Below are positions 1 through 37,090 of a stretch of DNA of 37,090 nt, one piece after another. Within the stretch, counting starts at the first letter, position 1; the number at the start of each line of letters is the position of its first letter. The notes under the pieces are model-generated. The model searched no databases. It was not told where the DNA came from and saw only the letters and a program-made list of their open reading frames with translations. The position numbers were made by a program, and so were the translations under genes. The DNA is taken from assembly GCA_012517145.1 (NCBI GenBank), contig JAAYVM010000200.1, positions 1 to 37,090 on the forward strand. Reading direction: 5' to 3'. The DNA comes from Acholeplasmataceae bacterium (GTDB taxonomy: Bacteria; Bacillota; Negativicutes; Acidaminococcales; Acidaminococcaceae).

Positions 1-564
1 CCTAATTTGCCGATGGGCGCAGCTATTACAGAATTCTGCGGCCTGCGTGCCGTTTCCGACAATGGTGATTTCATCATCAGAAATTCTGAGGTGAGAGGCC
101 TTATTCATGCGGCTGGTATGCAGTCTCCTGGTCTGACCGCAGCACCGGCAGTTGCGGAAGAGGTCCTTGATCTGATGCGTGAAGATAATCATAGCCTGGT
201 GTTGAAAGCCGGGTTTAAAGGCGTACTGCCGCGAAAAATTATTTTTCACCGTCTGCCAAGAGAAAAACAGGCGGAAGTTATTAAAGAAAACAAACTATTT
301 GGCCGCGTTATCTGCCGCTGTGAAACAATTACCGAAGCAGAAATCGTTGCAGCCATCCATGCGCCTTGCGGTGCTAAAACTGTTGATGGTGTTAAGAGAA
401 GGACCCGCGCCGGCATGGGACGCTGCCAAGGCGGTTTCTGTGGACCGCGCGTAACCCAGATTTTGGCGAGAGAATTGGGTATTCCGGTAACGGAAGTATT
501 GAAAGAGCATGCTGATTCCCAGATGTTTTACGAAAAGGACCAAGTAAAAGGGGAGGAAGCATAA
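1..564 (+). CDS. GlpA-like FAD-dependent oxidoreductase, C-terminal part (5' end outside window)
   Basis: The reading frame is open from base 1, so this is the 3' part of a longer gene. About 187 residues are visible. The first part is the end of a DAO-type FAD domain. The last ~85 residues form a BFD-like [2Fe-2S] domain, with a CxC pair in CRCETITEAEI and a second pair in GRCQGGFC. This architecture is typical of the GlpA-like (glycerol-3-phosphate dehydrogenase/LhgO-like) flavoproteins of anaerobic Firmicutes, which pass electrons from a small hydroxy-substrate to a partner flavoprotein. The next gene starts 1 bp after the stop and a DUF1667 gene follows, which is the usual trio. Glycerol 3-phosphate as substrate is inferred from family and context, since the substrate-binding half is not visible. 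Confidence 0.8.
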   Translation, partial: PNLPMGAAITEFCGLRAVSDNGDFIIRNSEVRGLIHAAGMQSPGLTAAPAVAEEVLDLMREDNHSLVLKAGFKGVLPRKIIFHRLPREKQAEVIKENKLFGRVICRCETITEAEIVAAIHAPCGAKTVDGVKRRTRAGMGRCQGGFCGPRVTQILARELGIPVTEVLKEHADSQMFYEKDQVKGEEA

Positions 565-565
565 A

Positions 566-1831
566 ATGAACCAGATTTATGATGTAATTATTATCGGCGG
601 TGGCCCTGCTGGTCTTTCTGCCGCTTACAGCGCCTGGGAAAACGGCGCCAAAAAAATACTGATTATTGAACGTGACCGTGAACTGGGTGGTATTCTGCAG
701 CAGTGCATTCATAATGGTTTCGGTCTCCACCACTTTAAAGAAGAACTGACCGGACCTGGCTATGCCTACCGCTGTATAGAGCTGATTAAAGATAAGCCGG
801 AAATTGAGGCTTTGACTGATACCATGGTTTTGGAAATTCTTGAGGATAAAACCGTTATCGCTGTCAGCCCGGAAAAGGGTCTTTTACAAGTGCAAGGCAA
901 GACAATCATCCTGACCATGGGATGCAGGGAACGCACTCGCGGCGCTATCCGTATTCCTGGTGAACGCCCGGCAGGCGTCTTTACAGCCGGCGCGGCACAA
1001 CGTATGGTCAACATGGAAGGTTATCTGCCAGGCAAAAAGATTGTTATTCTCGGCAGCGGCGACATTGGTTTGATTATGGCCCGCCGCATGAGTCTCGAAG
1101 GCTGTAAAGTTGAAGCTGTCCTGGAAATTTGTCCTTTCTCCAATGGCTTGACCAGAAATATCGTGCAATGTCTGGAAGATTATAATATTCCGTTGTATTT
1201 ATCACATACTATTGTTAAAATCCACGGTCATGAGCGCGTGACAGGTGTGACTGTCGCAAAAGTTGATGAAAAAATGCAGCCGATTGCCGGTACTGAATTT
1301 GATATTGATTGCGATACACTGCTGCTTTCTGTCGGTTTGATTCCAGAAAATGAATTGTCCAGGGGACTGCATCTGGAAATGCATCCTCTGACCAGCGGAC
1401 CGATCGTTGACCAACGTCGTCAAACCAGTATGCCTGGCATTTTTGCCGCAGGTAATGTAGTTCATGTACATGACTTAGTTGATTTTGTGTCAGAAGAGGC
1501 AGAAATTGCGGGCAAATTTGCTGCTTTGACTGCTTTGGGCAAGCTTGATGAAAACTTAACAGTGGTCAATGTCGAAGCTGGTAATGGCATCCGTACTTGT
1601 GTGCCGCAAAAACTTTCCTTGCCGGAGAGCGGCGAAGCTGCACGTCTTTTTATGCGTGTTGCCAATCCGGAACATAAGGTGAAACTGGAAGTAAAAAGCG
1701 GTGATACTTTGATTATGAGTAAAATGCTGCCGGTGGCTAAGCCGAGTGAGATGATTGCCCTTGACTTGCCGGCTGATAAAACTAAATTAATCAAAGGCTC
1801 ATTAACTGTTGCTTTGAATCGGGAGGCGTAA
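566..1831 (+). CDS. NAD(P)/FAD-dependent oxidoreductase, partner of the GlpA-like protein
   Basis: This is a 421-residue pyridine nucleotide-disulfide-type flavoprotein. An FAD Rossmann motif GGGPAGLSAA lies near residues 11-20. A second dinucleotide motif, GSGDIGL, near residue 160 fits NAD(P). A C-terminal FAD-contact segment, GIFAAGNVVHVHDLVD, lies near residue 290. The family normally sits between a GlpA-like gene and a DUF1667 gene and is thought to act with them as an anaerobic dehydrogenase complex. It starts 1 bp after the upstream stop and ends 2 bp before the next start, so the three are almost certainly cotranscribed. The ATG is preceded by a GGGGAGG ribosome site inside the end of the upstream gene. 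The physiological electron acceptor cannot be read from the sequence. Confidence 0.85.
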   Translation: MNQIYDVIIIGGGPAGLSAAYSAWENGAKKILIIERDRELGGILQQCIHNGFGLHHFKEELTGPGYAYRCIELIKDKPEIEALTDTMVLEILEDKTVIAVSPEKGLLQVQGKTIILTMGCRERTRGAIRIPGERPAGVFTAGAAQRMVNMEGYLPGKKIVILGSGDIGLIMARRMSLEGCKVEAVLEICPFSNGLTRNIVQCLEDYNIPLYLSHTIVKIHGHERVTGVTVAKVDEKMQPIAGTEFDIDCDTLLLSVGLIPENELSRGLHLEMHPLTSGPIVDQRRQTSMPGIFAAGNVVHVHDLVDFVSEEAEIAGKFAALTALGKLDENLTVVNVEAGNGIRTCVPQKLSLPESGEAARLFMRVANPEHKVKLEVKSGDTLIMSKMLPVAKPSEMIALDLPADKTKLIKGSLTVALNREA

Positions 1832-1833
1832 GT

Positions 1834-2217
1834 ATGTCTGTAGATAAACGTGTTTTGACTTGCATTGTCTGTCCGCGTGGCTGCGAAATGACGGCTACTA
1901 TTACTGACGGCGTTGTCACCGAAGTTGTAGGCAATACATGCCCAAGGGGCAAAAAATATGCCGAAGAAGAAATATTGGCTCCGAAAAGGATGCTGACCTC
2001 GACCGTGCGCGTGAAAAACGGCGCGCTTGCTTTGGTGCCTGTTGTTTCTAAAACAAGTCTGCCAAAAGAAAAGATCCTTGCCTGTGCTGAAGCTCTGCGT
2101 AAAGTTACGGTCGAAGCGCCGATTACTGAAGGTCAGGTTATTTGTCCGAATATCCTCGGTTTAGGTGTTGATATTGTCGCCAGCCGCTCCATGCCGGCAG
2201 CAACCGACAAAGATTAG
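1834..2217 (+). CDS. DUF1667 cysteine-rich protein
   Basis: This is a 127-residue protein with an N-terminal cysteine cluster: CIVCPRGC near residues 10-17 and NTCPRG near residue 34. The CxxCxxxC...C pattern suggests an iron-sulfur cluster and marks the DUF1667 family. The family is regularly encoded directly after the two flavoproteins found here and is presumed to be a small electron-transfer subunit of that complex. Its start codon follows the upstream stop by 2 bp, and the operon ends here with an intrinsic terminator. Length and motif are normal for the family. The assignment to the complex is inferred from gene order. Confidence 0.85.
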   Translation: MSVDKRVLTCIVCPRGCEMTATITDGVVTEVVGNTCPRGKKYAEEEILAPKRMLTSTVRVKNGALALVPVVSKTSLPKEKILACAEALRKVTVEAPITEGQVICPNILGLGVDIVASRSMPAATDKD

Positions 2218-2240
2218 TACTATATTAAAGATTTTTTCAG

Positions 2241-2273
2241 AAGACAGGGTCTTTCAGGCCTTGTCTTTTTTTG
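2241..2273 (+). terminator. Intrinsic terminator of the GlpA-like operon
   Basis: A stem AAGACAGGGTC / GGCCTTGTCTT (two G-T pairs) with a 5-nt loop TTTCA runs into a seven-T tract. It lies 23 bp after the DUF1667 stop codon. Confidence 0.8.
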
Positions 2274-2292
2274 TGTCCTCATGTTTTGTCCG

Positions 2293-2333
2293 CGAGTTAA
2301 CTCGTTGCATTTATAGGAACTATCGTTTATGAT
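2293..2333 (+). promoter_or_regulatory. Promoter of rarD with adjacent 12-bp palindrome
   Basis: TTGCAT at 2305-2310 and TATGAT at 2328-2333 are separated by 17 bp, a good sigma-A-type promoter. The perfect palindrome CGAGTTAACTCG at 2293-2304 abuts the -35 box and could be an operator. The operator role is conjecture. Confidence 0.6.
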
Positions 2334-2363
2334 AGAGTGAAAACTTAAGAATAGAGGAATGGT

Positions 2364-3254
2364 ATGAAAGAAAACGGCAGTTTCAGTCAGGGAGTGATTT
2401 TTAGTCTTAGTTCATATGTAATATGGGGTGTACTGCCTATTTACTGGAAAAGTATCCAAGGCGTTGCCTCGTTTGAAATATTGGCCAACAGAATTCTCTG
2501 GTCAGTTGTCTTTGTTGGCATTTTGCTGAAGTTAACAGGCAGATGGACGTCGTTTATCGAAGAAACAAAGAAAATTATCACTGACAGGAAAAAGACAGCC
2601 GCACTTGCGGCAGCAGGTCTGACCATCCTGGTCAACTGGGGTATCTTTATTTGGGCAGTTGCTTCAGATCATATCATAGAAACCAGTATGGGCTATTATA
2701 TTAACCCATTGGTCAGTGTTTTAATGGGCGTTTTTTATCTGCATGAAAAACTGGATAACTCCATCAAGGCGGCAGTTATATTAGCAGCAATCGGGGTTGG
2801 CAGTATGGTTTGGAATGTTGGTGTCTTCCCTTGGATTTCCATTAGCCTTGCTTTGAGTTTTGCTCTTTACGGCTTGATTAAGAAGACGCTGGTTGTTGAA
2901 ACCATGACCAGTATTATTCTGGAGACTTTTGTAGTTTCCCCTATCGCTCTTGCTTATCTCTATTACCTTGCGGATATGGGCAATGCGGCCTGGCAGCACA
3001 GTGATACCTTGACTTTATTGCTTTTGGCTGGTGCCGGCGCTGTGACTGCTACACCGCTTATTCTTTTTACGGCAGGTGCAAAACTCTTGCCTTTAAGCAT
3101 CGTTGGCTTTTTACAGTACGTTTCTCCTACGATAACTTTATTGCTTGGAATTTTTGTTTATGGCGAGGAATTTACGTTCAGTCATCTGCTTTCCTTTGGT
3201 TGGATCTGGCTTGGATTATTGGTCTTTTCCATTGCTCAGTTTCGCAAGCGCTGA
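2364..3254 (+). CDS. rarD: RarD-family EamA/DMT permease
   Basis: This is a 296-residue, highly hydrophobic protein with about ten predicted membrane segments in two EamA-type halves. The start resembles RarD (GVIFSLSSYVIWGVLPIYWK), and the C-terminal half contains LQYVSPTITLLLG, conserved in this subfamily. RarD proteins belong to the drug/metabolite transporter superfamily; the Escherichia coli name comes from a chloramphenicol-sensitivity phenotype and the true substrate is unsettled. A GAGGA ribosome site precedes the ATG. The gene has its own promoter and appears monocistronic. The substrate here is unknown. Confidence 0.85.
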   Translation: MKENGSFSQGVIFSLSSYVIWGVLPIYWKSIQGVASFEILANRILWSVVFVGILLKLTGRWTSFIEETKKIITDRKKTAALAAAGLTILVNWGIFIWAVASDHIIETSMGYYINPLVSVLMGVFYLHEKLDNSIKAAVILAAIGVGSMVWNVGVFPWISISLALSFALYGLIKKTLVVETMTSIILETFVVSPIALAYLYYLADMGNAAWQHSDTLTLLLLAGAGAVTATPLILFTAGAKLLPLSIVGFLQYVSPTITLLLGIFVYGEEFTFSHLLSFGWIWLGLLVFSIAQFRKR

Positions 3255-3418
3255 CACAATATCTTGTGTTCAGTGGAAAAAGTGGATAATATCAACAAAG
3301 TTATCCACAGGGTGTTGATAAAGTTGGGAAAAACGGTGTATAAAAACAGAAGTATTAAAGATTTTGACGAAAAATCTGGGAAATAATGTGGAAATATCAA
3401 AAGATATCCACAAAAAAC

Positions 3419-3470
3419 GGTTGATAAGTTGTTAATAACGGTTGATAAGTTGTTAATAACGGTTGATAAC
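3419..3470 (+). repeat. Tandem repeat, 21-bp unit, about 2.4 copies
   Basis: The unit beginning GGTTGATAAGTTGTTAATAAC occurs at 3419 and 3440, followed by a partial copy at 3461. The copies are identical. The period equals two turns of B-DNA. It sits next to canonical DnaA boxes. Confidence 0.95.
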
Positions 3471-3550
3471 TCATGTATGAATTATTAGCCAGCTACAATA
3501 TATAGTGAAAATCAAGCAAATTAAGCAACTGTAAAATGATTTTATAGGAC

Positions 3551-3579
3551 TTGCATCAACGGTCACATATGTAGATAAT
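3551..3579 (+). promoter_or_regulatory. Putative promoter of the UxaE-like gene
   Basis: TTGCAT at 3551-3556 and GATAAT at 3574-3579 have a 17-bp spacer. They lie 51 bp before the start codon and just downstream of the DnaA-box array. Confidence 0.5.
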
Positions 3580-3630
3580 ATTTAAGAGAGCATTTTATAC
3601 GAAAAGTTACATAAATGGAGGATAAGTTTT

Positions 3631-5007
3631 ATGGCAATTAAACAGGTTGGGGCAATAAAAGCAATGGAAGCTGCCAGCGCAGGCAAAGTAATGGAGGCTT
3701 CACTCAGCGAAATCAGCGGCGGCTGGCTAGCTTTGGTTGAAACGGCGCAAGGCAGAAAACTAGTTTGTGCGGCTACCAAGGAATGCCAGGTACTTGCCAT
3801 GTTTAAAGCAGAAGACGAAAGCATAGAGAATGGCATAATCATAAAAATAATGGGATTAAATTCCAATAATGCCGCTGCTTTACGTCGTCTCGTAAAATGG
3901 ACAGGGCCAACGGCCTGCGGAACCAAAGGCCTGAGCGTAGGATTCAGCGACTGGCTCGGTAATGCCGAAGAATACCTGACACCTTTTTTCAGCAAAAAAC
4001 AAGTAAAACCTGTTTTGGTGGAGTATACACCTGCTGATTGCGCTCTGCTGCAGCGTAATTTTCTTGAAGCGATTGACGCAGCTACCTGGGCAGTTTTTGC
4101 AACTGGTTACAAAGATGGTTATGCTGCCAGTGCAACACGGTTAACTTCTGAAGAGGATCTTGTCAAAGTTTTGCTTTATGGTTACAGCATGCTCGGCCTG
4201 GATTTCTCTGATAAAATTAATCTGGAGATTGAGGGATTAACGGATCTTGCGGTAGAAGAACGCTATCTGGAATTGCCGCAGGAATTCAGAGATGCTGTGG
4301 AAGGCTCTTATCTAGCAGGGCCGGTGAAAGCAGGCAACGAGACACTGCATTACACACCTGAAATTTTGAGACGCATTGTTTTGGAATATGGTGAAGTCAT
4401 CATGCATGCACAGTCTATGTATAATTCTTATTTGAAAAATACGCCTTGGGATATCGATTTCGAACTTTATTTATCAAAAGCGGGCAAAGCTATCACACCG
4501 GAAGAACACTATCTGGTTGGTTATGAACTGACACGCAACAAAGTGAAACTGACTGCCATTGGACTGGATGCTGCTGTTGAAAACAAAGCTTTGCAGGAAG
4601 ATATCGTTATTCATGCCGCTATTGCGGAAGCCTGCAATTACCGTTTAAGCGTTGCCAATGCCGATTTATTTGCCGGAGATTTCAGTGCAATTGCCAAAGT
4701 ATTGAAAAGCAGGGTTTATTTTAAATTCGAAAATGTTTTGTGGCTCAGCGCTTTGCAGTGCGTTGCGGAAAAGGACATGGCACTCCTGGCAGCAATGGCA
4801 GCTTTTGCCGGCATTGCTACAGCTGAAGCTGCTGAACTCGTGCCTGCCTCTGAAACCGGAAAACTATATGCCGGTCTTTACGGAAAGTTCTTGTCGCCAG
4901 CTGATGGAAATTTTGCTGCAAAAATCAAGGCCGTTTTGGCCGCAAACACAGACACATATCGTGAAAAAATTACAATTATGGTAGAAAAATATTTAAAAAG
5001 TTGCTGA
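3631..5007 (+). CDS. Divergent tagaturonate epimerase (UxaE) family protein, possibly without the canonical activity
   Basis: This 458-residue soluble protein has several stretches that follow the order and spacing I know from UxaE, the hexuronate epimerase family. These are SVGFSDWLG (~103-111); ATWAVFATGYKDGYAA (~150), like the family ATWGVFQEGYRDGYGA; DFELYL...TPEEHYLVGYEL (~276-297); HAAIAEACNYRLSVANADLF (~328-347); and WLSALQCVAEKD (~371-382). Several polar positions I expect in true UxaE are replaced: the HSGSDKF-like segment has become VANADLF, the family DET of the DFE.S.DET motif has become SKA, and the SLAPRF-like segment is lost. It may therefore be a degenerate or repurposed paralogue. 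No uronate genes are nearby. GGAGG precedes the ATG. Family assignment is moderately secure, function is not. Confidence 0.5.
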   Translation: MAIKQVGAIKAMEAASAGKVMEASLSEISGGWLALVETAQGRKLVCAATKECQVLAMFKAEDESIENGIIIKIMGLNSNNAAALRRLVKWTGPTACGTKGLSVGFSDWLGNAEEYLTPFFSKKQVKPVLVEYTPADCALLQRNFLEAIDAATWAVFATGYKDGYAASATRLTSEEDLVKVLLYGYSMLGLDFSDKINLEIEGLTDLAVEERYLELPQEFRDAVEGSYLAGPVKAGNETLHYTPEILRRIVLEYGEVIMHAQSMYNSYLKNTPWDIDFELYLSKAGKAITPEEHYLVGYELTRNKVKLTAIGLDAAVENKALQEDIVIHAAIAEACNYRLSVANADLFAGDFSAIAKVLKSRVYFKFENVLWLSALQCVAEKDMALLAAMAAFAGIATAEAAELVPASETGKLYAGLYGKFLSPADGNFAAKIKAVLAANTDTYREKITIMVEKYLKSC

Positions 5008-5057
5008 TTTTTGCTAAAAGTGTTACTTGCTTAACAAATATTTTTGTTGCATAATGA

Positions 5058-5086
5058 TTGACAAAAAAGCAGCAAAATAGGATAAT
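5058..5086 (+). promoter_or_regulatory. Promoter of the T-box/ilv operon
   Basis: A perfect -35 TTGACA at 5058-5063 and GATAAT at 5081-5086 are 17 bp apart. Transcription should begin near 5093, just before the T-box leader. Confidence 0.75.
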
Positions 5087-5092
5087 ATTTCT

Positions 5093-5355
5093 AACTTCAT
5101 AGATTTATTTAAAGGTTATGATTGGGAAGAAAGTCAGGATGCAAAGTCACAGAGAGCCGATGGTTGGTGGAAATCGGTACGGAGCCCTGGTCGAGTAAAT
5201 CACCCATGAACTCGTCAGCGAAAGGGATACCAAGTAGCATGATGCGTAACAAGCACGTTAGGCTTGAGCCGGTTGATGGACTGGTGCAAAAGAGTAATAA
5301 ATTAGGGTGGTACCGCGTATTTTACGCCCCTGCTTAGGCAGGGGCGTTTTTATTT
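5093..5355 (+). promoter_or_regulatory. T-box riboswitch leader with terminator, controlling acetolactate synthase
   Basis: The 14-nt T-box AGGGTGGTACCGCG is present at 5304-5317. It is followed by a terminator with a 9-bp GC-rich stem (5325-5333 with 5338-5346) and a T tract. Upstream, AGAGAG at 5151-5156 and GGTTGGTGGAA fit the distal Stem I loops. T-box leaders read uncharged tRNA and allow read-through on amino acid starvation; here that would induce branched-chain amino acid synthesis. The specifier codon could not be fixed by eye: CTC (Leu, 5211-5213, after GAA) and GTC (Val, 5214-5216) are candidates. Open frames inside this leader are not genes. Confidence 0.95.
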
Positions 5356-5398
5356 TTCCAACTGTCCATCACAAAACAAAATTCGAGGAGGTATTACA

Positions 5399-5647
5399 AT
5401 GTCAGATACTTTAGTAGTAAAAGCAAAAAACGAAGAGACTTTGTTGCCGAGGGTTCTGCGCGTGTTGGCACAGCAAGGATTAGGTGTGAAAGACCTGCGC
5501 ATGAGCACTTCCAAGGATGCGAAGGAATTAGAGCTGCGCATTACGCTGTTTACGGCTTGCGCTGAGCAGGCAGTCAAGATTTTAGCTAAGCAGGTTGCCA
5601 TCATGGCAGTTTCTATGGGTTATTCGGTACAAAAGAAAGCGATTTAA
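5399..5647 (+). CDS. ACT-domain small subunit of acetolactate synthase (IlvM-like)
   Basis: This 82-residue protein is a single ACT-like domain, with LPRVLRVLAQQGLGVKDLRMS as the first strand-helix unit. It is similar in size and pattern to E. coli IlvM and much shorter than the usual ~160-residue IlvN/IlvH. It should bind the catalytic subunit and may modulate activity or feedback control. It lies directly after the T-box and 27 bp before ilvB. The order small-then-large subunit is the reverse of the common ilvB-ilvN order. GAGGAGG precedes the ATG. Whether it senses valine is unknown. Confidence 0.75.
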   Translation: MSDTLVVKAKNEETLLPRVLRVLAQQGLGVKDLRMSTSKDAKELELRITLFTACAEQAVKILAKQVAIMAVSMGYSVQKKAI

Positions 5648-5674
5648 TTAAAGCGGAGAAGGGAAAGCAAGAAT

Positions 5675-7342
5675 ATGAAGCTATCAGGAGCGCAAGCAAT
5701 CGTTAAAGTTTTGTTGGAACAAGGTGTTGATACTGTCTTCGGTTATCCGGGCGGCCAGGTCATCCCCTTATATAACGCCTTATACGATGCCACTTTGCAT
5801 AATGTTTTGACAGTGCACGAACAGGGTGCGATCCACGCTGCTGACGGTTATGCTCGTGCCAGCGGCCGGACAGGTGTCTGCATTGCTACTTCAGGTCCGG
5901 GAGCCACTAATATCGTGACAGGACTGGCGACTGCCTATCTTGATTCTGTACCTTTGGTAGCCATAACAGGCCAGGTGCAGGTTCAGCATCTGGGTCGCGA
6001 TTCCTTTCAGGAAATTGACATCGTCGGCGTGACGATTCCTATCACCAAATACAATGTGCTGGTACGCAGACCGGAAGATTTGCTGCCCACTCTGAGACAA
6101 GCATTTCGCCTGGCACAGGAAGGCCGTCCCGGCCCCGTACTGGTTGATATACCAAGCAGCATTCAGAGCGGTGAAGTAGAATGGACGGAGCCGGAAGCAG
6201 AACAAATGGGAGAACCAACGTCAGAAAATATTGAAGACGTGCTGAAAGCAGCAGCGGTAACCATCAACAATGCAGAGCGTCCAGTGATGCTGGTCGGCGG
6301 CGGTGCCATTCACAGCGCTGCAGAAAAAGAAGTTCTGGCTTTTGCCAGAAAAACCGGGATGCCTGTAGTCAGCACCCTTATGGGCCTTGGCGTTTTTCCG
6401 GGCAGTGATGAACAAGCGCTTGGTTTAACAGGCATGCATGGTCATATAGCCTCTAACATGGCTGTAGCCAATGCCGATGTGCTCGTGGTAGCGGGCAGTC
6501 GTTTCAGCGAACGAGTTACCGGTGACCGTAATCGTTATGTCTCAAAAAAGACAATCATTCAGCTTGACATAGATCCATCCGAAGTTGATAAAAACGTGAT
6601 GACAGCCCTGCCGCTAGTTGGCAATCTTAAAGATACGCTTAATTTATTAACGGCAAGAGTAAATAAGCTCTCGATAAAACCTTGGTGGGAATCAATTCGC
6701 GCCTGGGCAGAGACGGAAGACCAGTCAGCCAAGAAGGGTGATAAATTAACGGCCCCTTGGCTGATGACGGAACTTAACCGCTGCTATCAAGGCACTGATA
6801 CCATCTTTGTAACTGATGTCGGTCAAAATCAGATGTGGGCTGCCCAGCATTTACTCATCGATGAACCAAGGCATCACTTGACTTCAGGTGGCTGTGGGAC
6901 GATGGGTTATGGCCTGCCGGCTGCCCTCGGAGCTAAGCTTGCGAGAAAAGAAGCACAAGTAGTGCATATTGCCGGCGATGGCGGTTTCAAGATGACGGGC
7001 ATGGAGCTTTATACAGCCGTCAATGAAGGGCTGCCTCTGGTTAGCATTGTGATCAACAACTGCTGTCTGGGTATGGTCAGACAATGGCAGCAAATCTTCT
7101 ATGACAAACGCTACTCCTCGACAATTCTGACGCCATTTGATTTTGTTGCTTTTGCGCGTTCCTGCGGTGCCGATGGCATGACAGCTAAAACCTGCGAAGA
7201 ATTCAAAGCTGCTCTAGCGCAGGCTAAAGAGGCCAAAAAGCCTTTTGTGATTGAAGCAGTAATTGACCAGGGCGATTTGGTTATTCCGATGGTGGCGCCT
7301 GGTGCTGTTTTGCAGGATTTTGTCGATCCTACACAAAAATAA
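5675..7342 (+). CDS. ilvB: Acetolactate synthase, large catalytic subunit
   Basis: This is a 555-residue ThDP enzyme that condenses two pyruvates to acetolactate, or pyruvate with 2-oxobutyrate, the first common step of valine, leucine and isoleucine synthesis. The N-terminal domain carries the FGYPGGQVIPLY start motif and the catalytic glutamate in HEQGAIHAADGYAR (~48). The C-terminal domain has the ThDP/Mg motif GDGGF...NN (~435-463), followed by LGMVRQWQ, typical of acetohydroxyacid synthases rather than of pyruvate oxidase. Length is normal. It forms a T-box-controlled operon with the ACT-domain gene. No other ilv or leu genes follow, so the rest of the pathway lies elsewhere. Confidence 0.93.
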   Translation: MKLSGAQAIVKVLLEQGVDTVFGYPGGQVIPLYNALYDATLHNVLTVHEQGAIHAADGYARASGRTGVCIATSGPGATNIVTGLATAYLDSVPLVAITGQVQVQHLGRDSFQEIDIVGVTIPITKYNVLVRRPEDLLPTLRQAFRLAQEGRPGPVLVDIPSSIQSGEVEWTEPEAEQMGEPTSENIEDVLKAAAVTINNAERPVMLVGGGAIHSAAEKEVLAFARKTGMPVVSTLMGLGVFPGSDEQALGLTGMHGHIASNMAVANADVLVVAGSRFSERVTGDRNRYVSKKTIIQLDIDPSEVDKNVMTALPLVGNLKDTLNLLTARVNKLSIKPWWESIRAWAETEDQSAKKGDKLTAPWLMTELNRCYQGTDTIFVTDVGQNQMWAAQHLLIDEPRHHLTSGGCGTMGYGLPAALGAKLARKEAQVVHIAGDGGFKMTGMELYTAVNEGLPLVSIVINNCCLGMVRQWQQIFYDKRYSSTILTPFDFVAFARSCGADGMTAKTCEEFKAALAQAKEAKKPFVIEAVIDQGDLVIPMVAPGAVLQDFVDPTQK

Positions 7343-7350
7343 ATTGCTAA

Positions 7351-7416
7351 AAAACGGTTATGTCGGTATTCAGGAAGAAATTTCCTGCGGTCAAGTATCG
7401 TCATAGCCGCTTTTTT
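7351..7416 (+). terminator. Intrinsic terminator of the ilv operon
   Basis: An outer stem CGGTTATG (7355-7362) / CATAGCCG (7402-7409) encloses an inner hairpin CAGGAA/TTCCTG. It is followed by CTTTTTT. Confidence 0.65.
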
Positions 7417-7449
7417 ATGTGGTGACTAAGTAGGGCAAGGGTTAGAAAA

Positions 7450-7762
7450 GAGTTTCTCTGGCCGCTTCCACACGCAAAAAAATCGCTGCTCATTCTATCG
7501 GCAATGGTTGAAGAGTTCCTCTGGCTGCTTCCACACGCGACAATTCGCCTGCAAGCAGTCGGTCGCTGATGTGCAGCAAGCCCGTCACTTCTTTAACCAT
7601 CACCTCTTTGAAGGTTCTTTGCACTTCATTTAACACACGCGACTTTTCGTCAGTAAACTGCCGGTCGCTGACGTGCAGCAGGCCCGTCGTATCTTTAGCC
7701 ATCGCCATATAAAATAGTTTTTCAGAGATATGCATAGCCACTTTTTTATCTATTGCTTGCAA
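7450..7762 (-). repeat. Degenerate repeat region with a possible 90-residue repeat protein (7490-7762)
   Basis: On the minus strand a TTG-initiated frame of 90 residues holds two copies of a ~34-residue unit: TGLLHVSDRQFTDEKSRV and TGLLHISDRLLAGELSRV. At DNA level the GGTCGCTGA core recurs at 7561 and 7663, 102 bp apart, an exact multiple of three. A further copy of the RVEAAR-encoding stretch lies after the stop (7450-7475 against 7513-7538, 63 bp apart). The codon-multiple spacing suggests a repeat protein or its remnant. No good ribosome site or promoter was seen, and the start overlaps the rpsF promoter. I recognise no family. It may be a decayed gene. Confidence 0.35.
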
Positions 7763-7785
7763 TAAGATGAAACTAATGATACAAT
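7757..7785 (+). promoter_or_regulatory. Promoter of rpsF-ssb-rpsR
   Basis: TTGCAA at 7757-7762 and TACAAT at 7780-7785 have a 17-bp spacer. The expected start is near 7792, giving a leader of ~70 nt. Confidence 0.65.
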
Positions 7786-7794
7786 TACTAGGCT

Positions 7795-7836
7795 GTATAT
7801 ATTAATTTATATACTTCTTCTGCTCCCATGAGGAGC
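7795..7836 (+). promoter_or_regulatory. Structured leader of rpsF, possible S6:S18 autoregulatory element
   Basis: Two consecutive inverted repeats lie in the 5' leader: GTATATA/TATATAC (7795-7801 with 7808-7814) and GCTCC/GGAGC (7822-7826 with 7832-7836). The second ends shortly before the GGAGGAGG ribosome site. S6:S18 leaders are known upstream of rpsF in many bacteria. I could not verify the specific consensus, so this is a suggestion. Confidence 0.35.
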
Positions 7837-7862
7837 CAAAGTCCAAAGGAGGAGGTGATTTC

Positions 7863-8147
7863 GTGAAAGCATACGAAGTCATGTACATCGTTAAACCAGT
7901 TGAAGAAGAGACTTTTGAAGCACTTGTGACAAAATTCGACACTTTGATTGCTGCAAACGGTGGAACTGTAGAAAAAACTGACCGGTGGGGTAAAAAACGT
8001 CTGGCCTATGAAATCAAAGATTTTGTAGAAGGCATTTATGTCCTCGTAACGTTCAACGCAGAACCAAAAGCTGTCAAAGAACTTGACCGTGTCATGAAGA
8101 TTACCGATGATATTCTACGCCACATGATTATTAGAAAAGGCGAATAA
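7863..8147 (+). CDS. rpsF: 30S ribosomal protein S6
   Basis: This 94-residue protein has the S6 hallmark start KAYEVMYIVKP and the conserved segment DRWGKKRLAYEIKDFVEGIYVLV. S6 binds 16S rRNA together with S18 in the platform of the small subunit. The start is GTG, preceded by a strong GGAGGAGGTG site. It is first in the rpsF-ssb-rpsR operon, the standard Firmicute arrangement that joins two ribosomal proteins with single-strand DNA-binding protein. Length is normal. Confidence 0.97.
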   Translation: MKAYEVMYIVKPVEEETFEALVTKFDTLIAANGGTVEKTDRWGKKRLAYEIKDFVEGIYVLVTFNAEPKAVKELDRVMKITDDILRHMIIRKGE

Positions 8148-8167
8148 GCCAAGGAGGTAACTATATT

Positions 8168-8581
8168 ATGAATAAAGTTATACTCATGGGCCGTCTAACT
8201 CGTGACCCGGAAGTACGTTATACGCAGAGCGGTAAGGTAGTTTGCCAGTTCACTTTAGCGGTAGATCGTTTTACTACTAATCAAGAAGGACAAAGAGAAG
8301 CTGATTTCGTTCCTATCGTAGTATGGGGAAAAGTCGGCGAATTATGCGGGAATAGTCTGACAAAGGGACAAAGAGCACTTGTAGATGGCAGGCTCCAGAT
8401 TCGCAGCTATGAGGCGAAAGATGGAAGTGGTAAACGCTGGGTAACGGAAGTTATCGCGAACAGCGTACAATTCCTTGATCGCAAAGCAGGCGGTGCTGGA
8501 ACTCATGAACAAGGAGCTTCCAAAGGTGAGATGGAGTCTTTCGGCTCACCGGTAGCTTTTGACGAAGAAATCCCATTCTAA
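8168..8581 (+). CDS. ssb: Single-stranded DNA-binding protein
   Basis: This 137-residue protein has an N-terminal OB fold starting MNKVILMGRLTRDPEVRYTQ, continuing to about residue 105. A flexible linker and the acidic tip DEEIPF follow. The tip is the docking site for replication and repair partners. It coats single-stranded DNA at the fork. It lies between rpsF and rpsR, 20 bp after the former, with an AAGGAGG ribosome site. The intact tip argues for the housekeeping paralogue rather than a competence-specific one. Confidence 0.97.
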   Translation: MNKVILMGRLTRDPEVRYTQSGKVVCQFTLAVDRFTTNQEGQREADFVPIVVWGKVGELCGNSLTKGQRALVDGRLQIRSYEAKDGSGKRWVTEVIANSVQFLDRKAGGAGTHEQGASKGEMESFGSPVAFDEEIPF

Positions 8582-8599
8582 AAAATGGAGGTTATGCGA

Positions 8600-8830
8600 A
8601 TGAAACGCGAAAGAGGCAGAAAACCCAGAAGAAAAGTTTGTAGCTTCTGTGTTGATAAAGTTGAAGATATCGATTATAAGGATGTTGCAAAATTACGCCG
8701 TTATGTTACTGAACGCGGCAAGATTTTACCACGTCGTATTTCCGGTAACTGTGCAAAACATCAAAGACAACTTACCACTGCAATTAAACGTGCGCGCAAT
8801 GTAGCATTGTTGCCGTTTACTTGTGAATAA
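8600..8830 (+). CDS. rpsR: 30S ribosomal protein S18
   Basis: This 76-residue basic protein begins [17 protein letters not shown] and ends in [10 protein letters not shown], both typical of S18. The ATG at 8600 is preferred because GGAGG at 8587-8591 is 8 nt upstream; the in-frame ATGs at 8585 and 8594 overlap or crowd that site. Two cysteines (CSFC) in the N-terminal part are of the type seen in zinc-ribbon-like S18 variants. S18 pairs with S6 on the subunit platform. An intrinsic terminator follows 24 bp later. Confidence 0.95.
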
Positions 8831-8854
8831 GGATATTGTTTGAACATGCAATTG

Positions 8855-8892
8855 AGGCACCTCGGCATTTGCTGAGGTGCCTTTTATTTTGC
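8855..8892 (+). terminator. Intrinsic terminator after rpsR
   Basis: AGGCACCTCGGC (8855-8866) pairs with GCTGAGGTGCCT (8871-8882), with one G-T pair and an ATTT loop. It is followed by TTTATTTTGC. Confidence 0.88.
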
Positions 8893-8903
8893 TTTTCTGG
8901 TTC

Positions 8904-8932
8904 TTTTCATTTAAAGGAAATGAGTGTACAAT
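8904..8932 (+). promoter_or_regulatory. Putative promoter of yybS-gdpP-rplI-dnaB
   Basis: TTTTCA at 8904-8909 and TACAAT at 8927-8932 are 17 bp apart, between the rpsR terminator and the next gene. The -35 match is only fair. Confidence 0.4.
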
Positions 8933-8988
8933 AGATTTGTGTATCCTTTTAATTTTGTTGGTAAAATGCCTTTTGAGGAGGAAATTTA

Positions 8989-9945
8989 GTGGCGCATAAA
9001 ACTTCAGCAATGGTTGAAGCAGGTATTATGGCAGCAATAGCAATCGTCTTTGCTCTCATCAATATGTATGTTCCCTTTGTGGGTATGTTTTTAAATTTTA
9101 TCTGGCCTTTGCCGATTATTATTTGCGGTATGCGGCATGGCATGCGTTGGAGCATTATGACGCTTTTGGTAGCAGGAGCTATCATTGCCATTTTGATCAG
9201 CCCACTGCATTCTTTTACTTTGGTGGCTGTTTTTGGCTTATTGGGAGTAGTGCTTGGCGAATGCATGAGAAGAAGATTACCGCCGCTTAAGCTTTTAGCA
9301 GTTGGTTCCGTAGCAGCCTTTTTGTCTTTGATGATCAGTTTGTTAATCAGTATACTTATTATGGGCATTAACCCATTAAGTATGTTCTTTGAGACTTTTG
9401 ACAAGTCATTAGTCGATGCGGTTGAGTTCTATCAAAAACAGGGAATGTCCCAAGAAGAGATTGAGAAAGCCACTAAATCAGCCAAAGACATGTTTGCCAT
9501 GGTACGTATCATTATGCCTGGAGCTTTCCTTCTCTGCGCGCCTCTGATTACTTTTGCAAACTATCTTGCCGCTAAAGCGATTTTGAATAAACTTGGTGAA
9601 CGTTTCGAAAGTTTCCCGCCTTTTACCAACTGGGATGTTCCTCGCTGGACTTTAATCCCGTATGGCATATCGTTGCTGATGATTACATATTATCTGTCTC
9701 AACCGACCAGCGGCTGGTATTTGCTGGGTGTTAATATTCAGATGATTTGCAGTGTCATTTATGTGTTGCAGGGGTTAGCAGTGGCTTTTTCGTATATTGA
9801 TACGAAGGGCAAGCCCAAATGGTGGAAAACTGTTTTGGTATCACTTATCTTCCTCAGTCAATTTATTTCGCAAACTGTTGTTTTGTTAGGTGCTTTTGAT
9901 TTGATTTTCGATTTTCGTAAAAGACGGTCTGTTTCATCAAGATAA
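8989..9945 (+). CDS. yybS: DUF2232 (YybS-like) membrane protein
   Basis: This 318-residue integral membrane protein has about eight hydrophobic segments. The first half resembles an ECF-transporter S component (INMYVPFVGMFLNFIWPLPIIICGMRHG). DUF2232/YybS proteins are conserved in Firmicutes directly upstream of the gdpP (yybT) gene, as here. Their role is not established. Start is GTG with GAGGAGG upstream. The next gene begins 27 bp downstream, so the four-gene run to dnaB is probably one transcript. Confidence 0.85.
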   Translation: MAHKTSAMVEAGIMAAIAIVFALINMYVPFVGMFLNFIWPLPIIICGMRHGMRWSIMTLLVAGAIIAILISPLHSFTLVAVFGLLGVVLGECMRRRLPPLKLLAVGSVAAFLSLMISLLISILIMGINPLSMFFETFDKSLVDAVEFYQKQGMSQEEIEKATKSAKDMFAMVRIIMPGAFLLCAPLITFANYLAAKAILNKLGERFESFPPFTNWDVPRWTLIPYGISLLMITYYLSQPTSGWYLLGVNIQMICSVIYVLQGLAVAFSYIDTKGKPKWWKTVLVSLIFLSQFISQTVVLLGAFDLIFDFRKRRSVSSR

Positions 9946-9972
9946 GCAGACTGAGATGGGGCGTTGTGAACT

Positions 9973-12000
9973 ATGTTTAATAGAAAATGGAGTTTTTGGG
10001 GTGACAATAAGGTATTCATACTGATTATCAGTATACTGATAATCATTGTCGGCATCTACGAGCATCTTTTTCTACCAGTGGGACTAATTATTCTTTTAGG
10101 GGTATATCTTTTCAGTAAAAAGCTTTATCAGTCCAAGGAAGTTTGGTTTAACCACTACCTTGATACGGTTGTACGCAATATCGAGAGAGCCAACAATTAT
10201 GCCATTCAGCAATTACCGATCGGCATTGCTGTTTTCGAATCTGATGGCAAATTGCAATGGAAAAATGAAAGCTTTCAGACATGGGTTGCCGGTAAGGCTG
10301 TCGAAGGTGCCTACCTAAAAGATATTTTGCCGCCGCCGGACAATAATTTTGAAACTTTGAGCTTACGTGATTCTGAAAAGCAAATTAAAATAAGTGATCG
10401 TTTCTTCAAGATGACGGTCAAACGCATTTTAACGCAGGAAAACGGCAACGATATTACTGGGTTGGTATTGTATTTGACGGATATCACTGACAAAGAACGC
10501 CAAAGGAAAAAAATCGATGATGAGCGTGTTTGTGTCGCACGCCTGCAGTTTGACAATTACAGTGACGTTATGAAAGGCTTGAGCGAAAGCACCAGGGCAA
10601 ATGTCATTGTTGAAGTTAACAAAGTTATCAGCAATTGGGCGGAAGAAATGAATGGACTCTTCATCAGATATGATGAAGATTTATACTCAGTTGGCTTCAA
10701 CAAAGCTTCTTTGCAGGAATGCATTAAGCACAAATTTGATATCCTTGATAAAATCAGGGAAATTAAAGTAGGCAATAAAATTCCACCGACAATTAGTGTC
10801 AGTGTAGCTTGTGAAGAAAAAAACTTGTTATTGTTGGGACAGAAGGCACAGAGCGGACTTGACCTGGCTTTGGGCCGCGGTGGTGACCAGGCAGTAGTAT
10901 CTATTGCAGGTGAAATACAGTTTTTTGGCGGTAAAAGTATTGTGCAGGCCAAGAGCACGCGTGTACGTGCCCGTATAGTTGCCCAAGCTGTGCATGAATT
11001 AATGCTTAGTGCAGATAAAATTTTCGTGATGGGACACGTCAATGAAGACTATGATTCCCTTGGCGCTGCCATCGGCGTTGCTAAAATGGCGTTTTCACTT
11101 TCCAAAGAAGCCTATATTGTGACCAGCGGTCAAGGCTATTCTCTGTCAAAAATCAAGGAAATGGCCGAAGAAAAAGATGCGGTTTACAGTTCTATCATAA
11201 TTGACAGTGCTAATGCCTTAACGCAAGCAACACCGAGGAGCCTGTTGGTTCTGGTTGATCATCATAAGGCGATGCTGTCTGCGTCGCAGGAAGTATTGAA
11301 TGCAATTCCCAAAAAGGTTATTATAGATCACCATCGCCGGGCAGAAGATTTGATTAAAAATGTGATTTTGCTCTACCTTGAGCCACTGTCTTCTTCTACC
11401 AGCGAATTAGTCACGGAATTAATTACTTATTTTGATGATCGTTTGGAATTGAATGAATCCGAGGCTTCGGCTCTGTATGCAGGGATTGTTGTTGATACGA
11501 AAAACTTTGCAGTTCAGACAGGTGAACGTACTTTTGAGGCGGCGGCTTATTTGCGTCGTCATGGTGCTGACCCCGGTCTCGTTCATAAACTTTTCCGCGA
11601 TGAGATGGCAACAGTAGTGCAGAGAGCAAAGCTGGTTGCTGATGCCAGAATCCCAATACCGGGACTGGCTGTTTCAGTCTACAAAAACGCACCTAGTGGT
11701 GATAATACTTCTGTTATTTTGGCCCAGGCTGCTGATGAGCTTGTTACGATGAGCGAGGTCAAGGTCAGTGTCGTTATGGCGGAAACCGAAAATGAGCTTT
11801 TGGTCAGTGCCCGTAGTGATGGTTCCGTCAATGTGCAGACTATTATGGAGGAACTGGGCGGCGGCGGTCATCAGACAGTTGCCGGCGTGCAGCTGAAGGG
11901 TGTGCAAGCGGAGGAAGTTGAGCCGCAGATTATTGAATTGACCAGAAAACAGATGGAGGAGAGAGAAACCAATGAAAGTAATATTACTGCAAGATATTAA
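9973..12000 (+). CDS. gdpP: Cyclic-di-AMP phosphodiesterase GdpP (YybT)
   Basis: This 675-residue membrane enzyme has two N-terminal transmembrane helices (~15-50) and a PAS-like domain (~60-160). A degenerate GGDEF domain ends in GRGGDQ near residue 300. A DHH domain contains GHVNEDYDSLGAA (~355) and DHH motifs near residues 428 and 451. A DHHA1 domain contains GGGGHQ (~628). It hydrolyses c-di-AMP, the messenger controlling potassium and osmotic balance in Firmicutes. In motif 1 the usual Pro before the first Asp is Glu, while the metal-binding Asp residues are kept. The end overlaps rplI by 29 bp, suggesting translational coupling. Confidence 0.93.
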   Translation: MFNRKWSFWGDNKVFILIISILIIIVGIYEHLFLPVGLIILLGVYLFSKKLYQSKEVWFNHYLDTVVRNIERANNYAIQQLPIGIAVFESDGKLQWKNESFQTWVAGKAVEGAYLKDILPPPDNNFETLSLRDSEKQIKISDRFFKMTVKRILTQENGNDITGLVLYLTDITDKERQRKKIDDERVCVARLQFDNYSDVMKGLSESTRANVIVEVNKVISNWAEEMNGLFIRYDEDLYSVGFNKASLQECIKHKFDILDKIREIKVGNKIPPTISVSVACEEKNLLLLGQKAQSGLDLALGRGGDQAVVSIAGEIQFFGGKSIVQAKSTRVRARIVAQAVHELMLSADKIFVMGHVNEDYDSLGAAIGVAKMAFSLSKEAYIVTSGQGYSLSKIKEMAEEKDAVYSSIIIDSANALTQATPRSLLVLVDHHKAMLSASQEVLNAIPKKVIIDHHRRAEDLIKNVILLYLEPLSSSTSELVTELITYFDDRLELNESEASALYAGIVVDTKNFAVQTGERTFEAAAYLRRHGADPGLVHKLFRDEMATVVQRAKLVADARIPIPGLAVSVYKNAPSGDNTSVILAQAADELVTMSEVKVSVVMAETENELLVSARSDGSVNVQTIMEELGGGGHQTVAGVQLKGVQAEEVEPQIIELTRKQMEERETNESNITARY

Positions 12001-12421
12001 GTCTGTTGGCAAAAAAGGCGATATTGTTGAAGCTTCTGATGGTTACGCCCGTAATTTCCTGCTGCCGAAAAAAATGGCGAAAGAAGCTAGTGCCGCTAAT
12101 GTAAATCAGGCAAAAAAGGATCAGGAAACAGCTGCCCATCGCGCAGCGCAGAAAAAAGACGAGGCCACGGTTTTGGCAGCTCAGATTGAAAAAGTCACAG
12201 TCAAGCTTAAAGTACGTGTTGGTGAAAACGGTAAAATGTTTGGTTCCGTTGCTTCCAAGGATGTTGCCGAGGCTTTGATCAAGCAGACACAGCTTGAAGG
12301 CGTTGATCGCCGCAAGATCGAGCTGAAAACTCCAGTCAAGGGCTTGGGCGTTTATACCGCAGTAGCTAAATTACATCCCGAAATCGCTGCGGAATTTAAG
12401 GTAGAAATTGAGGCTGAGTAA
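11972..12421 (+). CDS. rplI: 50S ribosomal protein L9
   Basis: This 149-residue protein opens with MKVILLQDIKSVGKKGDIVEA and contains DGYARNFLLPKK, both diagnostic of L9. A long charged connecting helix (~40-75) precedes the C-terminal rRNA-binding domain. L9 binds 23S rRNA near the base of the L1 stalk and reaches toward neighbouring ribosomes. The ATG lies inside the end of gdpP with GGAGGAGAG upstream. dnaB follows after 2 bp, the same order as in Bacillus. Confidence 0.97.
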   Translation: MKVILLQDIKSVGKKGDIVEASDGYARNFLLPKKMAKEASAANVNQAKKDQETAAHRAAQKKDEATVLAAQIEKVTVKLKVRVGENGKMFGSVASKDVAEALIKQTQLEGVDRRKIELKTPVKGLGVYTAVAKLHPEIAAEFKVEIEAE

Positions 12422-12423
12422 AG

Positions 12424-13755
12424 ATGATTGACCGCGTGCCACCACAAAACATCGAAGCTGAACAGGCAGTTTTGGGCGCAATGATGATTGACAAAGAAGC
12501 AATTTCCAAAGCTACAGAGATTTTGCGGGAAAATGATTTTTACCGCCAAGACCACCGTGCTGTATATCAGGTAATTGTCGATTTGTTCAGTAAGAACCAG
12601 GCTGTCGATATGGTTACTGTTACCGAAGCTTTGAAACGCGAGGGCAAACTCGAAGATGTCGGTGGTATTCAGTTCATTACTTATCTGGCTAATGCCGTAC
12701 CTACTGCTGCCAATATAAGTTATCATGCCAAAATTGTGGAAGAAAAATCCCTCTTAAGACAGCTAATAAGTGTATCAACACAGATTGCCGGGGCTGGTTA
12801 TGAAGGAACTGAAGATGTTAATTCTTTGCTTGATAATGCCGAACGCATGATTCTCGGCGTTTCCGAAAGGAAAATCAGCCGCGACTTTGCACCAATCAAA
12901 GAAGTAGTAATGAGTGCGGTCGACCGTATCGACGAATTATATAACAAAAAAGGCGGTATTACCGGCATTGCGACAGGTTTCATTGATTTTGACCATTTGA
13001 CGAGCGGTTTGCAGCCTTCCGACTTAATTTTGATTGCGGCCCGTCCGAGTATGGGTAAAACAGCCTTGGTGCTGAATATGGCTCAGCATGTTGCGATTCG
13101 CGAAAAGAAAGCAGTGGCCTTTTTCTCCTTGGAAATGAGCAAGGAACAATTAGTACAGCGTATGCTTTGTTCCGAAGCGAGTATTGATTCTTCGCGTTTA
13201 CGCATTGGTGAACTGGAAGATAATGATTGGGAAAAACTGATCTGGGCGGCTGATAGTTTGAGCAGAGCCGAGATTTTTATTGATGATACTCCGGGCATAA
13301 CTGTCATGGAGATGCGTGCCAAAGCACGCAGATTAAAAGTTGAACATAATTTACAGTTAATCGTCATCGACTATTTGCAGTTAATGCAGGGGTCAGGTAA
13401 AAAAAGCGGTGAAAACCGCCAGCAGGAATTATCCGATATTTCACGTTCCTTAAAAGCTTTGGCCAGAGAACTGAATGTGCCGGTTATTGCCTTGTCGCAG
13501 CTCAGCCGTAGTGTTGAAAGCCGTCAGGTAAAGCGGCCGATGCTCAGTGATTTGCGTGAATCAGGCGCCTTGGAGCAGGATGCCGATTTGGTTGCTTTCT
13601 TGTATCGTGAAGATTACTACGATAAGGAAACGGAAAATAAAAACATCACCGAATTGATTATTGCCAAGCATCGTAATGGTCCGGTTGATACCGTTAAATT
13701 ATTCTTCCATAAACAATTTACTCGTTTTGCTAACCTTGCTAAAGGTGTTGACTAA
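12424..13755 (+). CDS. dnaB: Replicative DNA helicase
   Basis: This is a 443-residue RecA-type hexameric helicase that unwinds DNA at the fork. The N-terminal domain (~1-105, PPQNIEAEQAVLGAMMID) binds primase. The C-terminal motor has Walker A ARPSMGKTAL (~205), Walker B VIDYLQLM (~315) and the SQLSRSVE and DLRESGALEQDAD segments (~360-380). Length is normal and there is no intein. It is the last gene of the yybS-gdpP-rplI-dnaB run and is followed at once by a strong palindromic terminator. Confidence 0.97.
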   Translation: MIDRVPPQNIEAEQAVLGAMMIDKEAISKATEILRENDFYRQDHRAVYQVIVDLFSKNQAVDMVTVTEALKREGKLEDVGGIQFITYLANAVPTAANISYHAKIVEEKSLLRQLISVSTQIAGAGYEGTEDVNSLLDNAERMILGVSERKISRDFAPIKEVVMSAVDRIDELYNKKGGITGIATGFIDFDHLTSGLQPSDLILIAARPSMGKTALVLNMAQHVAIREKKAVAFFSLEMSKEQLVQRMLCSEASIDSSRLRIGELEDNDWEKLIWAADSLSRAEIFIDDTPGITVMEMRAKARRLKVEHNLQLIVIDYLQLMQGSGKKSGENRQQELSDISRSLKALARELNVPVIALSQLSRSVESRQVKRPMLSDLRESGALEQDADLVAFLYREDYYDKETENKNITELIIAKHRNGPVDTVKLFFHKQFTRFANLAKGVD

Positions 13756-13759
13756 ACAG

Positions 13760-13797
13760 AACCCGCTTGAGAATGCATTCTCAAGCGGGTTTTCTCT
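13760..13797 (+). terminator. Intrinsic terminator after dnaB
   Basis: A perfect 32-nt palindrome at 13760-13791 begins AACCCGCTTGAGAATG and is followed by TTCTCT. The hairpin stem can reach 14 bp. Confidence 0.85.
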
Positions 13798-13818
13798 ATA
13801 TCGTGAAAAGGAAATTTG

Positions 13819-13856
13819 CCGAATATTTTTAAAAACATCAGTATAATTGTTCGAAA
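13819..13856 (+). promoter_or_regulatory. purB promoter region with two inverted PurBox-like sites
   Basis: A TATAAT -10 box lies at 13842-13847 without a good -35. CCGAATATT at 13819-13827 and ATTGTTCGAAA at 13846-13856 resemble the Bacillus PurBox half-site (CCGAACWWT and its complement), arranged inverted with about 18 bp between them and overlapping the -10 box. A PurR-type regulator acting on purB-purA is plausible. The match is imperfect. Confidence 0.4.
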
Positions 13857-13984
13857 CTCTTGCGTCATGAGGGGTAAAATGCTAAAATATCTGTGGTGCA
13901 GTCTGTAATTTTGCCTATTTTTTTGTTTGCGGACACCAAAATAGCTAGCTTAAATGCATAAAAACACTAATAGGGGGAACTATT

Positions 13985-15277
13985 GTGATTAAACGTTATA
14001 CCAGCCCGGAGATGGGCGCTATCTGGACGGAAGAAAATGAATTCCGAACAATGCTGAAAGTGGAAATCCTGGCTTGCGAGGCAATGAACAAACTGGGTTT
14101 CGTTCCTGATGATGCTTTGAAGGATATTCAGACAAAATCAGACTTCCGTTTGGAAAGAATCCATGAAATTGAGGCAGTCACAAATCACGACATCATTTCT
14201 TTTGTTACTACTGTTGGTGAATATGTAGGCGATGCTTCCAAATACATTCATAAAGGTCTTACTTCCAGCGACGTCAAAGATACCGCATTGGGCGTTATGA
14301 TGAAACAAGCAGCCGATATTCTGCTTGAGTTATTGAAGAAATTCCATGTTGTATTGCGCCGTCGTGCAGCTGAACATAAATATACCGTTATGATCGGTCG
14401 TACGCATGGTATTCATGCCGAACCGATGACCCTTGGCCTGAAATTCGCACTGTGGATGGATGAGACCGAACGCAATATCAGAAGACTGGAAGAGGCACGC
14501 GAAACCGTGGCGGTGGGTAAACTTTCCGGTGCTGTCGGTACTTATTCCAATATTGATCCTTTTGTTGAACAATATGTCTGCGAAAAATTAGAAATTAAAC
14601 CGGTGAAATTAGCTACACAAGTTGTACAACGTGACAGACACGCTTATTTCCTGTCTACATTGGCAATCATCGGCTGCTCTTTGGATAAAATGGCGACCGA
14701 GATACGTAACCTTCAACGTACAGATATCCGCGAAGTAGAAGAATATTTCGCTCCTGGCCAAAAAGGTTCTTCCGCTATGCCGCACAAACGTAATCCGATT
14801 ACCTGTGAAAAAGTTTCTGGCTTGGCACGTTTATTACGCGGTAATGCCGTAGCTGCCATGGAAAATGTTGCTCTCTGGCATGAACGCGACATTTCCCATT
14901 CTTCCGTAGAACGTGTAATCCTGCCGGATAGCACGATTGCACTCGACCATATGCTCCGCAAGTTTACCAATATTATTGATAAGCTCCTTGTTTATCCTGA
15001 TGCCATGATTGCTAACATGAATAAAACCGGCGGCCTGATTTTCAGTCAAAACCTTTTGACTGCGCTTGTAGGCAAAGGTGTGCTGCGCGAAGATGCCTAC
15101 AAATGGGTACAGCGTAATGCGATGGCACGCTGGCTGCAAGGTGCAGATTTCAAAACCAACGTTGAAATGGATGAAGACATTAAGAAATATCTTGCTGTCG
15201 AAGAAATAGAAGCCTGCTTTGATCCTCAACCTATGCTTAAAAATATTGATTTGATAATGGCCAGATTTGGTCTCTAA
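13985..15277 (+). CDS. purB: Adenylosuccinate lyase
   Basis: This 430-residue member of the fumarase/aspartase superfamily acts twice in purine synthesis: it splits fumarate from SAICAR and from adenylosuccinate. The signature GSSAMPHKRNP lies near residue 262, TSSDVKDTA near 90 and the conserved TIGRTHG-type segment MIGRTHGIHAEP near 136. Start is GTG, with AGGGGG upstream. purA follows 12 bp after the stop, so the two steps from IMP to AMP are in one operon. Length is normal for the bacterial short form. Confidence 0.96.
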   Translation: MIKRYTSPEMGAIWTEENEFRTMLKVEILACEAMNKLGFVPDDALKDIQTKSDFRLERIHEIEAVTNHDIISFVTTVGEYVGDASKYIHKGLTSSDVKDTALGVMMKQAADILLELLKKFHVVLRRRAAEHKYTVMIGRTHGIHAEPMTLGLKFALWMDETERNIRRLEEARETVAVGKLSGAVGTYSNIDPFVEQYVCEKLEIKPVKLATQVVQRDRHAYFLSTLAIIGCSLDKMATEIRNLQRTDIREVEEYFAPGQKGSSAMPHKRNPITCEKVSGLARLLRGNAVAAMENVALWHERDISHSSVERVILPDSTIALDHMLRKFTNIIDKLLVYPDAMIANMNKTGGLIFSQNLLTALVGKGVLREDAYKWVQRNAMARWLQGADFKTNVEMDEDIKKYLAVEEIEACFDPQPMLKNIDLIMARFGL

Positions 15278-15289
15278 GGAGGAACTCTT

Positions 15290-16579
15290 ATGCCATCAGT
15301 TGTAGTAATCGGCTCCCAGTGGGGCGATGAAGGTAAAGGCAAGATTGTAGATTATCTGGCAGAAAAAGCCGAGGTCGTTGTACGTTATTCCGGTGGTTCC
15401 AATGCCGGACATACTGTTGTTGTAGATAATGTTGCCTATAAACTGCGTTTATTGCCTTCCGGTATCCTTTACCATGGCAAAACCTGCTTTTTGGGTAACG
15501 GTGTAGTAATTAACCCAGGCGTTGTTCTGAAAGAAATTCATGACATCAAAGCCCAGGGAGTAGACATCAGCCGTATCCTTATTTCTGACAGGGCACATGT
15601 CGTGCTTCCTTATCATGCACGTTTGGATGAACTGCAGGAAGCTGCTCTTGGCACTAACAAGATCGGCACTACTAAAGGTGGCATCGGTCCTTGCTATATG
15701 GATAAAGTAGCCCGTACCGGTATCCGTATGTGCGATTTAATTGACCCTGAAGTTTTTGCGGAAAAATTAAAAATCCAATTGGATGCTAAAAACGCTATTA
15801 TCACAAAAATTTATGGCGGAGAACCGTTTGACTTTGATCAAATGCTGCAAGAATTCACAGCTTACGCTGATGAATTGCGTCCGTATGTAACCGATACCGG
15901 CGCTGCACTTGACGAAGTTTTCCAAAGCGGTAAATCTGTCTTGTTTGAAGGGGCACAAGCTACTTTCCTTGATATAGATCATGGTACTTACCCATTTGTA
16001 ACAAGCTCTAATCCTACTGCCGGTAATGCTACAACAGGCAGCGGCGTTGGTCCTCGTGACATTGATCATGTTGTCGGTGTTGTAAAAGCTTACACGACCC
16101 GCGTTGGTGAAGGTCCTTTTGTTACAGAGTTGGTTGATACTGATGGCCCGGGCAACAAATTGCGTGAAACCGGCCACGAATATGGTACTGTTACCGGTCG
16201 TCCGCGTCGCTGCGGCTGGCTTGACGCTGTTATGGTCAGAACGGCAGCAAGGTTGAACAGCTTGGATTACCTTGCGATTACACGTCTCGATATTCTTGAT
16301 AATATGCCGAAAATAAAAATGTGTGTCGCCTATAAATATGAAGGCAAAGAAATTAAGCACATTCCTGCCAGCTTGAAGGTACTCGCCCAAGTCGAACCTG
16401 TTTACGAGGAATTTGATGGTTGGATGACAGATATTACGGGCATTCGCAATTACGATGAGCTGCCTTTAAACGCACGCAAATATCTGGAGCGTCTCAGCGA
16501 GATTGTAGGTGTTGAGCTCGGTATTGTTTCTGTAGGTGCCGGACGTCAGCAAACAATCGTATTGAAAGAGTTGCTGTAA
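15290..16579 (+). CDS. purA: Adenylosuccinate synthetase
   Basis: This 429-residue GTP-dependent enzyme joins IMP and aspartate to adenylosuccinate. The N-terminal GSQWGDEGKGK P-loop-like motif, GTTKGGIGPCY near residue 125 and GHEYGTVTGRPRRCGWLD near residue 292 are all present. GGAGG precedes the ATG. It is the second gene of the purB-purA pair. No clear intrinsic terminator follows; the inverted repeat at 16634-16666 lacks a T tract. Confidence 0.97.
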   Translation: MPSVVVIGSQWGDEGKGKIVDYLAEKAEVVVRYSGGSNAGHTVVVDNVAYKLRLLPSGILYHGKTCFLGNGVVINPGVVLKEIHDIKAQGVDISRILISDRAHVVLPYHARLDELQEAALGTNKIGTTKGGIGPCYMDKVARTGIRMCDLIDPEVFAEKLKIQLDAKNAIITKIYGGEPFDFDQMLQEFTAYADELRPYVTDTGAALDEVFQSGKSVLFEGAQATFLDIDHGTYPFVTSSNPTAGNATTGSGVGPRDIDHVVGVVKAYTTRVGEGPFVTELVDTDGPGNKLRETGHEYGTVTGRPRRCGWLDAVMVRTAARLNSLDYLAITRLDILDNMPKIKMCVAYKYEGKEIKHIPASLKVLAQVEPVYEEFDGWMTDITGIRNYDELPLNARKYLERLSEIVGVELGIVSVGAGRQQTIVLKELL

Positions 16580-16633
16580 CCCCATTCTTTCGTCTGCAAA
16601 GAGTGGTAAATTTTCTAAAATTTGCAGTTGTTC

Positions 16634-16682
16634 GAGGGTTTGATAAAAAAATCTTGACAAACCCTCTGAATTTCTGTAAACT
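16634..16682 (+). promoter_or_regulatory. Promoter of tRNA-Lys with overlapping 9-bp inverted repeat
   Basis: TTGACA at 16654-16659 and TAAACT at 16677-16682 are 17 bp apart. GAGGGTTTG (16634-16642) and CAAACCCTC (16658-16666) form a perfect inverted repeat that includes the last bases of the -35 box. It could be an operator, or a hairpin ending the purA transcript. Neither role is shown. Confidence 0.55.
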
Positions 16683-16714
16683 AATAATGTTGTTTCACTA
16701 GGAACAACTGATGT

Positions 16715-16790
16715 GATCCACTAGCTCAGTCGGTAGAGCACCTGACTTTTAATCAGGGTGTCCCGCGTTCGAGTCGCGGGTGGATCACCA
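16715..16790 (+). tRNA. tRNA-Lys (anticodon TTT), CCA encoded
   Basis: This is a 76-nt cloverleaf. The acceptor stem GATCCAC/GTGGATC is perfect, with discriminator A and encoded CCA. The D arm is GCTC...GAGC. The anticodon stem CCTGA/TCAGG has loop CTTTTAA, with TTT at 16748-16750. The T arm is CGCGTTCGAGTCGCG. Eight T residues follow at once and probably end transcription. Confidence 0.97.
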
Positions 16791-16842
16791 TTTTTTTTGC
16801 CTATTTGCTTTTATTGAGTAAGCACATAAGCAGAAAAGTTTC

Positions 16843-16871
16843 TTGACAAAGAGTAACTAAAACAATATAAT
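16843..16871 (+). promoter_or_regulatory. Full-consensus sigma-A promoter
   Basis: TTGACA (16843-16848), a 17-bp spacer and TATAAT (16866-16871) match the consensus at all twelve positions. The only thing transcribed before a terminator is a ~63-nt segment. Confidence 0.85.
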
Positions 16872-16877
16872 TACGGC

Positions 16878-16943
16878 AAGATATATAAATAAACATTCAG
16901 CAAAGGTGCTGCAGGAAAATTTTCCTGCAGCTATTTTTATTTT
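16878..16943 (+). ncRNA. Candidate small RNA of ~63 nt ending in an intrinsic terminator
   Basis: A full-consensus promoter is followed within ~30 nt by the 24-nt perfect palindrome GCTGCAGGAAAA/TTTTCCTGCAGC (16908-16931) and a T-rich tract. The transcript would carry a short A-rich 5' segment with CAGCAAAGG and no open reading frame. Either this is an independent small RNA, or it is an attenuated leader of the lysR-type gene that starts 113 bp downstream. No known RNA family was recognised. Confidence 0.5.
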
Positions 16944-17056
16944 GGCAGGTTTTTTCGTATATTTATTATTGAAGTTTGTTCGCAAAATGAGGGGTTGTTT
17001 TTGATCAAGAGATAGGAACAGACTATTTAGCGGAGTATCAGAGAGGAGGATAGCTT

Positions 17057-17938
17057 GTGGATTTAGGACATTTACGTTGTTTCAAAGTTGTGGCTGAATG
17101 CCAGAACATGGTAAAAGCAGGGGAAATCCTGCATATTGGACAGCCTGCCATCAGTAAGATAATCAAAAACCTGGAAACAGAATTTACACTGCAGCTGTTT
17201 GACCGCCGCGGCAAAAACATTGTTTTGAACCAAAATGGCAAGATTTTGCTGAGCTACGCAAATACTGCTTTAATAGCAATGGATAATGCCAAGCTCGAAC
17301 TATCTGATATTAAAAACAGCACAGAAACGGGCAAAGTAAGGATTTTGATGAAAGTACTGGCATTTTATCTGCCAGATATAGTAGCTAAGTTTAAGCAAAG
17401 GCATCCGGGAATAAATCTCGAAATTTTGCAGCATGGCGATGCCAATGACTGGGATATCTGCATTGATGCTTCGCTGGAGAAATTATCAGCTCAGGACTAT
17501 TACAATCTGCTGGAGGAAGAGGTTTACCTCGTTCTGCCTAAAGACCACCGCCTGGCGGCTAAAGAGCAGGTGCAGCTCAAGGAATTTGCTGACGATAAAT
17601 TTATTGGTATGTTTGATGACAGCAGCGTTAACAACATTACCAAATTTTATTGCAATAAAGCCGGGTTTGAGCCCGAAATGGCGATTAAGAGTGAAACGAA
17701 CACCATGTTTCGGGAGATTTCATCTTTAGGGCTCGGAGTTGCCTTTGTTCCGCAATTTGTCTATGATGCTATCCATTCTGAGTGTATAGTAAAGAAATCA
17801 ATTGGCAATCCTCCCTGCGTAAGATATGTAAACGTTTTTTTGAAAAAGAATAAATATCCCTCTAATGCAGTTATCTTGCTCAAAAAATTTTTGATTGATT
17901 ACTTTCAGGATGACGAAAGGTTTAATAATAAAAAGTAA
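17057..17938 (+). CDS. LysR-family transcriptional regulator
   Basis: This 293-residue regulator has an N-terminal winged helix-turn-helix (~1-60: HLRCFKVVAECQNMVKAGEILHIGQPAISKIIKNLE) and a C-terminal periplasmic-binding-like effector domain (~90-285). It begins at GTG with GAGGAGG upstream. The usual LysR alanine-rich recognition region reads MVKAGEILHIGQPAISK, a normal variant. Neighbours are tRNA-Lys and the candidate small RNA upstream and a MORN protein downstream, and none is an obvious target. The effector is unknown. Confidence 0.88.
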   Translation: MDLGHLRCFKVVAECQNMVKAGEILHIGQPAISKIIKNLETEFTLQLFDRRGKNIVLNQNGKILLSYANTALIAMDNAKLELSDIKNSTETGKVRILMKVLAFYLPDIVAKFKQRHPGINLEILQHGDANDWDICIDASLEKLSAQDYYNLLEEEVYLVLPKDHRLAAKEQVQLKEFADDKFIGMFDDSSVNNITKFYCNKAGFEPEMAIKSETNTMFREISSLGLGVAFVPQFVYDAIHSECIVKKSIGNPPCVRYVNVFLKKNKYPSNAVILLKKFLIDYFQDDERFNNKK

Positions 17939-17953
17939 ATAATTTCTCGCCGG

Positions 17954-17997
17954 AAGCTGCCCGAATACTATTTTTCATTCGGGCAGCTTAAATTTTT
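17954..17997 (+). terminator. Intrinsic terminator after the LysR gene
   Basis: The 13-bp perfect stem AAGCTGCCCGAAT (17954-17966) / ATTCGGGCAGCTT (17977-17989) is followed by AAATTTTT. Confidence 0.82.
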
Positions 17998-18114
17998 GCC
18001 AAACTGCTTAAAAACAAGGCAGGAATATTGCCTCCAGCAGAGAATTGATAATTCTGAATAGTACATCTTTTTAAGTTGAATAGCAAAAGTTAACTGATGT
18101 ATAGGTGAAGGGAT

Positions 18115-19248
18115 GTGGTTGCAGTGAAATTGAAAAATTTTGTTGTTTTATGGGTTGGGGTGATTTTTTCTCTATTTATTATCTTTTCACCATTGGCATC
18201 TGCTGAACTGGTGAAGTTCAAAGAAGGTGGCTGCAGCTTTAGCCTACCTGTTTATGACGCTTATGAAAAATTTGAGGCAAGCTGGGATGGCCCACGCGTT
18301 AACGGCCTGGCCGAGGGCGAGGGTGTTGTCAAATATACTATTGAATACGAAGATAAAACGAAATATGAAGCCGAAGGCAAGATGACAATGAAACAAGGTA
18401 TTCTACAAGGCAAGGGTACTTTGAAATTTACGAATGGTGATCGTCTCGATATCAATTTTGTTGATGGCGAACCGCAGAGCGGCATAGTAATGCGGGCTGA
18501 TGGCAGGAAGTATGAAGGTGAATTCTATCATAATCTGGCCAATGGTAAGGGTGTTTTTACGGGAGCTGACGGTTCAAGTTACGATGGTTATTTTAAGATG
18601 GACAAACCGCATGGTTTTGGTATTGAAAGAGACAAGAATGGCACTATCATTTATCAGGGTGAATGGCTTAACGGTTTTCGCGCTGATGATCCTGCCGCCA
18701 ACCGTTCTTTGACAGGATTTTTGGCTATGCCTTGGAAATCTGAACGTAAGGTCGTAGAAGAAACCCTTAATAAGAGGCCGGGCACCGAATTTGTTTCTGT
18801 TCCGCTTTTAGGAAAATTCTATGGCTATGGCGCGCCATTGCCAAGTCCGCAAAAAGGACGTTACTATTCTGTGCATGGTAAATTTAACAATGAGACAGCA
18901 GAACTGATCGTTTGGTTCTATGATGATAAACTTAGCGGTGGACGCGCCAGCTTCTTCAACTCCGAACAGGAGATCATGAGCAAATTTGAAGAAACAAAGA
19001 AGAATCTAATCAGTAAATACGGGCAGCCGAACAGTGAGAAGGGCACCGGTACAGCCACGGTGGTCAGCTGGTCATTTATCGACAACGACCGCATAGATCT
19101 CTATGTTCGGAAACTTGGCTATGAGAATAACGCTGCCATGGCACCGGAAAAGAAAAAACCATTTAACTTGACGATTGATTACGTCAACAGTGAGCTTATG
19201 AATAAGATCAATCCGCAGCAAGCTGCTCCGACTACGAAAGATTTTTAA
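18115..19248 (+). CDS. Exported MORN-repeat protein
   Basis: This 377-residue protein has an N-terminal signal peptide: a basic start, a hydrophobic core VVLWVGVIFSLFIIF and a likely cleavage after PLASA near residue 30. Residues ~55-190 contain MORN-like repeats, seen as GEGVVKY, GKGTLKF, YEGEFYHNLANGKGVF, YDGYFKMDKPHGFGI and YQGEWLNG. The C-terminal ~180 residues form a separate domain with no family I recognise. MORN repeats often mediate membrane or envelope attachment. The start could be GTG 18115 or GTG 18124. The gene is monocistronic and convergent with the next gene. Envelope function is inferred. Confidence 0.75.
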   Translation: MVAVKLKNFVVLWVGVIFSLFIIFSPLASAELVKFKEGGCSFSLPVYDAYEKFEASWDGPRVNGLAEGEGVVKYTIEYEDKTKYEAEGKMTMKQGILQGKGTLKFTNGDRLDINFVDGEPQSGIVMRADGRKYEGEFYHNLANGKGVFTGADGSSYDGYFKMDKPHGFGIERDKNGTIIYQGEWLNGFRADDPAANRSLTGFLAMPWKSERKVVEETLNKRPGTEFVSVPLLGKFYGYGAPLPSPQKGRYYSVHGKFNNETAELIVWFYDDKLSGGRASFFNSEQEIMSKFEETKKNLISKYGQPNSEKGTGTATVVSWSFIDNDRIDLYVRKLGYENNAAMAPEKKKPFNLTIDYVNSELMNKINPQQAAPTTKDF

Positions 19249-19264
19249 GATCTGTGCCAAAATG

Positions 19265-19297
19265 AAAACAGCCCTTCCTTGAAGGCAGGGCTGTTTT
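19265..19297. terminator. Terminator between convergent genes
   Basis: AAAACAGCCCT (19265-19275) and AGGGCTGTTTT (19287-19297) form an 11-bp stem with a loop that can fold further (CCTT/AAGG). A/T runs at both ends could serve both strands. Confidence 0.75.
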
Positions 19298-19317
19298 ACT
19301 GCATTTGTTCTTTATTA

Positions 19318-20232
19318 TCAGTCATTATTCTGGCAGCTGGCATCGCGTGGACCTTGCATCATATGTTTGTGCATGCCGTCTTTCGGTCCGAAGTGCTTGC
19401 CTTCTTTAATGTTTTGCAGAATTTTATCTGCCTGATCCTGAGACATTCTGCCGTCAGCTACCGCTTTATCGAGATTTCCTTTGGCTAATTCAAGGTGTTT
19501 GGCCATGAATTGGTCATAAACACCTGCATCTTTAGCAATTTCACGGATAGGTTTATGGTTGGTACGAGCTTCTTCTTTAATGCTTTCTACATCACGGCCT
19601 GTTAAGTCTGCCAGTATTTTAGCATTTTCTTCACGCATCACGCCAGGGCCCTTGTGCATACCAGGTGCGCCCATTGGTCCGAAGTGCTTGCCTTCTTTAA
19701 TATTTTGCAGAATTTTATCTGCCTGATCCTGAGACATTCTGCCATCAGCTACTGCTTTATCAAGATTTCCTTTGGCTAATTCAAGGTGTTTGGCCATGAA
19801 TTGGTCATAAACACCTGCATCTTTAGCAATTTCACGGATAGGTTTATGGTTGGTACGAGCTTCTTCTTTAATGCTTTCTACATCACGGCCTGTTAAATCT
19901 GCCAGTATTTTAGCATTTTCTTCACGCATTATGCCAGGACCCTTGTGCATACCGCCAGGTCCCATATGCTGACCGCCAAAGCCCTTGTGCATTTGGCCTT
20001 TTCCATAACAATCGCCCATACCTGGTCCTTGTTTTTGCCCAGGATATTGAATTTTGCCTACGCTGTCATTGCCGGCATTTCTTTCCTGGATTGACTGCTG
20101 AACTAAATTGCGCATTTTGTGTGGGTTTTGATCATAGTCGCTTGTGCTTGCTGAAGTTGCTGCAAAAACGGTAGAAGCACCAAGAGCAGCAATAAGGGTA
20201 CCAATAACCAGAGCTGATTTCATTTTTTTCAT
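19318..20232 (-). CDS. Periplasmic/secreted protein with two near-identical 97-residue repeats and His/Met-rich linkers
   Basis: This 304-residue protein has a clear signal peptide (MKKMKSALVIGTLIAALGA, cleavage after VFA). A Gly/Met/His-rich segment (GQMHKGFGGQHMGPGGMHKG) follows, then two copies of a 97-residue unit that differ at one residue (GIM against GVM). Each unit contains ILADLTGRDVESIKEEAR and a helical stretch ending in MSQDQADKILQNI. This resembles the DUF2680/YckD type and, loosely, Spy/CpxP-like envelope proteins. The His/Met-rich linkers could bind metal. It lies divergent to a two-component system, which may regulate it. AAGGAG precedes the ATG. The biochemical role is unknown. 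Confidence 0.7.
   Translation of the reverse strand: MKKMKSALVIGTLIAALGASTVFAATSASTSDYDQNPHKMRNLVQQSIQERNAGNDSVGKIQYPGQKQGPGMGDCYGKGQMHKGFGGQHMGPGGMHKGPGIMREENAKILADLTGRDVESIKEEARTNHKPIREIAKDAGVYDQFMAKHLELAKGNLDKAVADGRMSQDQADKILQNIKEGKHFGPMGAPGMHKGPGVMREENAKILADLTGRDVESIKEEARTNHKPIREIAKDAGVYDQFMAKHLELAKGNLDKAVADGRMSQDQADKILQNIKEGKHFGPKDGMHKHMMQGPRDASCQNND
19385..19955 (-). repeat. Tandem 291-bp duplication inside the exported protein gene
   Basis: The segment starting GGTCCGAAGTGCTTGCC at 19385 recurs at 19676, 291 bp apart. I count eight differences over about 280 bp. All are transitions, and all give A or T in the N-terminal copy. The only amino-acid change is Val to Ile. Confidence 0.95.
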
Positions 20233-20297
20233 ATAAATCTCTCCTTTATTTTTGACTTATTAGATTTTGAATTAGCTATTTGTTTAGCTTTGAGTTT

Positions 20298-20398
20298 AGT
20301 ATAAAGTTGATTTATGGCAAAATAATGTTTTTTTTCGACAAAATTTTTGCTATTTTTTTGTGAAATAGCCATAAAAAAGACATAAAACTCAGTATAAT
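20298..20398. promoter_or_regulatory. Divergent promoter region of the repeat protein and the two-component system, with shared GCCATAAA motif
   Basis: A + strand -10 TATAAT lies at 20393-20398. A minus-strand -10 TATACT occupies 20298-20303. Neither has a good -35. CATAAAA occurs at 20370 and 20381, 11 bp apart in direct orientation, where an OmpR-type regulator would be expected. GCCATAAA is also found on the minus strand at 20311-20318. Binding by the adjacent response regulator is a reasonable guess. Confidence 0.4.
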
Positions 20399-20415
20399 AA
20401 AAGAAGAGAAAGGCG

Positions 20416-21111
20416 GTGGCCAGAGTGGGAAAAATACTGATTGCTGACGATAACGAACAAATTACCTCTATCTTGTCGAATTATGCTCAAAAAGAAGGTT
20501 TTGAGCCCATTGTATCGCTAGACGGTGAGGATGCTATAGCAAAATTTAATAAATATGGTGCGGAAATACAAATCATATTACTGGATGTTATGATGCCGAA
20601 AAAAGATGGCTTCGAAGTCTGCAGGGAGATACGTCAAAAATCCATGGTGCCTATTATCATGGTTACAGCACGCGGCGAAGATTTTGAAAAAATAATGGGA
20701 CTCGACATCGGCGCAGATGACTACATAGTAAAACCTTTTTCCGCCGGTGAAGTGATGGCGAGGATAAGGGCTACTTTGAGGCGCATGCAGATGGAAAAGC
20801 AGACCAAGAATAGCTTTACCATTGATAATCTTGTTATTGATTTAGATGAATATAACGTTACTATAGATGGGCAGAAAATGAATCTGACCAAAAAGGAAGT
20901 AGAACTTCTCTGGACTTTGGCCAAAAATAAGAATAAAGTATTTACAAGGGAAAATTTACTCGACAGTATCTGGGGTTATGACTATTTTGGTGATAGCCGC
21001 ACAGTGGATTCCCATATCAAAAGACTGCGTGCAAAATTGGAAGCAGTTCCGCACGAAAAATGGGAAATCAAGACTATCTGGGGCGTAGGTTACCGCTTTG
21101 AGGAGAATTGA
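20416..21111 (+). CDS. OmpR/PhoB-family response regulator
   Basis: This 231-residue protein has a receiver domain (~1-120) with acidic residues ADDNEQ at the start, the phosphoacceptor Asp in IILLDVMMPKKDGF (~55), and TARG and VKPF near 84 and 107. A C-terminal winged helix (~135-230) has the LTKKEVELL and SRTVDSHIKRLRAKL segments. It starts with GTG; a second GTG three codons later (MGKILIADDNE) is better spaced from AAAGGCGG and may be the true start. The histidine kinase gene begins 1 bp after the stop. Likely targets are its own operon and the divergent exported protein. Confidence 0.92.
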   Translation: MARVGKILIADDNEQITSILSNYAQKEGFEPIVSLDGEDAIAKFNKYGAEIQIILLDVMMPKKDGFEVCREIRQKSMVPIIMVTARGEDFEKIMGLDIGADDYIVKPFSAGEVMARIRATLRRMQMEKQTKNSFTIDNLVIDLDEYNVTIDGQKMNLTKKEVELLWTLAKNKNKVFTRENLLDSIWGYDYFGDSRTVDSHIKRLRAKLEAVPHEKWEIKTIWGVGYRFEEN

Positions 21112-21112
21112 A

Positions 21113-22654
21113 ATGAAGAACAAGATTGCATTAAAGCTGACCCTTTATTTTGCGGCAGCCCTTCTGATCTTTGCGCTTGTTGTCGGCAGCAGCTTTCGTT
21201 TTCTTTTTTGGCAGCATACAGAGGCCTTAAAGAGAGCGGAGCTTGAGCAGCGTGCCGTAAAAATTGCCCAGGCCATGGTGGATACGCGCGAGCAAGTAAC
21301 TGCCTGGCAGGAGCGGATGGCACAAAAACAGGCTGATGAGGGAGGGAAAGAAGGCAAAAGACAGGAACAACGACCGGGTGGTGGTGGTGGTCAATTCGGC
21401 GGTTGGGGATATGCTTCCATGCTGCGTTTTTTAAGCAGTTCAGCTGCCGATGATGTCTGGATAGTCGATCTTGAAAACAATTTGGAAGTCAGTGATCATA
21501 AAGGTGGTCCGTCACGTATAATAACATATAAAGATTTGCCACCGGATGCGGACAAGGTCGTTAAAGAGGCTTTCAGAGGAAAAACTGTTTTTGGTCAAGG
21601 CTTCAGCCCGCTCTTGCAGGTGCCGACTCTGACGGTTGCGACACCGATACAGGATAAAAATGGAGCAATCATCGGCGTTGTCCTGCTGCATTCACCTTTG
21701 TCCGGCATGGAAGAAGCGGCTGGCCAGGGTATGAAAATTTTGTGGGTCAGTGCGGGCATTGCCCTGCTCTTGGCCTCTGTTTTCAGTTTACTGTTCTCCT
21801 TGAAATTTACCAAACCTTTGAATATGATGAAACGAACAGCTGAAGAAATGGCCGAAGGAGACTATGCTGTCCGAAGCGGCGTGCAGCAGAATGATGAAAT
21901 CGGCGAACTTGGCAAAGCCTTGGATATTCTGGGTGAGCGCTTGGAGCTGGCCAGTCAGGAAAGCGCTAAGCTAGACCAGTTGCGGAAGGACTTTATTGCG
22001 AACATTTCCCATGAATTGCGTACACCGGTTACTGTTATTCGCGGTTCCCTGGAAGCTATCTGCGACAAGGTGGTAGATACACCGGAACAGATTGAAGAAT
22101 ATCATCGTCAGATGCTTTCCGAAAGTATCTTCCTGCAGCGTTTGATCAATGATTTACTGGATCTTTCCCGGTTGCAGAATCATAATTTCCAGATAGAAAA
22201 AACACAGCTTAACCTTTGCGACGTTGTACAGGATGTAGTGCGCAGCAGCCAGCATATCGGCAAGAGAAAGGCCATTAACGTTGAGATAAAAAGCGATGTT
22301 GACATTTATCCTTTTAATGGTGACTACGGCAGACTGCGTCAGATGCTGATGATCTTTCTTGATAATGCAATCAAGTTTTCGCCGCTGGGCAGCACGGTAG
22401 AAGTATTGCTCACCGGTAATGTTTTAAAAGTTGTGGACCATGGCTGCGGCATACCAGCCAAAGATCTGCCGCATGTCTTTGAACGTTTTTATAAGACCAG
22501 GGTTGAAACCAACAAGAGCGGTACGGGGCTTGGACTTGCTATTGCCAAAGAAATAGCTGAGCGGCACGATATCAAGGTCAGTATGACGAGTGAACCAGAT
22601 GTGGCGACTGTCGTTATTATGACATTGCCGGTAACGGATAAAACAATTGCATAA
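21113..22654 (+). CDS. Sensor histidine kinase
   Basis: This 513-residue membrane kinase has TM1 (~10-30), an extracytoplasmic sensor (~31-200), TM2 (~203-225), a HAMP domain and a HisKA domain with His300 in FIANISHELRTPVTVIRG. The HATPase domain has DNAIKFSP (N box), DHGCGIP (G1) and GTGLGLAIAKEI (G2). The sensor contains an unusual Gly-rich stretch (RPGGGGGQFGGWGYA, ~84-98). The ATG at 21113 is chosen because AGGAG lies 8 nt upstream and the response regulator stop is 1 bp before. Signal unknown; envelope state or metals are suggested only by the neighbouring exported protein. Confidence 0.93.
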   Translation: MKNKIALKLTLYFAAALLIFALVVGSSFRFLFWQHTEALKRAELEQRAVKIAQAMVDTREQVTAWQERMAQKQADEGGKEGKRQEQRPGGGGGQFGGWGYASMLRFLSSSAADDVWIVDLENNLEVSDHKGGPSRIITYKDLPPDADKVVKEAFRGKTVFGQGFSPLLQVPTLTVATPIQDKNGAIIGVVLLHSPLSGMEEAAGQGMKILWVSAGIALLLASVFSLLFSLKFTKPLNMMKRTAEEMAEGDYAVRSGVQQNDEIGELGKALDILGERLELASQESAKLDQLRKDFIANISHELRTPVTVIRGSLEAICDKVVDTPEQIEEYHRQMLSESIFLQRLINDLLDLSRLQNHNFQIEKTQLNLCDVVQDVVRSSQHIGKRKAINVEIKSDVDIYPFNGDYGRLRQMLMIFLDNAIKFSPLGSTVEVLLTGNVLKVVDHGCGIPAKDLPHVFERFYKTRVETNKSGTGLGLAIAKEIAERHDIKVSMTSEPDVATVVIMTLPVTDKTIA

Positions 22655-22658
22655 AATC

Positions 22659-22694
22659 AAAGGAGCAGCTTCGTATAATGAAGCTGCTCCTTTT
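22659..22694 (+). terminator. Intrinsic terminator of the two-component operon
   Basis: AAAGGAGCAGCTTC (22659-22672) and GAAGCTGCTCCTTT (22680-22693) form a 14-bp perfect stem with a 7-nt loop. Confidence 0.82.
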
Positions 22695-22754
22695 GCCTAT
22701 GGCAGGATAAACAGACATTTTAGCGAATTTAGTAAGCAAACAGAGGTGAAAAAA

Positions 22755-23183
22755 GTGATAAGGCTGATGAAAAAAGAGGAAATTAAAGAATTGGCTGCTT
22801 TATGGCTTAATTCTTCATTAACTGCCCATGATTTTGTTCCTGCAGAATTTTGGCAGGAGAAACTGCCATTGGTGCAAAAAGAATATCTGCCGGGAAGCAT
22901 TACCTATGTATATGAAAAAGAAGGCAAGGCATTAGGCTTTTTAAGTTTAGTCAAAGAAAACAAGATTGGCGGTTTGTTTGTAGATAGTACAGCTCAGAAT
23001 AAGGGTGTTGGGTATGCATTAATAGAACAGGCTAAGCGTTTATTTAATTTTTTGGAATTAGACGTATATGCCCGCAACGAAAAAGCGGTACATTTTTACT
23101 TGCGTCAGGGTTTTCAAGCGGTAATGGTTTTTAAAGGTGAAGATACAGGCGAAGAAAGTATAAAAATGAGGTGGATTCAATGA
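22755..23183 (+). CDS. GNAT-family N-acetyltransferase
   Basis: This 142-residue protein has the acetyl-CoA-binding loop NKGVGYALIEQAKRLF (~75-90) and the C-terminal NEKAVHFYLRQGFQ (~104-117), typical of GNAT enzymes of the YjaB type. GTG 22755 is chosen because AGAGGTG lies 6 nt upstream; a longer frame reaches back into the preceding terminator and is unlikely. Its stop overlaps the next start (ATGA), so the two genes are translationally coupled. Substrate unknown. Confidence 0.82.
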   Translation: MIRLMKKEEIKELAALWLNSSLTAHDFVPAEFWQEKLPLVQKEYLPGSITYVYEKEGKALGFLSLVKENKIGGLFVDSTAQNKGVGYALIEQAKRLFNFLELDVYARNEKAVHFYLRQGFQAVMVFKGEDTGEESIKMRWIQ

Positions 23184-23932
23184 ACTATGGCTTGAAAGAC
23201 AAAGTTGTTGTTATAAGCGGAGGAACTTCAGGGATCGGTCTCGCAACAGCCCGCCTTGCTGTAGCCGATGGCGCCCGGGTTTTCCTTATAGGACGCAGTG
23301 AGGAAAATGGGTTGTCAGCTTTGGGAATTTTGGACGCTGATCCTGAAATGGTTAAGTTTATCCAAGCAGATGTAAGCACTATCGATGGCTGTCAGTCAGC
23401 TGCAGAAGCAGTCAACAAAGCAGCAGGGAGAGTGGATATCCTGGTTAATTCTGCCGGGGTATACCGTGAACAGTGGCGGGAACTGGTAACAGAAGATGAG
23501 TATCAGGAAATCATGGATATTAATGTTAAAGGTACTTTATTCCTGTGTCAGGTCATGCTGCCTTTAATGACAGAACATGGTTCTACAATTATCAATATCG
23601 CCTCCGATGCCGGGTTGGAAGGCAATTACGGCTGTCCTGTTTATTGCGCTTCCAAAGGTGCTGTGGTTGCGCTGACAAGGGCGCTGGCACTCGACTATGC
23701 TCCGCGTATTCGCGTAAACTGCGTTTGTCCGGGCGACGTGGCAACACCGCTTGTCGAAAAGCAGTTAGCGGCTGGCGATTATACGCTGGAAGAAATGGCT
23801 GAACCTTATCCTATTGGCAGAATTGGGCAGCCGGAAGAAATTGCCCATGTTATTTGTTCATTAGCTTCGCCGTTCAATAGTTATATGACAGGTTCCATAG
23901 TCCCTGTTGACGGTGGTTTAACGGCTAAATAA
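23180..23932 (+). CDS. Short-chain dehydrogenase/reductase
   Basis: This 250-residue classical SDR has the NAD(P) motif GGTSGIGLA (~14-22), NSAG near 90, the catalytic YCASK (~156-160) and the PGDVATP segment after the active site. It likely oxidises or reduces a small hydroxy/keto compound. Start ATG 23180 overlaps the GNAT stop by 4 bp. A 3-hydroxybutyrate dehydrogenase role would suit the acetoacetate genes 3 kb away, but nothing in the sequence singles that out. Confidence 0.87.
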   Translation: MNYGLKDKVVVISGGTSGIGLATARLAVADGARVFLIGRSEENGLSALGILDADPEMVKFIQADVSTIDGCQSAAEAVNKAAGRVDILVNSAGVYREQWRELVTEDEYQEIMDINVKGTLFLCQVMLPLMTEHGSTIINIASDAGLEGNYGCPVYCASKGAVVALTRALALDYAPRIRVNCVCPGDVATPLVEKQLAAGDYTLEEMAEPYPIGRIGQPEEIAHVICSLASPFNSYMTGSIVPVDGGLTAK

Positions 23933-23949
23933 ATTATTTTGAAGTATTG

Positions 23950-23992
23950 AAAAGGAGCTTATGCACTATAAAATAGTGCATAAGCTCCTTTT
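23950..23992. terminator. Bidirectional terminator with a 20-bp perfect stem
   Basis: Bases 23950-23969 (AAAAGGAGCTTATGCACTAT) pair perfectly with 23973-23992 around a 3-nt loop. It separates the convergent SDR and MocR genes, with A and T runs serving both strands. Confidence 0.9.
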
Positions 23993-24035
23993 GTTATAAC
24001 GATGGATATTTCTCGTCTGAGTGTAGTAATCTTGC

Positions 24036-25388
24036 TTAGTTGAACCATGCTTTTTTGAGGAGCAATAACGCGGGCCGGATATGATCCTCATTGATGCCGG
24101 CAAAGGAAAGCAAAATCTCCGGCTCAGCTTTGGGAGCGCTGGCTTGTACAGGTAAGATGCGTACACCGTTAGCCAGAGCCAGGGAGGCTAATTCTTCTGA
24201 AGTATTTTGGCTGCGAACGGCAAGACGGATGTGCAGACCGGAGGCGTAGGAACGTACTGTGATGAGCTTACCGAAAATTTCTGTCAAAGCGGTTCGCAGT
24301 AAAGTATTCTTTAAAGCATAAAGCTTGCGTAAACGACGAACATGGCGGCGCATGTGGCCGCCGGCAATAAATTCTGCCAACGCCAGCTGCTCAATGGTCG
24401 ATGAGGTCTGATTGTATAATTGGGCGCTGGCGTTATAACGTGCCAGCAGCCTGGGTGGCAGGACCATATAGCTGATACGCAGCGAGGGCATCAGGAGACG
24501 GGAAAAGGAGCCGAAATAAATAACGTTGTCGCCGCCGGACAAGCCTTGCAAAGCGCCGATAGGACGCGCAAAATAGCGAAATTCACCATTGTAATCATCT
24601 TCAATAATCAAGCCGTTGGTATGCTGTGCCCAATGCAGCAGAGCAAGGCGTTCTTCAGCGGAAAGGGTGCTGCCTTTATATGGATTGGAAGGGCTTACGA
24701 GGAGCAGCGAGGGCAGCTTTTCATCTATTTTTCCGGCGGCAAAGGTCTCTACCTGCCAATAATGGTCTTTGAAAATACGTTCTGCCTGCGGAAAGCCGGG
24801 CGCTTCTAATGCTACACTCTGATGCTCGGGCTGCAGGATTCCTATCAGTATTTCCAGCAAACTCTGGACGCCGGCACCGATGACGATCTGCTCAGGGGCC
24901 GCAATTACACCGCGTGCTTCATAGCTATATTTGGCAAGAATTTCACGCAGCTTGATTTCACCCTGAGCCTGACCGTAAGCAGCGATATTTTCCGGTTCTT
25001 TAAGCGCGTTATTGATGCAGCGGCGCCAAAGGGCAGCATTAAATGTCCTTATATCAATATAGTTATTAGCAAAGTTATAAAGAACAGCAGGTTTCTGCGG
25101 TTGTTTTTGCTGCGGTTTATTTGCAGTCGGCGGTAGCTCGGCCAAATTGATTGCTATATAGCCGCGTTTAGGCTGGCTCATGATATAACCTTCTGCCAAA
25201 AGCAGGCTGTAAGCTGTCTCCACTGTTGTACGGCTGAGATTCAACGCTGTAGCAAGCTTACGGATGGAAGGCAGTTTAGCACTGTCTGCCATATGATTTA
25301 ATCGGATTTCTTTTTTAAAGTGTTCGGCCAACTGCCGATATAATGGCAAATGGCTTTTCTTATCTTCTGTGAAATTCATGGTCAGCAT
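24036..25388 (-). CDS. MocR/PdxR-type GntR regulator with aminotransferase-like domain; PLP lysine replaced
   Basis: This 450-residue protein has an N-terminal GntR winged helix (~5-75: LPLYRQLAEHFKKEI, LPSIRKLATALNLSRTTVETAYSLL) and a fold-type I aminotransferase-like domain (~110-445), as in GabR and PdxR. The segment that carries the PLP Schiff-base lysine in the family (GTFSK.L.PSLR) reads GSFSRLLMPSLRISY here, with Arg297 in place of Lys. It may therefore bind a ligand other than a covalently held PLP, or none. AAGGAG lies 8 nt before the ATG. It is divergent from the 4Fe-4S protein gene. It is not next to pdxST or gab genes. Confidence 0.88.
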   Translation of the reverse strand: MLTMNFTEDKKSHLPLYRQLAEHFKKEIRLNHMADSAKLPSIRKLATALNLSRTTVETAYSLLLAEGYIMSQPKRGYIAINLAELPPTANKPQQKQPQKPAVLYNFANNYIDIRTFNAALWRRCINNALKEPENIAAYGQAQGEIKLREILAKYSYEARGVIAAPEQIVIGAGVQSLLEILIGILQPEHQSVALEAPGFPQAERIFKDHYWQVETFAAGKIDEKLPSLLLVSPSNPYKGSTLSAEERLALLHWAQHTNGLIIEDDYNGEFRYFARPIGALQGLSGGDNVIYFGSFSRLLMPSLRISYMVLPPRLLARYNASAQLYNQTSSTIEQLALAEFIAGGHMRRHVRRLRKLYALKNTLLRTALTEIFGKLITVRSYASGLHIRLAVRSQNTSEELASLALANGVRILPVQASAPKAEPEILLSFAGINEDHIRPALLLLKKAWFN

Positions 25389-25530
25389 AAACTGTACTCC
25401 TTAAATATATAAAAATATAATAATTTAATATGACAGGTACATTATATAATTTTCTTAGTCATTTTTAAAACAATTTTCCCACAAAATTGCATAAATTACT
25501 CGTTTACATTTTCGCTGGCGAAGGATAAAT

Positions 25531-25577
25531 AAGAATAATTATTATTCTTGACAAAGCTAAAAACAAAAATGTAAGAT
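25531..25577 (+). promoter_or_regulatory. Promoter of the 4Fe-4S protein gene with a Fur-family-like 7-1-7 operator
   Basis: The perfect inverted repeat AAGAATAAT-T-ATTATTCTT (25531-25549) contains GAATAAT-T-ATTATTC, very close to the 7-1-7 boxes bound by Fur and PerR. It overlaps the -35 TTGACA (25548-25553); the -10 TAAGAT is at 25572-25577 with an 18-bp spacer. This position fits repression by a Fur-family regulator. The regulator itself is not in the window. Confidence 0.5.
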
Positions 25578-25628
25578 TGTCATAAATCATATAGTATAAA
25601 AATTGCTTGTTTAAAGAAAGGGAATTGT

Positions 25629-26456
25629 ATGCAAAAAGAATATTTGATTGAAGCAGTTACGGATTTTGTAAGACAATCACCGGAAAACTATATCCAAAAG
25701 GAATATGCAATTTCAGAAGAGCTTATTGGTATCAAGATTTACGAGGATCCTCTTTTTGCTTTTGGGTCTGCTGATGATGAATACTTTGCTTTATTCAAAA
25801 GTCCTGAGGGAATTGGTAATCACTTTTTGAAGCCGCAAGAATGGCTTCCTTCAGCAAAAACTGTTATTTCTTTCTTTTTGCCTTTTAGCGAGCAGGTCAA
25901 AACCAGTAATTGTGCTGATAAGATGTGGCCTTCCAATGAGTGGCTGCATGCACGTATCGAAGGACAAAATTTTTTGTGCAAGATTGCCTATTATTTGCAG
26001 GACGAATTAAAAAAAGCCGGATATGACAGTGTAATTCCGGTTTTGGATCAGCGGTTTTGGTCTAAAACCGCACCTGATGGCGAATCAGCACTATCTTTTA
26101 CGAGCAATTGGTCAGAACGGCATGTAGGTTTTGCTTGTGGTTTGGGTACTTTCAGCCTTTCCAAAGGCCTGATCACAGAGAAAGGTATGGCAGGGCGTAT
26201 AGGCAGTCTAGTTACGGATTTGCAGTTGTCTGCGACTGAAAGAAAATATAAGGATATATATGAACACTGTATAAAATGCGGGGCCTGCATCAGGCAGTGT
26301 CCTGTTAATGCCATTAGTAAAGAGAGCGGTAAAAATCATTTAATATGTTCTTCTTTTTTGGATAAATTAAGAGAAAAATATCAACCACGATATGGCTGTG
26401 GAAAATGTCAGGTCAATGTTCCCTGCAGCAGCCGGATACCTAAACCTGGCCGTTAA
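25629..26456 (+). CDS. QueG-like 4Fe-4S protein of unknown substrate
   Basis: This 275-residue protein has a C-terminal ferredoxin motif HCIKCGACIRQCP (~217-229). Additional cysteines follow in CSSF and YGCGKCQ..VPC (~239-270), enough for two clusters. The N-terminal part, with LPFSEQVK, NEWLHARI and a FTSNWSERHVGFACGLGTFSLSKGLIT stretch, resembles the COG1600 epoxyqueuosine reductase group but is ~100 residues shorter than QueG. It is probably a stand-alone relative found in anaerobes, not QueG itself. It has its own promoter with a Fur-like operator. The reaction is unknown. Confidence 0.7.
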   Translation: MQKEYLIEAVTDFVRQSPENYIQKEYAISEELIGIKIYEDPLFAFGSADDEYFALFKSPEGIGNHFLKPQEWLPSAKTVISFFLPFSEQVKTSNCADKMWPSNEWLHARIEGQNFLCKIAYYLQDELKKAGYDSVIPVLDQRFWSKTAPDGESALSFTSNWSERHVGFACGLGTFSLSKGLITEKGMAGRIGSLVTDLQLSATERKYKDIYEHCIKCGACIRQCPVNAISKESGKNHLICSSFLDKLREKYQPRYGCGKCQVNVPCSSRIPKPGR

Positions 26457-26513
26457 TCAATGAGCAATGCTGCTTGAGCAACATTTACGAAAATTATATT
26501 GTTTGTGTTAGTA

Positions 26514-26559
26514 ATGGGCGTATGTACTGATTAAGTACATACGCCCACTTGTTTTTTAT
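26514..26559 (+). terminator. Intrinsic terminator after the 4Fe-4S protein gene
   Basis: TGGGCGTATGTACT (26515-26528) pairs perfectly with AGTACATACGCCCA (26534-26547), loop GATTA, followed by CTTGTTTTTTAT. The remaining gap to 26713 shows nothing further that I can identify. Confidence 0.85.
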
Positions 26560-26713
26560 AAGGGAAGCATTTGTTGTGGGCTTAGCGGCTAAAAACTCTA
26601 AGCTCTGTGCGAGAATCAAGAAGAGCAAGCTTTAATAATGCATTCCTGCCCTGTTTAAATTTACACGTCAGAGGTGAACATACTTGTTTGAAATTAGTAA
26701 GAAAAGGAATTAC

Positions 26714-26759
26714 TTTTGTAGATTCCTACATATAAAACGAATACGACGTTCAATATAAT
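26714..26759 (+). promoter_or_regulatory. Activator-type promoter of the ato operon with TGTA-N6-TACA element
   Basis: TGTAGATTCCTACA (26717-26730) is an inverted repeat in a 24-bp block, TTTTGTAG..CCTACATATAAAA. TATAAT lies at 26754-26759, and the -35 region (TATAAA) is poor. The same block with the same 37-bp offset to the -10 precedes ackA. Centred near -42, it has the position of a class II activator site. Confidence 0.65.
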
Positions 26760-26793
26760 AAAGCTGTCAAAGAAAAAAGAGGAGGTGGTTGTT

Positions 26794-27453
26794 GTGGCCA
26801 AAATATTGAGTCCGGAGGAAGCAGTTAAATTAATAAGTTCCGATAGTTCAATTATGATCGGCGGCTTTGGCAATATAGGCAATCCTAAAAAAATGATTGA
26901 CTTGATTGCGGATACAGAACTTAAGAATTTGACAATTATTGCCAATGATTTAGGCACACCAAATGTCGGCCTGGGCAGATTGGTCAGGAATAGGCAAATC
27001 AAGCAAGCAATTGGCTCATATTTTACGTACAACACCGAAGCAGCAGAACTTTATTTTGAGGGAAAACTTAATTTGAAAATGATGCCTCAGGGAACATTTG
27101 CTGAGAGTATCAGGGCCGGTGGCTGCGGCATAGGCGGTTTTTATACGCGTGTTGGTGTCGGCAGTGACGTTACGGAAGGTGCGGAAACCAAAGAGATCAA
27201 TGGCCGGAAATATGTTTTTGTCGAACCGCTCAAGGCAGATTTCGCAATTTTGCGTGCCAGGAAAGCGGACCGCCTGGGTAATCTGGTTTACGAAAGGACG
27301 GCCAGGAATTTCAACCCGATTATGGCGACAGCTGCTAAATTTACTATTGTAGAAGTAGACGAAATTGTGGAACCGGGCACTTTGTCGCCGGAAGAAATCG
27401 TAACACCGTTTATTTATGTGGATGTTATTGTTCCCGTAGGAAGGGGCGAATAA
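26794..27453 (+). CDS. atoD: Acetoacetyl/acyl-CoA:acetate CoA-transferase, alpha subunit
   Basis: This 219-residue alpha subunit of a class I CoA-transferase has the conserved IMIGGFGNIGNPKKMID glycine-rich start (~19-35) and GCGIGGFYTRVGVGS (~111-125). It pairs with the beta subunit encoded 2 bp downstream to move CoA from acetyl-CoA to acetoacetate or another short acid. GTG 26794 is chosen because GGAGG lies 8 nt upstream; an in-frame GTG at 26785 overlaps that site. First gene of atoD-atoA-thiolase-atoE. Substrate is inferred from the thiolase and AtoE context. Confidence 0.9.
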   Translation: MAKILSPEEAVKLISSDSSIMIGGFGNIGNPKKMIDLIADTELKNLTIIANDLGTPNVGLGRLVRNRQIKQAIGSYFTYNTEAAELYFEGKLNLKMMPQGTFAESIRAGGCGIGGFYTRVGVGSDVTEGAETKEINGRKYVFVEPLKADFAILRARKADRLGNLVYERTARNFNPIMATAAKFTIVEVDEIVEPGTLSPEEIVTPFIYVDVIVPVGRGE

Positions 27454-27455
27454 AA

Positions 27456-28133
27456 TTGAGACAGCTGACAGATACTGAAATAAGAACACGGATTGCTAAA
27501 AAGGTTGCCGAATTATTGCCGGATGGCGGCTTTGTCAATTTGGGCGTCGGCATTCCTACACAAGCTGTGAATTATCTTTCGCCTGCTAAAAAGCTCTACA
27601 TACAGACAGAAAATGGCATGCTCGGAGTAGGTCCGGCACCCAAAACAGAGGCTGATATAGTTCCTAATCTGATTAATGCCAGCAGACAGCCCATTACTGA
27701 AACACCTGGCTGCTGCTATTTTGACAGCGCAACTTCTTTTGCGATGATCAGGAGCGGAAGAATGGATGCGACAGTCATTGGTGCCATACAGGTCAGTGAA
27801 CGTGGTGATCTGGCTAACTGGGCGTTGCCTGGTAAGGGTGTCTTAGGACCAGGCGGAGCAATGGATCTGGTTGTGGGCGTCAAAGACGTAATTGTTGCTA
27901 CACAGCATGTTGCCAACAACGGCAAGCACAAGCTGGTGGAAAATTGTACCGTTCCCATTACCGGGTTGGAAGTCGTCAATACGTTGGTAACTGAATTCGC
28001 GGTATTCAAATTCATAAACAAGGAAATGATTTTGGTTGAACATTCATCCGATGTAACATTAGATGATATTAAAGCTATGACTTCCGCCAAATACACGGTT
28101 GCGAACGATGTCAAAGCCTGGGAGGTTGATTAG
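27456..28133 (+). CDS. atoA: Acetoacetyl/acyl-CoA:acetate CoA-transferase, beta subunit
   Basis: This 225-residue beta subunit has the catalytic glutamate in the ENGMLGVGP motif (~49-57) and GGAMDLV near residue 133. The glutamate forms the covalent glutamyl-CoA intermediate. Start is TTG, 2 bp after the alpha subunit stop, with AGGGGCG upstream. Its stop codon directly abuts the thiolase ATG, so all three are tightly coupled. Length and motifs are normal. Confidence 0.92.
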   Translation: MRQLTDTEIRTRIAKKVAELLPDGGFVNLGVGIPTQAVNYLSPAKKLYIQTENGMLGVGPAPKTEADIVPNLINASRQPITETPGCCYFDSATSFAMIRSGRMDATVIGAIQVSERGDLANWALPGKGVLGPGGAMDLVVGVKDVIVATQHVANNGKHKLVENCTVPITGLEVVNTLVTEFAVFKFINKEMILVEHSSDVTLDDIKAMTSAKYTVANDVKAWEVD

Positions 28134-29321
28134 ATGAAACAAGTTGTAATTATAGACGCCATCAGGACACCAATCGGCAAACTCAACGGTGCCATGAAAG
28201 ACATTCAACCAGAGAATATGGCAGCCCTTCTCATTGCTGAAATGGTGCAGAGAAATAATATCAATACCCAGGAATTAAACTCAATTGTGCTGGGTCATGC
28301 GAAACAAAGCTCAGACCAACCGAATATCGCAAGGCTTGCTTCTCTGATAGCAAACCTGCCGATAGAAGTTCCGGCTTACACTGTTCACAGGCAATGCGGT
28401 TCTGGTATGCAGGCGGTACATAACATAGCACAGGAAATGATGTGCGGTTATGCTGAACTGGGGCTTGCCGGCGGCGTGGAAAGTATGAGCAATGCTCAAT
28501 ACTATTTAAGAAACGCACGCAGAGGCTATTCTGTTGGCAATGGCGTGTTGCTTGATCCGAATACCGAAAGCCAGCCACGGTCACAGCCCATAGATCAATA
28601 TGGTTCTCTGACTATGGGGATGACGGCAGAAAATATAGCAGAAAAATACAATATTTCCAGACAGGAACAGGACGAGTTTGCCTGCGAAAGCCAGGTAAAG
28701 ACAAATAGTGCAATCTTAAACGGAACTTTTAAAGACGAAATTATGCCGGTTCCTATTGTGAGCAGGAAACAAACAGCGTTGTTCGAAGTTGATGAACACC
28801 CGCGCCTTACCTCCATGGAGGAACTGGCAAAATTGAAAGCGGTTTTCAAGAAGGATGGCACAGTTACCGCAGGCAACGCCTCAGGCCGCAATGACGGAGC
28901 GGCACTATTGCTTCTGGCTGAGGAAGAAAAAGCCAAGCAGCTTGGGCTGAAGCCTATGGCCAGGATTATTTCACAGGCGGCGGCCGGGGTATCACCTGCC
29001 TATATGGGTTTGGGCCCTATTCCAGCAACACAGATAGCTTTGAAAAGAGCAGGACTGACAATAGACGACATTGGTCTCGTAGAGTTGAATGAAGCTTTTG
29101 CCGCACAATCATTAGGTGTCATTCAAGAATTAGGACTTAACAGGGAAATAGTCAATGTTAACGGCGGAGCCATTGCTTTAGGTCATCCGATTTGTTGTTC
29201 CGGTGCGCGCATTCTGGTAACATTAGTACATGAAATGAAGCGGAGAAATGTGCGTTATGGTTTGGCTACCTTGTGTATAGCCGGCGGCTTGGGCACAAGC
29301 ACGGTTGTTGAGTTAATCTAA
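28134..29321 (+). CDS. atoB: Acetyl-CoA acetyltransferase (thiolase)
   Basis: This 395-residue thiolase has nucleophile Cys88 in HRQCGSGMQAV, His351 in GHP and Cys381 in LCIAGGLGTS, the complete catalytic triad at classical positions. It cleaves acetoacetyl-CoA with CoA to two acetyl-CoA. The motif after His351 reads GHPICCSGAR, where the family usually has Gly at residue 354, so Cys354 is an unusual change next to the active site. Gene order with the CoA-transferase and AtoE supports the degradative direction. The start abuts the atoA stop. Confidence 0.92.
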   Translation: MKQVVIIDAIRTPIGKLNGAMKDIQPENMAALLIAEMVQRNNINTQELNSIVLGHAKQSSDQPNIARLASLIANLPIEVPAYTVHRQCGSGMQAVHNIAQEMMCGYAELGLAGGVESMSNAQYYLRNARRGYSVGNGVLLDPNTESQPRSQPIDQYGSLTMGMTAENIAEKYNISRQEQDEFACESQVKTNSAILNGTFKDEIMPVPIVSRKQTALFEVDEHPRLTSMEELAKLKAVFKKDGTVTAGNASGRNDGAALLLLAEEEKAKQLGLKPMARIISQAAAGVSPAYMGLGPIPATQIALKRAGLTIDDIGLVELNEAFAAQSLGVIQELGLNREIVNVNGGAIALGHPICCSGARILVTLVHEMKRRNVRYGLATLCIAGGLGTSTVVELI

Positions 29322-29346
29322 GGTTAAAAAACAGGAGGCGAAAATA

Positions 29347-30663
29347 ATGGAAGCAATTACCAGGTTTTGTTTAAAGATGGTTCAGAAATACCTTCCGGGA
29401 GCATTTCTCCTAGCAATTTTTCTTACCTTTGTTACCTTTATTGCAGGCATAGTCATTACAGGCAAGTCCGTAAGCGCAATGGTCAATTATTGGGGTAACG
29501 GTTATTCCTCTCTCTTTACTTTTGGCATGCAGATGGTTTTGGTACTGTTAACCGGTTATGTACTTGCTTTAACACCGGTGGCAAAAAAAATCTTGGATAA
29601 AGTTACCGACATTCCTAAGAGTCCGAAACAGGCTTTGGGTCTGACTGCACTCGTTTCTCTGATTTCCTGCTATCTTAACTGGGGCTTCGGCCTTGTTATC
29701 GGTGCCATACTGGCCAAGGAAATGGGCAAAAAAGTCAAAGGCCTGCATTTCCCACTGCTCGTTGCCGCAGCTTATGGCGGTGAAATCGTTCGCGGTCCAT
29801 CTTCATCAATTCCACTTGTTGCTGCTACCCCTGGCAACTTCATGGTTAAGCTCGGTGTGCCTCTGATTCCTGTAACAGAAACCCTTTATTCTTCCTGGAA
29901 TATTCTTCTGTCATTGGCAATTGCCGCAGCATTGTTCCTCGTGTATTTCCACATGAAGGCTCCGGATGGCGTAATGGTTGAATATGTCGACAAGGAAGTG
30001 CCTAAAGCAGCTCCGAAAGAAAAGAAAGACATGACACCGGCCGAAAAACTAGAGCATTCTTATTTAATTAATCTCCTCTTCGGTCTTCTCCCTCTTTCTT
30101 ATCTCGTCCTTAATTTCGCGAAAATCGGTTTTAACCTCAACCTTAACTTAGTTGTTCTTATTTTCCTGACTGCAGGATTACTTCTTCATAAGAGCCCAAG
30201 TGCCTATCTGGATGCCGTAGGTCAGGCTATCGGCGCTTGCCGTGGCATCATTCTCCAATTCCCGCTTTATGCAGGAATTTCAGGCATGATTATCGGCTCC
30301 GGCATGGTTGCTGTTTTGTCTAACGCTTTTGTCAGTATTTCAACTCCCCATACTTTCCCACTCTTTACTTTCTTGTCCGCAGGTCTTGTAAATATCTTCA
30401 TCCCTTCCGGTGGTGGTCAATGGGCAATCCAAGGTCCAATCATGATGGAAGCAGCGCAAAAACTTGGTGCAGACATACCGCAGACCATCATGGCTTTTGC
30501 CTGGGGTGATGGTTGGACCAACCAGATTCAGCCGTTCTGGGCACTGCCGCTCTTGGGTGTTGCCGGTCTTGGCGCCAGAGATATCATGGGCTACTGCGTA
30601 ATCTGGACGGTAGTTTCCGGACTAATTATCAGCGGAACATTCTTGATCCTAAGTTTCTTGTAA
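29347..30663 (+). CDS. atoE: Short-chain fatty acid transporter AtoE
   Basis: This 438-residue integral membrane protein has about ten to twelve hydrophobic segments and the family-typical NIFIPSGGGQWAIQGPIMMEAA (~350-371). A hydrophilic loop rich in Lys/Pro lies near residues 215-232. AtoE carriers import acetoacetate, butyrate or related acids. It is last in the ato operon, 25 bp after the thiolase, with GGAGG upstream. Its codon use (more CTC, TTC and CTT) looks somewhat different from its neighbours, possibly reflecting membrane-protein expression. A terminator follows at 30740. Confidence 0.92.
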   Translation: MEAITRFCLKMVQKYLPGAFLLAIFLTFVTFIAGIVITGKSVSAMVNYWGNGYSSLFTFGMQMVLVLLTGYVLALTPVAKKILDKVTDIPKSPKQALGLTALVSLISCYLNWGFGLVIGAILAKEMGKKVKGLHFPLLVAAAYGGEIVRGPSSSIPLVAATPGNFMVKLGVPLIPVTETLYSSWNILLSLAIAAALFLVYFHMKAPDGVMVEYVDKEVPKAAPKEKKDMTPAEKLEHSYLINLLFGLLPLSYLVLNFAKIGFNLNLNLVVLIFLTAGLLLHKSPSAYLDAVGQAIGACRGIILQFPLYAGISGMIIGSGMVAVLSNAFVSISTPHTFPLFTFLSAGLVNIFIPSGGGQWAIQGPIMMEAAQKLGADIPQTIMAFAWGDGWTNQIQPFWALPLLGVAGLGARDIMGYCVIWTVVSGLIISGTFLILSFL

Positions 30664-30739
30664 AAAATAAAATAAATAATGTTAAAAAGGAAGTACTGTG
30701 TTAAATATCATAGGATAATTACTTTTAGAAACTAAAGGT

Positions 30740-30773
30740 AAATGGGCCCGCTTAGCAAACGGGCCCATTTTTT
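30740..30773 (+). terminator. Intrinsic terminator of the ato operon
   Basis: AAATGGGCCCG (30740-30750) and CGGGCCCATTT (30760-30770) form an 11-bp perfect stem followed by TTT. It separates atoE from the ackA promoter. Confidence 0.85.
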
Positions 30774-30813
30774 ATCTGTATTTTGTTTGTTGGTGCAAAA
30801 ACAGAGTTAGTTA

Positions 30814-30859
30814 TTTTGTAGATTTATACATATGAAAGATAATAGCTAATTTATATAAT
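30814..30859 (+). promoter_or_regulatory. Activator-type promoter of ackA with the second TGTA-N6-TACA element
   Basis: TTTTGTAGATTTATACATATG at 30814-30834 matches the element upstream of atoD at nearly every base. TGTA...TACA lies at 30817-30830 and TATAAT at 30854-30859, again 37 bp after the element start. The -35 region (TATGAA) is poor, as expected for an activated promoter. Confidence 0.65.
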
Positions 30860-30915
30860 TTAAGAGGTATACAGGGGGGCGGCAGTTGCAAGTTTAGCGA
30901 AAAGGGGTGGCCTGA

Positions 30916-32124
30916 GTGAAGATATTTGTTTTGAATTGCGGTAGTTCATCAATTAAATACCAGCTGGTTGAAAATGACAGCAAAAAAGTCTTGGCTAAAG
31001 GTGTTTTAGAAAGGATTGGCATGGCAGGAAGCTTTCTTAAGCATTATTCTGTTTATGATTATGCTGTAGAACTTAAAAAGCCCGCTCATAATCATACGGA
31101 AGGTATTCAGCTAATCTTGAAAGCGCTGGTTGATAATAAGATTGGTGTTATTAAAAATTTGTCGGAAATCAGTGCTTTTGGACATAGGGTAGTGCATGGC
31201 GGCGAGGCTTTTCGAGAAGCAATTATAATAACAAAAAATGTTATAGACGATATTAAAAAGTGCATTCCGATGGCACCACTCCATAACCCTGCCAATCTCG
31301 CAGGCATCGAGGCTTGCATGGGTTTGATGCCAAATGTTCCTCATATTGCGGTTTTTGATACTGCTTTTCATCAAACGATGCCGGCTAAAGCATACTTATA
31401 TGGATTGCCTTATGAACTGTACATCAAATATGGATTGCGAAAATATGGGTTTCATGGTATTTCTCACCAATATGTCGCAGACATGGCTGCAAAATATTTA
31501 GGCCGCAATTTATCAGATTTGCGGCTCGTAACCTGTCATTTGGGCAACGGAGCGAGTGTAGCCGCAGTCAAAGGCGGCGAATCAATAGATACAAGCATGG
31601 GTTTCACTCCTCTGGAGGGCCTTGTGATGGGTACGAGGTGCGGAGAAGTAGATCCGGCTATTATACCGTTTATCATGGACAGAGAGGATATGACTGGCAA
31701 GCAGGTATATCAATATCTGAATAATAAAGCCGGTGTACTGGGAATATCCGGCCTTTCCAGCGATTTCCGCGATCTGGAAAAAGCTGCTGAGTGCGGGGAT
31801 GAGCGGGCACAGCTCGCAATGGATATCTTCTCATACCGCGTCAAAAAATACATCGGTGCTTATGCAGTGGCAATGGGTGGAGTAGACGCAGTAATCTTCA
31901 CAGCCGGTCTCGGAGAAAATTCGCCAGTTATAAGAAAGAATATCTGCAGCGGTTTGGAGTTTTTGGGCGCACATTTGGACACGGAAAAAAACAATTTACG
32001 CGGTGAGATAAGAGAAATAGGCTCATACGGTGACGCAGTCAAATTGCTGGTCATTCCAACCAATGAGGAAATGGTTATTGCAGAGGAAACTGCCAGACTT
32101 TGCGCAAATGTTGTAACGTTATGA
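30916..32124 (+). CDS. ackA: Acetate kinase
   Basis: This 402-residue ASKHA-fold kinase has signature 1 FVLNCGSSSIKYQL at the N-terminus, FGHRVVHGG (~90), FDTAFHQTMP (~149), YGFHGISHQYV (~178), HLGNGASVAAVKGGES (~207) and FTAGLGENS (~327). It converts acetyl phosphate and ADP to acetate and ATP. Start is GTG, with AAGGGG upstream. Being in the ato island with PduL in place of Pta, it likely serves the ATP-yielding end of acetoacetate breakdown. A second, housekeeping copy elsewhere is possible. Length is normal. Confidence 0.95.
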   Translation: MKIFVLNCGSSSIKYQLVENDSKKVLAKGVLERIGMAGSFLKHYSVYDYAVELKKPAHNHTEGIQLILKALVDNKIGVIKNLSEISAFGHRVVHGGEAFREAIIITKNVIDDIKKCIPMAPLHNPANLAGIEACMGLMPNVPHIAVFDTAFHQTMPAKAYLYGLPYELYIKYGLRKYGFHGISHQYVADMAAKYLGRNLSDLRLVTCHLGNGASVAAVKGGESIDTSMGFTPLEGLVMGTRCGEVDPAIIPFIMDREDMTGKQVYQYLNNKAGVLGISGLSSDFRDLEKAAECGDERAQLAMDIFSYRVKKYIGAYAVAMGGVDAVIFTAGLGENSPVIRKNICSGLEFLGAHLDTEKNNLRGEIREIGSYGDAVKLLVIPTNEEMVIAEETARLCANVVTL

Positions 32125-32146
32125 TTAACTAATAAAAGCCGCTGTG

Positions 32147-32155
32147 TGATATAAT
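32147..32155 (+). promoter_or_regulatory. Extended -10 promoter of the PucR-type regulator gene
   Basis: TGATATAAT is an extended -10 element at 32147-32155, between ackA and the regulator gene. No -35 box is recognisable. Confidence 0.5.
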
Positions 32156-32189
32156 TTTAAAGAAGTATTAATTTGTACGGAGGCTTCAC

Positions 32190-33725
32190 ATGGCACAAGA
32201 CAGGGTAACTCTTAACGCATTAATGGAGATTGAGAATTTTAGGAATAAACTGCGTCTTGCTAACAAAAATGCCAATCTTGATTACCAGATAACCCATGTT
32301 ACAATTATGGAAGGGCCTGACCTTTATGAATGGGTCACAGGCGGAGAGTTCGTTTTAACTACTTTCTATGCTTTCAGTAAGAATCCCGAGCTTCAGGACT
32401 ATGCTTTTGAAAGGCTGGCGCAAAGGGTGTCGGCTGTAGGTATTAAGACACATAGGTTTATCGAAAAGATTCCCGAAAGTATTCTTGCTATCGCAGATAA
32501 ATACAGATTGCCGGTTTTTGAGGTCAAAAAAGAAGTAAAATTCCGCGAGCTGGTTGCGACAATCAATCAGGAAATCCAGAACTATCAGACTAATATGCTG
32601 ATAGAAGTTGAACAGCACTACCAGAAGCTGATCAGGGCATCACTCAGTTCGGATGATGTCAACAATCTTTTGAATGTATTTGGCAAACAGATAAGAATGA
32701 ACTGTTTTTGTCTCAATTACCAATTTAAGCTTAATGGCACTTACGGCTTGCCTGGGACAAAAAGACAGGATTTTATTGATTGGGTCAATATCATAAAGGA
32801 TCGGCTTGCCGAAGGAATTGATACTTCTGCCGGCCACATTGTGGAAAATCTGCATATTTTTGACTGTTATGCCCGAGGCAGACTTATCGGCATGTTAGTT
32901 GTAGTTTGTGATGGCGATCTTCCGGAAAAAATCAGGTTGATGTGCCAGCAGGCTGCTTCCTTTATATCAATAAAAATGTGGGACCAATATGAAACCAATA
33001 AGAAAGCACTTGCAAAATTCTGGCAGGAAGTCAAGGACGGAACAATCACTGATGATGAAGAGATTGCTGACGGCTTAGCCCGTTTTGGGCTTAGCAATCA
33101 AAATAATTATGGTATGGTCTTGGTCTCCAAGCATGCCAACGCGAATGAAATATATCAGTATCTGAAGAGTAATTTTAATGAAAGTATTTTCATTGATGAA
33201 GGCAAGAGCATTGTTTTATTGTGCCAGCAGAAAGAGTTTGCACATTTTGAGGGTAAACTTGCGGACTATATTAAAACCTTGCCTAATAAAACTTTGATTG
33301 TCGTTAATTCCGAAGCTATAACGCCAGCCGGTTTCAGTAAACAGTTTTCTTTGGCAGAGCAGTCAATGGAGGTTTTCAGGAGACGCGGGATCCATGGTAT
33401 TGCGTATGCCGAGAGTTGTACGCCTTTCAGTATTATCCTGCGGGCGCGCAATACTCCTGAGTATGAGTATTTGTGTGATAAAATCTTGTTTCCTTTGCTT
33501 AGATATGATAAAATTTATCAATCCAATTTAATGGATACTCTGAGCTGTACTCTGATGACAGACAGTTTGGAGTGTACGGCCAAAGAGTTAAATATACATA
33601 TTAATACTCTGCGGTACCGCTTAAAAAAAGTCTATGAAATTACAGGGAAGGATTATTTTAAGCGCAGGGATAGATATTTTCTGCACATGGTTGCATCAAT
33701 CCAGGAGTTGGAGAATTTCAAATAG
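32190..33725 (+). CDS. PucR-family transcriptional regulator
   Basis: This 511-residue regulator has an N-terminal PucR-type sensory domain (~10-125, with GPDLYEWVTGGEFVLTTFY) and a long middle region. The C-terminal HTH_30 domain (~450-508) contains CTAKELNIHINTLRYRLKKVYEITG. PucR-family proteins are usually activators of catabolic genes. It lies between ackA and pduL in the acetoacetate island, so it is the best candidate to bind the twin TGTA-N6-TACA elements. GGAGG precedes the ATG. Its effector is unknown; acetoacetate or another short acid is inferred. Confidence 0.88.
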   Translation: MAQDRVTLNALMEIENFRNKLRLANKNANLDYQITHVTIMEGPDLYEWVTGGEFVLTTFYAFSKNPELQDYAFERLAQRVSAVGIKTHRFIEKIPESILAIADKYRLPVFEVKKEVKFRELVATINQEIQNYQTNMLIEVEQHYQKLIRASLSSDDVNNLLNVFGKQIRMNCFCLNYQFKLNGTYGLPGTKRQDFIDWVNIIKDRLAEGIDTSAGHIVENLHIFDCYARGRLIGMLVVVCDGDLPEKIRLMCQQAASFISIKMWDQYETNKKALAKFWQEVKDGTITDDEEIADGLARFGLSNQNNYGMVLVSKHANANEIYQYLKSNFNESIFIDEGKSIVLLCQQKEFAHFEGKLADYIKTLPNKTLIVVNSEAITPAGFSKQFSLAEQSMEVFRRRGIHGIAYAESCTPFSIILRARNTPEYEYLCDKILFPLLRYDKIYQSNLMDTLSCTLMTDSLECTAKELNIHINTLRYRLKKVYEITGKDYFKRRDRYFLHMVASIQELENFK

Positions 33726-33751
33726 CTTAATTGAAAAGGAGTGACTTGCAA

Positions 33752-34321
33752 ATGAATTTTCCGTTAATATTAGGCGTTTCTGCCAGACATTTGCATCTGA
33801 GTGCAAGTGATATGGCAAAGTTGTTTGGTGAAGAAGCAGAACTGCATCCCAAAAAGTATATAAAACAGCCTGGGCAGTATGCCGCTGAAGAGCAAGTTAC
33901 TTTGGTAACAGCTAAGGGTAAAATGAATTTGCGTGTAATTGGACCTTTGCGTAAAGCAACACAAATTGAACTTTCCATGACTGATGCCAGAGCGCTTGGG
34001 CTGACACCACCAATCAGGATTTCCGGTGATATTGATAATTCTGCTGGCGGCCGTCTTATTGGACCCAAGGGAGAAGTTGAACTTGAGAAAGGTATTATTA
34101 TTGCAGCCAGACATGTTCACCTATGTCCGGCAACTGCCGCCGAATATGGCTTGAAGAATGGTGATGTGGTCAATGTCAAAACCACGGGCGAAAGAAGCCT
34201 GACTTTCCACGATGTACCAGTGAGAACAGGCGAAGAGCATGCCGATGAATATCATATTGATACGGATGAAGCAAATGCCTGCGGTTTGGTTACAGGCGCA
34301 ATTATTGAAGTGAGTAAATAG
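33752..34321 (+). CDS. pduL: PduL-type phosphate acyltransferase
   Basis: This 189-residue phosphotransacylase of the PduL family exchanges CoA for phosphate on acetyl- or propionyl-CoA. Metal-binding histidines are visible in SARHLHLS (His13, His15), AARHVHLC (His121, His123) and EEHADEYHID (His163, His168). There is no N-terminal encapsulation peptide, so it should be cytosolic rather than in a microcompartment. ATG 33752 is chosen because AAAGGAGTG lies 8 nt upstream, 26 bp after the regulator stop. With ackA it completes acetyl-CoA to acetate plus ATP. Confidence 0.9.
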   Translation: MNFPLILGVSARHLHLSASDMAKLFGEEAELHPKKYIKQPGQYAAEEQVTLVTAKGKMNLRVIGPLRKATQIELSMTDARALGLTPPIRISGDIDNSAGGRLIGPKGEVELEKGIIIAARHVHLCPATAAEYGLKNGDVVNVKTTGERSLTFHDVPVRTGEEHADEYHIDTDEANACGLVTGAIIEVSK

Positions 34322-34332
34322 ATATATAAAAT

Positions 34333-34361
34333 AATCCCCGGTTCAATCTGAACCGGGGATT
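34333..34361. terminator. Bidirectional terminator between pduL and the alcohol dehydrogenase
   Basis: AATCCCCGGTTCA (34333-34345) and TGAACCGGGGATT (34349-34361) form a perfect 13-bp stem with a 3-nt loop between convergent genes. T runs are short. Confidence 0.75.
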
Positions 34362-34366
34362 GCTGT

Positions 34367-35548
34367 TTATTTGGCCATACGGTAAATTTCTTCGATATCA
34401 GGAATGTCGAGTGTTTTGAAAGCACCAATCGTTCGTTTGCCCATGAAACTGCATTTGTAAGCCAGCTCCTTGATTTGTTGTTCGGTTAAATCAATGTCCA
34501 TATCTTTGAGCGATGTTGGCATGCCGATGCTGCGGAAGAAATCTTCCATGGCGGCAATACCATCAAGAGCTGTTCTTTCCGGGTCATCAAAATGATTAGG
34601 GACATTCAGGACGTTAACTGCAAATTGGGCGAAGCGGGCAGGATTTTCCTGATATACATAGCGTGCCCAGCTGCCCCAGACGGCTGCCAGTCCGGCACCG
34701 TGGGCAATGTCAAACATGCCGCCTAATTCGTGCTCGAGCTGATGGCAAGCCCAGTCACCGTAGCTGCGGTCACCGGTAACGCCATTATGAGATAGGCTGC
34801 TGGCCCACATGATGGTTGAGCGCGCCTCGTAGTTTTCCGGTTCCTTCAGGAGCAATTTAACATTGTACATCACTGAGCGCATCAAGCTTTCGCCTAAGAC
34901 GTCTGAAATCTCCAGGGTTTTAACTCTGGCAAAATAACGCTCCATAGTGTGGAGCAGGATATCGCTGGCGCCACTGGCTGTCTGATAAGCTGGCACGGTA
35001 TAGGTAAGTTCCGGATTCATGATGGCAAATTGACAATAACCGGCTTCAGAACCCAAAGACCTTTTCAGCCAGCCGTCTTCATTGGTGATGACAGAAACGT
35101 TACTCATCTCACTGCCCGCCGCCGGCATTGTCACAATTGCGCCTATGGGAAGGCAGCCATTGACTGGCAGTTGTGCGCCGGTATATAAAGCCCAGACGTC
35201 ACCTTCATTAACTACGCCATAACCGATGCCTTTGGCACTGTCGATGACGCTGCCGCCGCCGACGGCGAGAATAAAGTCAACTTTTTCCTCCTGGCAGAGC
35301 TTGATTCCTTCATAAACTTTGCTGAGACGAGGGTTGGGCACGACGCCGCCTAATTCGACATAGGCGATGCCAGCCGTCGTTAAAGAGGCAATAACACGGT
35401 CCAACAGGCCGGATTTTTTGGCACTGCTGCCGCCGTAATGTATGAGCACTTTTTTACAGCCAGATTTTTTTACTAATTGGCCGACCTTATTTTCCGTATT
35501 TTTGCCAAACACTATTTTTGTTGGGGCATGATAATTGAATGCATCCAT
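34367..35548 (-). CDS. Iron-containing alcohol dehydrogenase (butanol dehydrogenase type)
   Basis: This 393-residue group III alcohol dehydrogenase has the cofactor motif GGGSVIDSAKG (~97-107) and metal ligands in ASDILLHTMERYF (~198) and CHQLEHELGG...DIAHGAGLA (~267-285). The start FNYHAPTKIVFGKNT is like the NADH-dependent butanol dehydrogenases and YqhD. It reduces aldehydes to alcohols, or the reverse. It is transcribed toward the ato island and has no copy of the island's element, so a link is uncertain. GGTGGTAT upstream is a fair ribosome site. Confidence 0.92.
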   Translation of the reverse strand: MDAFNYHAPTKIVFGKNTENKVGQLVKKSGCKKVLIHYGGSSAKKSGLLDRVIASLTTAGIAYVELGGVVPNPRLSKVYEGIKLCQEEKVDFILAVGGGSVIDSAKGIGYGVVNEGDVWALYTGAQLPVNGCLPIGAIVTMPAAGSEMSNVSVITNEDGWLKRSLGSEAGYCQFAIMNPELTYTVPAYQTASGASDILLHTMERYFARVKTLEISDVLGESLMRSVMYNVKLLLKEPENYEARSTIMWASSLSHNGVTGDRSYGDWACHQLEHELGGMFDIAHGAGLAAVWGSWARYVYQENPARFAQFAVNVLNVPNHFDDPERTALDGIAAMEDFFRSIGMPTSLKDMDIDLTEQQIKELAYKCSFMGKRTIGAFKTLDIPDIEEIYRMAK

Positions 35549-35641
35549 TTAAATACCACCTTTAATTAAGAAAATTTTTTTTTAACAGATAAACTTATGA
35601 TTAACAACACTATTGGATGTTTCTGCTGTAAGCATTGAGTG

Positions 35642-36229
35642 TCAGGAACGCAGTTGATGCAGAGCCGGCTGCAGTTTTTTGTAGAGCAGCCAGGAAGAAA
35701 TTGAAATGGTAGCACCTTTCAGAATGTTAAAGGGGAGCGTCACATACAGAATAAAAGTAAATTTATCGTGAATCGCCGGCATGAATTTTGCTGAAAGGGC
35801 CAGGATTTTATCAATAGGCATAAACAAAGAATAAAGGGGCAAAATGACATAATAATTAAGGGGCATGGCGACCAGAGTCATGGCAATCGTTCCGGCTAGC
35901 AGCGCTTTGAAGGCCCCAGCCTTGGTCTTGTTATGCTGATAAATAAAACCCGCAGTGCCTACCATGGTACCGCCGATGATGATATTGGCGAGTTCGCCGA
36001 CGCCGCCGGTGTTGGAAACAAAAAGATGCAGGGCATTGCGCACAACCTGAATCAAAATACCGGTCACTGGCCCGAAGGTAAAAGCCGCTATCAAGGCAGG
36101 TAAATCAGCAAAATCAAGTTTGATAAATGGTGGGAAAAATGGCAGGCTAAAATCAAAAAGATAAATAATCGCAGCAAGTGCTGAAAAAACAGCAACTATG
36201 GCTAACCTTCTCGTAGAAAAATTTTTCAC
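35642..36229 (-). CDS. ribU: ECF transporter S component, RibU-like (riboflavin)
   Basis: This 195-residue membrane protein has about six transmembrane segments. It carries features I associate with RibU: FIKLDFADLPALIAAFTFGPVTG (~35-57), NALHLFVSNTGGVGELANIIIG (~64-85) and MPLNYYVILPLY (~121-132). S components bind a vitamin and dock on a shared EcfAAT module encoded elsewhere. No FMN riboswitch is visible in the 172-bp upstream gap, which is shared with a divergent gene. The substrate is inferred from motif similarity. Confidence 0.78.
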   Translation of the reverse strand: MKNFSTRRLAIVAVFSALAAIIYLFDFSLPFFPPFIKLDFADLPALIAAFTFGPVTGILIQVVRNALHLFVSNTGGVGELANIIIGGTMVGTAGFIYQHNKTKAGAFKALLAGTIAMTLVAMPLNYYVILPLYSLFMPIDKILALSAKFMPAIHDKFTFILYVTLPFNILKGATISISSWLLYKKLQPALHQLRS

Positions 36230-36270
36230 TATGAATACCTCGTTTTTTTCGAACTTGTTACTGTTATTCT

Positions 36271-36300
36271 ATTATAAATCCTCACCTTTCAGGAAAACAA
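36271..36300 (-). promoter_or_regulatory. Putative promoter of the RibU-like gene
   Basis: On the minus strand TTGTTT (36295-36300) and TATAAT (36271-36276) are separated by 18 bp, 42 bp before the start codon. Confidence 0.45.
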
Positions 36301-36401
36301 ATAAAATCTGGAGAGGGGAAAATGACATAAATTTCAGAAATTTCATTGCGCTTTATGATAAAATTAAGTAAACGGCAATAATTTTCAAAGGAGGTCATAG
36401 T

Positions 36402-36878
36402 ATGAAAGCCAAGATTCTGCAAAAATCAGTGGGGATTTTTCTTGCTATTTGTTTTTCTCTGGGGCTAGTTGCCGCACCTGTTTTAGCGAAACCGCAGAGT
36501 TCGCCAAAGCAAGTGGCAGAACAAAATCATAATAATCATGAAAAAAATAAAAAATTTGAACAGGACCAGCACAGGAAAGAAATAGTCAGGAAAGTACAGA
36601 ATTGCACAAGCTATAGTTTTGAGCGTGCCCGCGATGCGCACATGACTCTGGAAGATTTCATTATTACTCTTTATATAGCGGACCAGCTGACAGATCATGA
36701 TTTCATGGATATTTACTGGATGCAGAAAAACGGCAGCCCCTATAAAGAAATCTGTAAGGCAAACGGCATCAAATGGGGCTGGGTCAGAAGACATGTGAAA
36801 AACCAGCATATGGTGATGTCCGAGGAAGCACGCGAAGCCGGTCTGATCATGTGGGCGTTAGACGAAATCCTTCATTGA
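36402..36878 (+). CDS. Small exported protein of unknown function
   Basis: This 158-residue protein has a signal peptide with core VGIFLAICFSLGLVAAPVLA, cleaved near residue 29. It is followed by a charged, His/Asn-rich stretch (NHNNHEKNKKFEQDQHRKE) and a folded C-terminal part with IVRKVQNCTSYSFERARDA, LYIADQLTDHDFMDIYWM and SPYKEICKANGIKWGWVRRH. I recognise no family. AAGGAGGT lies 8 nt before the ATG. An extended -10-like TGATAAAAT precedes it at 36356-36364. It is divergent from the RibU-like gene and convergent with the Dcu carrier. Periplasmic location is inferred. Confidence 0.65.
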   Translation: MKAKILQKSVGIFLAICFSLGLVAAPVLAKPQSSPKQVAEQNHNNHEKNKKFEQDQHRKEIVRKVQNCTSYSFERARDAHMTLEDFIITLYIADQLTDHDFMDIYWMQKNGSPYKEICKANGIKWGWVRRHVKNQHMVMSEEAREAGLIMWALDEILH

Positions 36879-36900
36879 TAAGTTGCGATTACATACAAAA

Positions 36901-36931
36901 AATCCCCCTTAGTTTATAACTAAGGGGGATT
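36901..36931. terminator. Bidirectional terminator
   Basis: AATCCCCCTTAGTT (36901-36914) and AACTAAGGGGGATT (36918-36931) form a perfect 14-bp stem with a 3-nt loop, flanked by A and T runs, between convergent genes. Confidence 0.88.
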
Positions 36932-36955
36932 TTGATATTAAGTTATAAATGTTTA

Positions 36956-37090
36956 TTAATAGAAAAGATTAACCAGCATGTATCCTGCGAAGCAGGCAGA
37001 GCCTACACCAATAAGACCAGGGAACAGGAAACTGTGGTTGATGATGAACTTGCCGATGTGTGTGGTACCGGAACGGTCAAAGCCGATGCA
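36956..37090 (-). CDS. Anaerobic C4-dicarboxylate transporter (DcuA/DcuB type), C-terminal end (5' part outside window)
   Basis: The minus strand encodes 44 residues up to a TAA stop, beginning CIGFDRSGTTHIGKF and continuing INHSFLFPGLIG, followed by a final hydrophobic helix. The DRSGTT.IGK...NHSF.PGLI pattern matches the C-terminus of Dcu carriers, which exchange fumarate, succinate, malate or aspartate in anaerobes. Most of the gene lies beyond the right edge, so DcuA and DcuB cannot be separated. Confidence 0.8.
   Translation of the reverse strand, partial: CIGFDRSGTTHIGKFIINHSFLFPGLIGVGSACFAGYMLVNLFY

Follow-up and report, generated by a model that had tools for sequence, protein, structure and literature searches.

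The window analyzed here is a 37,090-nucleotide stretch of an Acidaminococcaceae genome that is assembled in 220 contigs and whose closest named relatives found were uncultured Phascolarctobacterium. Between a gene for a RarD transporter and one for a UxaE-like protein, the window carries a cluster of DnaA-type boxes in DNA of ~69% AT, with a palindrome resembling an NrdR box before it and another after it (Table 1); these palindromes were missed in the initial annotation. Farther downstream, a T-box leader (5109 to 5334; Rfam RF00230, 101 bits) precedes genes for an ACT-domain protein and an ilvB-like acetolactate synthase, as it does in relatives, and a 291-bp unit occurs twice at 97% identity (19385 to 19953) inside the gene at 19318 to 20232, as the product of a recent internal duplication.

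Table 1. Genes, DnaA boxes, and palindromes at the cluster (positions in the window)
Feature	Position	Strand	Remarks
Upstream gene, RarD (EamA-family transporter)	2364-3254	+	Pfam EamA; NCBIfam TIGR00688 rarD, 223 bits (cut-off 130)
NrdR-box-like palindrome 1, ACACAATATCTTGTGT	3254-3269		16/16; overlaps last base of rarD stop codon; 47 bp before core box
DnaA box TTATCCACT	3281-3289	-	1 mismatch
Module A: TTATCCACA, 3 bp, TTATCAACA	3301-3321	both	core TTATCCACA-N3-TGTNNATAA kept in family alignment
DnaA box TTATCCACA	3301-3309	+	perfect; first box of module A
DnaA box TTATCAACA	3313-3321	-	1 mismatch; module A, 3 bp past perfect box
DnaA box ATATCCACA	3404-3412	+	1 mismatch; opens module B; aligns with conserved + box there
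21-bp tandem array, five boxes	3416-3469	-	module B enlarged by 21-bp duplication; three boxes in relatives
NrdR-box-like palindrome 2, CTACAATATATAGTGA	3493-3508		weaker, 13/16; 239 bp from palindrome 1
Promoter of downstream gene: TTGCAT (3551-3556), 17 bp, GATAAT (3574-3579)	3551-3579	+	conserved in family alignment; consensus match only
Further DnaA box	3570		1 mismatch
Downstream gene, UxaE-like, 458 aa	3631-5007	+	Pfam PF16257, E 1.9e-60

Nine DnaA-type boxes span 189 bp, and the box inventory given in the initial annotation (one perfect, three with one mismatch, and five phased 9-mers, within at most 190 bp) was borne out when positions were recomputed. In 3,000 dinucleotide-preserving shuffles of positions 3255 to 3550, which served as the null model, neither the four boxes with at most one mismatch (shuffle mean, 0.18) nor the 13 with at most two (shuffle mean, 1.8) were ever reached. 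The array 9-mers (TTATCAACC or TTATTAACA) start at 3419, 3430, 3440, 3451, and 3461, in steps of 11, 10, 11, and 10 bp, and this helically phased array is itself a 21-bp unit present in 2.6 copies that are 100% identical. Judged against relatives, the doubling of the array is particular to the window's genome, and the underlying three-box module is shared. Perfect boxes number 16 in the 2.47-Mb genome versus 24 for the reversed control pattern, and the other sites of perfect boxes outside oriC hold single boxes or at most three each. Because only one box is perfect in the window's genome, the affinity of its cluster for DnaA may be modest.

The cluster had been described as far from any dnaA gene, which holds within the contig but not within the genome. 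The dnaA gene lies on a separate contig, C23, where the genes are ordered rnpA-dnaA-dnaN-recF-gyrB-gyrA; the two contigs share a divided glpA-like gene, one half being carried at the end of C23 and the other at the start of the window, with ~19 codons missing at the junction compared to the intact glpA-like gene of genome G022. C23 adjoins the window, and the cluster therefore starts ~14.4 kb downstream of the dnaA stop codon, across the contig break. One contig of G021 has the same gene order all the way from dnaA through rarD to the cluster; in G010 the order is contiguous starting at gyrB, and in G022 starting at tauE, which immediately precedes gyrA.

Of the roles previously proposed for the cluster, one was that of oriC; a second or auxiliary origin using the boxes and the adjacent AT-rich DNA was also considered. 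The number and spacing of the boxes and the AT content are indeed origin-like, and the dnaA-dnaN gap also has a + box followed at 14 and about 35 bp by - boxes. However, it is this gap, located on C23, that holds DnaA boxes, then TACTACTACGTCTACTA-type DnaA-trios, and then AT-rich DNA in 15/15 genomes aligned; in the window's genome, the oriC boxes stand at L005 3396 and 3404, with the trio array CTACTACTACGGCTACTA following them. No conserved DnaA-trio block was found at the cluster in the family alignment. A regular expression for at least four trios failed even at oriC (zero matches), and CTACTA words, used instead, occurred in 8 of 29 clusters at no conserved place. GC skew, suggested in the initial annotation as a check, went against the origin as well: the switch from negative to positive falls across dnaA-dnaN in the window's genome, whereas skew in the window is positive both before and after the cluster. 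Likewise in a relative (G058), samples of the left contig were all negative, up to 160 kb in, and the contig with the cluster was positive in all 5-kb samples taken, up to 200 kb, such that neither genome has a skew switch at the cluster. Genes on both sides of the cluster also share one direction, the + strand. With no conserved trio block and no skew switch, the cluster is, on anatomical and skew grounds, not oriC; the true oriC is the dnaA-dnaN gap, and we regard an origin of any kind at the cluster as very improbable. A relocation of oriC to the cluster, an idea prompted by genus g2, in which the core motif lies next to dnaA, was rejected on the basis of the trio array and skew.

The dnaA region has further features of its own. 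The two perfect boxes upstream of dnaA (G000:C23, L005 1602-1645) lie at the middle of a long inverted repeat, TCCAGATATTTATCCACA-CC-TGTGGATAAATATCTGGA. A run of T's comes after it, and the hairpin could thus serve both as a terminator and as a DnaA double site. Near dnaA in three Acidaminococcus-like genomes (G001:C1 1-4100, G004:C4, and G009:C4), there are two tandem dnaA or dnaA-like genes with several DnaA-box clusters between them.

Comparison across relatives revealed a fixed layout of the cluster. Upstream of the uxaE-like gene (PF16257), nearly all relatives have 5 to 12 boxes with at most one mismatch, arranged as module A, TTATCCACA-N3-TGTNNATAA-N2-TGTTGATAA, and, about 100 bp after it, module B, in which one + box is followed by - boxes 14, 26, and 35 bp on. 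The summed mismatches of module B were 3 to 11 in most relatives, and the lowest sum among 400 random stretches was 13; module B of the window, displaced by its duplication, scored poorly in this layout test. The layout is conserved in about 15 genera of Acidaminococcaceae, and one genome from a second family in the order has a similar one. Wherever both are on one contig in Acidaminococcaceae, the cluster lies 10 to 14 kb downstream of dnaA; it is found past gyrA and contiguous with dnaA in G021, G001, G004, G006, G009, G013, and G061. In the Acidaminococcus-like genus g2 (G001, G004, G006, and G009), which has no uxaE-like gene, the cluster is directly behind gyrA and has a + box that is followed at 14 and 35 bp by - boxes, and a small cluster in G013 is likewise beyond gyrA. 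G061, of the second family, has six boxes ~26 kb beyond dnaA, flanked by the 3' ends of the rubrerythrin and 5S rRNA genes; its cluster is likely homologous to that of Acidaminococcaceae, with a layout that matches only in part. Among four other Negativicutes (first 40 kb of each), the only one with dnaA in that stretch, G067, had no cluster behind gyrA. A duplicated form was observed in G051 of genus g17, where the whole cluster, together with its upstream palindrome, occurs twice, 3.7 kb apart (L079, G051:C33, at ~1474 and 5195).

These changes of neighborhood bear on another of the earlier proposals, a DnaA-controlled promoter for the gene at 3631. Such control is possible as a side effect, given the conserved promoter, but it is not the reason for the conservation of the cluster. 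In its fullest form, the proposal is that the cluster is the regulatory region of the uxaE-like gene, with DnaA and NrdR acting as transcription factors at the promoter and imposing cell cycle and dNTP control. In its favor, a conserved promoter and ribosome-binding site come after the cluster in the family alignment, the cluster of most family members precedes a + strand gene that has a conserved promoter of its own, the cluster of genus g17 has left rarD but in most genomes still directly precedes the uxaE-like gene, and the E. coli nrdA promoter uses both DnaA and NrdR (PMC12176259, PMC4009431). Against it, G020, G021, and G031, without a uxaE-like gene, keep the cluster (INDEPENDENCE from the neighboring gene) between rarD and the ACT-ilvB genes, a different gene lies downstream in Acidaminococcus-like genomes, the two G051 copies are 13 to 17 kb from the uxaE-like gene, the transcripts around the G061 cluster are convergent, and the cluster lies more than 80 bp upstream of the promoter. 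We therefore rejected a plain uxaE promoter as the main role, since the cluster is kept without the gene in three genomes and has a convergent setting in G061, and we consider the combined regulation by DnaA and NrdR improbable. In the lineage of G061, a promoter role is excluded because the cluster lies between convergent transcripts. The cluster outlives the loss of the uxaE-like gene, stands behind gyrA in another genus, and persists between convergent transcripts in a second family; therefore, it is an autonomous element and not a promoter as its main role, with a possible side effect on the gene at 3631.

The palindromes are part of this element. In the 2.47-Mb genome, palindrome 1 alone matches ACACWATATNTWGTGT in full, and the NrdR-box pattern (consensus, acaCwAtATaTwGtg [PMC4009431]) occurs 33 times within two mismatches versus 11 times for the control. 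Of 37 clusters, 30 have a palindrome scoring at least 12/16 that lies 45 to 47 bp ahead of the core box (background, ~0.002), a count for which some of the other seven clusters were anchored wrongly, without the core, and for which no joint P applies, the genomes being related and not independent. Palindrome 2 follows the core box by ~151, 162, or 172 bp in relatives and by 192 bp in the window; these offsets differ by about one or two helical turns, with a weak match and only approximate phasing in g10, g13, and g18. Palindrome 2 is weak in several genomes, and some copies of the palindromes score only 11 to 12/16. Three g2 genomes have two partial copies (11 to 12/16) just before the boxes, at -59 and -28, the same 31-bp spacing as in known NrdR pairs, in which 16-bp boxes are 15 bp apart (PMC12176259). 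The gene for NrdR was present in 15/15 genomes tested, including that of the window. The same motif also precedes nrdR-nrdD (in three genomes, paired at 42 to 43 bp), nrdJ, and dnaG, where nrdD, nrdJ, and dnaG are names given from sequence by family resemblance; NrdR was tested separately.

The possibility that the flanking palindromes are not NrdR sites and belong instead to another regulator or to the DnaA complex itself, leaving the element a plain DnaA-box cluster, draws on the low-scoring copies and on a spacing between palindromes 1 and 2 (~197 to 239 bp across clusters) that is unlike that of known NrdR pairs. The occurrence of the motif before nrdR-nrdD and nrdJ, and of 31-bp pairs both at the Acidaminococcus-like clusters and in the dnaA-dnaN gap of G042, speaks against it, and we hold it to be unlikely, though the least so of the alternatives weighed here. 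From sequence, NrdR binding at the flanking palindromes is probable. A search of six relatives for exact tandem NrdR pairs (14-bp cores, 10- to 30-bp gap, no mismatch) returned none, and an association of NrdR boxes with a DnaA-box cluster was not found in the literature searched, which does not prove novelty. Two occurrences elsewhere were recorded: two NrdR-box-like palindromes exactly 31 bp apart in the dnaA-dnaN gap (presumed oriC) of a reduced genome (L090, G042:C6, 8196 and 8227) and one upstream of a gene reading as dnaG, for primase (G000:C178:16355, L099 1501). The palindrome before dnaG suggests that the NrdR regulon may include replication genes in this genome.

Together, the fixed box arrangement, with palindromes before and after it kept through changes of the neighboring genes, makes it probable that the cluster is a cis-acting, noncoding control element near oriC, predicted to bind DnaA and to serve as a reservoir or control site, with a probable NrdR (dATP/ATP) input. 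Of the three roles in the initial annotation, DnaA titration is best supported, since conservation of the cluster near oriC does not depend on the genes around it. DnaA binds such boxes cooperatively, and DnaA-ATP would assemble at the phased boxes as it does at oriC. As the cluster offers neither a DnaA-trio nor an unwinding site, the complex would be unable to start a fork and would therefore hold DnaA away from oriC or change its nucleotide state. A site 14 kb from oriC would be copied seconds to tens of seconds after initiation; the sink would thus be doubled almost at once, when re-initiation must be blocked, as would suit a brake on re-initiation. Less certainly, NrdR, which binds DNA with ATP or ADP plus dATP (PMC12176259), might bend or loop the segment from the palindromes when dATP is plentiful and make DnaA binding dependent on the dNTP supply; the neighboring promoter may be affected as well. 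The specific scheme of a reservoir gated by nucleotide supply, in which NrdR with ATP and dATP on the palindromes would alter the DnaA held and tie initiation to the dNTP pool, is tentative, and we think it rather doubtful as a whole.

Most DnaA-box clusters known outside origins are those of E. coli and B. subtilis, and the way in which Firmicutes other than Bacillus restrain re-initiation is not well known. Here, an element is conserved in box spacing and position over a family of common gut anaerobes; because both are fixed, it is likely under selection, and it may contribute to the timing of DNA replication. Should the NrdR palindromes be genuine, they connect dNTP sensing with replication initiation directly and in a way open to testing; a gated reservoir, if true, would couple the regulator of ribonucleotide reductase to the initiator of replication at a place other than a reductase gene. 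The cluster is also a warning for origin-finding tools, since in these genomes oriC does not always coincide with the densest cluster of boxes.

Known systems share single aspects of this element. B. subtilis has six DnaA-box clusters outside oriC, the removal of all of which leads to early initiation (Okumura et al. 2012 as summarized in PMC5295017 and PMC13220808); because the loss of all six advances initiation, they are taken to lower free DnaA. A single one of these clusters acts only weakly by itself (PMC5295017), which counts against the reservoir reading of the present cluster. The cluster described here is likewise a DnaA-box cluster of a Firmicute, outside oriC and in its neighborhood (~14.4 kb from dnaA), but it is one cluster, with a fixed layout, at one place family-wide, and with NrdR-type palindromes. 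The oriC of Bacillus is bipartite, with boxes upstream of dnaA plus the dnaA-dnaN gap; a set of this kind, with a trio array, is present at rpmH-dnaA-dnaN in the window's genome, whereas the cluster in the window is an extra set 14.4 kb off without a trio array. E. coli datA, which has a few spaced boxes outside oriC, acts negatively on initiation, speeds DnaA-ATP hydrolysis, and needs the DNA-bending partner IHF; it resembles the window's cluster in its few spaced boxes outside oriC but differs in box layout and in the partner site. The NrdR-box pairs of ribonucleotide reductase promoters have the same palindrome, set 3 to 4 helical turns apart (usually 31 to 42 bp) instead of the ~20 turns (~218 bp) over which the palindromes here flank the boxes, and no reductase gene is near the cluster. 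It is the E. coli nrdA promoter that, like the cluster, brings DnaA and NrdR sites together.

Follow-up and report, generated by a model that had tools for sequence, protein, structure and literature searches.

The ato operon of Escherichia coli is controlled by the AtoS-AtoC two-component system and sigma-54. The locus described in the present study resembles that system in the ato-type genes under control and differs from it in that the proposed regulator is a one-component protein of the PucR type and the -10 element is of the sigma-70 type. A second comparison is offered by several PucR-type regulators. In the sections of PMC7652997 considered here, GabR of Corynebacterium glutamicum, a local activator of gabTDP, acts at two inverted repeats that directly precede the -35 element and are both required for strong binding; a local PucR-type activator and paired inverted repeats upstream of -35 are likewise proposed here, on the strength of sequence alone. 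GabR as described in these sections differs from the island protein in being without a GGDEF-like domain, in being divergent from its target, in controlling GABA genes and in having a 21-bp repeat. AdeR and PutR of Bacillus subtilis, also activators of the PucR family, have operators consisting of 24-bp and 17-bp inverted repeats, as cited in the same part of PMC7652997, and are likened to the present locus by this description rather than by the letters of their sites; unlike the island genes, their targets belong to amino-acid catabolism. PucR of Bacillus subtilis shares its family with the island protein, in which PF07905 and HTH_30 are present, but governs purine catabolism; in the sections of PMC7652997 considered, it has a non-palindromic operator, unlike the island sites, and acts both as activator and repressor, whereas the other PucR-type regulators named alongside it are all activators. 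A literature search restricted to open-access papers and the terms used revealed no report of a PucR-type regulator connected with ato genes. The regulon and motif appear to be new; local activators that have operators at -42 and further upstream are as such well known.

The window, i.e., the whole stretch of 37,090 nucleotides analysed, contains an island in which one promoter precedes atoD, atoA, a thiolase gene and an atoE-type transporter gene, and a second promoter precedes ackA, a gene for a PucR-type regulator and a pduL-type phosphotransacylase gene. AtoDA and thiolase convert acetoacetate to acetyl-CoA, and PduL and AckA recover ATP as acetate is formed. Because these steps connect, both operons represent one pathway and would benefit from joint control, and the gene groups of the island probably serve to convert acetoacetate to acetate and energy. 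A terminator-like hairpin appears to part the two operons, and a similar GGGCCCG hairpin is present at the equivalent position of locus L006. The features are as follows.

26684..26699, plus strand: putative weak distal operator at the atoD promoter, TTGTTTGAAATTAGTA, 32 bp ahead of the proximal site
26714..26733, plus strand: putative proximal operator of the atoD promoter, TTTTGTAGATTCCTACATAT, TGTAG-N4-CTACA, centre at about -42.5
26754..26759, plus strand: -10 element TATAAT of the atoD operon
26785..27453, plus strand: atoD-like gene, 3-oxoacid CoA-transferase subunit A
27456..28133, plus strand: atoA-like gene, 3-oxoacid CoA-transferase subunit B
28134..29321, plus strand: thiolase gene, acetyl-CoA C-acyltransferase family
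29347..30663, plus strand: atoE-like short-chain fatty acid transporter gene
30740..30770, no strand assigned (listed from the minus strand): terminator-like 14-bp hairpin AAATGGGCCC..GGGCCCATTT in the atoE/ackA gap
30783..30798, plus strand: putative distal operator at the ackA promoter, TTGTTTGTTGGTGCAA, 33 bp ahead of the proximal site
30814..30833, plus strand: putative proximal operator of the ackA promoter, TTTTGTAGATTTATACATAT, TGTA-N6-TACA, centre at about -42.5
30854..30859, plus strand: -10 element TATAAT of the ackA-pucR-pduL operon
30916..32124, plus strand: ackA-like acetate/propionate kinase gene
32190..33725, plus strand: gene for the PucR-type regulator, the proposed activator, with a PF07905 N-terminal domain and an HTH_30 C-terminus
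33731..34321, plus strand: pduL-like phosphate propanoyltransferase (phosphotransacylase) gene

The regulator is PucR-type by its domains, scoring 96.3 bits for PF07905 (PucR; gathering threshold 33.5) and 43.6 bits for HTH_30 (PF13556; threshold 27). Its C-terminus matches the NCBIfam model of AdeR over the HTH only, with 48.8 bits against a cut-off of 700. In the structure predicted from eight sequences (pLDDT 83.4), whose pTM was low (0.51), Foldseek matched C-terminal fragments of MabR (9f80, E 1.9e-08) and BAD_0249 (3onq, E 1.4e-06 to 2.7e-05), with TM-scores by query of 0.21-0.25. These results suggest that the protein may be composed of PucR, GAF-like, GGDEF-like and HTH parts; a GGDEF-like Pfam family was looked for and was not detected at E 0.001. 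CodY structures were among the lower-ranked Foldseek matches.

Several findings bear on the twin promoters. First, the 24-base blocks read directly from the window at 26714-26737 (TTTTGTAGATTCCTACATATAAAA) and 30814-30837 (TTTTGTAGATTTATACATATGAAA), about 4.1 kb apart in one island, are identical at 21 positions, which are all of those specified in the pattern. When up to three mismatches were allowed, the two blocks were the sole matches in the window, where 0.01 were expected by chance, and none of 100 shuffled windows contained two matches. TGTA starts at 26717 in the atoD promoter and at 30817 in the ackA promoter, and TATAAT follows at a distance of 37 bp in both. The best -35 hexamer agrees at no more than three of six positions in the atoD promoter and at four of six, with a 16-bp spacer, in the ackA promoter. 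The shared block, the exact distance of 37 bp and the weak -35 sequences had all been pointed out in the initial annotation, and the coordinates and hexamer scores bear them out. Each block is also an inverted repeat, TTGTA-N6-TACAT (TGTAGATTCCTACA at 26717 and TGTAGATTTATACA at 30817; general form TGTA-N6-TACA), a feature absent from the initial annotation, and its centre lies at about -42.5 if transcription starts 7 bp past the -10 element. The palindrome TGTA-N6-TACA is in itself common in the window (14 matches with one mismatch versus 12.5 expected), and the special feature is the full block rather than the bare palindrome. With starts predicted from sequence, the promoters have the arrangement of class II activated sigma-70 promoters, namely a site near -41.5, a poor or absent -35 and a good -10. 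Across the genome as a whole, which comprises 2.47 Mb in 220 contigs, the next-best matches to the 20-base form have three mismatches, which suggests that the regulon is tiny and fits a local regulator.

Second, the sites, their geometry and their co-occurrence with the regulator were computed across 59 genomes of the family. Three of them (this genome; G022, 76% identical; and G032, about 50%) contain a full-length PucR orthologue, and four further genomes showed weak partial matches only. The pattern TTTTGTAGRTTNNTACATA without mismatches yielded four sites in three genomes, all before atoD or ackA: two in this genome, one before ackA in G022 and one before atoD in G032. These are the same three genomes that carry the orthologue, and no other of the 59 has an exact site. 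The -10 element is found at offset 37 in the relatives as well, as TATAAT in G022 and TATACT in G032. AtoD is encoded in this genome, G032 and G010, each of which has a site with no or one mismatch ahead of the ato operon; the contig of G022 begins inside atoA, and its ato promoter lies off the contig. G010 is the exception to the co-occurrence of site and regulator. Its one-mismatch site, TTTTGTAGATTAGTCCATAT, lies before thl-atoDA and adjoins a pduL gene, and TATAAT is replaced by TAATAT at offset 37, yet other hexamers score higher and several compete as the -10. Neither a PucR orthologue nor ackA was detected in the G010 assembly, which is 86% complete. The G010 contig starts inside pduL, and in the window pduL follows pucR; the pucR gene of G010 may simply be missing from the assembly. 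The motif search before the ato and ack genes of relatives, which the initial annotation had proposed, returned exact sites in G022 and G032 and a one-mismatch site in G010. Matches with two mismatches were close to background, reversed control patterns giving similar counts, and only those with none or one were interpreted. Among the five one-mismatch matches (L025, L026, L029, L036 and L040) and the two-mismatch match L041, only L026, that of G010, precedes ato genes. When the pattern was searched together with a -10 element across the class, 10 matches were obtained in 9 of 380 genomes, four being the ato/ack sites; the six located elsewhere, one of them in G014, are comparable in number to background (11 control matches).

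Third, a weaker second site was observed 32-33 bp, or three helical turns, upstream of the proximal site in all five promoters, and thus at both promoters of the window, where the initial annotation had not recorded it. A TTGT at a constant upstream position had been spotted by eye in the alignment before the statistical test. With a symmetrised matrix derived from the five proximal sites alone, the score 32-33 bp upstream was the best or second best in all five promoters. Taken one at a time, the distal sites score weakly (best upstream score, p 0.04 to 0.63), among them those of the G022 ackA promoter (-3.1) and the atoD promoter of the window, whose score of -1.0 is not significant alone and is significant jointly over the five promoters. 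Their sum of 13.0 was not reached in any of 3000 dinucleotide shuffles (maximum -5.2) or in any of 5000 sets of five real intergenic 70-mers from each of two pools (maximum 8.2, from the A+T-rich pool), and the null was free to pick any offset, so that the position of 32-33 bp was not preset. The putative operator would consist of two inverted repeats with a separation of three helical turns.

Herein, we propose that a single local activator uses both blocks as operators and that this activator is most likely the PucR-type protein, whose gene lies at 32190-33725, a reading that we regard as quite likely. The strong inverted repeat TTGTA-N6-TACAT would be located at about -42.5, followed by a -10 without a proper -35, and the weak copy TTGT-N8-nCAA would lie 32-33 bp further upstream on the same helix face. 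When the inducer, possibly acetoacetate, acetoacetyl-CoA or a related short-chain acid, is present, two dimers or one tetramer would occupy the paired sites, and RNA polymerase would be contacted from the -42.5 site. In this way, atoDA-thl-atoE, for acetoacetate uptake and cleavage, and ackA-pucR-pduL, for the ATP-yielding step, would be switched on jointly, and the location of pucR within its own target operon would provide positive feedback. Inferred in this model are the identity of PucR as the binder, the oligomeric state of the protein, the sign of control (activation, not repression) and the nature of the inducer. In the part of PMC11617747 considered here, the HTH spacing of MabR fits one helical turn, i.e., adjacent major grooves, which corresponds to the 10-bp spacing of half-sites in the present repeats, a spacing that demands reach into adjacent grooves. 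If the proposal is right, a concrete candidate operator, a spacing rule and a promoter geometry become available for a family of which few members have known DNA targets, and a dedicated regulon for the conversion of acetoacetate to acetate is predicted, in which import and cleavage are coupled to ATP formation. The pairing at 32-33 bp would be a testable handle on DNA binding by PucR-type oligomers, and the pattern would allow ato-type PucR regulons to be annotated in other genomes.

Among possible binders the PucR-type protein is the one best supported: exact sites within the family occur only in genomes bearing the orthologue, most homologues in the class are linked to ato genes, and the paired site recurs beside the distant ones. 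A search of 380 genomes of the class revealed PucR homologues at E 1e-40 or better in nine genomes (10 matches in total), 8 of the 10 adjoining atoDA and/or thiolase genes (in this genome, G022, G032, G088, G288 on contig C16, G293, G302 and G317); the second homologue of G288 has only an atoE-like gene nearby, and the G300 homologue has no ato-type gene in its vicinity. The distant ones, 29-32% identical and from five other families, also adjoin ato genes. All eight ato-linked proteins have H-x-N-T-x-R-Y-R in the region of the recognition helix, and the two others have S-T or S-S in place of N-T. Among 398 genomes of the phylum, two more weak homologues (G409 and G623) were found, neither adjoining ato genes. 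When spacings of 17 to 60 bp were compared in the distant regions by means of the matrix from the near sites, 32-33 bp was again best, and none of 1000 shuffles matched it at any spacing; six of the eight scanned regions entered this test, those upstream of pucR in G302 and upstream of thl in G288 being dropped, with no site scoring above 0. In a scan of whole loci, the pair at ato or pucR ranked first in eight of nine ato loci, where it scored 14.9 to 25.8, and in G317 came second at 10.9, behind a pair within coding sequence (15.0); the top pairs of 11 other loci scored 1.8 to 12.0. As four near loci had supplied the matrix, the independent part of the nine-locus count is the five distant loci. 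In G088, from another family, the pair precedes atoD and the whole layout is retained: the distal and proximal sites are 33 bp apart, and the -10, TATTAT, stands at an offset of 37 bp from the latter. Two other hexamers agreeing at five of six positions are present near this TATTAT. These observations also bear on the alternative that another regulator, for example a CRP/FNR-type activator, binds the sites and PucR is a mere neighbour. TGTA-N6-TACA is located at the class II position (-41.5/-42.5), its half-site spacing of one turn is that of CRP-type operators, and the near-exact site of G010 without an orthologue in its incomplete assembly counts against PucR as the binder. However, a global regulator would be expected to have many sites, whereas this genome has two exact ones, and both the exact sites across the 59 genomes and the pairs in the five other families follow pucR, so that we consider this alternative unlikely. 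The choice of the PucR-type protein as the candidate regulator, made in the initial annotation, is supported, the protein being the probable binder.

In G288, G293, G302 and G317 the pair is located at the 3' end of pucR, with the strong site first and without a -10 at 37 bp, which indicates that the activation geometry is not kept there. The weak site forms the arm TTCTACGA of a terminator-like hairpin in G293, G302 and G317, and is TTGTTATATTCTGCAA, upstream of the hairpin, in G288. The composite TTGTN8ACAA-N22-27-TTCNACGAAG occurs in 4 of the 380 class genomes, each time beside an ato-linked pucR (control, 1), the match in G288 using a third, further site. An antiterminator at these 3' ends, with TTGTAGAA pairing with TTCTAC of the hairpin, was considered and rejected upon folding, as the pairing formed in two of four leaders and weakly; the bases concerned may be better explained by a second operator 32-33 bp away. 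It is conceivable, though doubtful, that an old operator unit of two inverted repeats three turns apart has travelled with ato-linked PucR, being sited at about -42.5/-75 of ato/ack promoters in some families and moved to the 3' end of pucR in four others. As the weak site is situated within the terminator hairpin in three of these four, termination, or read-through to the ato genes downstream, could come under the control of the regulator when bound. If true, one operator would serve two stages of transcription. The same four genomes, in which the pair is not at an activator position, together with the dual role of Bacillus subtilis PucR noted above, lend some weight to the alternative of a PucR-type protein that acts from the sites as a repressor when inducer is absent, or as activator and repressor alike. 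Nevertheless, the strong site lies directly against the -35 position in promoters that have no good -35, which is the classical activator arrangement, and the remaining PucR-type regulators named in the considered part of PMC7652997 are activators; repression, alone or alongside activation, is held to be very unlikely.

Activation by a common PucR-type regulator is also consistent with the footprint of conservation. When the five promoters were aligned at TGTA, mean identity was 85% in the 20-base site and 80% in the -10, and fell to 32% in the spacer and 36-40% in the flanks, which points to selection on the site, the -10 and the distance between them and argues against a recent copy of the promoter. 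A common activator near -42, as first suggested in the initial annotation, fits these data well because the site is an inverted repeat, its distance to the -10 is fixed, no proper -35 is present and only the site and the -10 are conserved. That the twin blocks represent a recent promoter duplication without a regulator, or a chance similarity, is extremely improbable, for although both lie within 4.1 kb of one island, their flanks and spacer are divergent, the chance expectation in the window is very small and each promoter type retains the site separately in other genera. Finally, the ackA gene of the island is an extra copy in this genome, in which a 61% identical ackA is located on contig C88, and a third, partial copy was observed on contig C24.

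In four families (4 of the 380 genomes of the class), pucR genes linked to ato carry a composite element, TTGTN8ACAA-N24/25-TTCNACGAAG, at their 3' end, where it overlaps a terminator-like hairpin. The copies lie in four of the examined DNA stretches, as follows.

Positions of the TTGTN8ACAA-N24/25-TTCNACGAAG copies beside ato-linked pucR
L060, 10638-10760: composite
L061, 3344-3393, minus strand: composite
L062, 10598-10647: composite
L063, 5729-5779, minus strand: composite

Upstream of atoD in G088, a genome of the class from another family, three successive operator-like sites were observed (L059 4398-4478), with spacings of 33 and 32 bp.

Further copies of ackA were observed in the genome carrying the window. 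First, contig C24 (L097 9090-10479) contains an ackA that is 82% identical and truncated by the contig end, immediately followed by a second pduL (71%), with pucR absent in between; this arrangement may represent either a paralogous locus or assembly contamination. Second, the other full copy, at 606 on contig C88 (L099), is preceded by the left arm TTTTGTAGATT without a matching right arm; the left arm may be a chance occurrence or a remnant.

The stretch from the closest relative (L006) is labelled Acholeplasmataceae, whereas what is apparently the same contig, G022:C166, with the same coordinates, is assigned to the family of the window; of these two conflicting labels, one is probably wrong. 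In the window itself, an ORF of 304 aa on the minus strand (19318-20232) contains a long, near-identical internal repeat, in which EENAKILADLTGRDVESIKEEARTNHKPIREIAKDAGVYDQFMAKHLELAKGNLDKAVADGRMSQDQADKILQNIKEGKHFGP occurs twice.
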